DNA of 47,525 nt from Roseofilum halophilum BLCC-M91 (GTDB lineage: Bacteria; Cyanobacteriota; Cyanobacteriia; Cyanobacteriales; Desertifilaceae): contig NZ_JAQPOK010000069.1 of the NCBI RefSeq assembly GCF_030068445.1, positions 1-47,525 of the forward strand, given 5' to 3'. The notes under the pieces are model-generated. The model had not been told where the DNA came from. It searched no databases and saw only the letters and a list, made by a program, of their open reading frames with translations. The position numbers were made by a program, and so were the translations under genes. Shown here piece by piece: positions 1 through 47,525 of the stretch. How positions within the stretch are numbered: the first letter of the stretch is position 1; every line of letters begins with the position of its first letter.

Positions 1-99
1 GCCGCAGGACTTGCGGTGTCAGTCTGTGGAGCGAGTGTAAGACCAGAGCGGAGTAAATCCGTAAAGGCAACTGCTATGAAGCAGAAACCTAAATTGTGA
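1..99 (+). CDS. tnpB: TnpB-family RNA-guided nuclease, C-terminal end only (partial at window edge)
   Basis: The plus-strand frame from base 1 reads 32 residues and stops with TGA at 97-99. It contains the strings LAVSVCGASVRPERS and AMKQKPKL. This Gly/Val-Arg-Pro and MKQ-rich tail is typical of cyanobacterial OrfB/TnpB proteins of IS200/IS605-type elements, RNA-guided nucleases that cut the empty donor site. The catalytic RuvC and zinc-finger parts lie off the window, so activity cannot be judged. An element right end follows directly. The call rests on a short tail but is backed by that hairpin. Confidence 0.72.
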   Translation, partial: AAGLAVSVCGASVRPERSKSVKATAMKQKPKL

Positions 100-140
100 G
101 GTTTAGGAATCACCGCCCTTCTAGGGCGGTGAGGATGTCA
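85..140 (+). mobile_element. IS200/IS605-type right end and probable 3' end of the TnpB guide RNA
   Basis: Two stem-loops overlap and follow the tnpB stop: AAACCT (85-90) with AGGTTT (99-104), then CACCGCCC (111-118) with GGGCGGTG (124-131) around a 5-base loop, then GAGGATGTCA. In this family the right-end hairpin is both the transposase recognition structure and the last stem of the omega RNA, and the guide is read from flanking DNA. By analogy the guide would begin near 141; the exact boundary is inferred. Confidence 0.6.
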
Positions 141-255
141 ATCTCCCTCTTGTGTCAATTTCAGAGATCGCGTCGCCGTTCCTGCAAGAGTTCTAGAATT
201 CAGTCAAAAAAAGGGTTTTCCCAGTTTGACAAAAGAGGGCTAATCGAGTCCCTGG

Positions 256-1557
256 TCACCTATAAATCAGGATTTGGTCGCGGGAAAAGTGCCCAAGGGT
301 GCGTAAAGCAGGGGGCAGTGGCGATCGCAGATGTATACGCTCTGGAGGATGGGTGACTCCTCCCCAATGTCGGGCTAATGTGCCCAGTAATTCGTCTTGC
401 TGAAGACGAAACCCTTCAATGTCCCAGCCTTGGTTCATGATACTAAACCAGACTAACCCCCGATCGCGGGTAAAGATTACGCCCGCTAAAGCGCTCACAG
501 TTGATAATGTACCCGTTTTAACGATACTATACAGGGGTGGCTGGCGATCGTGAATCGTTCCTCCATCATACCCAACCACCGGAAAAATATCGGCAATACT
601 GAGATGGTAAAACTGTAAATAAGATTGAATGGCCATCAATAACAGGACAGAAGCACGGGGAGACATGCGATTGTCTTGACCTAATCCCGATCCATTGATC
701 AGGTGTAGTTCGGCTGCGGGAATACCGGCAAACGTGCGTGCCATCTCTTCGACCCGATCGCCTCCTCCTAGGGATTGGGCAATGGTTTCCGATAACCGAT
801 TGTGACTATAGACATTCATGCGTCTGAGGATCTCCACCAGTGCCAGAGACCGATGATATAACACTGGGGTCAAGGGATTAGGGGGAACTTGGGAACGAAT
901 GGAACCGGCGATCGCTACTTGGGGCCGTGGTAAATGATGGGGTAAACTGCGATAGTGATTTTCCAGGTGAGTATCCCAGAGATCGGCGTTAATGCTGCGA
1001 TAAAACAGTTCCCCCACCGTAGCTAGATCGGTTTTATAGTTCATCCACATCGGGCCCGTAATGATTAAATCGCCGGTAACTTGCGTAATTCCTAATTGAT
1101 GAAGCTGCTGACCCATGGCGATCGCCTCTTGCCACACCAACAGGGGATCGCCTCCCCCGATAATCACTAAATCCCCTTCCACCACACCATCTTCGATTTT
1201 ACCGGCGATCGCCACTTGCGTCGTAAACTGATGATAGGGGCCCCACTCTTTCAGAGCCGCTAACGTGGTCGCTACTTTGGTTAAGGAAGCACCAGAAAAT
1301 AACGCTTTGCCCTGATGGTTAAATAAAATCTGTTCTCCCGATTGTAACCATACACCATGAGCGCTTTGACCGAGGCTTTTTTGACTCCAACTTTTGAGAT
1401 ACGGGTCAATCTGGTTAGCCAGATCAACCGTTGGATCGGAATACAGAACCCATCGAGAGGTATTTTGTTGCCAAGTCACCGGGATTTGCAAAACCGCCTC
1501 TAATCCCGCTCGATCTAACCATAAGGCTAGGGGTATTGCACTTAACCATTCCAACAC
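256..1557 (-). CDS. dacB: D-alanyl-D-alanine carboxypeptidase, PBP4 / S13 family
   Basis: The 433-residue product is a low-molecular-weight penicillin-binding protein that trims D-Ala from, or cleaves cross-links in, peptidoglycan in the periplasm. The three active-site motifs are present and in order: SLTK at residues 91-94, SHN at 251-253 and KTG at 347-349. The long insert between the first two motifs fits the S13/PBP4 class. The N-terminus is hydrophobic but not a textbook signal peptide, so export signals are uncertain. It runs toward the tnpB remnant, with about 115 bp between its stop and the IS end. Its neighbour ycf51 is divergent. Confidence 0.9.
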   Translation of the reverse strand: MLEWLSAIPLALWLDRAGLEAVLQIPVTWQQNTSRWVLYSDPTVDLANQIDPYLKSWSQKSLGQSAHGVWLQSGEQILFNHQGKALFSGASLTKVATTLAALKEWGPYHQFTTQVAIAGKIEDGVVEGDLVIIGGGDPLLVWQEAIAMGQQLHQLGITQVTGDLIITGPMWMNYKTDLATVGELFYRSINADLWDTHLENHYRSLPHHLPRPQVAIAGSIRSQVPPNPLTPVLYHRSLALVEILRRMNVYSHNRLSETIAQSLGGGDRVEEMARTFAGIPAAELHLINGSGLGQDNRMSPRASVLLLMAIQSYLQFYHLSIADIFPVVGYDGGTIHDRQPPLYSIVKTGTLSTVSALAGVIFTRDRGLVWFSIMNQGWDIEGFRLQQDELLGTLARHWGGVTHPPERIHLRSPLPPALRTLGHFSRDQILIYR

Positions 1558-1682
1558 GATCGATCTCCAGTCGCGGAAAACACTCTAAGGTTAACTACCG
1601 TTGAAGATGCACCCAGGCTCTCCCATCGCAAGTTGCCTCAATGATTTATCATAAATTTTATGTAACTTAAGATAACATTGTT

Positions 1683-2204
1683 ATGCCCTCAACCGCAGAT
1701 TTTTTACAGGCTTCTGAGTGGTTTGCGATCGCCACTGGAGTCAGCATTGCCTTTACCGTCCTTTGCTTTTTATTTAAGTGGGGGTTTCGCTTCCGCTTTG
1801 TCGGCATCAGTTCGTTTATGGTGGTCTTAACCGTCAGCTTATTTTCCTTGAGCTTAGTTCCCTTTACCCAAACGGTCGTTCCTGGATCGGTGCGTTATTC
1901 TCTCGTGTTTGATAATGGCGCAACCCATACTGTGATTGCCGTACCGCCCCAAATTACGGAATCGGAATTAGAAGCAACCCTCAAGCAAGCAGCCATTAAC
2001 CTCTTTTCCTATGGGCGATCGGCAACCGATAGCGATCGCTTAACCGTACTTGCACGCACCATTGTCCACCCCGACTCCAAAGTATCAGAGGCGATATATT
2101 TAGGAAAAGCGGAACAATCCATTTATCAAGGAGACGATCAAAACATTACTGTGGAGATTGACCAACAAAAACTCAAACAACTTCAGACATTGAACCTTTC
2201 TTAA
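1683..2204 (+). CDS. ycf51: Ycf51 family protein (DUF2518)
   Basis: This 173-residue protein matches the Ycf51/DUF2518 family, conserved in cyanobacteria and some plastids and of unknown function. Two hydrophobic segments (about residues 14-30 and 38-62) precede a soluble alpha/beta-looking domain, so it is probably anchored in a membrane with the C-terminal part on one side. The ATG at 1683 follows an AT-rich stretch with no strong Shine-Dalgarno. The gene is divergent from dacB and convergent with the M16 peptidase gene, with a hairpin cluster between them. Confidence 0.85.
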   Translation: MPSTADFLQASEWFAIATGVSIAFTVLCFLFKWGFRFRFVGISSFMVVLTVSLFSLSLVPFTQTVVPGSVRYSLVFDNGATHTVIAVPPQITESELEATLKQAAINLFSYGRSATDSDRLTVLARTIVHPDSKVSEAIYLGKAEQSIYQGDDQNITVEIDQQKLKQLQTLNLS

Positions 2205-2213
2205 TCGGGAGAT

Positions 2214-2274
2214 CCAGAGTTCAAATCCTCCCCGCCCTGGAAGGACGGGGTTTCAGCCCCATTTTTGGGGTGAA
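2214..2274. terminator. Paired-hairpin palindrome between convergent genes, likely bidirectional terminator
   Basis: The 70-bp gap between convergent ycf51 and the M16 gene holds a CCCCGCCC/GGACGGGG stem (about 2230-2250) and a GCCCC/GGGGT stem (about 2256-2271), enclosed by AGTTCA and TGAACT. The arrangement suits termination from both sides. It also resembles the hairpin ends of IS200/IS605-derived elements, so it may be an old element end now used as a terminator. Confidence 0.5.
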
Positions 2275-2275
2275 C

Positions 2276-3760
2276 TTAACTTTGTCCGGGAATCGTAATA
2301 TCGATCGCCGTCACCTGACCATCGTCACTTAACGCGCTCAAAGGTGGGTTAATTTGTTCTTGATTTCCTACCACCAAGGTCACCATTTTTTCCGGTTTCA
2401 AATACTCCTGAGCCACTCGTTGTACATCTTCAATGGTGGTTGCTTCCACACCCCGTTGATATTGGAAAATAAAATCTTCAGGATAGCCATAATAGGAATA
2501 GCGCATCAGGCGGGAAAGGGTTTGGGAGGGTTTTTGGAAATTAAACACAAAAGAATTGAGTACCCCATCCTTAGCGGCCGTTAATTCTTGGTCAGTAATC
2601 GGGTTTTGGATGATGCGATTCAACTCTTGGCGCAGGGACTCAATAAAGGGAACCGTTGCTTCTGAACGAGTTGAACCCCCAGCAATTAATATCCCTGGAT
2701 AGTCATAACGAGGACTCCAAACGCCATAGACAGCATAAGCTAACCCTTGACGCGATCGCACCTCATTAAACAAACGACCCCCCAACCCATTCAACACCTC
2801 ATTCATCACCGACAGGGCAAAAAAGTCAGGATTATCCAACTGTCCCCCCAAATGACCCATCAACACATTGCTCTGAGTCAGTTGGGGTTGATTAACCATA
2901 AAGATCCCTTCGGTTTGCGCTTGGGAAACCTGGGGTAGGGGAGGACGCTTAAAATTAGGATTCGGTTGCCAATCTCCAAATGTCGCTTCTAACTTTGCTC
3001 GCATTTGGCCTGGATCGAAATCGCCGACCAAACCCAACATCATATTATTGGGGACAAAATACTGTTGATAAAAGTCAATTAAATCCTGCCGTTTAATCGC
3101 GTCTAAAGTCTCATATTCCACCGTCCGCGCATAGGGACTTTCTGCCCCATAAATCAACTTCTGAAATTCTCGACTAGCGATATTATCTGGGCTATCATTG
3201 CGACGGGCAATACTGCCTTCGAGTTGAGTTTTGGCTAACTCCAGTTGCTGGGGATCAAAGGCCGGTTGACGCAACACTTGGGCAAATAGTCTTAACACCT
3301 CATCCGTATCCGGGGTTAGGGCGCTAAAATGGGCGGTAGCAGCCGAGGTACTAATCGAGGTTTCAATGGAAGCGGCTCGATCTTCGAGCGCTCGGTTGAG
3401 TTGATCGGGGGTATAGGTTTGGGTTCCCCCACTACGCATCACGGTTCCGACTAACCCCGCTAACCCGACTTTTTCCTGGGGTTCCAGGCGATCGCCCGTA
3501 TGAAACATCGCTCTTCCCGTCACCAAGGGTAAGTCCCGGTCTTCCATCAAAAAGACCTCAATCCCATTGTCCATCGTAAATTGGGTATACTCTGGAACCG
3601 TCACCTCCGGAAGGGGAGGAAAGGTTAACTCGTCGTAGGGCTTGGCCTGAGCTGCAACCGCCGATTCATGCCATTGAACCGTTAAGGTTAAACTGAGTAC
3701 CATTAAAGCCAGCCACAGCCCCCGAACTATCTTTTTGATCACTCGTCTTACTTGCATCAT
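2276..3760 (-). CDS. M16 family peptidase subunit without the zinc motif
   Basis: The 494-residue M16 (insulinase/MPP-like) protein has an N-terminal hydrophobic segment (residues 13-37) that looks like a signal peptide. Where active M16 members carry HxxEH, this one has GLAGLVGTV (about 99-107), so it cannot bind zinc in the usual way. It keeps the substrate-binding R/Y pair in the C-terminal half, in RSRQGLAYAVYG (R335, Y342). In two-chain M16B enzymes one subunit gives zinc and the other gives R/Y, so this is probably the helper half of the enzyme encoded just upstream at 3793-5355. A heptamer repeat fills the gap between the genes. Confidence 0.88.
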   Translation of the reverse strand: MMQVRRVIKKIVRGLWLALMVLSLTLTVQWHESAVAAQAKPYDELTFPPLPEVTVPEYTQFTMDNGIEVFLMEDRDLPLVTGRAMFHTGDRLEPQEKVGLAGLVGTVMRSGGTQTYTPDQLNRALEDRAASIETSISTSAATAHFSALTPDTDEVLRLFAQVLRQPAFDPQQLELAKTQLEGSIARRNDSPDNIASREFQKLIYGAESPYARTVEYETLDAIKRQDLIDFYQQYFVPNNMMLGLVGDFDPGQMRAKLEATFGDWQPNPNFKRPPLPQVSQAQTEGIFMVNQPQLTQSNVLMGHLGGQLDNPDFFALSVMNEVLNGLGGRLFNEVRSRQGLAYAVYGVWSPRYDYPGILIAGGSTRSEATVPFIESLRQELNRIIQNPITDQELTAAKDGVLNSFVFNFQKPSQTLSRLMRYSYYGYPEDFIFQYQRGVEATTIEDVQRVAQEYLKPEKMVTLVVGNQEQINPPLSALSDDGQVTAIDITIPGQS

Positions 3761-3766
3761 TGTTTT

Positions 3767-3790
3767 GGGTAATGGGTAATGGGTAATGGG
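3767..3790. repeat. Heptamer tandem repeat (GGGTAAT unit)
   Basis: Just over three copies of GGGTAAT lie in the 32-bp gap between the two M16 genes, immediately upstream of the start of the downstream gene. The tract therefore occupies the space where its ribosome-binding site should be. Confidence 0.9.
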
Positions 3791-3792
3791 TT

Positions 3793-5355
3793 TTAATTAC
3801 TTGCCGTTAACAAGCGCCCGATGGTGCGATTTTCTGGGGTAAACGTTGTTTTTGCGACGCGCTGAATCGCTTCCGGAGTCACCGCTTCAATGGCTTCAAT
3901 TTCCTGAAATAAATTGCGCCAAGATCCACTTTTAGCTTCATATTCAGCTAACAAACTGGCTAAACCTGAATTCGAGTCCAATGTGCCGAGTAAACTGGCT
4001 TTGGCTTGAGTTTTCACCCGGTCTAATTCTTCTTGGCTCACGGGTTCGGTTTTCAGTCGTTCAATTTCCATGCCTAAAGCTTCTGCTACCCGATCAACCG
4101 TACTTCCTGGAGCGGTTAAACTGTAGAACAGCATTAAATTGGGGTATTTATCTCCAGGGAAGCCACTAAACCCAGCCGCAGATAGGGAAACTTGTTTCTC
4201 TTCGACTAAGGATTTATACAAGCGAGCCGTGCGCCCATCACTGAGAATCGCCCCCATCAGATCGTAGACCGCGTGATCGGGATGACTTCCGGCTGGCCGG
4301 TGATAGCCTTCGAGGTACATGGGCTGGGTGGGTAATTCTAGGGTGACTTCTCGCGTTTCGGTTTGCGGGGGTTCCACCGGTAGATTGACCTTGGGAGTGG
4401 GGCGAGCAGGAAAGCGACCAAAATAGGTTTGAGCTAGTTTTTTGACTTCTGAGGTGTTAATATCACCGACGATCGCCACAATTAGATTATTGGGCACATA
4501 ATAGGTCTCGAAGAAATCTCTCACATCTTGCCGTCTCAGGTTGCGTAAGTCTTCTTCATAGCCGATCACGGGTTGGCGATAGGGATGAACTTTGAAGGCG
4601 GCATCTTGGAAGGCTTCAATCATTTTGCCGATGGGGGAATTATCCGTACGCATCCGTCGCTCTTCGAGAATCACGTCTTTTTCTTGATAAAATTCCCGAA
4701 ATACGGGGTCTAGGAAGCGATCGGATTCTAGGGACATCCACAACTCTAATTTATTAGAAGGCAGGCTAAAGAAGTAGCGAGTAGCATCAGTCGAGGTTGT
4801 GGCATTGAGTCCGACTCCTCCGAAGCGTTCGACGATTTGACCAAATTCGTTTTGTTTGATGTATTGGGAGGCTTTTTGATTGATCCGAGTGAATTCGGCT
4901 TGTAGGTCTTGCGCTTTTTCGGTATTTCCGTTGGCTTTAGCGGCTTGAATTCGATCGAAGAGGCGATCGAGTTCATCCATTAAGGGTTTTTCGGCTTCAT
5001 AGTCCGTTGTGCCAATATCTGTCGTTCCCTTAAAGGCTAAGTGTTCCAAGTAATGGGCAACACCGGTTTCACCTACGGGTTCATTGGCTCCGCCGACATC
5101 TGCGTAGAGCATGAAGGAGACTACCGGGGCTTGATGGCGTTCTAGGACAATAAATTTGATGCCATTTTCTAGTGTAAAGGTTTTAACTTGTTTTTCAACT
5201 TTATCTAAATAGGGTTGAATGGAAAACTCGCTCGAATCTTGAATTAAGGCGATCGCCGGTTGTACCCCCAGTACATAAATACTCAGAAATACACTCAGCA
5301 GTATCACGCCTAATTTCTTGAGATTCCCCGGATCGATTGACCAGATGTTTTTCAT
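3793..5355 (-). CDS. M16 family zinc peptidase, catalytic subunit
   Basis: The 520-residue product has an N-terminal hydrophobic segment (about 16-36) ending near an AIA site, so it is probably exported. The zinc motif HYLEH is at residues 101-105, and the third ligand is expected in the acidic patch near 224-232 (EKDVILEERR). The R/Y pair of the C-terminal half is missing (VEEKQVSLSAAG in its place). Together with the neighbouring zinc-less, R/Y-bearing protein this fits a heterodimeric M16B peptidase that degrades peptides in the periplasm. The substrate is unknown. It is first in a two-gene cluster. Confidence 0.9.
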   Translation of the reverse strand: MKNIWSIDPGNLKKLGVILLSVFLSIYVLGVQPAIALIQDSSEFSIQPYLDKVEKQVKTFTLENGIKFIVLERHQAPVVSFMLYADVGGANEPVGETGVAHYLEHLAFKGTTDIGTTDYEAEKPLMDELDRLFDRIQAAKANGNTEKAQDLQAEFTRINQKASQYIKQNEFGQIVERFGGVGLNATTSTDATRYFFSLPSNKLELWMSLESDRFLDPVFREFYQEKDVILEERRMRTDNSPIGKMIEAFQDAAFKVHPYRQPVIGYEEDLRNLRRQDVRDFFETYYVPNNLIVAIVGDINTSEVKKLAQTYFGRFPARPTPKVNLPVEPPQTETREVTLELPTQPMYLEGYHRPAGSHPDHAVYDLMGAILSDGRTARLYKSLVEEKQVSLSAAGFSGFPGDKYPNLMLFYSLTAPGSTVDRVAEALGMEIERLKTEPVSQEELDRVKTQAKASLLGTLDSNSGLASLLAEYEAKSGSWRNLFQEIEAIEAVTPEAIQRVAKTTFTPENRTIGRLLTASN

Positions 5356-5387
5356 AATTCACATAACCTTAACTTGTTAGCAATACT

Positions 5388-5422
5388 GATTACCGATTAC
5401 CCATTACCGCGCAAAGCCCTAT
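5388..5422. repeat. Heptamer tract plus degenerate GCGCAAAGCCCTATA tail
   Basis: Copies of ATTACCG/ATTACCC run directly into GCGCAAAGCCCTATA. This is a degenerate version of the heptamer plus GCGAAGCGCTGTAT composite seen at 11546 and 44243. It lies between uppS and the M16 genes. Confidence 0.7.
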
Positions 5423-5425
5423 AAC

Positions 5426-6190
5426 TTAAGACTTCACTTTACCAAAGCGGCGATCGCGCTTTTGGAACTCCCATAGCGCCCGATGCATCTGGGCGCGGTC
5501 AAAATCCGGCCACAGGGTATCCGTAATATAAATTTCCGAGTAGGCCAACTGCCACAGGAGGAAATTACTAATTCGCATTTCCCCACTGGTGCGAATCAAC
5601 AGATCCGGATCGCCAATACCTACGGTACACAAATGGCGCTCAAACAAGGCTTGGTCAATATCTTCAGGATTTAATGTGCCCTGTTTCACTTCAGCCGCTA
5701 GAGCTTGACAGACTTGTAAAATTTCCTGCCGTCCCCCATAATTCGTCGCCACCGTAAAGCGCATCCCTTGATTTTCCGTCGTGCTGCCCACGCTGCGATG
5801 CATTTGTTTTTTCAAGGACTCTGGTAACTCTTGAAGTTTGCCCACTAACTCTAAATGGATCTGGCGCTGCATCAGTTCCGGTAATTCCCATCGCAAGAAC
5901 TGCTCAATCAACGTCATAATCACGTTAACTTCCTGCTGGGGGCGATTCCAATTTTCTGTAGAAAACGCATAAACCGTCAAGGCTTGAATTCCCCAATCAT
6001 CACAACAGCGCACCAATTCTCGCAAGGCATCCACCCCACGGGGATGTCCCATAATTCTAGGAAGTCCTCTGCGCTGGGCCCACCGACCATTACCATCCAT
6101 AATTACTGCAACATGACGAGGAAGCTTTTGGGGATCGAGGTCACTAGGGAGAGTCTTCAAAGTATTGTCAATAATTTGCTTTGCAGTCAT
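5426..6190 (-). CDS. uppS: Isoprenyl transferase (cis-prenyl, undecaprenyl diphosphate synthase)
   Basis: The 254-residue enzyme condenses isopentenyl diphosphate onto farnesyl diphosphate to make the C55 lipid carrier for peptidoglycan and polysaccharide building. The signature [16 protein letters not shown] holds the catalytic Asp at residue 32, and the C-terminal [15 protein letters not shown] block is intact. Its start overlaps the cdaA stop by 4 bp (6187-6190), so the two are surely cotranscribed and translationally coupled. Polyprenyl phosphate from this step would also feed the glycosyltransferases at 40130-43232. Confidence 0.95.
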
Positions 6191-7110
6191 TTTTTCTTTT
6201 GAGAATCAGAAGAAGGTAAACGGAGTAGGCGTGCAACCATGGCTGCGCCTTGAGAATTGATTTGGCGGCCCAAATTTCGCAAATCGGGGGCTACAGCCTC
6301 CCGTTCTACTGATTGAGAGAATTTGGCTTCCAAGAGTTCCTTTAGTTTACTGCTGGTTAAGGGACGATTCAGGAGACCCCCCTCGGCCAGAGAAATAGAG
6401 CCAGTTTCTTCAGAAACAACGACGCACAGACAGTTTTCTACCCGGTCAGTAATGCCCATGGCGGCTCGGTGACGAGTGCCCAGCTTACGGGAGGCGGTGC
6501 GATCGGATAGGGGTAAAATCACTCCGGCAGCAATAATGCGAGACATGCGAATCCAAACGGCTCCATCATGTAACAGGGTACTGGTTTGGAAAATAGTTTG
6601 TAATAACTCCTTGGAGACTTCTGCATTTAACCTTACACCAGGAACTGAAAAATCGCGTTCGTCAATGGGCCCGGTGGTTTCTAAAATCAGCAGTGCCCCG
6701 GTTCGATTTTGAGAGAGGTCTTTGACTGCATCGACAATTTCATCAATTACACTCTCAGCTTTGGGGGGAGGTTCCGATGGGGGGAGGAACAAATCAATGA
6801 TTTGTCCTTGGCCCAATTGTTCTAAGAATCGACGAAACTCGGACTGCAAAATTACAGCCATCGCGACAGCAGAACCAATAACTAATTTGTTTAACACAAA
6901 GCTGAGTAGGGTTAAGTTGATGAGGGTACTGATGGCGGTGGCCAGCATTAAAAGAATGAATCCTCGCACCATCCACAAGGTTCGACGTTCACCAATAATC
7001 ATCAAGACCATGTAGGTCAATATCAAGACCAAGATGAAGTCAACCGTATGCAGCAGGTTTTTTTGAGTATCAGTTAAGTTGGATAACCATTGTGTTAACA
7101 GATCTCCCAT
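6187..7110 (-). CDS. cdaA: Diadenylate cyclase CdaA
   Basis: The 307-residue membrane enzyme makes c-di-AMP from two ATP. Three hydrophobic segments fill residues 20-90, followed by the DisA_N cyclase domain with the hallmark motifs DGA (182-184, in LHDGAV) and RHR (213-215, in [10 protein letters not shown]). Its position between lysA and uppS places c-di-AMP synthesis in an operon of peptidoglycan precursor genes, as CdaA is linked to cell-wall genes in Firmicutes. The extended C-terminal tail (about 250-307) is less conserved. The partner regulators CdaR and GlmM are not in this window. Confidence 0.93.
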
Positions 7111-7115
7111 AGCTA

Positions 7116-7183
7116 GGGAATAGGGAATAGGGAATAGGGAATAGGGAATGGGGAATGGGGAATGGGGAATGGGGAATGGGGAA
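7116..7183. repeat. GGGAATA / GGGGAAT tandem repeat upstream of cdaA
   Basis: Four or more GGGAATA units pass into about six GGGGAAT units. The tract begins 6 bp outside the cdaA start and covers its expected ribosome-binding site. Confidence 0.9.
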
Positions 7184-7261
7184 TACTGCTATATCCTACC
7201 TTGGACACTTGAGGCTAGGGACAGATTGAGTCTATCCCTAGCTTCGAGTCTGGGGTGACGG

Positions 7262-8668
7262 TTAAGAGATGGATTTGAGGCGATCCGGAAGGCGATCGCA
7301 GCTCACCAAGTCTTGATAGGTTTCCCGCTCAATAATCACTTGCCCTTGCCCATTTCCCACTAAGATAGCGGCTGGTCGGGTGACGCGGTTATAGTTGGAA
7401 GCCATACTATAGTTGTAGGCTCCGGTGGCAAAAATGGCGATCGCCTCTCCGGGTTGCAAGGGGGGAAATTGGGCCTGTTGAATGAGAATATCACCCGATT
7501 CACAATGTTTACCCGCTAGGGTTACGGTTTCTGTACAGGCTTCACCCATGCGATCGGCGGCCACCGCACGATAGAGGGCTTGATAGGTGATGGGACGAGC
7601 ATTGTCGGACATGCCCCCATCCACGGCGATATAGGTTCGCATGTTGGGAATGGCTTTACGGGAGCCAACGGTGTAAGCGGTGATACAGGATGAACCGACT
7701 AAGGATCGGCCCGGTTCACAGATGATATGGGGGGGAGCAATTTGGGCGCGATCGCAGGCGGTAACCATGGCGGTACATACTTGTTTTACCCAAGCTTCAA
7801 TGGAGGGGGGATCGTCCTCTTCCGTATAGCGAATGCCTAAACCCCCGCCCACATTTAAGACTGAGGGAGATAAGCCGATTTCCTTAGCTTTCAGGAACCA
7901 TTGCACCATCACAGCCGGGAGATCGTGGTGGGGTTCTAGTTCAAAAATCTGCGAGCCGATATGGGCGTGAAATCCTTGGAAATCTAAGCTCTTTTCTTGG
8001 GCAATCCCTTCTAAAACGGCTTCAATTTGATTGGGATCGAAGCCAAATTTACTGTCAATATGGCCCGTGCGAATATATTCATGGGTGTGACATTCGATGC
8101 CAGGTGTCAGCCGAATCAGGATGGGAACGGTTTTGCCTTGCTCTCGACTAAGTTGGGCTAGGGTTTGCAGTTCTAACCAGTTATCGACAACCACATGACA
8201 GCCCACGTCTAGAGCTTCTGCGAGTTCGGTAGCCGATTTATTATTGCCATGGAAGTAAATCCGAGGGGCTTGAACTCCTGCTTGTAGGGCAGTGTAGAGT
8301 TCTCCACCAGAAGCTACATCAATGCCTAACCCTTCTGAGGCGGCGATCGCACAAATAGCTAAACAATTCCACGCTTTCGAGGCATATAGAACCGTGGCTT
8401 CTCCCGGATAGTAGCGCTTAAAGGCTTCTCGATATTGGCGACAGGCAGCGCGTAAGCCCTCCTCATCGAGGATATAGAGGGGAGAGCCATAGGTTTTCAC
8501 TAACTCAGAAACAGTTACACCCCCAATGGTTAATTGATCGTTGCTGTTAACTTGAGCCGTTAGGGGCAGTAACTGTTGATTGGGCGATCTCTCACCCACA
8601 AGATTTTCGACGGAAGAAAGATAATCTGTGCCACGGGGTGGAGTAATACGGGAGGGTGTCGATACCAT
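7262..8668 (-). CDS. lysA: Diaminopimelate decarboxylase
   Basis: The 468-residue PLP enzyme converts meso-diaminopimelate to lysine, the last step of lysine synthesis. The PLP lysine is K98 in VLYASKAW. HIGSQI, NVGGGLG, EPGRS and CESGD motifs follow in order, and an aromatic YNYSM block closes the active site. The roughly 45-residue N-terminal extension is variable, and an internal start is possible. It is the first gene of a lysA-cdaA-uppS cluster and is divergent from rimI across about 110 bp. Confidence 0.95.
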   Translation of the reverse strand: MVSTPSRITPPRGTDYLSSVENLVGERSPNQQLLPLTAQVNSNDQLTIGGVTVSELVKTYGSPLYILDEEGLRAACRQYREAFKRYYPGEATVLYASKAWNCLAICAIAASEGLGIDVASGGELYTALQAGVQAPRIYFHGNNKSATELAEALDVGCHVVVDNWLELQTLAQLSREQGKTVPILIRLTPGIECHTHEYIRTGHIDSKFGFDPNQIEAVLEGIAQEKSLDFQGFHAHIGSQIFELEPHHDLPAVMVQWFLKAKEIGLSPSVLNVGGGLGIRYTEEDDPPSIEAWVKQVCTAMVTACDRAQIAPPHIICEPGRSLVGSSCITAYTVGSRKAIPNMRTYIAVDGGMSDNARPITYQALYRAVAADRMGEACTETVTLAGKHCESGDILIQQAQFPPLQPGEAIAIFATGAYNYSMASNYNRVTRPAAILVGNGQGQVIIERETYQDLVSCDRLPDRLKSIS

Positions 8669-8779
8669 AATCTCAGGAAAGCGAGTTCGTCATTCATTAT
8701 TAATTCGTTCTATACTCTATTGTCCATGGTGAACTGCAAATCACCAATAGTTATCTGTCAATCGGCTCAATACTCCTTT

Positions 8780-9304
8780 ATGAACTCATCTATTGCTGTG
8801 CCTTTTGTTCTCCATGCGATCGCCCCAGAACACCTTAACGCCGTGGTTACCCTCGATCGCCTCTGTTTTGGCCAGTTATGGAGTTTGGAGGCTTACCAAC
8901 GGGAACTCGACAGCCCCAATAGTGAGTTATTGGGTCTATCCTTGGGTGAGGAACTGGTCGGCTTTGGCTGTTATTGGGCGATCGTCGAAGAAGCCCATCT
9001 CACCATCTTAGCCATTCATCCCCAGTATCAACACCAAGGCTTAGGGCAAACTCTGCTCTGTGCCTTATTAGACTCCGCCCGCCACCGGGGACTAGAGCGA
9101 GCTACCCTAGAAGTCAAAGCCTCCAACCACCGCGCCCTGGGACTCTATCAAAAATTCGGCTTTCTCACCGCCGGACGGCGACGCAATTATTATCAAGAAA
9201 CCGGTGAAGATGCCCTAGTCCTATGGCTCAAGGGTTTACAATCTCCCCAATTTCCAGAACAGTTAAGCCAGTGGCAACAGCAGAGCATCAATCTAAATCC
9301 TTAA
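8780..9304 (+). CDS. rimI: GNAT acetyltransferase, RimI-type (ribosomal protein alanine N-acetyltransferase)
   Basis: The 174-residue protein is a GNAT-fold enzyme. Acetyl-CoA binding motif A is seen as QYQHQGLGQTLL, and ALGLYQKFGF is the usual RimI-like motif B. RimI acetylates the N-terminus of ribosomal protein S18. I chose ATG 8780 (MNSSIAVPF) because homology begins here; upstream codons of the same frame overlap the lysA 5' end on the other strand and look non-coding. Other GNAT substrates cannot be excluded. Confidence 0.85.
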   Translation: MNSSIAVPFVLHAIAPEHLNAVVTLDRLCFGQLWSLEAYQRELDSPNSELLGLSLGEELVGFGCYWAIVEEAHLTILAIHPQYQHQGLGQTLLCALLDSARHRGLERATLEVKASNHRALGLYQKFGFLTAGRRRNYYQETGEDALVLWLKGLQSPQFPEQLSQWQQQSINLNP

Positions 9305-9369
9305 CCCAGAACAACTACCAGAACAAGTATGAGACAATCTAGAGCGAACTCGATCCAAAACACTCAACC

Positions 9370-11175
9370 ATGACGACCCTCACCAACGTACTGGAAACTC
9401 CCCAAGAATGGGATCTTTCCGACCTCTATCAAGGACTCGACGACCCCAAAATTCAACACGATCTCGACCATCTCCAACAGCAAGCCACCACCTTTCGCCA
9501 AACCTATCGCGGCCAAATTTCCCAACTTTCCCCAGAGCAAATCCTTAACGGTTTACAACAACTCGAAACCCTCTTTCAGTCCTGTGGATACCTTTGGGCC
9601 TATCCCAGCCTAGTCTTTGCCGCCGACACCCGCAACAGCGCCGCCAAGCAACTCCTCGACCGGGTAATGGAAGCCGTCACTACCCTAGAAAATGAAGTCC
9701 TCTTCTTTGATTTAGAACTCAAAAATTTATCTGAATCCCAACTCGAACATCTGCAAAACGATCCCCTCTTAGCCTCCTATCGCTATTACCTGCAACAAAT
9801 TGCCCAGTTTCGCCCCTATGCCCTTTCTGAAGAAGTTGAACAAACCCGAAATCAGGATAATTTAACCGGCCGTAGCGCTTTTATCCAACTGCGCTCTTTG
9901 CACCTAGGGGAACAGCAGTATACCCCAGTCACCACCCCAGAAGGAAAAAGGGCCGAAACCGAAGCCGATCTTTCGGCCCTGCGTTTGCATCCTTCCTCAG
10001 ACATTCGCTATCAATCTTACATTTCCCTACGGGAAGTCATGCAGCAGCATAACTTGCTCTATGGCTATATTCTCAATAGTGTTGCCCAAGATCATAAGCT
10101 CGAAAATAAAATGCGGGGTCATGACTCGACTCTCAGCAAACAGCTTTTAGAAGATCGAGTTTCTCGACCCGTGTTTGAAGCGATTATGACTGGCATGGGC
10201 GATCGCTACGATCTCTTCCAACGCTATTATCATCTCAAGGCCAAAACCCTAGGCGAACCCATCCGCAGTTGCGATATTTATGCTCCTTGGACACAAGATC
10301 CCAGCCCCTCTTTACCCTATAACCTAGGAGTCGAAACTCTCTTAAAGGCCCTAGAGCAATTTGATATTAACTATGCTCGCCGCGCCGAAGAATTTTTCCT
10401 CAACAATTGGGTCGATGCCAAAGTCAGACCCGGAAAACTCGGCGGTGCATTTTGTGCCTATAACCATGGCAAACATAGTTATTTATTGCTCTCCTATACC
10501 GAGGATTATGACTCCCTGTTTACCTTGGCCCACGAAATGGGTCATGGTTTACATTTTGCCTGGATTGATGACCACCAGAGTTATTTTAACAGCAATCCTC
10601 CTATGGTCATGGCTGAGGTCGCTTCTACGTTTAACGAATTGTTGTTATTAGATTTTCTGTTGGCCTCTTCCGATCCGGCCTTAAAGCTCTCCATTTTAAC
10701 CGGACAACTCGAAGATCAATTAAGCTTACTGTTCCGTCAGAGTACCGTTAGTCGCTTAGAATTACTCATCCATGAGCGAGCCACAGAAGGGAGTTTTGAC
10801 CACCATTTTGTCAATCAGAAGTGGATGGAGTTGTATGAACAGCTTTGTGGAGAGGCGATTACCCTATTGCCCGAACATCAATATGATTGGGGGAGAATTG
10901 GTCATATTTTCTTTAAGCCGTTCTATTGCTATCAATATACTGCTTCCCATATTGTTAGCTTGGCCTGTTATCAGCAATATCGACAACTGGGTAAGGAATT
11001 TGTCTCTGGATATTTAGAATTGTTATCCACAGGAGGAAGTGTGGATCAGGTTGAGGCTCTAAAACAGTATGTTGGCGTTGATTTAACCGATCCAGCCACA
11101 ATTCATCTGGCTCTGGAGTATGTTCAAGGGTTGATCGATCGCTTGGAGGAAACCTTAAGCATTAATAAATCTTGA
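9370..11175 (+). CDS. M3 family oligoendopeptidase (PepF-like)
   Basis: The 601-residue cytoplasmic zinc peptidase degrades short peptides. The HEMGH zinc motif is at residues 388-392 in LAHEMGHGLHF, with the third ligand in the MAEVASTFNE helix near 415. The N-terminal WDLSDLY opening and the overall length match the PepF/M3B group. It follows rimI by 65 bp in the same direction, so cotranscription is possible. There is no signal peptide. Confidence 0.93.
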   Translation: MTTLTNVLETPQEWDLSDLYQGLDDPKIQHDLDHLQQQATTFRQTYRGQISQLSPEQILNGLQQLETLFQSCGYLWAYPSLVFAADTRNSAAKQLLDRVMEAVTTLENEVLFFDLELKNLSESQLEHLQNDPLLASYRYYLQQIAQFRPYALSEEVEQTRNQDNLTGRSAFIQLRSLHLGEQQYTPVTTPEGKRAETEADLSALRLHPSSDIRYQSYISLREVMQQHNLLYGYILNSVAQDHKLENKMRGHDSTLSKQLLEDRVSRPVFEAIMTGMGDRYDLFQRYYHLKAKTLGEPIRSCDIYAPWTQDPSPSLPYNLGVETLLKALEQFDINYARRAEEFFLNNWVDAKVRPGKLGGAFCAYNHGKHSYLLLSYTEDYDSLFTLAHEMGHGLHFAWIDDHQSYFNSNPPMVMAEVASTFNELLLLDFLLASSDPALKLSILTGQLEDQLSLLFRQSTVSRLELLIHERATEGSFDHHFVNQKWMELYEQLCGEAITLLPEHQYDWGRIGHIFFKPFYCYQYTASHIVSLACYQQYRQLGKEFVSGYLELLSTGGSVDQVEALKQYVGVDLTDPATIHLALEYVQGLIDRLEETLSINKS

Positions 11176-11197
11176 ACCATCACCGCCCATAGCGCAA

Positions 11198-11431
11198 CTA
11201 GCCAGAGGCCGTGCCAAACCAGTACCATGCTGGCTCTTGCCAGGGAATTTCCATCAAGGTACAAAACTGCCGAATTTTTGCTGGCCAAGAGGATGAAACC
11301 TCAAAATCAAGAGGACTAGCTTTGCCCATCGAACCTAGGGTGACCGACTCGCGCACGTAGATGTAAACAGCTTGCTCTATCCACTGCTTCAAGCGTAAAC
11401 CCCAACTCTTGCCATCGGGGTTCGATATTTG
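11198..11431 (-). pseudogene. Open fragment of an unrecognised protein (possible gene remnant)
   Basis: A minus-strand frame stays open for 77 residues after an upstream TGA (11432-11434) and stops at 11198. It has no ATG; a TTG at 11392 is the only likely start. It contains SWGLRLKQWIEQAVYIY and several tryptophans, which looks like the C-terminal end of a real protein rather than random frame. It lies next to a truncated DUF924 gene and dispersed repeats, so I read it as a decayed remnant. I do not recognise the family. Confidence 0.3.
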
Positions 11432-11439
11432 TCAATGAA

Positions 11440-11472
11440 TACAGCGTTTTTCGATGTTATGAGGTACAGTAA
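11440..11472 (+). repeat. Dispersed hairpin repeat, copy 1
   Basis: TACAGCGTTTTTCG followed by TGTTATGAGGTACA forms a small hairpin plus tail. A copy matching at 30 of 34 positions lies inverted at 45866-45899. Confidence 0.7.
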
Positions 11473-11545
11473 TCGAAATGTTCCTTGAGAGTGTTGTCCC
11501 ATGAAAAGCCTGAAGAATGGGCACGCATAGCGTAAAAAATGGTTT

Positions 11546-11592
11546 TCCCATTACCCATTACCCATTACCCATTACCGCGCGAAGCGCTGTAT
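11546..11592. repeat. Heptamer tract joined to GCGCGAAGCGCTGTAT palindrome
   Basis: About five ATTACCC units end in GCGCGAAGCGCTGTAT. The same composite order (heptamers, then GCGAAGCGCTGTAT) recurs at 44243-44294 and in degenerate form at 5388. Here it sits exactly at the 5' breakpoint of a truncated DUF924 gene. Confidence 0.85.
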
Positions 11593-11593
11593 A

Positions 11594-11921
11594 TCGCAAT
11601 CAAGCCTTAGCGTTTGCATTCGATTCCTTAGCCTTAGCCCTAGCTCAAGAGGCGATCGCCTGTGAAATTCAGCAATCTCTTACCCTCGAACAAAAGTCAT
11701 TCCTTTATCTACCTTTCATGCATAGCGAATCACTGCACATTCATGAAAGAGCAGTAGAATTATTTAGCGAACCGGGATTGGAGTCCAATCTTGAATTTGA
11801 ATACAAGCACAAAGAAATCATCGAGATATTTGGACGCTATCCCCACAGAAATCATGTGTTAGGTCGCTTGTCTCTACCAGAAGAAACTGAATTTCTCAAA
11901 CAACCCGATTCATCATTTTAA
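11594..11921 (+). pseudogene. DUF924 family protein, 5'-truncated at a repeat
   Basis: From about 11594 the frame reads YRNQALAFAFDSLALAL, then FLYLPFMHSESLHIHERA, FGRYPHRNHVLGR and a SSF end, the C-terminal two thirds of the DUF924 family (usually about 180-200 residues). The conserved N-terminal helices with the FWF segment are missing. The frame continues upstream only into repeat-encoded ITHYPLPIT, so an apparent 134-residue product from 11517 would be repeat-encoded at its start. It is most likely a dead gene cut by repeat insertion or recombination. Confidence 0.8.
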
Positions 11922-11955
11922 TGGCTTGGCGATATGATGAGTGTACTATCTCTCC

Positions 11956-13131
11956 TCATTCCGGATGGGCTAACCCTTGTAAAGTTTGTCCTTTTTCCTG
12001 CTCGTTTAATCCCTTGCTCTGGAACAACACTTTAAACCCACCTAAACCCAGGGGATCGATGAGCTGATGTAAGGCATCTCGACGGCTTAAGAGTTGGGTA
12101 ATGGAGAGGGAACTTTCCGATAAGGCGGCTAGGCGATCGCCTAAACCCAAAGCCATTAAAAACAAGCCTTGTTGCGTACAGCCTAATGGCTCTAGTCCCC
12201 AGGATTTACCCTCCTGTTCTAGGGTGGTAAAATCTACATGGGCAGTAATATCTTGATAGCCTATATTCACATAGGGGCAATCATGGCGATGGTGGCGGGT
12301 ATAACATTGGAGGGTTCCGGTGCTGCGTCCGGGTTGATAATATCGCTCGGCAGTATAGCCGTAATCAATGGTGATCACATAACCCCGATCTAAGTGGGTG
12401 GCGATCGCCTTTAACCAGTCTAACATCGCTAAATTCACTTCCGTGCGATAGCCCTCTGGATAGGCATCCGAGCATAAATCAATGCCCAAGCGATCGAAAT
12501 ATTTCCCTAATTTCGGCGTAGATAACTCCCCCAACGCCTCCACCAAATTCTCCTCATCGTCCAGGGTAACAAACACTTCTTTCAGCCTCTCCCCAGAACG
12601 CACCACTAGATGAACTGGAAATGCATCGACCAATTCATTAGAAAAAAAACAGCCCTGAACTGACCTTAAATCTTCCCAGTTGCACCACTCTACTCTCTGG
12701 TTTTCACCTAACCAAGGGGCTAAAGTTTGTTGCTGTACCTGCCTTAAACCGGCAGATTTTTCGATAATCCGATAGTCGAGACTCTGAAAAAACTCAGCAT
12801 TATTGGCTTCTAATTCTCCTAAAACATCCGCCGCCACTTGTCCCGTTCCCGCGCCCATTTCCACCAGAGAAAAGGGAGCCGGACAGCCCAAAATCTGCCA
12901 CATTTGCACCCATTGCCGGGCCAAAAGCTGGGCAAAATCTGCCCCTAGACTGGCGGAAGTGAAGTAATCGCCAGATTTGCCAATTTCCGTCTGATAGGCA
13001 CTGTAATAGCCAAATTCAGGGTGATACAGCACCGATTCCATATACTGGGCAAAGGAAATTTTTTTCCCTGGCGATCGCCGAATTCGAGCCTTGAGCCAGG
13101 GATACAACTGGGGATGATTGGACTCTTGCAT
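11956..13131 (-). CDS. SAM-dependent methyltransferase, MidA/NDUFAF7-like
   Basis: The 391-residue protein belongs to the MidA/NDUFAF7 class (COG1565). The SAM motif EMGAGTG is at residues 91-97, preceded by the family block FGYYSAYQTEIGKSGDYFT (40-58). In mitochondria NDUFAF7 dimethylates an arginine of a complex I subunit; a cyanobacterial role for NDH-1 is plausible but unproven. Its start is 6 bp after the hisD stop, so the two form an operon, a pairing with no obvious biochemical logic. Confidence 0.88.
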   Translation of the reverse strand: MQESNHPQLYPWLKARIRRSPGKKISFAQYMESVLYHPEFGYYSAYQTEIGKSGDYFTSASLGADFAQLLARQWVQMWQILGCPAPFSLVEMGAGTGQVAADVLGELEANNAEFFQSLDYRIIEKSAGLRQVQQQTLAPWLGENQRVEWCNWEDLRSVQGCFFSNELVDAFPVHLVVRSGERLKEVFVTLDDEENLVEALGELSTPKLGKYFDRLGIDLCSDAYPEGYRTEVNLAMLDWLKAIATHLDRGYVITIDYGYTAERYYQPGRSTGTLQCYTRHHRHDCPYVNIGYQDITAHVDFTTLEQEGKSWGLEPLGCTQQGLFLMALGLGDRLAALSESSLSITQLLSRRDALHQLIDPLGLGGFKVLFQSKGLNEQEKGQTLQGLAHPE

Positions 13132-13137
13132 AACTCC

Positions 13138-14445
13138 CTATTCTTCCTCTGGCGATGAAGTTCTCACCCGGACAGAATGGGCATGGGAGGGGAGTCCTTC
13201 CGCATCGGCTAAGGTCATAATGGCGCTGGCCATTTTATTTAGGGCAGTGGGGGAATATTGAATTAAGCTCGAATGTTTCATAAAGGTTTCGACTCCCAGT
13301 GCCGAAGCATAACGGGCTGCTCCTGAAGTGGGTAGGGTATGATTGGGCCCGGCTAAATAATCGCCCACGGCTTCCGGGGTGGAATAGCCCAGGAAAATCG
13401 CCCCAGCATGGCGAATTTGGGGCAGCAGATCCCAGGGTTCGGCCACTTCCAGTTCTAGGTGTTCGGGGGCAAACAGATTAGAGAGTTCTACGGCCTCCTG
13501 TAGGGAGTCTACCACCACAATTAACCCATAATGGGCGATCGCCTTTTCCGTGAGGATTTGGCGCGGATGGTTAATCAGTTGTTTGTCCACCTCAGCCGCT
13601 ACTTCCCGTGCTAACGTGCGATCGGTGGTGATTAAAATGGCTGCTGCGATGGGGTCATGTTCCGCTTGAGCTAACAAATCAGTCGCCACATGCACCGGGT
13701 TCGCCTCACGATCGGCAATTACCAGCACTTCCGAGGGCCCTGCCAACGAATCAATCCCCACCACTCCATAGACCATTTTCTTAGCTAGGGTGACATAAAT
13801 ATTTCCTGGCCCCGTAATTAAATCTACCTTGGGAACCGTTTGTGTACCATAGGCTAACGCAGCGATCGCCTGAGCGCCTCCCACCCGATAAATCTCGTTC
13901 ACTCCAGCAAACTGAGCCGCTACCAGCACGGCTGGACTAATGCCTTGATGAGTTCCTGGTGGCGTACACATCACAATCCGGGGCACACCCGCTACCTTCG
14001 CCGGTATCGCATTCATCAACACCGTACTCGGATAAGCTGCTCGTCCTCCCGGAATATAAATTCCCGCCCGATCCACCGGCGTATAATGCTTACCTAACAC
14101 CACCTCATCTTGCGCAAAATGCACCCAAGACTTGGGCATCCGTTGGCGGTGAAACGCCTCAATCTGGCGACTAGCCAATTCAATGGCATCGAGCAGGGGC
14201 TTATCCACTTGCTGATAGGCCGCCTCTAATTCTAGGGCACTAACGCGCAACTGACTAACTTCTAGCCGTTGCCCATCAAACTCTTCCGTATAGTCCAAAA
14301 GGGCCCCATCGCCGTTGCGCCTTACGGTTTGCAGTACCTGCTGAACCGTCGCCTCTTTATGAACCATTTCCTCATCAAAGGTGCGATCGCAAATGCGCCG
14401 TAATTCTGCTTCTGCTTCAGATCGCTGGCTAATAATTCTCAGCAT
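13138..14445 (-). CDS. hisD: Histidinol dehydrogenase
   Basis: The 435-residue zinc enzyme performs the last two oxidations of histidine synthesis, histidinol to histidine with NAD. Family blocks are intact: GPGNIYVTLAKK, the AGPSEVLVIAD segment, AQAEHDP with zinc/catalytic residues, APEHLEL and AGPNHTLPTSG. Length is normal. It starts at ATG 14445, divergent from rpsT across about 245 bp. No other his genes are nearby, which is usual in cyanobacteria. Confidence 0.96.
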   Translation of the reverse strand: MLRIISQRSEAEAELRRICDRTFDEEMVHKEATVQQVLQTVRRNGDGALLDYTEEFDGQRLEVSQLRVSALELEAAYQQVDKPLLDAIELASRQIEAFHRQRMPKSWVHFAQDEVVLGKHYTPVDRAGIYIPGGRAAYPSTVLMNAIPAKVAGVPRIVMCTPPGTHQGISPAVLVAAQFAGVNEIYRVGGAQAIAALAYGTQTVPKVDLITGPGNIYVTLAKKMVYGVVGIDSLAGPSEVLVIADREANPVHVATDLLAQAEHDPIAAAILITTDRTLAREVAAEVDKQLINHPRQILTEKAIAHYGLIVVVDSLQEAVELSNLFAPEHLELEVAEPWDLLPQIRHAGAIFLGYSTPEAVGDYLAGPNHTLPTSGAARYASALGVETFMKHSSLIQYSPTALNKMASAIMTLADAEGLPSHAHSVRVRTSSPEEE

Positions 14446-14602
14446 AGGTTAGATTGATTGCCATGTTAAGTCTCCCCATTGACGCAACCCAGACTCCAGA
14501 TGCAACCCCAGGGTTCCATCCCCTCGATCCAGGCCATCGTCATCACTCTATAGCTTAACGTGGATTTGACGGGTCGGGTAAGATCCAACTCAGCAGAATA
14601 AA

Positions 14603-14611
14603 TGCTATACT
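14603..14611 (+). promoter_or_regulatory. Extended -10 promoter candidate for rpsT
   Basis: TGCTATACT matches the extended -10 pattern (TGnTATAAT-like) about 80 bp ahead of the rpsT start. I see no -35 at the proper distance, so an extended -10 would have to carry recognition. Confidence 0.4.
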
Positions 14612-14691
14612 CAAATGTCTGACACTTTATCTTAGAATCTTAGATCGGGTCTATCCCGAATGCTGTTACTGTTACCCCAACTTTAAACACC

Positions 14692-14994
14692 GTGCCTAAC
14701 ATCAAGTCTGCTATCAAGCGCGTTCAAATTACTGAGCGCAATCGTCTCCGGAACAAATCCTATAAATCTGCGGTAAGGACTCTGATGAAAAAAATCTTTA
14801 CCGCCGTTGAAGAGCAAGAGGCAAGCCCTAGCCCAGAAAAAGCGCAGGAAATTCAAACCCTGATGAATCAAGCGTACAGCAAAATTGATAAATCGGTGAA
14901 AAGAGGCGTACTTCATCGCAATACGGGCGCTCGTCGTAAAGCCCGTATCGCCAAGGCCCTGAAAAAACTAGAAACACCAGCAGCGGCCTCATAG
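14692..14994 (+). CDS. rpsT: 30S ribosomal protein S20
   Basis: The 100-residue basic protein opens with [20 protein letters not shown] and has the [17 protein letters not shown] block of S20, which binds 16S rRNA early in 30S assembly. The start is GTG at 14692, chosen because the conserved N-terminus (usually MANIKSA) begins exactly there. S20 genes with non-ATG starts are known in bacteria and may limit translation. It is transcribed toward tatD. Confidence 0.96.
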
Positions 14995-15016
14995 CGCTGG
15001 ATTCTCTCCCCTGTTA

Positions 15017-15070
15017 GTTTGGGGTAAGTTCAGACCACACCTTTAAGTTTACTGTCAATTCACCCCAAAC
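15017..15070 (+). terminator. Inverted repeat downstream of rpsT
   Basis: GTTTGGGGT (15017-15025) pairs perfectly with ACCCCAAAC (15062-15070) across a 36-base loop. There is no T-run, so it is a candidate terminator or mRNA-stabilising stem. The 227-bp rpsT-tatD gap otherwise shows a second G/C-rich palindrome near 15076 and no gene. Confidence 0.35.
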
Positions 15071-15221
15071 TCCTGACCCCTGGGGGATCGGCCCAAAATT
15101 ATCCCCCTAAACATTGGGATTCGATCGCCAGGAGTCCCTCACCGATCGCGAGTTGGGTAAAGGGGGTTTGGCTCTCTCCCAACCCGAACATGCTTGTTAA
15201 ACCCTGAAATCTGGGAGAACC

Positions 15222-16004
15222 ATGCAGTTAATCGATACCCATGTCCACATCAACTTCGATGTGTACAATCAAGAAAGAGAAGATTTAAGGAACCGATGGC
15301 GTGGTGCAGAAGTGGTTCAACTGATCCATTCGTGTGTCACTCCCAAGGAATTTGAAAGTATTTCTACCTTAGCCCACCAATATGAGGAACTCTATTTTGC
15401 CGTCGGGTTCCATCCCCTAGAGAGTCATAATTGGGTTCCAGAAATCGGGGAGCAAATTTTCAAGTTAGCCCAAAGCGATGCCAAAGTAGTGGCGATCGGA
15501 GAAACGGGCTTAGATTTTTACAAAGCCGAGAACCGAGAGCAACAACATCAGGCCCTAGAGGCGCAACTGAAAATTGCCCGTAAACTGGATTTACCGGTGA
15601 TTATTCACTGTCGGGATGCGGCCGCTCCCTTGGCTGAATACCTGCAACAATTTTACCAAACCCACGGAAAACTCAAGGGAGTCATGCATTGTTGGGGAGG
15701 AACCCCAGAAGAAACCCAATGGTTTTTAGACCTAGGGTTTTACATTAGCTTTAGCGGCACAGTCACCTTTAAAAAAGCGACTCAAATTCAAGCATCTTGT
15801 CAAAGGGTTCCCGGCGATCGCCTGCTGATCGAAACCGACTGTCCCTTTTTGGCTCCTGTCCCTAAACGAGGCAAACGCAATGAACCCGCCTACGTGCGCT
15901 ATGTGGCCGAGGCGATCGCCTCCCTGCGAGGCATCCCCTTAGAAACCCTCGCACGCTCAACCACCCAAAACGCCCAAACCCTCTTTCAACTGCCCACCCC
16001 ATAG
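15222..16004 (+). CDS. tatD: TatD family metal-dependent hydrolase (DNase)
   Basis: The 260-residue TIM-barrel hydrolase has the metal ligands DTHVH at the start, the Glu in IGETGLDFY (about 92-100), [14 protein letters not shown] and [10 protein letters not shown], all intact. TatD proteins are 3'-to-5' DNases acting on DNA ends and damaged DNA. GGGAG at 15213-15217 sets the ATG at 15222. It is just upstream of rpoB; the pairing is common in cyanobacteria. Confidence 0.93.
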
Positions 16005-16035
16005 GGAACACGGGGATGGGGAGACACGGAAAAAT

Positions 16036-16081
16036 GACCCATTACCCATGACCCATGACCCATTACCCATTACCCATTACC
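16036..16081. repeat. Heptamer tract in the rpoB leader
   Basis: Six to seven CCCATTA/CCCATGA units fill the tatD-rpoB gap up to 7 bp before the rpoB ATG. No purine-rich Shine-Dalgarno remains apart from GAAG at 16082-16085. Confidence 0.9.
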
Positions 16082-16088
16082 GAAGTTA

Positions 16089-19000
16089 ATGAATCAGATT
16101 ACCGAAACTTCCACCCAGTTTACCCTACCCGATCTGGTCGAAATCCAACGCTCAAGCTTTCGCTGGTTTCTAGAAGAAGGATTGGTTGAAGAACTCGACA
16201 GCTTCTCCCCCATATCAGACTATACCGGAAAACTCGAACTTCATTTCATCGGCAAAAACTATAAACTCAAACGTCCCAAATACGAAGTAGACGAAGCCAA
16301 ACGTCGGGACGCAACCTACGCCGTACAAATGTACGTCCCCACCCGGCTGATCAACAAAGAAACCGGAGAAATCAAAGAACAAGAAGTCTTCATCGGCGAA
16401 CTGCCCCTGATGACCGATCGCGGAACCTTTATCATTAACGGGGCAGAACGGGTAATCGTCAACCAGATTGTCCGGTCTCCAGGAGTCTACTACAAATCCG
16501 ACACCGACAAAAACGGTCGTCGCACCTACAACGCCTCCCTGATTCCCAACCGGGGCGCATGGCTCAAATTTGAAACCGACAAAAACGGCCTCGTTTGGGT
16601 GAGAATAGACAAAACCCGCAAACTCTCCGCCCAAGTCCTCCTCAAAGCCCTGGGCATGAGTACCGGGGAAATCCTGGAAGCCCTGCGTCACCCCGACTAC
16701 TTCCAAAAAACCATCGAAAAAGAAGGAGACTTCTCCGACGAAGAAGCCCTGCTCGAACTCTACCGCAAACTGCGACCGGGAGAACCCCCCACCGTCAACG
16801 GCGGGCAACAACTCCTAGAGTCCAGATTCTTCGACCCCAAACGCTATGACCTGGGCAAGGTCGGACGGTATAAACTCAATCGCAAGCTAGGCTTAACCGT
16901 CCCCGCCAGTATCAGAGTCCTCACCCCCAAAGACATCCTTTCCGCCATCAACTACCTAATCAACCTGGAATTTGACATGGGTAGCATTGATGACATTGAC
17001 CACCTGGGAAATCGGCGCATTCGCTCCGTAGGCGAACTGCTACAAAACCAAGTGCGAGTGGGCTTAAATCGCCTAGAACGCATCATCCGCGAACGGATGA
17101 CCGTTTCAGACTCCGACTCCCTAACTCCGACCTCCCTGGTCAATCCCAAGCCCCTCGTGGCTGCAATCAAAGAGTTCTTCGGCTCCTCCCAGCTCTCCCA
17201 GTTCATGGATCAAACCAACCCCCTAGCGGAGCTAACCCACAAACGGCGGTTGAGCGCCCTAGGCCCCGGAGGACTGACCCGCGAACGGGCCGGCTTTGCC
17301 GTGCGCGATATTCACCCCTCCCACTACGGTCGCATCTGCCCCATCGAAACCCCAGAAGGCCCCAACGCCGGGTTAATTGGCTCCTTAGCCACCCACGCCA
17401 AAGTCAACGAATTTGGCTTTATTGCCACCCCCTACTATCCCGTAGAAAAAGGCTACGTGCGCCGAGACTTAACCCCCATCTTCATGACAGCCGATGAAGA
17501 AGATGACCTGCAAGTGGCTCCCGGAGACATTTCTTGCGATGAAAACGGCAAAATCCTGGGGGAAATCATTCCCGTGCGCTATCGCCAGGAATTTACCACT
17601 GCCTCCCCCACCCAGGTAGACTATGTGGCCGTTTCTCCGGTGCAGATTATCTCCGTGGCAACGTCCCTGATTCCCTTCCTGGAACATGACGACGCGAACC
17701 GGGCCCTGATGGGATCGAACATGCAACGGCAAGCGGTTCCCCTGCTGCGGCCAGAGCGCCCCCTGGTGGGAACAGGACTCGAACCGCAGGCAGCGCGGGA
17801 CTCTGGGATGGTGATTGTGTCTAAAACCAATGGGGTGGTGAGCTATGTGGATGCCACCCGCATTCAGGTAACCTCCGATCCCGAACCCGATCCTTCCGGA
17901 TCGGAAGGAGACACCCTGCCTCCGAGGGTGATTCAGTATGAACTGCAAAAATATCAACGGTCAAACCAGGACACCTGTTTATCCCAGCGCCCCATTGTTT
18001 ATGAAGGCGATCGCGTTTTAATGGGTCAAATTCTGGCCGATGGCAGCGCCACCGAAGGCGGAGAACTGGCCCTCGGTCAAAATATCCTAGTCGCCTACAT
18101 GCCCTGGGAAGGCTACAATTACGAGGATGCGATCCTGATTTCCGAGCGCCTAGTTTCCGAAGACCTCTATACCTCCATCCACGTCGAAAAATACGAAATT
18201 GAAGCCCGGCAAACCAAACTCGGCCCCGAAGAAATTACCCGCGAAATTCCCAACGTCGGTGAAGACTCCCTGCGGAACTTAGACGAAGGGGGTATTATCC
18301 GCAAAGGAGCTTGGGTTGAATCTGGGGATATCCTGGTCGGTAAAGTGACCCCCAAAGGGGAATCCGACCAACCCCCAGAAGAAAAACTGCTGCGAGCGAT
18401 TTTCGGCGAAAAAGCCCGCGATGTCCGGGATAACTCCCTGCGGGTTCCCAACGGAGAGAAGGGGCGCGTGGTGGACGTGCGGATCTTTACCCGCGAGCAA
18501 GGGGACGAGCTACCCCCCGGAGCCAACATGGTCGTCCGCGTCTATGTAGCCCAAAAACGGAAGATCCAAGTGGGCGACAAAATGGCAGGACGACATGGGA
18601 ATAAGGGGATCATTTCCCGGATTTTGCCCCTGGAAGATATGCCCTATTTGCCCGATGGCACACCGGTGGATATTGTCCTCAATCCCCTAGGGGTTCCCTC
18701 CCGGATGAATGTGGGTCAGGTGTTTGAATGTCTGTTGGGTTGGGCAGGGGAAAACTTGGAGCGTCGGTTCAAGCTGCAACCCTTTGATGAAATGCACAGC
18801 CGGGAAATGTCCAGGGCAACGGTGCATAACAAGCTCAAAGAAGCCGCCCATTATACGGGTAAAGAGTGGCTCTATGACCCCAAAAATGCGGGCAAAATTC
18901 AGTTATTTGACGGTCGTACTGGGGAACCCTTTGACCGCCCCATTACCGTGGGTAAAGCCTATATGCTGAAATTGGTTCACCTGGTAGATGATAAGATCCA

Positions 19001-19415
19001 TGCTCGCTCAACGGGCCCCTACTCCCTGGTGACCCAACAGCCCCTCGGTGGTAAAGCTCAACAGGGTGGACAGAGGTTCGGAGAAATGGAAGTTTGGGCC
19101 CTGGAAGCCTTTGGCGCGGCCTATACGTTGCAAGAGTTGCTAACAGTGAAATCGGACGACATGCAAGGACGAAATGAGGCCCTGAATGCCATTGTTAAAG
19201 GTAAGGCTATTCCTAGGCCGGGAACGCCAGAGTCGTTTAAGGTGCTGATGCGAGAATTGCAGTCCCTGTGTTTAGACATTGGCGTGCATAAAGTTGAAAC
19301 TCGTGAAGATGGAGATTCCAGTGATGTGGAAATCGACTTAATGCAAGAAGGGTCTGGCCGGCGATCGCCCAATCGACCCACCTATGAATCGATTTCTTCC
19401 GATTTCTCTGACTAA
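16089..19415 (+). CDS. rpoB: DNA-directed RNA polymerase subunit beta
   Basis: The 1108-residue beta subunit is complete, from [21 protein letters not shown] to the C-terminal clamp region ([18 protein letters not shown]). The [18 protein letters not shown] and [18 protein letters not shown] blocks of the rifampicin region and the [13 protein letters not shown] block are intact. It forms the active centre with beta-prime and gamma. Length is normal for cyanobacteria, which lack the large enterobacterial insertions. rpoC2 follows after 119 bp; the usual intervening rpoC1 is missing. Confidence 0.98.
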
Positions 19416-19461
19416 TAGGAATGGGGGAGTGGGGGAATGGGGGGATAGCCTGTTCCCTGTT

Positions 19462-19534
19462 CCCCATTACCGATTACCCATTACCGATTACCCATTACCG
19501 ATTACCGATTACCCATTACCCATTACCCATTCCC
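19462..19534. repeat. Heptamer tract between rpoB and rpoC2
   Basis: About ten units of ATTACCC/ATTACCG occupy almost the whole spacer and end right at the rpoC2 ATG. The tract is open in the rpoC2 frame and would read [15 protein letters not shown] if translation began upstream. Confidence 0.92.
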
Positions 19535-22500
19535 ATGATCTTCAAAAATCGCGTTATTGATAAAGGCCAACTGAAAAAACTGATTGCTGCTGCCTTTACC
19601 GAATATGGCAGCGCTCGCACCTCCCAAATGGCAGACCGGGTGAAAAACTTAGGCTTTCGCTTTGCCACTCGTGCTGGGATCAGTATCAGTGTGGATGATT
19701 TGCAGATTCCGCCCTCGAAGCAAGAACTCCTCGAAGCTGCCGAAGAACAAATCCGCGAAATTGAATTGCGCTATTCTAAGGGAGAAATTACGGAAGTGGA
19801 ACGCTTCCAACGGGTAATTGATACCTGGAATTCCACCAGTGAAGCCCTCAAAGATGAAGTGGTGCGCTATTTTAAGGCCACAAATCCCCTCAACAGTGTG
19901 TATATGATGGCCTTTTCTGGGGCACGGGGGAATATTTCCCAGGTGCGCCAGTTGGTGGGAATGCGAGGACTGATGGCTGATCCCCAAGGAGAAATTATTT
20001 CCTTGCCCATTAAAACCAATTTCCGGGAAGGGTTAACGGTAACCGAGTATATTATTTCTTCTTACGGAGCTAGAAAGGGTTTGGTAGACACGGCGCTGCG
20101 GACGGCAGATAGTGGGTATTTGACCCGGCGCTTAGTGGATGTGTCCCAGGATGTGATTATTCGCGAACTCGACTGTGGAACGGTGCGGGGGATTACCGTT
20201 GAGGCCATGACGGATGGCGATCGCATCCTGATTCCCCTAGCCCATCGCCTGTTGGGACGTTCGTTGGCTGAAGATGTGGTCTCCGAAACCGGTGAAGTCG
20301 TAGCCCGGCGCAATGATTGGCTCAGTGAAGACCTAGCCCAAATCGTTGCGAAACACACCAAACGAGTGAAAGTGCGATCGCCCCTGACCTGCGAAGCAGC
20401 GCGGAGTGTGTGTCAAGCTTGCTACGGTTGGAGTTTGGCCCACCATGCCCCCGTCGATTTAGGGGAAGCTGTGGGAATTATTGCCGCCCAATCCATTGGC
20501 GAACCAGGGACACAGCTCACCATGAGAACCTTCCATACCGGTGGGGTCTTCTCCGGTGCTGCCCGTGATATCCTTGCTCCTACCGGTGGTAAAATCAACT
20601 ATGGAGACCTGAAGACTCGCACCATTGCCGGTGAAGCAGGCAACGAGATTCAGGTAGAAACTGGAGGGGTACTAGAGCTAATCGTGGATGTGGAAATTCG
20701 GGAGATGGAAACGGAAGATTCCCCCCTTAACCTGTCCGCCCTCGACCAGAAGAAAAAACACAATATCCACAACATTCCCATTAATGCCGGGTCTCGTCTG
20801 TTGGTGGAAGACGGACAAATGATTAAACCCGGAACCATCATCGCCAATACTCCTCCAGCTAGGGCTGCTTCCCGCTCCACGGAAAGAGCAACCAAGGACG
20901 TAAGCACCGATATTGCTGGCGAAGTGCGGTTTGAGGGTATTATTCCCGAAGAAAAACGCGATCGCCAAGGATCGACTACTGTCATTGCTCGGACAGGAGG
21001 CTTAATTTGGGTTTTATCGGGAGATGTCTATAACCTGCCCTCCGATGCCAAACCTGTGGTCAAAAACCAAGATCAAGTCCAATCCATGGATGTGTTGGCC
21101 ATGAGCAACATCACCACCAAACATGGGGGAATTGTGCGGCTCCCCGATGGAGAAGAGGGGCGAGAAGTGGAAATTATCACTGCCCAAGTAGTGTTGGATC
21201 AGGCAACGGTGACGATACAGGAAAAAGGTAGCAAAGAAATTTACCTGATTACCACCCGCGAGTCTGAGCAATTCTCCTTACTCGCCACTCCAGGCAGTAA
21301 GGTCACCTCTGGCCAGGTAGTCGCAGAGTTGATCGATGGCCGCTATCGCACTTCCACGGGAGGAACCATCAAGTATGCGGGCATTGAAACCAAACGGCGC
21401 AGTGGTTCTGGGAAGTATGGCCAAGAGGTGGTCAAGGGGGGAACTCTCTTATGGATTCCGGAAGAATCCCATGAAGTCAACAAGGATATTTCCTTACTGC
21501 TCGTCGAAGATGGCCAATATGTAGAAGCAGGGGATGAAGTGGTGAAAGATATTTACTGCCAGACTTCCGGGATTGTTACCGTGGTGCAGAAAAATGATAT
21601 CTTGCGCGAAATCATCATCAAACCCGGTAAGTTGCATCTAATCACCGACCCGGAAGAGATGCCAGCAGAAGGTATGGTGCGGCCTCCAGAAACCGTGATG
21701 GGGGAAGAAGTGGAGCAGCTCTCGTTTCTAGAAATTGTGCAAACCCCGGAAGGGATGGGAGCCTTGTTGCGGCCGGTGACAGAGTTTACGGTTTCCGATA
21801 ATCCTCCGGGGCCTTCAACCTCCACGGGCGAGAAGGATTTGATCCAGTTGCGTACGACTCAACGGTTGCCCTATAAAGATGGAGAGCGGATTAAATCTGT
21901 GCAAGGGGTGGATTTGGTGCGGACTCATTTGGTCTTGGAGATTAACCCGGATGATTTTGGGGATGCTTCGGGTGAGGTGAAAAGTTCTTTAGAAGGTTTG
22001 GAACTGGTGGCCGATATTGAATTAGTTCAAGATCCAGACCTGTCAGAAACCAATGAAGAGGGCGAAGAAATTGAGGTGATGCGCCTCCAGTTGGTGATCT
22101 TAGAATCTTTACTGATTCGCAGAGAGGGTATTGCCGATCTGACTCAAGGACAAATTCAGACTCGACTGTTGGTCAAAGAAGGGGATGAAGTTAACTGTGG
22201 GGATGTGATTGCCTCGACAGAAATTCTCTGTAATTCCCCTGGAGAAATTGCGGGACTTAGGCAGGACGATGAGCAGGTGAGACGCTTGCTGGTGGTTCGT
22301 CCGAGCGATCGCCTAATGCTGGATCTCGGCGATAAGATCGATCGACTCCAAGTGCAAGAAGGCAATCTTCTCGTGGCCGGTACAGAAGTCGCCCCCGGCA
22401 TTCGGCTGGACGAATCGAGCCAAGTGGAATTGATTGATAGGACGGATAAAACCTTAATCCTGCGTTTGGCCAGGCCCTATCGGGTGTCTCCGGGAGCAGT

Positions 22501-23749
22501 TCTGCACCTAGGAGATGGGGGCTTAGTGCAACGGGGGGATAAGTTGGTGCTACTGGTGTTTGAGCGGGCGAAAACGGGGGATATTATTCAGGGTCTGCCC
22601 CGGATTGAAGAGTTGCTCGAAGCCCGTAAACCCAAGGAAGGCTGTGTTTTGGCCCGTCGTCCTGGGGAGGTGCAAGCGGTGGAAGGGGAAGACGAAGTGC
22701 GATCGATCCGGGTGGTGGAAGTCGATGGCACAATGACGACCTATACCCTATTGCCCGGCCAGAGCTTGATGGTGGTTGAAGGGGAACGGGTAGAAGCGGG
22801 AACCCCGATTTCTGATGGCCAACAAAATCCCCATGAATTGCTGGACATTAAGTTTAGCTGGTTCTTAGAGCAGGGAATGTCCCACTATGAGTCCGCCATG
22901 TCAGCGTTGGCTGAGGTTCAGCAGTTCTTGGTGGATGCGGTGCAAGGGGTGTATCAGTCCCAAGGGATTGATATTGCCGATAAGCATATTGAGGTGATTG
23001 TGCGCCAGATGACTTCTAAAGTGCGCTTGGATGATGGTGGGGATACGACCATGCTTCCGGGTGAGTTGATGGAGTTGTATCAGGTCGAGCAAGTGAATGA
23101 GGCTATGTCTATCACGGGAGGAGCGCCCGCTCGGTATACTCCGGTGTTGTTGGGAATTACCAAGGCTTCTTTGAATACGGATAGCTTTATTAGTGCGGCC
23201 AGTTTCCAGGAAACGACTCGCGTACTGACGGAGGCGGCGATCGAGGGTAAATCAGACTGGTTAAGGGGTCTGAAGGAAAATGTGATTATCGGGCGCTTGA
23301 TTCCAGCCGGAACCGGGTTCAATGCTTATGAGGATGGCTTGAGAGGCCAAATTTCTCCAGATTATGATGGGGGTGGGGATCTCGATGATGAAATTGTGGG
23401 ATCGGGTCTATCTGAGAGCTTCTTGTCTGGCCATGGCTATTCCGGTGCGTCTGAGGATGCCGACTATGGACTGATGTCTGACGATATGCCAGGTAGAGGC
23501 GGCCGCAATTCTCCCTATCCAGTTCTGGATGATTCCAAATCCGATGTGGATGATTTGCAGGATTTGGTGGTCGATGACCGCACAGCCTACCGTTTAGATC
23601 CGAAATCGAGTGCCGATCAGTCTGGCTCGAAACAGCGTAAAACGTCAAAAGGAAAGTCGAAAAAGTCTGAGCAGGTGGTGGATATGGATGTAGACCTGGA
23701 TCGGGAAGATATTATTTACGATGATCCGACTGAAGATGATGAGGATTAG
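19535..23749 (+). CDS. rpoC2: DNA-directed RNA polymerase subunit beta-prime (C-terminal half, cyanobacterial RpoC2)
   Basis: In cyanobacteria the bacterial beta-prime chain is split into gamma (RpoC1) and this RpoC2. The product from ATG 19535 is 1404 residues. The zinc-binding cysteines around [14 protein letters not shown], the trigger-loop region [28 protein letters not shown], the long SI3 insertion (about 330-970) and the C-terminal [20 protein letters not shown] block are present. An acidic and basic low-complexity tail ends it. The frame is open 38 codons further up, but that part is repeat, so I reject it as the start. No rpoC1 lies in this window. Confidence 0.97.
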
Positions 23750-23767
23750 ACCTTAGATGAGTTCACA

Positions 23768-23787
23768 GGGTGCGTTATGGCGCACCC
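23768..23787 (+). terminator. Hairpin downstream of rpoC2
   Basis: GGGTGCG (23768-23774) pairs with CGCACCC (23781-23787), and a smaller AGGCT/AGCCT stem follows. It separates rpoC2 from the convergent hli gene. There is no long T-run, so it may act in both directions. Confidence 0.55.
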
Positions 23788-23841
23788 TGAACAGGCTAAA
23801 AAGCCTTCCTTTCTGGTAAATGGCGCTTGGCTTAGGCTGTG

Positions 23842-23885
23842 ACCAGTAGTGCGGGCATCTTGCCCGCTTGTTAACTGGATTTGAC
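23842..23885. repeat. Partial copy of the three-hairpin dispersed repeat
   Basis: GCGGGCATCTTGCCCGC with a flanking TGGATTTGACT tail matches the core and right part of the 95-bp element at 33203 and 39213. It ends at the hli stop codon. Confidence 0.65.
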
Positions 23886-24056
23886 TTAGGTTAAGCCTAA
23901 CCAGGTGAGGACTCCTTGTCCGGTAACGTATTCAATGACTAGGGTGATGATGAAGCCGACCATGGCTGCTCGACCGTTGAGACGCTCTGCATAATCGTTA
24001 AATCCGAGTTTGGGTTGGGGGAGTTTGGGGGTTACGTTGGGTTTGAGTTCAGCCAT
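23886..24056 (-). CDS. hli: High-light-inducible protein (one-helix CAB/ELIP/HLIP)
   Basis: A 56-residue gene on the minus strand starts at ATG 24056 and stops at 23886. It contains the chlorophyll-binding helix ERLNGRAAMVGFIITLVIEY (residues 24-43) with the conserved E, N, R, GR and AAMVGF residues of the LHC superfamily. HLIPs bind chlorophyll and carotenoid and protect photosystem assembly under strong light. The N-terminus is proline-rich. It is convergent with rpoC2 and divergent from ald. Repeated TTACA elements lie upstream. Confidence 0.93.
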   Translation of the reverse strand: MAELKPNVTPKLPQPKLGFNDYAERLNGRAAMVGFIITLVIEYVTGQGVLTWLGLT

Positions 24057-24106
24057 AATTTCAGGATCGGAGCGGTTAAAGTTTACAATTCTTCATATTG
24101 TTTCTC

Positions 24107-24127
24107 ATTGTAATGTAAGTCATGTAA
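24107..24127 (-). promoter_or_regulatory. Possible hli promoter with three TTACA repeats (HLR1-like)
   Basis: On the minus strand TTACA occurs three times (24123-24127, 24114-24118, 24109-24113), the last overlapping a TACAAT -10-like hexamer (24107-24112) about 50 bp before hli. HLR1 sites bound by RpaB are two TTACA-containing octamers 10 bp apart; here the spacing is 9 and 5, so the match is imperfect. Confidence 0.35.
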
Positions 24128-24210
24128 TTTGGGTCGTTTCTCTTCGATCTGGGGTAACCGAGAGCAGTTAAGCTGGATCTTGAGGGTTTTTCAGCACGAA
24201 GAGGTGATTG

Positions 24211-25299
24211 ATGGATATCGGAGTTCCTAAAGAACGGAAAGATCAAGAATTTCGGGTGGGACTCACCCCTAGTAGTGTGCGGGTGTTGACTGAACGGGGT
24301 CATCAGGTTTTTGTGGAAACCTCAGCAGGTGAGGGGGCTGGTTTCGTGGATGGAGATTACTTGGATGTGGGTGCGAAGATTGTGCCTTCTCCAGAGCTGG
24401 CCTGGGATCGGGAGTTGGTGGTGAAGGTGAAGGAACCGTTGGCTTCTGAGTATGAGTTTTTGAGTTCTGGGCAGTTATTGTTTACTTATCTGCATTTGGC
24501 GGCCGATCGCCCCTTAACAGAGCGCTTAATTAAATCGGGAACTTTGGCGATCGCCTATGAAACGGTAGAATTACCCGATGGTCGCCTCCCCCTACTCACC
24601 CCCATGAGCGTCATCGCTGGCCGCCTTTCGGTGCAGTTTGGAGCCAGATTCCTAGAGCGACAACAGGGAGGTCGTGGGGTTCTCCTCGGCGGTATTCCAG
24701 GAGTCAGCCCCGGACAAGTGGCGATCTTGGGTGGTGGTGTCGTCGGCACAGAAGCGGCCCGCATTGCCGTAGGGATGGGAGCCAAAGTCCAGATTTTAGA
24801 TATTAATGTGGAGCGTCTAGCAGACTTAGAAACCCTATTTGGATCGAGGGTGGAACTGCTCTATAGTAATTCGGCCCAAATTGAACGGGTCGTTCCCCAG
24901 GCGGATCTGCTTATTGGTGCAGTCTTAGTTCTGGGTCGTCGCGCCCCCCAATTAGTCCCCCGCAATTTAGTCGCCAGGATGAAACCGGGTTCGGTGCTGA
25001 TTGATGTTTCCGTTGACCAAGGGGGATGTATGGAAACCCTGCACCCCACTTCCCACACCCAACCGGTGTATGTAGAGGAAGGGGTTGTCCATTATGGTGT
25101 ACCCAATATGCCAGGAGCAGTGCCTTGGACAGCAACCCAAGCCTTAAATAATGCCACCCTTCCCTATGTGTTGCAACTTGCCCATGCGGGAGTCGGCGCT
25201 CTGAAGCAAAACCCTGCTTTGGCCAAAGGGGTGAATGTGAAGGATCATCATATTGTCCATCCAGCCATTCACGACTGTTTTCCAGAGTTAGTCAATTAA
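24211..25299 (+). CDS. ald: Alanine dehydrogenase
   Basis: The 362-residue NAD-dependent enzyme interconverts alanine and pyruvate plus ammonia. The N-terminal substrate part is intact (GVPKERKDQEFRVGLTP, VKVKEP, LFTYLHLA), and the NAD motif VAILGGGVVGTEAARIA and the VDQGGCMET and GVPNMPGAVPWTAT blocks follow. GAGGTG at 24201-24206 favours the ATG at 24211 over the adjacent TTG. It is divergent from hli and ends in a repeat and a terminator that reach into the convergent acpH-like gene. Confidence 0.95.
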   Translation: MDIGVPKERKDQEFRVGLTPSSVRVLTERGHQVFVETSAGEGAGFVDGDYLDVGAKIVPSPELAWDRELVVKVKEPLASEYEFLSSGQLLFTYLHLAADRPLTERLIKSGTLAIAYETVELPDGRLPLLTPMSVIAGRLSVQFGARFLERQQGGRGVLLGGIPGVSPGQVAILGGGVVGTEAARIAVGMGAKVQILDINVERLADLETLFGSRVELLYSNSAQIERVVPQADLLIGAVLVLGRRAPQLVPRNLVARMKPGSVLIDVSVDQGGCMETLHPTSHTQPVYVEEGVVHYGVPNMPGAVPWTATQALNNATLPYVLQLAHAGVGALKQNPALAKGVNVKDHHIVHPAIHDCFPELVN

Positions 25300-25337
25300 G
25301 GGAATAGGGGATAGGGGATAGGGAATAGGGAATAGGA
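25300..25337. repeat. GGGAATA/GGGGATA tandem repeat after ald
   Basis: About five heptamer-like units begin at the base after the ald stop codon. Confidence 0.88.
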
Positions 25338-25358
25338 AAAACCCTATTTTCCCCTCTA

Positions 25359-25991
25359 TCAACAGGGAGTATCTGTTCCAGAACTCCCGTCAGCAACGGG
25401 AGTTCTCGTTTTTTCTATCTCCACATAGTCAACTAACTGGGGAAAAAACTCACAAAAATCCGATTCTAGACCTTCATAGTTAGCGCGAATCACTCGATCG
25501 GCTGTGGATAAGTTGTTTTGGCGTTTTAAGCGATTGGCTACACGGGTATACGTGAGTTTGAGTCCCTCTAAGGTTTGACATGACCCTAACCAATTTTGAT
25601 CGACCATCCTCGGTAAACTCTGTTTCAATCTCAGGGGTAAACGGTGTTGGTTGGTTTGTAGAAGGCGATAAATTTCGGCAATAAAACTTTCTAAGGGTTG
25701 CAGAGAAAAATTGTGCCAATGATTCGCTAAAAAATGATCGTAGGCAATATCAATGATAATTCCTGAAAGGCGCTGGTAGGGTTTCCCCAACCGCCGCCGA
25801 CTTTGTAGGGGAATGGGGTGAGTATCCGTAAACTTGTCAACGGCGCGGTGTAAGGCTAGTCCTTGGACTAGGGTGGAACTATAATGATGTTGTGCCTCAG
25901 ATAAGGGGCCTTTTACAAAGTCACCGAGTAGGTTACCGAGCTGAAATTCGCTATCCTCTCCTGCTAAGAGAAGATGGGCCAAGTAGTTCAT
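25359..25991 (-). CDS. Acyl carrier protein phosphodiesterase family (AcpH-like, DUF479)
   Basis: The 210-residue protein begins MNYLAHLLLAG and has GNLLGDFVKG, ALHRAVDKFTD and IIIDIAYDHFLANHW, the His/Asp-rich HD-like pattern of the AcpH/DUF479 family. AcpH removes the phosphopantetheine arm from acyl carrier protein. The last 15 or so residues (TRTPVADGSSGTDTPC) are encoded by the inverted repeat that looks like the ald terminator. The small gene upstream ends 8 bp before the start, so the two form an operon. Confidence 0.85.
   Translation of the reverse strand: MNYLAHLLLAGEDSEFQLGNLLGDFVKGPLSEAQHHYSSTLVQGLALHRAVDKFTDTHPIPLQSRRRLGKPYQRLSGIIIDIAYDHFLANHWHNFSLQPLESFIAEIYRLLQTNQHRLPLRLKQSLPRMVDQNWLGSCQTLEGLKLTYTRVANRLKRQNNLSTADRVIRANYEGLESDFCEFFPQLVDYVEIEKTRTPVADGSSGTDTPC
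25381..25414 (+). terminator. Intrinsic terminator of ald, inside the acpH-like C-terminus
   Basis: GAACTCCCGT (25381-25390) pairs with ACGGGAGTTC (25396-25405) and is followed by TCGTTTTTT. This is a classical rho-independent terminator on the plus strand; it overlaps the 3' end of the opposite gene. Confidence 0.8.
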
Positions 25992-25999
25992 GGGAAGGT

Positions 26000-26215
26000 T
26001 TAGAGGATGGCGGAAATTTCATTGATTGTCTGGATGCGGCCTTTGTAGACGGCGTGCAGGAGGCGATCGACGGCAGCTCGTTCTTCTTCAACGAGGGAAT
26101 CTTCGAGGACAGCAGCTAAGAGACCATAACAGTCCGCTTGGGTTAGGGTGCGGGTCGTGCTGGCTTGGGCAAAGAGTTCGGGTATGGCAAAGGGGAGTAG
26201 GCGTAGTTGAATCAT
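26000..26215 (-). CDS. Small conserved cyanobacterial protein of unknown function
   Basis: The 71-residue product has LTQADCYGLLAAVLEDSLVEEERAAVDRLLHAV, an amphipathic helical pattern I associate with a short hypothetical family common in cyanobacteria. It has no membrane segment or signal peptide. It starts at ATG 26215 and is followed after 8 bp by the AcpH-like gene, so the two are cotranscribed. I do not assign a function. Confidence 0.65.
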   Translation of the reverse strand: MIQLRLLPFAIPELFAQASTTRTLTQADCYGLLAAVLEDSLVEEERAAVDRLLHAVYKGRIQTINEISAIL

Positions 26216-26232
26216 AATTTTCGATTAAAACT

Positions 26233-26250
26233 CATACTATTTTTAGTATG
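26233..26250 (-). terminator. CATACT/AGTATG hairpin between the MCP gene and the small gene
   Basis: CATACT (26233-26238) pairs with AGTATG (26245-26250). On the minus strand it follows the MCP gene and is followed by AGTTTT, so it is a weak terminator candidate. It could equally be an operator of the small gene 18 bp away. Confidence 0.35.
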
Positions 26251-26353
26251 AACGAAAATCTAGGCCATGAGGGTGATGACTATCGAGAAAGGGTGTGATG
26301 TTCATCAAGATTTGAGTTGATGTAGATCACTACAATAGGAGTTCTCAATCGTC

Positions 26354-27805
26354 CTAAATAATGCTTTTCAGGCTTAAAGAGGCTTCGTTGAGTTTTTGTG
26401 TGCCGATGCGGGTTTGGGAAATACTGGTGGCGGTTTCTTTGGCTCCTTGGTTAATGGCATTCATGGCTTCTACGACTTGTTGAATGGCGATCGCCTGTTG
26501 TTTAATGTTTAAGGAAATTTGCTGGTTGTTCAACACCACATCATTAATGGCTTCGGCGACTCCACTAAAGGCTTGGGCCGTTTTTTGGGCAATATCCACC
26601 CCAGTGGTGACCGTTTTTGTACCTTCTTCCGTCACCATCACGGTTGAATTAATTGAGCCTTGAATATCCATTACTAAGGCATTAATTTTATCGGCTGATT
26701 TGCGACTTTGATCGGCTAATTTACGGATCTCACTGGCGACGACCGCGAAGCCTTTGCCATGCTCCCCAGCCCGTACTGCTTCGACCGCAGCATTTAAGGC
26801 TAACATATTAGTCTGATTGGCTAAATCACTGACTAAGGCGGAAATATTACCAATTTGTCCCGTTTGTTCGCTGAGTAAAACAATTTGCTGGGCGATCGCA
26901 CTCACTTTTTCCCGTAAATCTTCCATCCCTTGTAGGGTATTATCAACCGCCTGACTGCCTCCTTGGGCTAATTCCAACGCTTGTTGAGCAGCCGAGACCG
27001 ATGCTTCCGCTTGTTCGGAAACCTGGCGGGAAGAGGCCCCTAATTCATCCATGGTTGTTGTCGTTTCATTGACTGAAGAGGCTTGTTGAGTGGCAGTCCG
27101 TTCTTGCTGTTCCACCGTAGCCGCAATTTCTGAGGAAGAGGAGGCAATTTCTTCTGTAGATTGATTAATGATTTTCGCTAATCCTCCGGAAATCCACAAA
27201 GCGAAAGACACCGCTACTACAATTAAACATGCCGTTCCTAAAGAAATCACCCCAATTAATGTATTCAAGGAATTTCTAACCTTTTGGGTTTCTGATTCTA
27301 GAAAAGATTCTTCAATTGACGAAAATTGCTTTGCCAATTCATCAAAAATCGTTACAAACTCTGTTCCTGCACCAGAATTAAACAGAGCGATCGCTTCATT
27401 TCTTTTCCCTTGAGCGATTAAACGATGCACCTGATCTGAAAATTCTTTATATTGATTTTTCAGGCCAACCATTTCATTCAAACGATTCTCTTGTTCTGGA
27501 TCTTCTACCAAGCTTTTTAGATCGATGGAAACTGTCTCAAACTGCCGCGAATACTCTTCATATTCTTGCAAAAATTGTGGATTTTGAACCGCTAAATAGC
27601 CTCGACTGCTGCGAATCATGCCCTGGCCATTCAAGCTTAAACTATCAATGTCTATAATGATATCTTGTACTCTCTCGACCGTCTTAAAGGTGGCAAAAAC
27701 TTCTTGTGCAGTGACATAAACCCATCCGGACACCACAGCCGTAAAGGTAATGGGAATGGCATAGCCTAATATTAATCGTCCTCTCAACTTCAAATTGGAC
27801 AACAT
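26354..27805 (-). CDS. Methyl-accepting chemotaxis protein
   Basis: The 483-residue receptor has a membrane segment at about 11-32, a helical periplasmic sensor of about 150 residues (4HB-like), a second membrane segment at about 183-205 and a long cytoplasmic signalling coiled coil. The hairpin tip contains NQTNMLALNAAVEAVRAGEH and GFAVVASEIRKLADQS. Only a very short, poorly conserved stretch stands where a HAMP domain would be. The usual AIEAARAGE is AVEAVRAGE here. It is last in a cheR / double-CheW / MCP cluster. Confidence 0.92.
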   Translation of the reverse strand: MLSNLKLRGRLILGYAIPITFTAVVSGWVYVTAQEVFATFKTVERVQDIIIDIDSLSLNGQGMIRSSRGYLAVQNPQFLQEYEEYSRQFETVSIDLKSLVEDPEQENRLNEMVGLKNQYKEFSDQVHRLIAQGKRNEAIALFNSGAGTEFVTIFDELAKQFSSIEESFLESETQKVRNSLNTLIGVISLGTACLIVVAVSFALWISGGLAKIINQSTEEIASSSSEIAATVEQQERTATQQASSVNETTTTMDELGASSRQVSEQAEASVSAAQQALELAQGGSQAVDNTLQGMEDLREKVSAIAQQIVLLSEQTGQIGNISALVSDLANQTNMLALNAAVEAVRAGEHGKGFAVVASEIRKLADQSRKSADKINALVMDIQGSINSTVMVTEEGTKTVTTGVDIAQKTAQAFSGVAEAINDVVLNNQQISLNIKQQAIAIQQVVEAMNAINQGAKETATSISQTRIGTQKLNEASLSLKSII

Positions 27806-27830
27806 CTATCTTTCCTCCTCAACAATAAAA

Positions 27831-28919
27831 CTAATTTTCTTCATTAACTTTTAAGTCTGATTGATGCAAAACTTTTTTCAAATCGAGAAGACCTAGCATT
27901 TTTTCTTGGTATGCGACTGTTCCCCGGAGATATTCTTCATCAACCACATGGACTGCTGTGGGAATGGGTTTAATTTGCGATTTGGAGAGGTAGATAACAT
28001 CAAAAACTTCATCCACTACGACACCCACCACCAAATCTTCAGTAGAAATGACTACGGCTCGCAACGGAACCCGATCGTTCTTCACATTTAAAATAGAGCC
28101 AATATTGACTAAGGTAACGATTTCTCCCCTCAAATTAATATTGCCCACAATGTGGTTTGGACAGCAAGGGATGGGCGTGACTCGTTCAATGGGCGTAAAT
28201 TCGCGCACCAGTTCTAAATCTATACCAAAATATTCACCATTTAAACCAATTACAGCAATGGGCATTAAGCCTTTGAGGTCTTCATGGGCGAGAGAGTCTC
28301 TTAAGTTTTTCGCCCTGGAACGAAATATTTCTCGCTCTTTTTCACTGGTATGGGGACAAAATAACGGGCGACCGAGGGTATGGGGCTGATCGTTTTCAGA
28401 GGGTTCCTCTTCTTCCAAGATCCCCTCTATATCCGTAAGTTCTTCGGTTTCTACGGGTTCGATCAGAGTCTGAGCCTTCAAAATCATGATAATGTGTTGA
28501 TCGACTTGTACCAGTCCCCTCAGACAAGAATGCATAGATTGAGAAAGAAAGGATTTCCCTAGGGCTTTCCCCAGGGTACGTTTTAACCGTCTCTGGGAAA
28601 GCTTAGTGGAGATCTGTGATTCTTCAATCATTTCTACTTCATGGACTTCATTGACAATGAGGCCCATTTTGATGTCTTCAGAGTGCAAGACAATGACACT
28701 ATCACTGATTTGGTATTCTTGAGCTGCATATCCGAGTCTACATTCGAGATCGATCACGGGAATGATGTTGCCTCTGAGATTAAGAACTCCGGCAAACTCT
28801 CGTGCCATTTCCGTAACTGGGGTTAACTCCGGTAAAAAGAAAATTTCTTCTACACACAGAGCATCTATCCCGTAGCGCGAACCGTTCAGGCTAAATGTAA
28901 TAAACGGTTGTTTTTCCAT
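27831..28919 (-). CDS. Tandem CheW-domain protein
   Basis: The product (about 362 residues from ATG 28919; an in-frame GTG lies at 28925) carries two CheW domains. The first (about 5-140) has GVLNLRGNIIPVIDL and the second (about 220-350) has GNINLRGEIVTLVNI, joined by an acidic linker. CheW couples receptors to the CheA kinase. Two copies in one chain could bridge receptors or array elements. It lies 11-17 bp after cheR and 25 bp before the MCP gene, so all three are one operon. No cheA is present. Confidence 0.9.
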   Translation of the reverse strand: MEKQPFITFSLNGSRYGIDALCVEEIFFLPELTPVTEMAREFAGVLNLRGNIIPVIDLECRLGYAAQEYQISDSVIVLHSEDIKMGLIVNEVHEVEMIEESQISTKLSQRRLKRTLGKALGKSFLSQSMHSCLRGLVQVDQHIIMILKAQTLIEPVETEELTDIEGILEEEEPSENDQPHTLGRPLFCPHTSEKEREIFRSRAKNLRDSLAHEDLKGLMPIAVIGLNGEYFGIDLELVREFTPIERVTPIPCCPNHIVGNINLRGEIVTLVNIGSILNVKNDRVPLRAVVISTEDLVVGVVVDEVFDVIYLSKSQIKPIPTAVHVVDEEYLRGTVAYQEKMLGLLDLKKVLHQSDLKVNEEN

Positions 28920-28936
28920 AATCACGATTGGGAATT

Positions 28937-30511
28937 TTATTGAAGTTCTTTTAAGCGCTTCTTAATAAAACTCAATAATTCTTCAGGATTATATTCTTCT
29001 AATTGTACTATTTTAGCATCTTGGGGATGCTTTTGGAGTAAATCCAGGGCAATGCTCCAAAATTTTCGCGCTTGTATCTTATTCCCTTGTTGGGCATATA
29101 GAGAGCCTAAATCTAAATAGGCGGGGATGGATTCAGGTTCTAGATAAATGATGCGCTTTAGGTATAATTTGGCTTGTTCTAAGTCTCCTTTTTCTTCGGA
29201 GATTTGCGCCAACAAGTAATAGGGATCGATGGCAAAGGAACTCACAGACAAACACTCATTCGCATACTGGATCGCCAGTTCGAGTTGGCCGAGATTAGCA
29301 TAGGATTTGGCGATGGAGAGTAGAAGAATGAAGTCCTTGGGATTTTGCTTTAAGTATTGTAGAGATTTTTCTATGGTGTTGCTATATTTTTTTTGCTTAA
29401 ACAGAGTCTCAATTTCTTGCTGTTTTTGATTGATTTTCGGGGTTACACTATGGGCAATGGCAGCTTTTGAGGGCTGAATTTTTAGGGGGTAGGGGGTGAG
29501 GGAAGAATTAGAGGATAGGTGCTGACTCGATTGCTTCGGAGCAAAAGGTAAGGGAAATAGGGGATAAGGGGAATCCAGATTGCGGAACGAGGGGTGAGAC
29601 GGGGGTGGAGCATAAGGAGTTTGATCGATCAAAGAACATTTTTTTTGATAAATAATTGATGCGGGGAGAACTTTAACTTCAAGACAGTTTAAGTTATGAC
29701 CATACAGTTCTGTGTGGCTGGTTATTAAATATCCTTTGATTTTGAGGGCTTGACAAAATTTTTCTAGACAAATATCAATGGCTTTTTTGGTGAAGTAAAT
29801 AAAGACATTACGACAAATAATCAGGTCAAATGCTATTGGTCTTCCGGTGTCTTGTGGGATGGGATCTAGAATTAAGTTACTCGATTGAAACTGAACTATT
29901 TTTTGTACGTCGGACTTGATTTTCCAAAGTTTTTGATGGGGCTGAAAGTAGGACTCTCTTAATTTGGGATCGACGAGTCGAAACGACCAATCATTGTATA
30001 ATCCGGTGTTCGCTTTGGCGATCGCCAGGGCATTGATATCTGTTCCCAGAACCCGCAGATGCCAATTTCTCCAATCGGGAATGAGTTCCATTAACAAAAT
30101 TGCTAAAGAATATACCTCTTCACCCGTAGAACATCCAGCACTCCAAATCTGTAAACTGGGGCGATCGCCATGCAGAGCATTATCGCCTACCCTGGCATAA
30201 GCTTGATGACGTTGGATATTAATCAATTCTGGAAGTAACTGGTTACGCAGAATGTCAATTTGTCCTTGATCCCGAAAAAAATAGCTTTCTCCCGTGGTGA
30301 GCATGTCAATCAAGATCTTCCACTCTCGATCGCTGCGATCGCCTTGAGAGACTAAAAATTGATAATAGTCCTCTACAGAAGACATCCGTAAACACCGAGT
30401 CCGATGGATAATCTTCTGGCATAAACTGTCACGATCCTTAGAGCGAATCGCTAATCCGGTCTTGTGGTTGATCAACTGAATCAACTGCTCTAACAGGAAC
30501 ACATTAATCAT
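28937..30511 (-). CDS. CheR-type protein-glutamate methyltransferase with C-terminal TPRs
   Basis: The 524-residue protein has the CheR N-terminal helical part, a SAM domain with IWSAGCSTGEEVYSLAILL (about 117-135), LGTDIN, and FDLIICRNVFIYF. A low-complexity Pro/Ser linker (about 295-345) leads to tetratricopeptide repeats at about 365-490. CheR methylates receptor glutamates to adapt signalling; TPR-bearing CheRs occur in cyanobacterial and myxobacterial chemosensory systems. It is first in the operon with CheW and the MCP, which is its likely substrate. Confidence 0.92.
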   Translation of the reverse strand: MINVFLLEQLIQLINHKTGLAIRSKDRDSLCQKIIHRTRCLRMSSVEDYYQFLVSQGDRSDREWKILIDMLTTGESYFFRDQGQIDILRNQLLPELINIQRHQAYARVGDNALHGDRPSLQIWSAGCSTGEEVYSLAILLMELIPDWRNWHLRVLGTDINALAIAKANTGLYNDWSFRLVDPKLRESYFQPHQKLWKIKSDVQKIVQFQSSNLILDPIPQDTGRPIAFDLIICRNVFIYFTKKAIDICLEKFCQALKIKGYLITSHTELYGHNLNCLEVKVLPASIIYQKKCSLIDQTPYAPPPSHPSFRNLDSPYPLFPLPFAPKQSSQHLSSNSSLTPYPLKIQPSKAAIAHSVTPKINQKQQEIETLFKQKKYSNTIEKSLQYLKQNPKDFILLLSIAKSYANLGQLELAIQYANECLSVSSFAIDPYYLLAQISEEKGDLEQAKLYLKRIIYLEPESIPAYLDLGSLYAQQGNKIQARKFWSIALDLLQKHPQDAKIVQLEEYNPEELLSFIKKRLKELQ

Positions 30512-30853
30512 CAGATTCAGTTAACCCCCTTTTTCCTCCAATAGTGTCTGCGTCAAAATTGCTTTATCCTGCTTTTACCACCAGGGTCTGGGTCAATGAG
30601 ATTTATGGATCAACATCAAGCCCTATCTTTAGTGTCCCTGCTTGCATCGCACCCAAATCTTACAGAGTTTATATATCTTAATCGCTATCCTACCATTGAG
30701 CAACCCTCACCCAACTCTTCATGAAGTTTACTTGACAATCGTCAGATCTGGGAATTTCAGACACTATAGTACAAGTATCAGTACCCATTTCCTCTTCAAT
30801 CCCATAGACTAGAGTGCCTCTCTTACTTGTTGTTGTTTTGCAGTTTTTTTAAC
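30512..30853. other. Intergenic region between divergent cheR and diguanylate cyclase genes
   Basis: This 342-bp AT-rich stretch has no credible gene. TTGACA (30732-30737) and TATAGT (30765-30770) look like promoter hexamers for the plus strand but are 27 bp apart, too far to be one promoter. It presumably holds promoters for both genes. Confidence 0.5.
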
Positions 30854-33154
30854 ATGACTAATCATGAACTCAGAAAAAATTACTCGCCTTCCCATTCCTA
30901 CCGCCCTATTTCTGCTTCCATATCCCTTGGACAAAGACCCAGTACAATTGACTCTAATGTCCAACCACTAGACTGGATTGAGGGGATCTTTTGGTCTGCT
31001 CACCCAGTGACGCTGAGTTTGCAAACGATCAGTCCCCAGATTGAAGCGATCGCGGATTATCCCCTGGAAACTTTCTACAAAAATCCTCACTTTTGGTTGG
31101 ATGTGATTCATCCTGAAGATCGGGAAAGGGTGAAAGAGCAGTTGCTCGATTTAGTCCATCATCCGTCTCTTCTCAAACTTAGCTACCGTATTATAACGGA
31201 TCGAAACCAAGTTCAATGGGTACAAACTCAAGCTCGGTTACACCATCCCGATCTAGAGAATTCAGGTCACTTTGCTCCCTCTCAAGGTCTGCTGCAAGGC
31301 TTTACCACGACGATTGATCTCCCAGTCCATGCACCAGACTCCTTGGAGGACAGTTTATCGGGTGCTGAAGCGCTTTTCTCTGCTGTTTTGGCCCATTTAC
31401 CTCATGTGGGCGTTCTGATCTTGGATGGGGATGGGCAAGAAATTTTACGCATGGGTCAACTTTGGCAGGGTGGAGAGAGTGCTGAAGAATTTGACCCCTT
31501 GATTCAATTGTGCTTGAGGACAGAAACGGCAATACAAGACTTCAGGATTGACGATCGCACCTATCGAGGCTATTTTTCCCCTTTTTTGACCCCTGAATGG
31601 ATACCTCTGGAGGCGATCGTCATCGAAGAGATTACAGCGATCGAGCAACACAAGATTGCCCTTCAGGAGAGTCAACATAAATATCAAGCCCTGTTTGACC
31701 TGCTCCCGATTGGTTTAGTAATCACCAATCGTCAGGGAAATTTTGTCGAAGTGAATACTGCTGCTGAGAAAATTTTAGGAGTGAGTAAAGACCAACTGAT
31801 GGAATGGTCTTGTGATACCTTTGAGCAAGTTGCTTTTTTTCCGGAAGCTGATCTTAACTGGCGGAGAAATCAATATTGTGAAGCGGGAATATTAGGAAAA
31901 AAGGGGGAAATGACTTGGCTAGAGTTGCACGTTTCAACCTTGCCCGTCAAGGAATATGGTTATGTTTTAAGTTATAGTAATATTACCAACCAAAAACTCG
32001 CTGATTTAGCCTTAACTAAACAAGCCGAACGGGAAAGATTAATGCGAATTATGACTCAAAAAATTCGCCAAAGCCTTAATCTAGAAGAGATTTTAGAAAC
32101 CACCGTGGCACAAGTTCGGTTGATTTTAAACACCGATCGAGTCATGGTTTATCGCTTTAATCCCGATAGCAGTGGTCTCGTGATAGCCGAGTCTTGTCGT
32201 TTGGGGGTTACCTCTATGCTAGGCTGGAACATGGGAAATTTACGGGTTTCTGAGCCGGAATGGTTTAAATCCTATTGTCAAGGTAAGATGCAAATGGTTG
32301 ACGATATCTCTCAAGCGGGATCGGGAATTTCTTACTATCAATTACTCCAAGAATTTCAAGTTAAAGCCAATGTCAGTGTTCCGATTATTTTAACGGCTTT
32401 GCCTACTCATAACGATCGGTCTTGTCCCTTTTGTTATCTAGAGGATGAGGAACACAAGTCCCATTATCTTTGGGGACTTTTAATTGTCCATGAATGTGAT
32501 TCATCCATGGGGTCTCAAAAACACTGGCAACAGTTGGATATTGATTTGCTTAAACAATTGGCGGCACAACTAGCGATCGCCATCGATCAGTCGGTTCTCT
32601 ATCAGCAACTGGAAAAAGCCAATCAGGAACTCTATGGTTTAGCCATCAGTGACGGTTTAACCCAACTGGCCAATCGTCGCTATTTCGATCAATTGCTCTG
32701 CCAAGAATGGCAACGGTTGACCCGAGAACAGCAGCCCCTATCGTTGATTTTATGTGATATTGATTTCTTTAAAAACTATAATGATACTTATGGCCATCAA
32801 GCGGGAGATGATTGCCTCAAACAGGTCGCTCTAGCTATTCAGAAGGGGGTTCAGCGTCCTGCGGATAGGGTTGCTCGCTATGGGGGGGAGGAGTTTGCGA
32901 TCGTGCTGCCGAATACTCCAGCATCGGGAGCCATGGCGATCGCCCAAAGAATTCAAGATCGCGTGCAAGCTCTGGAAATTAGTCATCAAAATTCAACAGC
33001 TAGTTCTGTGGTGACGTTGAGTTTAGGCATAGCAACGGTGGTTCCTGTTCCAGAAATCAATCCGGAATGGTTACTCAAAGCAGCCGATCGGGCCCTCTAT
33101 CAGGCAAAAGCTCAAGGGCGAAATCAGTGGGTTCATGCTAGGGATAATGGGTAA
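30854..33154 (+). CDS. PAS-PAS-GAF diguanylate cyclase (GGDEF)
   Basis: From ATG 30854 the protein is 766 residues. Two PAS-like domains (about 40-150 and 265-385) precede a phytochrome-like GAF domain (about 400-580) and a GGDEF domain with GGEEF at 677-681. An RxxD inhibitory site (RPAD) stands 5 residues before the signature. It should therefore be an active c-di-GMP synthase with product inhibition. The GAF lacks the Cys-His bilin motif. The final codons and stop lie in a GGGTAAT heptamer tract. It is divergent from the chemosensory operon. Confidence 0.92.
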   Translation: MTNHELRKNYSPSHSYRPISASISLGQRPSTIDSNVQPLDWIEGIFWSAHPVTLSLQTISPQIEAIADYPLETFYKNPHFWLDVIHPEDRERVKEQLLDLVHHPSLLKLSYRIITDRNQVQWVQTQARLHHPDLENSGHFAPSQGLLQGFTTTIDLPVHAPDSLEDSLSGAEALFSAVLAHLPHVGVLILDGDGQEILRMGQLWQGGESAEEFDPLIQLCLRTETAIQDFRIDDRTYRGYFSPFLTPEWIPLEAIVIEEITAIEQHKIALQESQHKYQALFDLLPIGLVITNRQGNFVEVNTAAEKILGVSKDQLMEWSCDTFEQVAFFPEADLNWRRNQYCEAGILGKKGEMTWLELHVSTLPVKEYGYVLSYSNITNQKLADLALTKQAERERLMRIMTQKIRQSLNLEEILETTVAQVRLILNTDRVMVYRFNPDSSGLVIAESCRLGVTSMLGWNMGNLRVSEPEWFKSYCQGKMQMVDDISQAGSGISYYQLLQEFQVKANVSVPIILTALPTHNDRSCPFCYLEDEEHKSHYLWGLLIVHECDSSMGSQKHWQQLDIDLLKQLAAQLAIAIDQSVLYQQLEKANQELYGLAISDGLTQLANRRYFDQLLCQEWQRLTREQQPLSLILCDIDFFKNYNDTYGHQAGDDCLKQVALAIQKGVQRPADRVARYGGEEFAIVLPNTPASGAMAIAQRIQDRVQALEISHQNSTASSVVTLSLGIATVVPVPEINPEWLLKAADRALYQAKAQGRNQWVHARDNG

Positions 33155-33202
33155 TGGGTAATACAGGCTTGTTAATGGCGACTGTTAAGCGAGAAAAACC
33201 TA

Positions 33203-33297
33203 GGGAGCAAGACGCTCCCACTCCAGTAATATCAAGGAATTGGAGGAGTGCGGGCATCTTGCCCGCTTCTCTTTTGCCATTAACCGGACTTGATATG
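33203..33297. repeat. Three-hairpin dispersed repeat, copy A (95 bp)
   Basis: Successive stems are GGGAGC/GCTCCC, CTCCA/TGGAG and GCGGGCA/TGCCCGC, and ATATCAAG pairs at long range with CTTGATAT. A copy about 80 percent identical by eye is at 39213-39307 and a partial one at 23842. Confidence 0.85.
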
Positions 33298-33359
33298 ACC
33301 CATTACCCAATGGTAACAAGTTGCAGAAAGCGCTGTAACCTTTGCTCTGGCAGATTGGC

Positions 33360-33968
33360 TTATACCAGACGGGAGTAGTATTCCACCACCAGTAGCTCAT
33401 TGACTTGTAGGGCAACCCATTCCCGTTGAATCACACCATTGATTTTGGCACTCATTTTGGCTTTGTCAAATTCCAAATGGCTGGGAATGTTGGCTAAACC
33501 CGGATATTGCAGATTGGCTTCTACCAGTTTACGGGAGCGATCGCGGTCTCTAACTGCAATTTCTTCGCCCGGTTTACACTGATAACTGGCGATGCTCACC
33601 GGACGACCATTAACCGTTACATGGCCATGGTTGACTAACTGGCGAGCGGCGGGGATTGTGGGAGCCATACCCAAACGAAATACGGTATTATCCAACCGCA
33701 TTTCCAGCAGTTGTAGCAGCACCTGTCCCGTAGAACCGGTGATCCGGCGGGCTTTTTTCACATAGCGTAAAAGCTGCTTTTCGCCCAGACCGTAGTTATA
33801 GCGCAGCTTTTGTTTCTCCTCTAGACGGATGGCATACTCTGACTTCTTCTTCCGAGCCTGACCATGTTGACCAGGGGGGTATGACCGTCGAGGAGTTTTA
33901 CGAGTCAAACCAGGTAAGTCCCCCAAGCGCCGGGTTACCCGTAAGCGCGGGCCTCGGTATCGTGACAT
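33360..33968 (-). CDS. rpsD: 30S ribosomal protein S4
   Basis: The 202-residue protein begins [20 protein letters not shown] and holds the S4 RNA-binding domain (about 92-155, [10 protein letters not shown]). It binds 16S rRNA and starts assembly of the 30S body. It lacks the N-terminal zinc cysteines of some S4 forms, as usual for cyanobacteria and plastids. A GAGG Shine-Dalgarno (minus strand, 33976-33979) and a good sigma-70 promoter precede it. It stands alone, not in an alpha operon. Confidence 0.97.
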
Positions 33969-34006
33969 CGAATTTCCTCTATTTTCTATTTTGACACAGA
34001 CTTTTT

Positions 34007-34035
34007 ATTATACTCCTCTCACTTTTCCCAGTCAA
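34007..34035 (-). promoter_or_regulatory. Sigma-70 type promoter of rpsD
   Basis: On the minus strand TTGACT (34030-34035) and TATAAT (34007-34012) are separated by exactly 17 bp, with TATAAT about 40 bp before the rpsD ATG. This is the best promoter match in the window. Confidence 0.75.
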
Positions 34036-34104
34036 CATTCATGGGGTGGGGGCGGGTTTACAGAATTAATTTGTCGGTATCATCAATTTGGGGATAACCC
34101 GCCC

Positions 34105-35778
34105 CTACTCATTACTCATGACTTCAAAAACTGGAAGGGGTAATTCTTGTCCATAGGTTTGCTCTAATTGTTCAACCTCTAAAGAGCGAATTAAATTGAG
34201 TTGTAGGGTTTCTCCATTCAGGGTTTGGGCATAACTCGCACTGAGGTACGGAAGATAGGAATCATCTTGATGTAAATGGACTTTCAAGAAAGCTAAACTT
34301 AAACTCTTCATGGCATTAATGCCGAGAGTATTATCTCTCGGCTTTTCTTGGGCCGATTCTGGAGTAAACGGATTATTATTTTCCGTCGGAGCGCTGACCG
34401 AAAAATGGCTTCCAGGAACCATTAAAGCTAGATATTTTTCTGGATGTTGCAACCACAAAAAGGGATAAATTTGTTCAGTGACCACGGGGGTAACGATATC
34501 GTGACTACTGGCCATGAGCAGAGTGGGGATATCAATGTTGCCAATTTGTTCTGGGCCAAAAATGACACTACTGAGGGGATAAACGGCGATCGCCGCTTGA
34601 ACGCGAGGATCGTGTAGCTGGTATTCATCCACATCTATGCTATTGGCACGACATTGCAGGAGTACAGACACATTTAACATCGGATTTTCCAGGGTACATT
34701 TTTCGCGCAGGCGTTCTCGATTTAACTCAGCGCCAGCCAAGGATAAAGCCGTAGTTGCGCCCAAGGAATGCCCTAGAATTCCCACATTTTGCACATTGAT
34801 TCCCTGGGCCCAAGTTACCCCTTCTGCTTGTAAGGTTTCCAATTCATCTAACATTTTTTTGATATCATAGGGACGATCCACAAATTCATCGGGATAAATT
34901 TCTGTATTTAACCAACCTTCTAACAGGGCTTGGCGATAAACTAAATTAGACCCAATATGTTCGGGAATCGCCACAGCAAACCCATAGGAAGCCAGATAGG
35001 TCGCCGAGTCAACAAAATTACTCCGCGTCGATCCAAATCCATGGGAAATGACAATTAAGGGAGCCGGTTTTTCTTGATTTTCCGGTAAATAGAGGTCGAT
35101 ATCCGACTCTAAAAATTCCCGTGTTTTAACAATTAAAGTCTGTTTGCGAACCCTGAAGGGGCCAGGTTGCAGGATATCAGGCAGAGTATCAGGAATCGGA
35201 TTGGCGATCGCCTCAGCATTGGCTTGCTCAGTAATCGTTTTTACCACCGAATTCCGATACTGAAAAAACGTAGCTAAAAGATTCTGCAATTCAAAAATCA
35301 CCCTCGTATTAATCCGAATCCCTTGACTGGGAAAATAGCGCATAATATTCACTAACGTTAATCCCTCTGGATCGTCGGCCGCTAAAATCAAGGCAGATCT
35401 CAGGGCATAAAACCCATTTTGCCGCTTCTGAGTTTGCACCAAATATCCTAACCGCTTCAAAACCTCTTCTCCCATAGCGGTATAGGTCATCTGAGAAACA
35501 GCCACCGCACTTAAATTAAATTGCTGTTGTAGTAACTGTTGCAACTCATTGAGATCTTCCGGTTTCATAAATTTTGCATAAAACTGAAAATCTGAAGTAA
35601 TTTCCCCCGTTTTCGCAAACCTATCTAGGGAATCAACCGACATAGCAAACTCTAACGGCCCATAGGTAAAATATATCTTTTCTGCACTGTGAGCGGGTCT
35701 GGCTAAACCCGTCAAGAAACTTAACCCGAATAAAAATAATCCATAAAAAATTCTCAGTAAGATAGACTGAATTTTCAT
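34105..35778 (-). CDS. Alpha/beta hydrolase with DUF1400 domain (PAF-acetylhydrolase-like)
   Basis: The 557-residue protein has a signal peptide (about 1-31, ending AHSA), an N-terminal DUF1400-like helical domain (about 33-185), and an alpha/beta hydrolase domain with VISHGFGSTRSNF (oxyanion region), the nucleophile elbow GHSLG (336-340, Ser338), an Asp candidate in SSHDIVTP and a His in PGSHFS. It is probably an exported lipase or esterase. The combination is typical of cyanobacteria, but the substrate is unknown. The next gene upstream is the histidine kinase, 53 bp away in the same direction. Confidence 0.88.
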   Translation of the reverse strand: MKIQSILLRIFYGLFLFGLSFLTGLARPAHSAEKIYFTYGPLEFAMSVDSLDRFAKTGEITSDFQFYAKFMKPEDLNELQQLLQQQFNLSAVAVSQMTYTAMGEEVLKRLGYLVQTQKRQNGFYALRSALILAADDPEGLTLVNIMRYFPSQGIRINTRVIFELQNLLATFFQYRNSVVKTITEQANAEAIANPIPDTLPDILQPGPFRVRKQTLIVKTREFLESDIDLYLPENQEKPAPLIVISHGFGSTRSNFVDSATYLASYGFAVAIPEHIGSNLVYRQALLEGWLNTEIYPDEFVDRPYDIKKMLDELETLQAEGVTWAQGINVQNVGILGHSLGATTALSLAGAELNRERLREKCTLENPMLNVSVLLQCRANSIDVDEYQLHDPRVQAAIAVYPLSSVIFGPEQIGNIDIPTLLMASSHDIVTPVVTEQIYPFLWLQHPEKYLALMVPGSHFSVSAPTENNNPFTPESAQEKPRDNTLGINAMKSLSLAFLKVHLHQDDSYLPYLSASYAQTLNGETLQLNLIRSLEVEQLEQTYGQELPLPVFEVMSNE

Positions 35779-35831
35779 AGCTCACTCCTCAATGCGATTC
35801 GATCATACAGTATTTTCTAGTATTTTCAGCC

Positions 35832-37175
35832 CTAATTCATCGGAATATCCGCCTCAACCTGACACCCTTTCCCCACCTCACTCTTGATCTCAAAGTGTCC
35901 TCCGATCGCCTGAATCCGGTCTTGCATCCCTTGCAGGCCAAACCCCGTAGAATTGAGATCCCGCTCAAACCCTCGCCCATTATCATGCAACCGCAAACAC
36001 ACCATTCCACTCACCTCCATCACATACACTCCTACCCACGTCGCCTGACTATGACGAGTCACATTTGTCAGGGCCTCCTGCACCACCCGATACAGCGCTG
36101 TCGAGCATTTTTTGGACACAGCCGACCTCACCTTAAACTTCGACTCCATGCGAATTCCCGTCGTCTGTTTTACCTCTTGCAATAACTCCCGTAACGCCGC
36201 CTCCAACGTCTTCCCCTTCAATGGATCTGCCCGTAGAGCAGACACGGAATGGCGCACATCCTTAAGCGCCTCCTTCCCCAACCGTTGCGCCTCCTTCACA
36301 TACCCCTGAGCCTTGGGTGGCTCTTGGGCTAAAAACACCGCCGCATTCTCCAACTGAATACTCTGAGCCGTTAAATAATGGCCCACAGAATCATGAATCT
36401 CACGGGCAATACGATTACGCTCTTGTAATGCCGCTTGATTTTCCACCAAGAGGGCATATTGGCGCAGTTGCCGATGGGCGTGGGTTAAATCTTCTCGACT
36501 TTGCTTTTCACTCAACAGTGCCCCCACCAATAGCAGTACAAATACTAAAACCAGGGCAAATAAGAGAGCCGAATTGAGTGTTAAATGGAAAATAAAACTT
36601 TGCGATCGCCCAGATAAAAAAAACATCATATCAGGCGGTCGATCCATCTCCTGGGACAAATAACGAAAAAATCCCACCCGTTTCAGAATCGTTCCCACCA
36701 ACATGCCCAGAAAGGAAACATAAGCCACCAGCGCCACCATCACCCGTCCGCGCCAGGGAAACATTAAACAGCCTCGAATCACCACCACCAGCAATAGAGC
36801 GGAAAAAAAGTTGGCTCCTCGTCCCCCAAACACCACTGCCAACCCACTCAAACCAAACCCCAAAGCCGTATACAGAATCTGATAAATCAAGGGGTGATGG
36901 GCTTGGGGTAAGCGCAAACCCATCACCCCCAAACTGGCAATACTGGCCAAAATTCCAGGAATAAACCGGCTGGGATGTCGGGGAGGTGGCGGCATTCGGG
37001 GAGGGGGTGGCGGCATTCCCAAATCATGGGGAGGCTGAGGAGGGGGAACATGAGGAACATGGGGAGGAGGCGTAAACGTGGCTAACACCGCAATTCCCAG
37101 TAAAATCCATTCTAAGTAAAGTAAAAGATAAAATGGATGATTAAAATAAGATTTCCATCTAAAAAAACGGGCCAT
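35832..37175 (-). CDS. Membrane sensor histidine kinase, NarL/DesK type (HisKA_3)
   Basis: The 447-residue protein has a membrane segment at about 15-34, a Pro/His-rich stretch (36-69), four or more further membrane segments (about 72-220), a HisKA_3 dimerisation box with RNRIAREIHDSVGHYL (His261 is the phospho-acceptor) and an HATPase domain with HDNGRGF and GFGLQGMQDRI. It would phosphorylate a LuxR/NarL-type response regulator, but none is encoded in the window, so it is an orphan kinase here. A perfect 12-bp palindrome lies 24 bp upstream. Confidence 0.92.
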   Translation of the reverse strand: MARFFRWKSYFNHPFYLLLYLEWILLGIAVLATFTPPPHVPHVPPPQPPHDLGMPPPPPRMPPPPRHPSRFIPGILASIASLGVMGLRLPQAHHPLIYQILYTALGFGLSGLAVVFGGRGANFFSALLLVVVIRGCLMFPWRGRVMVALVAYVSFLGMLVGTILKRVGFFRYLSQEMDRPPDMMFFLSGRSQSFIFHLTLNSALLFALVLVFVLLLVGALLSEKQSREDLTHAHRQLRQYALLVENQAALQERNRIAREIHDSVGHYLTAQSIQLENAAVFLAQEPPKAQGYVKEAQRLGKEALKDVRHSVSALRADPLKGKTLEAALRELLQEVKQTTGIRMESKFKVRSAVSKKCSTALYRVVQEALTNVTRHSQATWVGVYVMEVSGMVCLRLHDNGRGFERDLNSTGFGLQGMQDRIQAIGGHFEIKSEVGKGCQVEADIPMN

Positions 37176-37198
37176 GGCTTCCCCCGATCCTCATCTTG

Positions 37199-37210
37199 CA
37201 CAAATTTGTG
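37199..37210. promoter_or_regulatory. Perfect palindrome CACAAATTTGTG upstream of the kinase gene
   Basis: This 12-bp dyad lies in the 243-bp gap between the kinase gene and the divergent gene at 37419. Its position fits an operator, but the factor is unknown and short AT-rich dyads arise by chance. Confidence 0.3.
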
Positions 37211-37405
37211 AACCTGTTTTGATCTTACGGGAATGTTTTCACAGAATCGAGGATCTGAGGTCTGCACTTATGTGAACGTCAAATAGTTCTTTCGGACTAA
37301 ATTAGATTGGTACTAGAGTGCCAGCCAATTTAGGTGATTCGATCCAAGTGGATCGCCGATCGCAATTTATAGGATTGACTTATCCGATAAAAGTTTGGAC
37401 AATCC

Positions 37406-37410
37406 GGAGG
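37406..37410 (+). promoter_or_regulatory. Shine-Dalgarno that decides the start at 37419
   Basis: GGAGG lies 8 bp before a GTG at 37419. An upstream TTG at 37395 in the same frame has no such site. Confidence 0.7.
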
Positions 37411-37418
37411 ATTCGATC

Positions 37419-39170
37419 GTGACAACCAGTTTACCTGCTCCTCAACCGAAAGGTTCTCAAAAGCTTCAGAGCGTTGAGTATGTCTGGAACTTACCCTCTG
37501 GGATTATTCCTGGGGCTTTAGCCGCTACTGTACTCAGTTTAGGGGCGATCGCCGGATCGGTCTATCTGCGTTACGGCAATTTTAACTTAACTCAGATTCC
37601 CCTCAACACTGAAACCCTTAGCAGCTCCAACCTAATTGGCAAACAGATTAGTTTCTATCGCGCCCCAGATTCTCTCTATCACATCGAATTTGAAATCAGC
37701 CAGAACGGACAATCTACCCCCATTCTCTTAAGCCCTGTCGATTTGCGATTAATGATCCCCCAAATTCCTGCCTCCATTCGTGAAAACCAAACCTTAACCC
37801 AATGGTTTCTCACCGAACAGGAATTTAATCGACAACGAGTTATTTTTCCGGCAGGTTCCCCAGAAATTCATCTCCGCGATCGATTCATGGGGTATGATCC
37901 CCAAGATCTTTCCATCTCCCTCACCAATAATTGCTTAGGTGCAGGCTATTGGGAAGTAGCCATTTTTGCCCAAAATCCAGACGGACAACAAAAAATTTAT
38001 CAAGGCTATTTTGATTTTCCCAAAGGAGCTTACGCTCGCCTAGTTAGTGAACTCAATGGCGTTGCCTATTGGAATCATGCCCCATCCATCGAACCTTGGC
38101 CCGGATTTGATTTCTATAGTGGAATGCCCTTTAATTTAGACTCCCTACGCACAGTCAAGCGTCGCTATCTCATTGATGCTCAAGATTTGAACAACGAAAA
38201 TATTTTCGCCATCAATGAGCAACTCAGCAAGGCAAAACTCATGGTATTCAATCAACCCCTAGACTCTGTTAAAACCTGGGAAGACTTGCGCCAAGCCAAT
38301 CCCAAATTTCAAACCTTTGTTCCTCCAGGCATTTATCATCCCGATCGCCTCTGGACAACCGATTATAGTCAGATTGCCCATTTGCAGAGTGCCACAGCTA
38401 AAACCATTGAATCACCTTTGGCAGATGAAAAATTACTAGAATTAGAACTTATCTTAAAAAGTCAATCCGGGAAAATTCGTAAATTTGTCGTCAGTGGACT
38501 CGATTGGCATCAAATTCCCCAAGTTTCCACGGATCGGTACGATCGGGGACTTTATATTCCCATTGGATTCGCACCTAAATTTACGGAAAATTATCAACAG
38601 TTGAAACAAAATCTACCCCACCAGAGTCCCTTATTTAGTGTCATGCTTGATGGATACAATCTAGCCATGAATTATCGCCAGGATATCGGACTTAACGGCT
38701 TAGTCGTTCATCGAGATATCCAGAATCCCCATAAATTGCACTTTTATTTTATGTCTTATGAGCGGATTACTTTGGTGAGTCACTATGTTTTAGATTTAAC
38801 CCAATGGGTGTTAATGGAATATCCAGAACCCGAAGCCATGAGCGCGATTAAAAACTTGGAACACATCCCATCTATGGCTATTTCTCAAGTCGATTTAAAT
38901 CAAAAAGTCTACACCCAACTGGATCAAGCTTGGCAAGAAAATCCCCAATTTAAGCAACGACTGATCTATCGTGTCTTTGTAGATTCTCAAGGAAGGATTA
39001 CCGGTTATCTTCCCAGTTCTCCTGAAGCTCAAGATTGGGTAAACAATACCCCATTCTCGGATCTCAGTTTAATTGCTGACTTTGAAGGTACAAGTTTGAA
39101 CTCTTTCCGAGTCGTTTTGACTCCTATGGGAGGGATAGAAGTCAGTCCTTGGTGGGGATGGAATGGGTAA
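37419..39170 (+). CDS. Membrane-anchored protein of unknown function
   Basis: From GTG 37419 the product is 583 residues. One hydrophobic segment (about 28-50, GALAATVLSLGAIAGSVYL) anchors a large soluble part, presumably facing the periplasm or thylakoid lumen. The soluble part is rich in aromatic residues and beta-like pattern, with no motif I recognise. The protein ends in WGWNG, and its last two codons and stop (AATGGGTAA) belong to a heptamer tract. The kinase gene is divergent across 243 bp. Family membership cannot be stated from sequence reading. Confidence 0.75.
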   Translation: MTTSLPAPQPKGSQKLQSVEYVWNLPSGIIPGALAATVLSLGAIAGSVYLRYGNFNLTQIPLNTETLSSSNLIGKQISFYRAPDSLYHIEFEISQNGQSTPILLSPVDLRLMIPQIPASIRENQTLTQWFLTEQEFNRQRVIFPAGSPEIHLRDRFMGYDPQDLSISLTNNCLGAGYWEVAIFAQNPDGQQKIYQGYFDFPKGAYARLVSELNGVAYWNHAPSIEPWPGFDFYSGMPFNLDSLRTVKRRYLIDAQDLNNENIFAINEQLSKAKLMVFNQPLDSVKTWEDLRQANPKFQTFVPPGIYHPDRLWTTDYSQIAHLQSATAKTIESPLADEKLLELELILKSQSGKIRKFVVSGLDWHQIPQVSTDRYDRGLYIPIGFAPKFTENYQQLKQNLPHQSPLFSVMLDGYNLAMNYRQDIGLNGLVVHRDIQNPHKLHFYFMSYERITLVSHYVLDLTQWVLMEYPEPEAMSAIKNLEHIPSMAISQVDLNQKVYTQLDQAWQENPQFKQRLIYRVFVDSQGRITGYLPSSPEAQDWVNNTPFSDLSLIADFEGTSLNSFRVVLTPMGGIEVSPWWGWNG

Positions 39171-39212
39171 TGGGGAATAGGAAAACTATTGAAATATCCT
39201 AGGTAAATATTT

Positions 39213-39307
39213 AAGGATCAAGATGCTCCCACTCCAGTCCTATCAAAGAATTTGAGGAGTGCGGGCATCTTGCCCGCTTCTCTTTTCCCATTAATCGGAT
39301 TTGATAT
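39213..39307. repeat. Three-hairpin dispersed repeat, copy B (95 bp)
   Basis: It is the same orientation and structure as copy A at 33203, including an identical GCGGGCATCTTGCCCGC core and the TTGATAT end. Its right edge touches the stop codon of the methyltransferase gene. Confidence 0.85.
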
Positions 39308-40107
39308 TATTTGGTGGCTACTACCGCTAAATTCCACGCCATGCGCTTCATCCCTGGAATCTGTTTTAGCCACCCATCCATCTGTTCCAATCGCCGATAT
39401 TCTGGTTCCAATCGCTCCTTTTCTAAGATAATCTTTTTCCAATAGCGCTCTTCATTGGGGTTCACTCGTTCAATCAGATAAAAACGGAGGAAAATCCACA
39501 AGGTGGCAATCCAAAAGGTATCCCATTGAGTCTGAGCAAATAAGGACTTGACAAAGGGTACGATGTTAATATCTAAAGGATGCTCATCTTCCGTGCGTAC
39601 TTCAGTCGCCATGCGTCGATAAACATTAATCACTGGATTATGTTTTAACGGTTCCCAAAAACAGACTTTTCCTCCCGGTTTCACCAGCCGATGACATTCT
39701 TTCAGCGCCACTTTCACATCGGGAAGATGATGCAAAAGATTAGCGATATAAATAATATCAAAACTATCGTCGGCAAAATCAAAAGCCATGGCATTGCCCA
39801 CATGCCCTTGAATCTTCACCCCATTGTTTTCAGCTAACTTTAATGCCACTTCCACCATACCGGGAGAATAGTCAGAAGCCACACAGTGAGCGCCCTGTTG
39901 GGCAAAATAAACGCTATTTTCCCCGGCTCCACAGCCCACATCTAATAGGGTTTTGCCTTTCACATCGCCTAAGTGATGTAAGATAAAGCGATTTTCGGGA
40001 GCGGTGCAAGCTTCAAAATAATCGGCGACCTGAATTTGGTCAATCTCAATGGTGGCAGCCCAGCGATCATGAAATTCTCGTTCTTTTTTTAAGGTTTTTT
40101 CTGACAT
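39307..40107 (-). CDS. Class I SAM-dependent methyltransferase
   Basis: The 266-residue protein has a UbiE-like (methyltransferase type 11) fold with the SAM motif LLDVGCGAGENS at about 54-65, ASDYSPGMVEVA, and the post-motif block LVKPGGKVCFWEP. The C-terminal third is amphipathic and Trp-rich (WDTFWIATLWIFLRFYLIE) and may contact a membrane or lipid. It follows the GT-C gene by 22 bp in the same direction, so it may modify a lipid-linked sugar. The substrate is unknown. Confidence 0.85.
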   Translation of the reverse strand: MSEKTLKKEREFHDRWAATIEIDQIQVADYFEACTAPENRFILHHLGDVKGKTLLDVGCGAGENSVYFAQQGAHCVASDYSPGMVEVALKLAENNGVKIQGHVGNAMAFDFADDSFDIIYIANLLHHLPDVKVALKECHRLVKPGGKVCFWEPLKHNPVINVYRRMATEVRTEDEHPLDINIVPFVKSLFAQTQWDTFWIATLWIFLRFYLIERVNPNEERYWKKIILEKERLEPEYRRLEQMDGWLKQIPGMKRMAWNLAVVATK

Positions 40108-40129
40108 TTAAAAATAAAGTTTTAGGGAT

Positions 40130-42223
40130 CTATTCTAAGTTTAGTTCATCGATTCGCAGATAACAAGTAGTTGTGAACGTTTTGGGGTCAGTTACCCTTA
40201 AGCTAAGATTGAGATAGCCCTCGGAATGTGGCTCTAAGGGCAATTCAAACAGGGATGGAGCATCAACACGCAAGCTGGTTTCGCTAAGAGTTTCTGATTC
40301 ACCTTGTGGATTAACCGAAGATAAGCGTAAGTTAAACTCTGGACAAGTAGCATCAGAAAATACAGGCTTTCCGGTTAAGGTGAAGGGATTAGGGAGAGGA
40401 TTAATCCAGAGAATATCTAGAGTTTGATTATAATTTTGCTCATTAAAAGAGGTGGCTAGGGTATAGGTATCGGATTGGGGTAAAATCGCAGTTTGAAAGT
40501 TAGGATTTAAGGCGATCCATGGCGGTTGATTTCCGGGGCGATCGCCAATCACTTCTTGCATTTGTATAAAAGTCTTCCATGCTGTCTCCACCGAAGTCTC
40601 CTTCAGTCGTTGATAAATCACCAGTTTGATGTTATTTTCTAGCTCAAAGTCTAAGGGTAATCGCTCAAAGTCTGCTGCGATTTGCCAATTCTGAGCAAAC
40701 ATATCATAAATAACTTTCTCCACATCGGCTTCTTCGAGGGTAAGATGATGTTGATAGGGTTGAGCAATAATAACATACTTTGCCTGTAAAAACTGTTCTA
40801 GAGGATACCAATCTCTCGAATCTACAATTGGCGTTGGCTGGATATAGAGTTTAGAGCTATCTTGACCATATAATTCTTGTTCTGCTGAGATAATTAAGGA
40901 GTAATTAAAAATCGAAGATGAGCCAACAAGATACAAAGGTTCTTGATTCGGTGCAAGGCGATGTAGAGTTTGTAGCAGTCGGACTAATTCCGGGTAATCT
41001 GAGCGGTAGAGAGGAGGCAAATACAAAGAAAATAGGGTGTTCCGAGGAGGGCGGCTTAAGGGTTGTTCTAGGGGAGTCAACGATAGGGTTAAGTTGAGCA
41101 TTAAATAACCGATGATTGCCCAAACTAAACCGGTTCTGATAGTTGTACTGGTAGCTCTGATAATGGCCCAAACCAAGAAAATTACACCTAAAATTACTAA
41201 GGGAGTGAAATGCAGGGTATAGTGAATGCCTGTATAGCGGAGAATACCGATCCATTCTATGGCGCAGATCGCATAAAAAATTAATACAATACGATAGTGT
41301 TGGCGCGATAACTTCCCCCAAGCCATGACCAAGCCTATGAGACTTAAAGCCAGTAAACTGACTCCATAAAAACGAAGGTATTGGTGCAACAGTTGACCAT
41401 AGGGTCTGACATAGGATTGATAAAGATCCGTATAATTTCTTTGGAGTGCCAACAGTAAATAGGGTCGCGCGATTAGCCCTAATGTGAGCAAGCTGGTTAA
41501 GCCAATTAAGGCGATTTTAATTTGATATTCAATCAGGTTATTGATGGCTTTAGGTGTTTGTTGATTCTTTTCTTTAAGATAGGTGAGAAGGCCTTGAAGG
41601 ATGAAGGTTAGAATGAGGGCAATTCCTGAATAAACAAAATGCCTGCGCCAGACAAAGGCTAAGGTTAATAAAATTCCAATTAGGGGGATTTGCCACCCAT
41701 GTTTTAAGCGTGTATTTTTTAAGTAAATCCAAAGTGCTAGAGCAATAAATAGGGCGGCTCCAGTGTCTGGATATCCTGTTAATGTGGGTAACCAAGTTGC
41801 GGGAATACAGAGGGCGAAAAATACAGTTGACCAGAAGACGAGGGGGGGGGAAATACGGATGAGTTGGGTGGCGATCGCGCCTATAGCTAAGGTGAAGGGG
41901 ATTAAATAGGCGATCGCCAAACTGAGGATATACCCTAGCCGAGTTTCTCCGAATAGCCACAATCCCGGAATCAAGGGCAGGGTATATAGCTTATTATAGG
42001 ACTGGTAAAAAGAGACTTGCAGTTCTTGCCAACCCATTGACCAAGATTGACTAAAGGCGGTAAAACTTTCTTGAGTCCAGATTTGATAAGCAGCAAAATC
42101 CCAAAAGTGAAAATACTTTTCACTGGAGACATAAAGAATTGTACCACTGCAAACGGTAATGACTAGAAGCACGAAACAAATGATGTGCCCCAACCATGGT
42201 TTAATCAAGTTAGCTTTAGTCAT
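40130..42223 (-). CDS. Multi-pass membrane glycosyltransferase-like protein (GT-C type)
   Basis: The 697-residue protein has about eleven hydrophobic segments in residues 10-385 followed by a soluble C-terminal half. An acidic motif, FWDFAAYQIW, follows the first membrane helix, as in GT-C enzymes of the GT39/ArnT sort, which use polyprenyl-phosphate sugars. It is divergent from a GT2 polyprenyl-phosphate glycosyltransferase 37 bp away, which supports that reading. The exact family and acceptor are not clear. Confidence 0.75.
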   Translation of the reverse strand: MTKANLIKPWLGHIICFVLLVITVCSGTILYVSSEKYFHFWDFAAYQIWTQESFTAFSQSWSMGWQELQVSFYQSYNKLYTLPLIPGLWLFGETRLGYILSLAIAYLIPFTLAIGAIATQLIRISPPLVFWSTVFFALCIPATWLPTLTGYPDTGAALFIALALWIYLKNTRLKHGWQIPLIGILLTLAFVWRRHFVYSGIALILTFILQGLLTYLKEKNQQTPKAINNLIEYQIKIALIGLTSLLTLGLIARPYLLLALQRNYTDLYQSYVRPYGQLLHQYLRFYGVSLLALSLIGLVMAWGKLSRQHYRIVLIFYAICAIEWIGILRYTGIHYTLHFTPLVILGVIFLVWAIIRATSTTIRTGLVWAIIGYLMLNLTLSLTPLEQPLSRPPRNTLFSLYLPPLYRSDYPELVRLLQTLHRLAPNQEPLYLVGSSSIFNYSLIISAEQELYGQDSSKLYIQPTPIVDSRDWYPLEQFLQAKYVIIAQPYQHHLTLEEADVEKVIYDMFAQNWQIAADFERLPLDFELENNIKLVIYQRLKETSVETAWKTFIQMQEVIGDRPGNQPPWIALNPNFQTAILPQSDTYTLATSFNEQNYNQTLDILWINPLPNPFTLTGKPVFSDATCPEFNLRLSSVNPQGESETLSETSLRVDAPSLFELPLEPHSEGYLNLSLRVTDPKTFTTTCYLRIDELNLE

Positions 42224-42260
42224 ACCCCTACTTTAATCTAAGGATAGATTATAAACAACA

Positions 42261-43232
42261 ATGGAACTTTTTGTCAAGCCAACCTATTCTTTTATTGTTC
42301 CGATTTATAATGAAGAAAACAATATTCCTGAATTGTATAAGCGTCTCCAGTCGGTGATGGAGCAATTAGAGGGACAGACGGAATTAATTTTGGTTAATGA
42401 TGGCAGCACGGATGCTTCTTTACGTCTGTTGCGGGAATTGTATCAGAGAGATAACCGGGTTTGCTATTTGAGTTTAGCACGGAATTTTGGTCATCAAATT
42501 GCGGTGACTGCGGGGTTGAATTATGCGCGGGGGGAAGCGGTGGTAATTTTGGATGCCGATTTGCAAGATCCGCCGGAGTTAATTCCGGAAATGGTTAAAA
42601 AATGGAGAGAAGGCTATCAGGTGGTGTATGCTCAAAGAACGCGCCGACATGAAGAAAAAAAGCGCAAACGATGGACAGCTTACTGGTTTTATCGGATGCT
42701 GAGATATTTGGCGGATGTGGAGATTCCGACGGATACGGGGGATTTTTGTTTGATGGATCGGTGTGTGGTGGATCTGCTAAATCAGATGCCGGAGCGCGAT
42801 CGCTACATTCGAGGTTTGCGAGCTTGGATTGGCTTCGAGCAAACGGCGATTTTATACGAGCGTAGTCCCCGGTTTTCCGGTGAGGTGAAATATACGTTTG
42901 CCAAGTCGCTCTCTCTGGCGATTAATGGAATTGTATCTTTTTCTAAGGTTCCCTTACGTTTATCTACTTATCTAGGTTTAGGGGCGGCGGCGATCGCCCT
43001 TTTCATGGCTCTACTCGTCTTCTATTGGCGCATTGTTGCCCCTACTGCTCCCCTCACCGGGTTTGCCACCATCCTGATTGCCATCTTCTTTCTGGGAGCT
43101 GTACAATTGGTCAGCATCGGCATTCTGGGCGAATATATCGGCCGCATCTACGAACAAGTCAAAGGTCGGCCCCTCTATACCCTAGCAGAAATTCGAGGTT
43201 GGGAAAAGGGCGATCGCCCTAGGGATGGGTGA
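42261..43232 (+). CDS. GT2 polyprenyl-phosphate glycosyltransferase (GtrB/DPM1-like)
   Basis: The 323-residue protein has a GT-A domain with [36 protein letters not shown] and DADLQDPPE, followed by two membrane segments at about 235-260 and 272-298. This is the GtrB/DPM1 architecture, which moves a sugar from a nucleotide donor to a polyprenyl phosphate on the inner face of the membrane. The GT-C neighbour could use that lipid-linked sugar on the other face. It is convergent with the methyltransferase-HIT gene, 19 bp between stops. Confidence 0.92.
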
Positions 43233-43251
43233 GGGAGTAGAACCGGGAACC

Positions 43252-44103
43252 TTACTTTTTAGGCAATACATGGCGAATTCCGCCTCGATTTCCTCGTGTA
43301 TCGTCTTGGTAGCGAGGGATAATATGAATCGTGGCATGGCCCATTTTTTGACCTGCCGCATGATTGACATTAATGCCCACATTAAAGCCATCAGGCTGAA
43401 ATTCTTGGGTTAACATCTCTTGTACTTTATTAGCCATAAACCAGCAAGCTGATTGTTCCTTAAAGGGCAATTCAAAATAATTGGCAATATGACGTTTAGG
43501 TACAATCAACACATGACCCTTACTCACGGGGTAACCATCAAACATGGCATAGGCTGTTGCTGATTCCGTGAGTAACCTTAAGCTTTTGCGGGGATTGCAA
43601 AAAATGCAGCGATCGCTAGAATGTCTTTGATAATTGTAGTGAACATATTCGTAGATTTGGCAAGACTCATCGATGTGAATGGACTTAAAGGGCAATTTAA
43701 CGATACATTGATAGGTGGGTTTTTGATGCACATAATGTTGTCTAAAGCCCTCTCTTTTAATATCTCGCCTGACGGCATAATAGGCTTTTCCGCCCGGTTT
43801 CAAGAGATGAGATACTTCCATGATTACAGTGGCTTGTTCTTCAGGAAATAAGACATTGAGAACATAAAAACAAATAATGGTATCAAATTTATTCTGGGGA
43901 TGGTCGGGAAAATAGTGAGGATCGTAGCCTTTAATCTGAAACCCTTGTTTAGAGAGAATTTTAACGTCATTACCTAACCCACAGCCAAAGTCTAGAATCT
44001 GTCCTTGCAATCGGTTTCTTTCTAATAAAAACCGCCCTGGAAAGGATAAAAATTGACGGTCAATAGCAGTGAGATGGCTGTATTTATTGGTTGGCTTTTT
44101 CAT
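43252..44103 (-). CDS. Fusion of class I methyltransferase and HIT-domain protein
   Basis: Residues 1-125 form a SAM methyltransferase core (ILDFGCGLGNDVKIL at 36-50, LLKPGGKAYYAV at 100-111). Residues 165-283 form a HIT domain with the CIFC zinc pair (166-169), GYPVSKGHVLIVPKRH and the histidine triad region GHATIHIIPRY (255-265). The triad reads H256-x-T258-x-H260: the middle His, the usual nucleophile, is Thr. Nucleotidyl hydrolase or transferase activity may therefore be lost or changed. The two-domain chain occurs in other bacteria, but its role is unknown. Confidence 0.85.
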   Translation of the reverse strand: MKKPTNKYSHLTAIDRQFLSFPGRFLLERNRLQGQILDFGCGLGNDVKILSKQGFQIKGYDPHYFPDHPQNKFDTIICFYVLNVLFPEEQATVIMEVSHLLKPGGKAYYAVRRDIKREGFRQHYVHQKPTYQCIVKLPFKSIHIDESCQIYEYVHYNYQRHSSDRCIFCNPRKSLRLLTESATAYAMFDGYPVSKGHVLIVPKRHIANYFELPFKEQSACWFMANKVQEMLTQEFQPDGFNVGINVNHAAGQKMGHATIHIIPRYQDDTRGNRGGIRHVLPKK

Positions 44104-44105
44104 AA

Positions 44106-44136
44106 ATTAGGTAATGGGTAGTGGGTAATGGGTAAT
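44106..44136. repeat. GGGTAAT heptamer tract
   Basis: Three to four GGTAATG/GGTAGTG units lie within 10 bp of the start of the methyltransferase-HIT gene, again covering the expected ribosome-binding site. Confidence 0.85.
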
Positions 44137-44242
44137 GGCGAGGGGTTAAGATAATGTACATTTTGTCAACTTCTAAATATAGAGTCAAGAAAATAGGCGA
44201 AGACGATTTATGGATTATTCAAGGAAGCAGCAAAACTGGGTT

Positions 44243-44294
44243 TTCCCTATTCCCGACTCCCCACTCCCCATTACCAAAGCGAAGCGCTGTATGA
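44243..44294. repeat. Degenerate heptamer tract with GCGAAGCGCTGTAT tail
   Basis: CCCTATTCCCGACTCCCC-like units pass into CCCATTACC and AAGCGAAGCGCTGTAT. It is the same composite as at 11546 and lies 40 bp upstream of ccmP. Confidence 0.75.
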
Positions 44295-44333
44295 TTGAAT
44301 GTCTAGGGAAACAGATCGGGAGTATTCTGGATT

Positions 44334-44972
44334 TTGGCTACGGAATTACGAAGCTATGTTTTTATTGATAACCTGCAACCCCAGCACGCTGCCTATATTG
44401 GTACGGTGGCTTTAGGCTTTCTGCCTTTACCGGGAGATACGTCGTTGTGGGTTGAGGTTGCTCCAGGGATTGAAATTAATCGGATTACGGATGTGGCGCT
44501 GAAGGCGACGCGGGTTCGCCCGGCGGTTCAGTTTGTGGAGCGGCTCTATGGACTGTTGGAGATTCATTCAGCTAGTCAGGGGGAAACGCGGGCGGCAGGA
44601 CAGGCGATTTTAGATGCTTTGGGGGTGAAAGAGCGCGATCGCCTGAAACCGCGCGTGATTTCGAGCCAAATTATCCGCAATATTGACCCCCATCAAACCC
44701 AGTTGATTAACCGCAACCGTCGTGGACAGATGATTTTGTCGGGGCAAACTCTCTATGTTTTGGAGGTGCAACCGGCTGCCTATGCTGCTTTGGCGGCGAA
44801 TGAGTCGGAAAAGGCGGCGCTGATTAATATTTTGCAAATCCAAGCGGTGGGGATTTTTGGTCGTCTTTATTTGGGGGGCGAAGAACGGGATATTATCGCC
44901 GCTTCTCAAGCAGCGCTGGCGGCGATCGAGAATATTTCGGGACGGGAAAATCCTCCGCCTGATACTCAATAA
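44334..44972 (+). CDS. ccmP: Carboxysome shell protein CcmP (tandem BMC-domain trimer)
   Basis: The 212-residue protein has two BMC domains and matches CcmP closely: [50 protein letters not shown] and LNILQ-type BMC ends with [13 protein letters not shown]. CcmP trimers form stacked double layers in the beta-carboxysome facet with a gated pore proposed to pass metabolites such as 3PGA or RuBP. The start is TTG 44334, set by the conserved N-terminus and a GGGAG at 44318-44322. It is away from any ccmKLMN cluster, as is usual for this satellite gene. Confidence 0.93.
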
Positions 44973-44991
44973 GTGATGGAAGTAAGTGATT

Positions 44992-45759
44992 ATGGCGAAT
45001 TCTGAACATTTAGCAGTATTGTATCGCGGCATCCCTGCCTGGCAGAAGTGGAGAATGGCTCATCCAGAGATTACCCCGGATCTGAGTGAGACGGATTTGG
45101 GGGGGTATCGGCTCCCAGGGATTGATTTAGCGGGTGTGGATTTGAGACGGGTGAATTTATCGCGCACGGATTTGGAGGGGGCAAATCTGGATCGGGCTTC
45201 TTTGAGTGGGGCGATCGCCTCTTGCTCCCTTTTAAGGCAGGCTTGCTTCACCCAAAGTCAGGCGATCGGCACACAGTTCAAACAAGCGGATTTAAGCAGA
45301 GCTGATTTAAGCGGGGCGAATTTTACGGGTGCAGATTTAACTGAAGCGAATTTAGAGGGAGCCAATCTGCGAGGGGCTTCTTTAAGCGGTGCAAATCTGA
45401 TGCGAGCTAATCTTAAAGATGCGGATTTAAGCGATACGAATTTACGGCGCTCTAACTTAAGTTATGCCAATTGTCGAGAAGCTAACCTCAGTGGAGCGGT
45501 TCTGATCGATGCCATTTTACATCACGCGGAGTTGATTAACGCCCATCTTCATCGCGTGGATTTAAGCCAGGCTAATTTAAGTGAAGCTCATTTAGGGGGA
45601 GCCTATTTATGGGGGGCAAATTTAAGGGATGCAGATTTGTATCATACGGATTTAAGATGGGCTAATTTAAGCCGGGCAAATTTCATCGGCGCTCGGTTAA
45701 ACGATGCTTATTTGCGGGGCGCGATTTTGAATTCAACGCAGTTTGAGGGTAATGGGTAA
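44992..45759 (+). CDS. Pentapeptide-repeat protein
   Basis: The 255-residue protein consists of about 35 repeats of the A(D/N)Lxx form from residue 30 on (for example ADLSGANFTGADLTEANLEG), which fold as a right-handed quadrilateral beta helix. A 25-residue head (HLAVLYRGIPAWQKWR) precedes them. ATG 44992 is chosen over GTG 44986. It follows ccmP by 19 bp in the same direction, so they are probably cotranscribed. A carboxysome role is only guilt by association. The stop codon is supplied by a heptamer tract. Confidence 0.9.
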   Translation: MANSEHLAVLYRGIPAWQKWRMAHPEITPDLSETDLGGYRLPGIDLAGVDLRRVNLSRTDLEGANLDRASLSGAIASCSLLRQACFTQSQAIGTQFKQADLSRADLSGANFTGADLTEANLEGANLRGASLSGANLMRANLKDADLSDTNLRRSNLSYANCREANLSGAVLIDAILHHAELINAHLHRVDLSQANLSEAHLGGAYLWGANLRDADLYHTDLRWANLSRANFIGARLNDAYLRGAILNSTQFEGNG

Positions 45760-45772
45760 TGAGTAATATCAC

Positions 45773-45791
45773 ATACAGCGCTTCGCGCTGT
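45773..45791. repeat. CAGCGCTTCGCGCTG palindrome
   Basis: It is the inverse form of the GCGAAGCGCTGTAT tail found at 11577 and 44279, again next to heptamer units (45750-45766). Confidence 0.65.
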
Positions 45792-45865
45792 GATGGGGGG
45801 ATGGGGGGAACAAACAGCAGACTGGGTAGCACTTTGAGCCATTTTAGCTATGGTTCAAAACAGTC

Positions 45866-45899
45866 ATTAATGTACCTCATAACAGCGAAAACTGCTGTA
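45866..45899 (-). repeat. Dispersed hairpin repeat, copy 2
   Basis: The reverse complement matches the repeat at 11440 at 30 of 34 positions, including TGTTATGAGGTACA. The 190-bp gap between the pentapeptide gene and the DUF559 ORF holds only repeats. Confidence 0.7.
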
Positions 45900-45948
45900 A
45901 ATTATTTTTGGCCACCATTTCTATTATGGCGCACTCCCTTCCCTTTTG

Positions 45949-46488
45949 TCAACCCTTAACCGCAGAAATTTCCTCAATAATTTTCATCGTTTCCACCGAA
46001 ACCGTACAGACGCGCAACAGCAAATCAACCACCGTTTCCTTATAGTCGATGAAGCGATAGGTATTGAACTTTTCCCGAATCGTAGCATCGCGGGGTTTCT
46101 TTTCCTTATATTGGTCGAGTATCCATTCTAGAGCGCAACGGTTACCCAGTTTATAGTCCCACGCCCTTGGGGGAATATGTTTCAGCGTGGTGATATTGTC
46201 CAGGATAATTTCATGGTTAATTTTGTCCGCTTTCAATTTTGGTTGATAGGTTTGGGTTTCTTTCAGGGGAATATCCACGCGCTCCAGGGGATAGGGTTCA
46301 ACAGTTTCAAAATTCAGGTGCAGATGCATCAGTTGCTCTCCCCAGTTTGCCCATTGGAAAAAATCATCATAAAACGGTAGTCGGGGAAAGTCGCGCTTCA
46401 GGTTGAGTTCGTATTTTTCTCGGTAGTGGGGGTTATGGAGAACGGCATAGGTATAGTGGAAAATATCGAGTTTGGTGATAGTCCTCAT
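45949..46488 (-). pseudogene. C-terminal specificity domain of a type ISP restriction-modification enzyme, separated from its N-terminal part
   Basis: The 179 residues from Met at 46488 match the end of type ISP (single-chain helicase, methylase, specificity) enzymes, normally about 1,500 residues long. Homology begins abruptly at ITKLDIFHYTY, directly after the repeat-coded stretch. Either the gene is broken by the repeat-nuclease cassette, or a full enzyme continues beyond 47525 with the cassette as an in-frame insertion. The window edge prevents a decision. Confidence 0.65.
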
Positions 46489-47010
46489 CTCCAGCTCCTC
46501 TCCCGCAGCATTTGCCCTCACCCCTAGCCCCTCTCCCGCAGGAGAGGGGGATGTAAGTCCCTCTCCCGTGGGAGAGGGATATAGGGAGAGGGCATCCCCG
46601 GAAACACTGCCCCTCACCCCCAGCCCCTCTCCCGCAGGAGAGGGGAGTATAAGTTCCTCTCCCGTGGGAGAGGGATATAGGGAGAGGGCAATCCTCGCTA
46701 AAACATCAATCAAATTCTCCGTAACCTCTTCATTCTTAAAGCGCAAAACCCGAAATCCATGGTCAGCGAACCAATTATCCCTATCTGCATCTCGCTCTTT
46801 TTGCTGTTCATGAATTCCCCCATCGACTTCAATCACCAACTTCGCCCCATGGCAATAGAAATCAACAATACATTGACCAATATTATGTTGCCTCCTAAAC
46901 TTTGCCCCCTGTAACCGTTTCGCTCGTAAACATTCCCATAAGATTTGTTCTGCCGGGGTTTGACTTTGGCGAAGTTCTTTTGCTCGTTGCAGCAGAGCTT
47001 CGGGAATCAT
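45949..47010 (-). CDS. DUF559 endonuclease domain joined through repeats to a type ISP specificity domain
   Basis: From ATG 47010 the frame gives 353 residues in three parts. Residues 1-107 are a DUF559 (Vsr/PD-(D/E)XK-like) nuclease with FRRQHNIGQCIVDFYC and KLVIEVDGGIHEQQ, so the Asp and Glu-x-Asp acidic residues are intact. Residues 108-174 are low complexity read from two hairpin repeats (YPSPTGE, PSPAGEGLGVR). Residues 175-353 are the C-terminal target-recognition part of an LlaBIII-like type ISP restriction-modification enzyme (DIFHYTYAVLHNPHYREKYE, YKLGNRCALEWILDQY). The helicase and methylase parts are not in view. The frame stays open upstream to the window edge. Confidence 0.75.
   Translation of the reverse strand: MIPEALLQRAKELRQSQTPAEQILWECLRAKRLQGAKFRRQHNIGQCIVDFYCHGAKLVIEVDGGIHEQQKERDADRDNWFADHGFRVLRFKNEEVTENLIDVLARIALSLYPSPTGEELILPSPAGEGLGVRGSVSGDALSLYPSPTGEGLTSPSPAGEGLGVRANAAGEELEMRTITKLDIFHYTYAVLHNPHYREKYELNLKRDFPRLPFYDDFFQWANWGEQLMHLHLNFETVEPYPLERVDIPLKETQTYQPKLKADKINHEIILDNITTLKHIPPRAWDYKLGNRCALEWILDQYKEKKPRDATIREKFNTYRFIDYKETVVDLLLRVCTVSVETMKIIEEISAVKG
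46513..46690. repeat. Two hairpin repeat units on the specificity-domain side of DUF559
   Basis: Units at 46513-46594 and 46608-46690 each start TGCCC and end AGGGCA, and hold two stems, CCCCTCTCCCGCAGGAGAGG and CCTCTCCCGTGGGAGAGG. They are about 90 percent alike. Confidence 0.92.
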
Positions 47011-47053
47011 TCGCCTTGCTCCGGCTAATTGACTGACATCTTGCCCAGGGTTG

Positions 47054-47525
47054 TGCCCTCTCTCTTTCATGTCCGAAGGAAAATCTCTCTCCCCAGGGAG
47101 AGAGACTTCTGCCCCCCTTCTCCCGTGGGAGAAGGGGTTGGGGGAAGAGGGCACAGCCTGATGCGGAGAATCTTGCCCTCTCTCTAAATCTCTCTCCCCA
47201 GGGAGAGAGACTTCTGTTCCCCTTCTCCCGTGGGAGAAGGGGCTGGGGGAAGAGGGCACGCCTTCATCTTGCCCAGGGTTGTGCCCTCTCTCTAAATCTC
47301 TCTCCCCAGGGAGAGAGACTTCTGATACTCCCCTTCTCCCGTGGGAGAAGGGGCTGGGGGAAGAGGGCACAGCCTGATGCGGAGAATCTTGCCCTCTCTC
47401 TAAATCTCTCTCCCACGGGAGAGAGACTTCTGATGCTCCCCTTCTCCCGGGGGAGAAGGGGCTGGGGGAAGAGGGCCCAGCCTGGTGCGGAGGGTTGTGC
47501 CCTCTCTCTAAATCTCTCTCCCACG
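47054..47525. repeat. Array of four and a half hairpin repeat units on the upstream side of DUF559
   Basis: Units at 47054-47153, 47174-47258, 47282-47369, 47390-47477 and a partial one from 47498 start TGCCCTCT and end AGAGGGCA or a close variant. Each holds CTCTCTCCCC/GGGAGAGAG and CCCTTCTCCC/GGGAGAAGGG stems. Spacers alternate between an AGCCTGATGCGGAG type and a CATCTTGCCCAGGGTTG type. The reverse complement of a unit aligns with the 46608 unit, so this array is inverted relative to the one beyond DUF559. Confidence 0.92.

Follow-up and report, generated by a model that had tools for sequence, protein, structure and literature searches.

Palindromic repeats linked to DUF559 nuclease genes: a candidate composite mobile element of bacteria

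We find that genes for DUF559 nucleases are linked to palindromic repeats, that the two flanks of such a gene share their palindromes, that the pair occupies varied host sites, that one and the same site exists in several allelic states, and that the insert can be read in frame within a protein. Our preferred hypothesis, which we judge somewhat probable, is that an EDxHD/Vsr-like DUF559 nuclease bounded by palindromes forms a composite mobile element of the homing type that spreads together with its palindromes.

DUF559 is by its Pfam name a family of unknown function, and bacterial genomes commonly contain short palindromic repeats that, to our knowledge, often have no known mobilizer. A general link between the two provides a directly testable candidate mechanism of mobilization. 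The same link may account for some of the low-complexity tails and inserts seen in protein annotations, and the proteins that host a cassette are natural examples of large in-frame inserts. Our results suggest that DUF559–palindrome cassettes are a little-described kind of small self-spreading element. No literature linking DUF559 to palindromic repeats was found by titles and the starts of abstracts, and palindromic repeats go unmentioned in the available passages on DUF559 (the string "palindrom" is absent from PMC12907096 and PMC9403480). Because subscription papers lay mostly outside this search, the novelty of the link is provisional.

The nuclease and its repeats in the window

The stretch of DNA that we analyzed, here called the window, is a whole contig of 47,525 bases from Roseofilum halophilum BLCC-M91, whose genome assembly comprises 4.85 Mb in 169 contigs (table 1). 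The first-pass annotation had described a DUF559 nuclease between two opposed palindromic arrays, and this description holds. The nuclease domain matches PF04480 (Pfam, E 3.2e-37), and two units on its left face more than four on its right. A palindromic unit measures about 82–88 nt and consists of two tandem hairpins, with ends like TGCCCTC and GAGGGCA. The left array comprises two units of about 82 nt with a 96-nt period, which are 88% alike, and the right array (47054–47525) comprises at least four units and a truncated fifth with a 108-nt period. The arrays have opposite orientations: they share ungapped arms of 50–51 nt that are 80% complementary, and segments 47282–47476 and 47173–47369 of the right array align by BLAST, on the minus strand, with nearly the whole left pair at 75–76% identity. 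A 182-nt query of the left pair finds at least 60 matches in the source genome (best 40 of 119 candidates scored), and the likeness of the repeats is therefore not a matter of chance.

Table 1. Features of the cassette and its host gene in the window
Feature	Positions	Strand	Remarks
Single open frame, 524 aa, open at contig end	45949..47523	-	Order: repeats, DUF559, repeats, Type ISP C-terminal part
Type ISP C-terminal specificity domain, downstream part of host gene	46021..46491	-	PF18135 positions 183–342 of 342, E 1e-46; coordinates converted from residues 345–501 of the 524-aa frame
Palindromic unit 1, left array	46513..46594	+	Two hairpins; ends TGCCCTC / GAGGGCA
Palindromic unit 2, left array	46609..46690	+	Overlaps the DUF559 domain end by its last bases; unit alignment
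DUF559 (PF04480) Vsr-like nuclease domain	46681..46992	-	Pfam; predicted fold
Right array unit 1, divergent end adjoining nuclease	47054..47153	-	Ends by eye
Right array unit 2	47174..47258	-	Ends by eye; BLAST
Right array unit 3	47282..47369	-	Ends by eye; BLAST
Right array unit 4	47390..47477	-	Ends by eye
Right array unit 5, cut by contig end	47498..47525	-	

Two features had been overlooked at first. The C-terminal part of a Type ISP enzyme shares one open frame with DUF559 (which has an in-frame ATG that starts at 47010) and with both arrays, and the right array runs off the contig end. Contig C127 ends with the first residues of a Type ISP protein, which are preceded by more repeats like those of the window. 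With the Type ISP sequence of a relative as query, only residues 6–51 (C127) and 832–1349 (C69) were matched in the assembly, and the middle, about residues 52–831 of that query, was not found in it. An intact Type ISP gene probably surrounds the cassette in the source strain, since three other genomes (L091, L094, and L104) carry the complete cassette at the equivalent site within a long single frame.

The source genome holds 80 CCCTCTCC..GGAGAGGG palindromes and one DUF559 match. Most copies of the repeat thus lie apart from DUF559; the family is a dispersed element, and the nuclease cassette is one of its forms. Elsewhere in the window, at 3766, 7114, 11547, 16037, 19463, 25299, and 44110, there are arrays of seven-base tandem repeats (e.g., TAGGGAA and CCCATTA), which are typical cyanobacterial short tandem repeats.

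The predicted structure of the DUF559 domain (pLDDT 86) appears to contain the catalytic fold of the EDxHD family. In a Foldseek search against the PDB, the first match is 3HRL, a solved endonuclease-like protein (45% identical, E 1.6e-6), followed by a mitoribosomal chain at rank 2 (E 4e-3), the homing endonuclease I-Bth0305I at rank 3 (E 4.1e-3, probability 1.00, TM 0.51–0.56, a modest match), and the restriction enzyme PvuRts1I at rank 5 (E 0.01), with Vsr (1VSR, E 0.17) and TnsA (E 0.31) among the lower matches. The modeled fold is close to that of a homing endonuclease, which supports the earlier view of a Vsr-like, homing-type enzyme. Residues E21, D50, H67, and D74 are invariant in 10 DUF559 sequences and may correspond to the named EDxHD motif.

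Linkage of DUF559 and palindromes across genomes

We surveyed 243 genomes of one cyanobacterial order, 163 of which have DUF559; by strength of match, 145 reach an E value of 1e-20 or better, 18 have weak matches only, and 80 have none. A total of 104 loci were read, namely the 98 top-ranked among the matches listed and six lower-ranked ones chosen for their long frames (L127–L130, L133, and L134). For six of the 98, records with wider flanks took the place of shorter copies. The window's own palindrome type occurs near DUF559 in only 14 of the first 30 loci, which speaks against homing. As other loci carry other palindrome types, we adopted a general rule, an exact-match GC-rich hairpin within 300 nt, which misses imperfect palindromes. 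By this rule at least one side of DUF559 has a hairpin at 91 of the 104 loci, as compared with 22 of 148 control positions shifted by 2.3 kb (taken from loci with long enough flanks), and both sides have one at 53 of the loci, as compared with none of the controls; the enrichment has a Fisher p of 1e-32. Hairpins cover 7–14% of bases in the nearest 200 nt on either side of DUF559 and 0–2% beyond 500 nt. The 13 loci that have no hairpin by the rule count against homing. A lack of any link between the repeats and DUF559, which the first-pass annotation had named as an outcome that would undo its reading, is thus not what we see.

The flanks share a word of at least 14 nt at 61 loci, in direct orientation at 41, inverted at 18, and tied at 2; at the other 43 of the 104 there is no such shared word. 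The inverted arrangement of the window is thus not the rule. The original proposal of a mobile cassette has support in that DUF559–palindrome pairs turn up both inside various genes and at sites where they stand free. The palindrome words of the two flanks overlap by a mean of 0.66 within a locus versus 0.16 between loci of different families, and of the 55 loci with both flanks, 37 share at least half of these words. For loci of different families (3,902 pairs), DUF559 similarity tracks palindrome similarity (rho 0.25, 0 of 1000 permutations), which is compatible both with transfer of the whole cassette and with its parts evolving together.

The association is also found in other bacteria. 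A scan of species genomes yielded 10 DUF559 loci, of which six, by a slightly looser rule, have nearby hairpins (WOR-1, Bacteroidia, and Calditrichia genomes among them); the other four do not, which is evidence against homing. On plasmids, C-rich hairpins lie within 400 nt of DUF559 in all nine loci opened, of 39 listed records. These loci span four classes and three phyla, with hosts in Deinococcus, Azospirillum, Sinorhizobium, Sphingobium, Methylobacterium, Photobacterium, and Synechocystis, and there are no or one C-rich hairpins elsewhere in the roughly 4.3 kb of each, but 10 in Photobacterium. In two Deinococcus plasmids (L197 and L199), DUF559 stands near hpaE in the hpa cluster and the neighbors on its other side differ. 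By reading, 10 of 13 loci in viral contigs show a C-rich hairpin no farther than about 130 nt from DUF559, a count to which we give little weight because most of these contigs are GC-rich with other hairpins.

Genomes with DUF559 also hold more palindromes of the CCCTCTCC..GGAGAGGG type, with a median of 3 and a mean of 18.6 in the 145 genomes of the stricter class, as compared with 0 and 5.9, respectively, in the 80 without a match. Within-family shuffles, in which the 18 weak-match genomes counted as lacking DUF559, reached the observed difference in 0 of 2000 cases (z 4.9). The presence of Type ISP is a borderline predictor of palindrome number (z 1.6, 105 of 2000 shuffles), a result that tells against homing.

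Within the window's genus, palindromes number 80, 78, and 188 in three genomes versus 2, 3, and 0 in others, and the arms of a second repeat, ending in TATAGC, number 51, 72, and 179 in the palindrome-rich three versus 4, 9, and 11. As this repeat is enriched in the same three genomes, the contrast may reflect a single clade event, a point against homing. Palindromic units are seen at the center of a larger inverted repeat with the ends TATAGC..TAAATGAGTT (L011, L016, L019, L025, L026, L031, and others). In the 30 loci fetched, all seven readable TATAGC pairs enclose a palindromic unit; of 18 units read, about half show no such ends. We considered that the TATAGC repeat might be an older palindrome that the unit had entered and set this aside, since in six genomes AAATGAGTT and AACTCATTT never occur as an exact pair 0–30 nt apart. 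Because such close pairs are lacking and the seven pairs contain the unit, the TATAGC repeat seems to be either an enlarged version of the element or a MITE in its own right. As regards the comparison with MITEs, a subset of units has TATAGC ends, and no target-site duplication was established for the cassette or the palindromes. At four loci (L214, L220, L223, and L230), inside TATAGC repeats, other sequence has been inserted into the hairpin loop of a unit, which would fit a preference of insertions for such loops.

These features bear on the main rival explanation, that the palindromes are spread by other machinery, either Y1/RAYT or a DDE transposase acting on TATAGC ends, and that DUF559 is a passenger or lands in palindromes. 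We regard this as rather unlikely, though it has evidence of its own. The enclosure of a unit by every readable TATAGC pair and the amplification of that repeat in the genus' three palindrome-rich genomes are as it would have them, but the TATAGC ends are missing at about half of the units. One locus (L170; G176:C99) has at DUF559's site in the Type ISP linker an in-frame Y1 (IS200-like) transposase (PF01797) with other palindromes at its edges; yet in the source genome none of the nine Y1_Tnp matches has a window-type palindrome in its fetched flanks (five lie at contig starts, one flank cut), and we accordingly set aside a Y1/RAYT driver there. Across the survey, Y1_Tnp copy number above the median is a weak predictor of palindrome number (z 0.8, 414 of 2000 shuffles; within-family rank correlation 0.12, p 0.08). 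Among the 80 genomes that lack a DUF559 match, five carry at least 20 palindromes, the largest counts being 89 (G149, 66% complete), 68 (G121), and 51 (G002), which favors other machinery and goes against homing. The recurrence of the DUF559–hairpin link in Deinococcus and proteobacterial plasmids argues against other machinery.

Host genes and allelic states

The majority of the ranked DUF559 loci are free-standing: a frame of at least 150 aa, repeats included, lies on both sides in 17 of the 98 top-ranked loci. Where DUF559 is in frame, its hosts are by Pfam the Type ISP, Eco57I/TaqI_C, MmeI, DUF1156, and N6_N4 methylase families and an SNF2-type helicase with a NOV_C domain. In MmeI it takes three positions: in one it follows the recognition domain, and in the others it precedes the methyltransferase domain or interrupts it. 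In N6_N4 DNA methylases, DUF559 is surrounded by intein matches below the Pfam cut-off (L127, L128, and L131) or by an intein-like segment recognized by sequence (L129). We take the surrounding CLRKGTKIL...HNC to be an intein with DUF559 in the place of its homing nuclease, and because the Pfam matches fall below the cut-off this reading rests partly on the motif. Palindromes are inserted within the intein-like segment itself at all four loci. In recG of two Tamlana genomes (L177:1654-4209 and L178:1627-4185), DUF559 lies in frame between the DEAD and Helicase_C domains; at the edges of the L177 insert we see, by eye, imperfect palindromes that fail the hairpin rule. With such varied host genes and free-standing places, DUF559 is not fixed at the window's locus; fixation there was the other outcome that would have undone the first-pass reading. 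The reading frame is not always kept, since in a Synechocystis plasmid (L196) DUF559 is inserted out of frame in a DUF1156 gene and breaks the host frame, an observation against homing.

The linker of the Type ISP gene, between the ITDWGLEQF and DIFHY motifs, allows loci with and without the cassette to be compared, as had been suggested at the outset. It is readable in 25 of the 30 loci fetched, and five lack the motif. Twelve alleles have a short linker (L161 among them, with its upstream frame broken), one has a palindrome alone (L154), seven, the window included, have DUF559 (in L141 the upstream frame is closed), one has the Y1 transposase described above, and four have other inserts (a short hairpin insert in L169 and three others). 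At this linker L144 and L145 (G117 and G133) have an in-frame RASS..NRQDAC insert, possibly a further repeat family. For the Eco57I-type host, six loci were found, and two in which both motifs are present (L190 and L194) were read; the uninterrupted homolog from the same genus, L194, has 81 residues between the motifs as compared with 252 in the occupied gene.

The choice of hosts could also be explained if DUF559 were a repair or restriction accessory that benefits the host, in Vsr-like short-patch repair or as the nuclease domain of a fused enzyme, with the repeats as incidental linkers. Vsr repairs T:G mismatches, and available passages of a 2026 paper report that Caulobacter VsrA, a DUF559 protein, is responsible for the SOS response of cells lacking the methyltransferase ScmA and propose a role for it in mismatch repair (PMC12907096), which supports such a function and weighs against homing. 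Among the long-frame proteins scanned, 10 of 13 combine DUF559 with a domain whose Pfam name indicates restriction-modification or a methylase, but recG and the SNF2-type helicase are hosts as well. In searches of three proteins with anti-phage models, the matches (for L061, the best 25 of 58) are to restriction and methyltransferase models, and in two of the three a weak DpdF match also covers DUF559. We consider a repair or restriction accessory improbable, given that most ranked loci are free-standing, that 12 of the 25 Type ISP alleles do with a short linker in place of DUF559, that the position in MmeI varies between genomes, and that the flanking repeats would be left unexplained. An assembly artifact, or the accidental proximity of a gene and common repeats, is suggested by the contig end inside the array and by the missing middle of Type ISP, yet it is most improbable in view of the complete cassettes in the single frames of L091, L094, and L104 and of a DUF559–hairpin association as general as that described above.

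Proposed mechanism and relation to known systems

For the composite element that we favor, we infer that the nuclease is active at a target, that a repair step follows, that the cassette moves, and that the nuclease drives the palindromes. The DUF559 nuclease probably breaks DNA at a palindrome or at cassette-free target sites, and host repair would then fill the break with a copy of the cassette or of just the palindrome. In this way one nuclease gene could sustain a dispersed population of palindromes while the cassette homes into new sites. Insertions into protein linkers may persist in frame as tolerated protein inserts because the palindromes are readable without stops. Beyond this, we put forward tentatively, as a possibility that we would not yet bet on, that DUF559 is a second great mobilizer of bacterial palindromes beside RAYT, forming a bacteria-wide class of composite elements in which a Vsr-like homing nuclease would spread jointly with palindromes of the CCCTCTCC/CCTCCCC type, invade the open reading frames of restriction enzymes, inteins, and recG, and stay there as inserts that the protein tolerates.

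The element shares traits with several known systems. With Vsr and VsrA it has in common a related fold (1VSR) and, in VsrA, the DUF559 domain itself, but unlike that of Vsr, the context of DUF559 here looks like that of a mobile element. The COG4636 nucleases, of the PD-(D/E)XK type, are according to passages of a 2005 paper erratic in distribution, proliferating in cyanobacteria, and proposed to be selfish (PMC551604). DUF559 resembles them as a nuclease with proposed selfish spread in cyanobacteria, although it belongs to another family and the COG4636 passages describe no palindromic repeats.

Rickettsia palindromic elements are described, in the passages available, as insertions of about 100–150 bp that lie in frame in protein genes (PMC10969869; PMC5656822). 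The in-frame units of the window's frame and the palindrome-only allele L154 are similar, whereas the palindromes here also bound a nuclease, and those passages mention no nuclease gene inside the Rickettsia elements. REP/REPIN sequences are paired hairpins dispersed in a genome beside a candidate mobilizer gene, RAYT (PMC3116915). Dispersed paired hairpins beside a candidate mobilizer gene are likewise what we find, but the linked gene encodes a Vsr-like nuclease rather than a Y1 transposase, and the units also lie in frame inside genes.

The parallel to a homing element is with the EDxHD homing endonucleases, to which a DUF559 gene was assigned in passages of a 2022 genome paper (PMC9403480). 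The fold matches that of I-Bth0305I, and DUF559 takes the place of the homing nuclease in the intein-like insert. The window itself differs: its protein has no intein match in Pfam, and a group I or II self-splicing intron was set aside, as no Rfam family reaches the gathering score in the window. In contrast to the EDxHD homing endonucleases, no intron or intein was found around the DUF559 of the window, a domain of about 110 aa that is bounded by palindromes and linked to a dispersed repeat.
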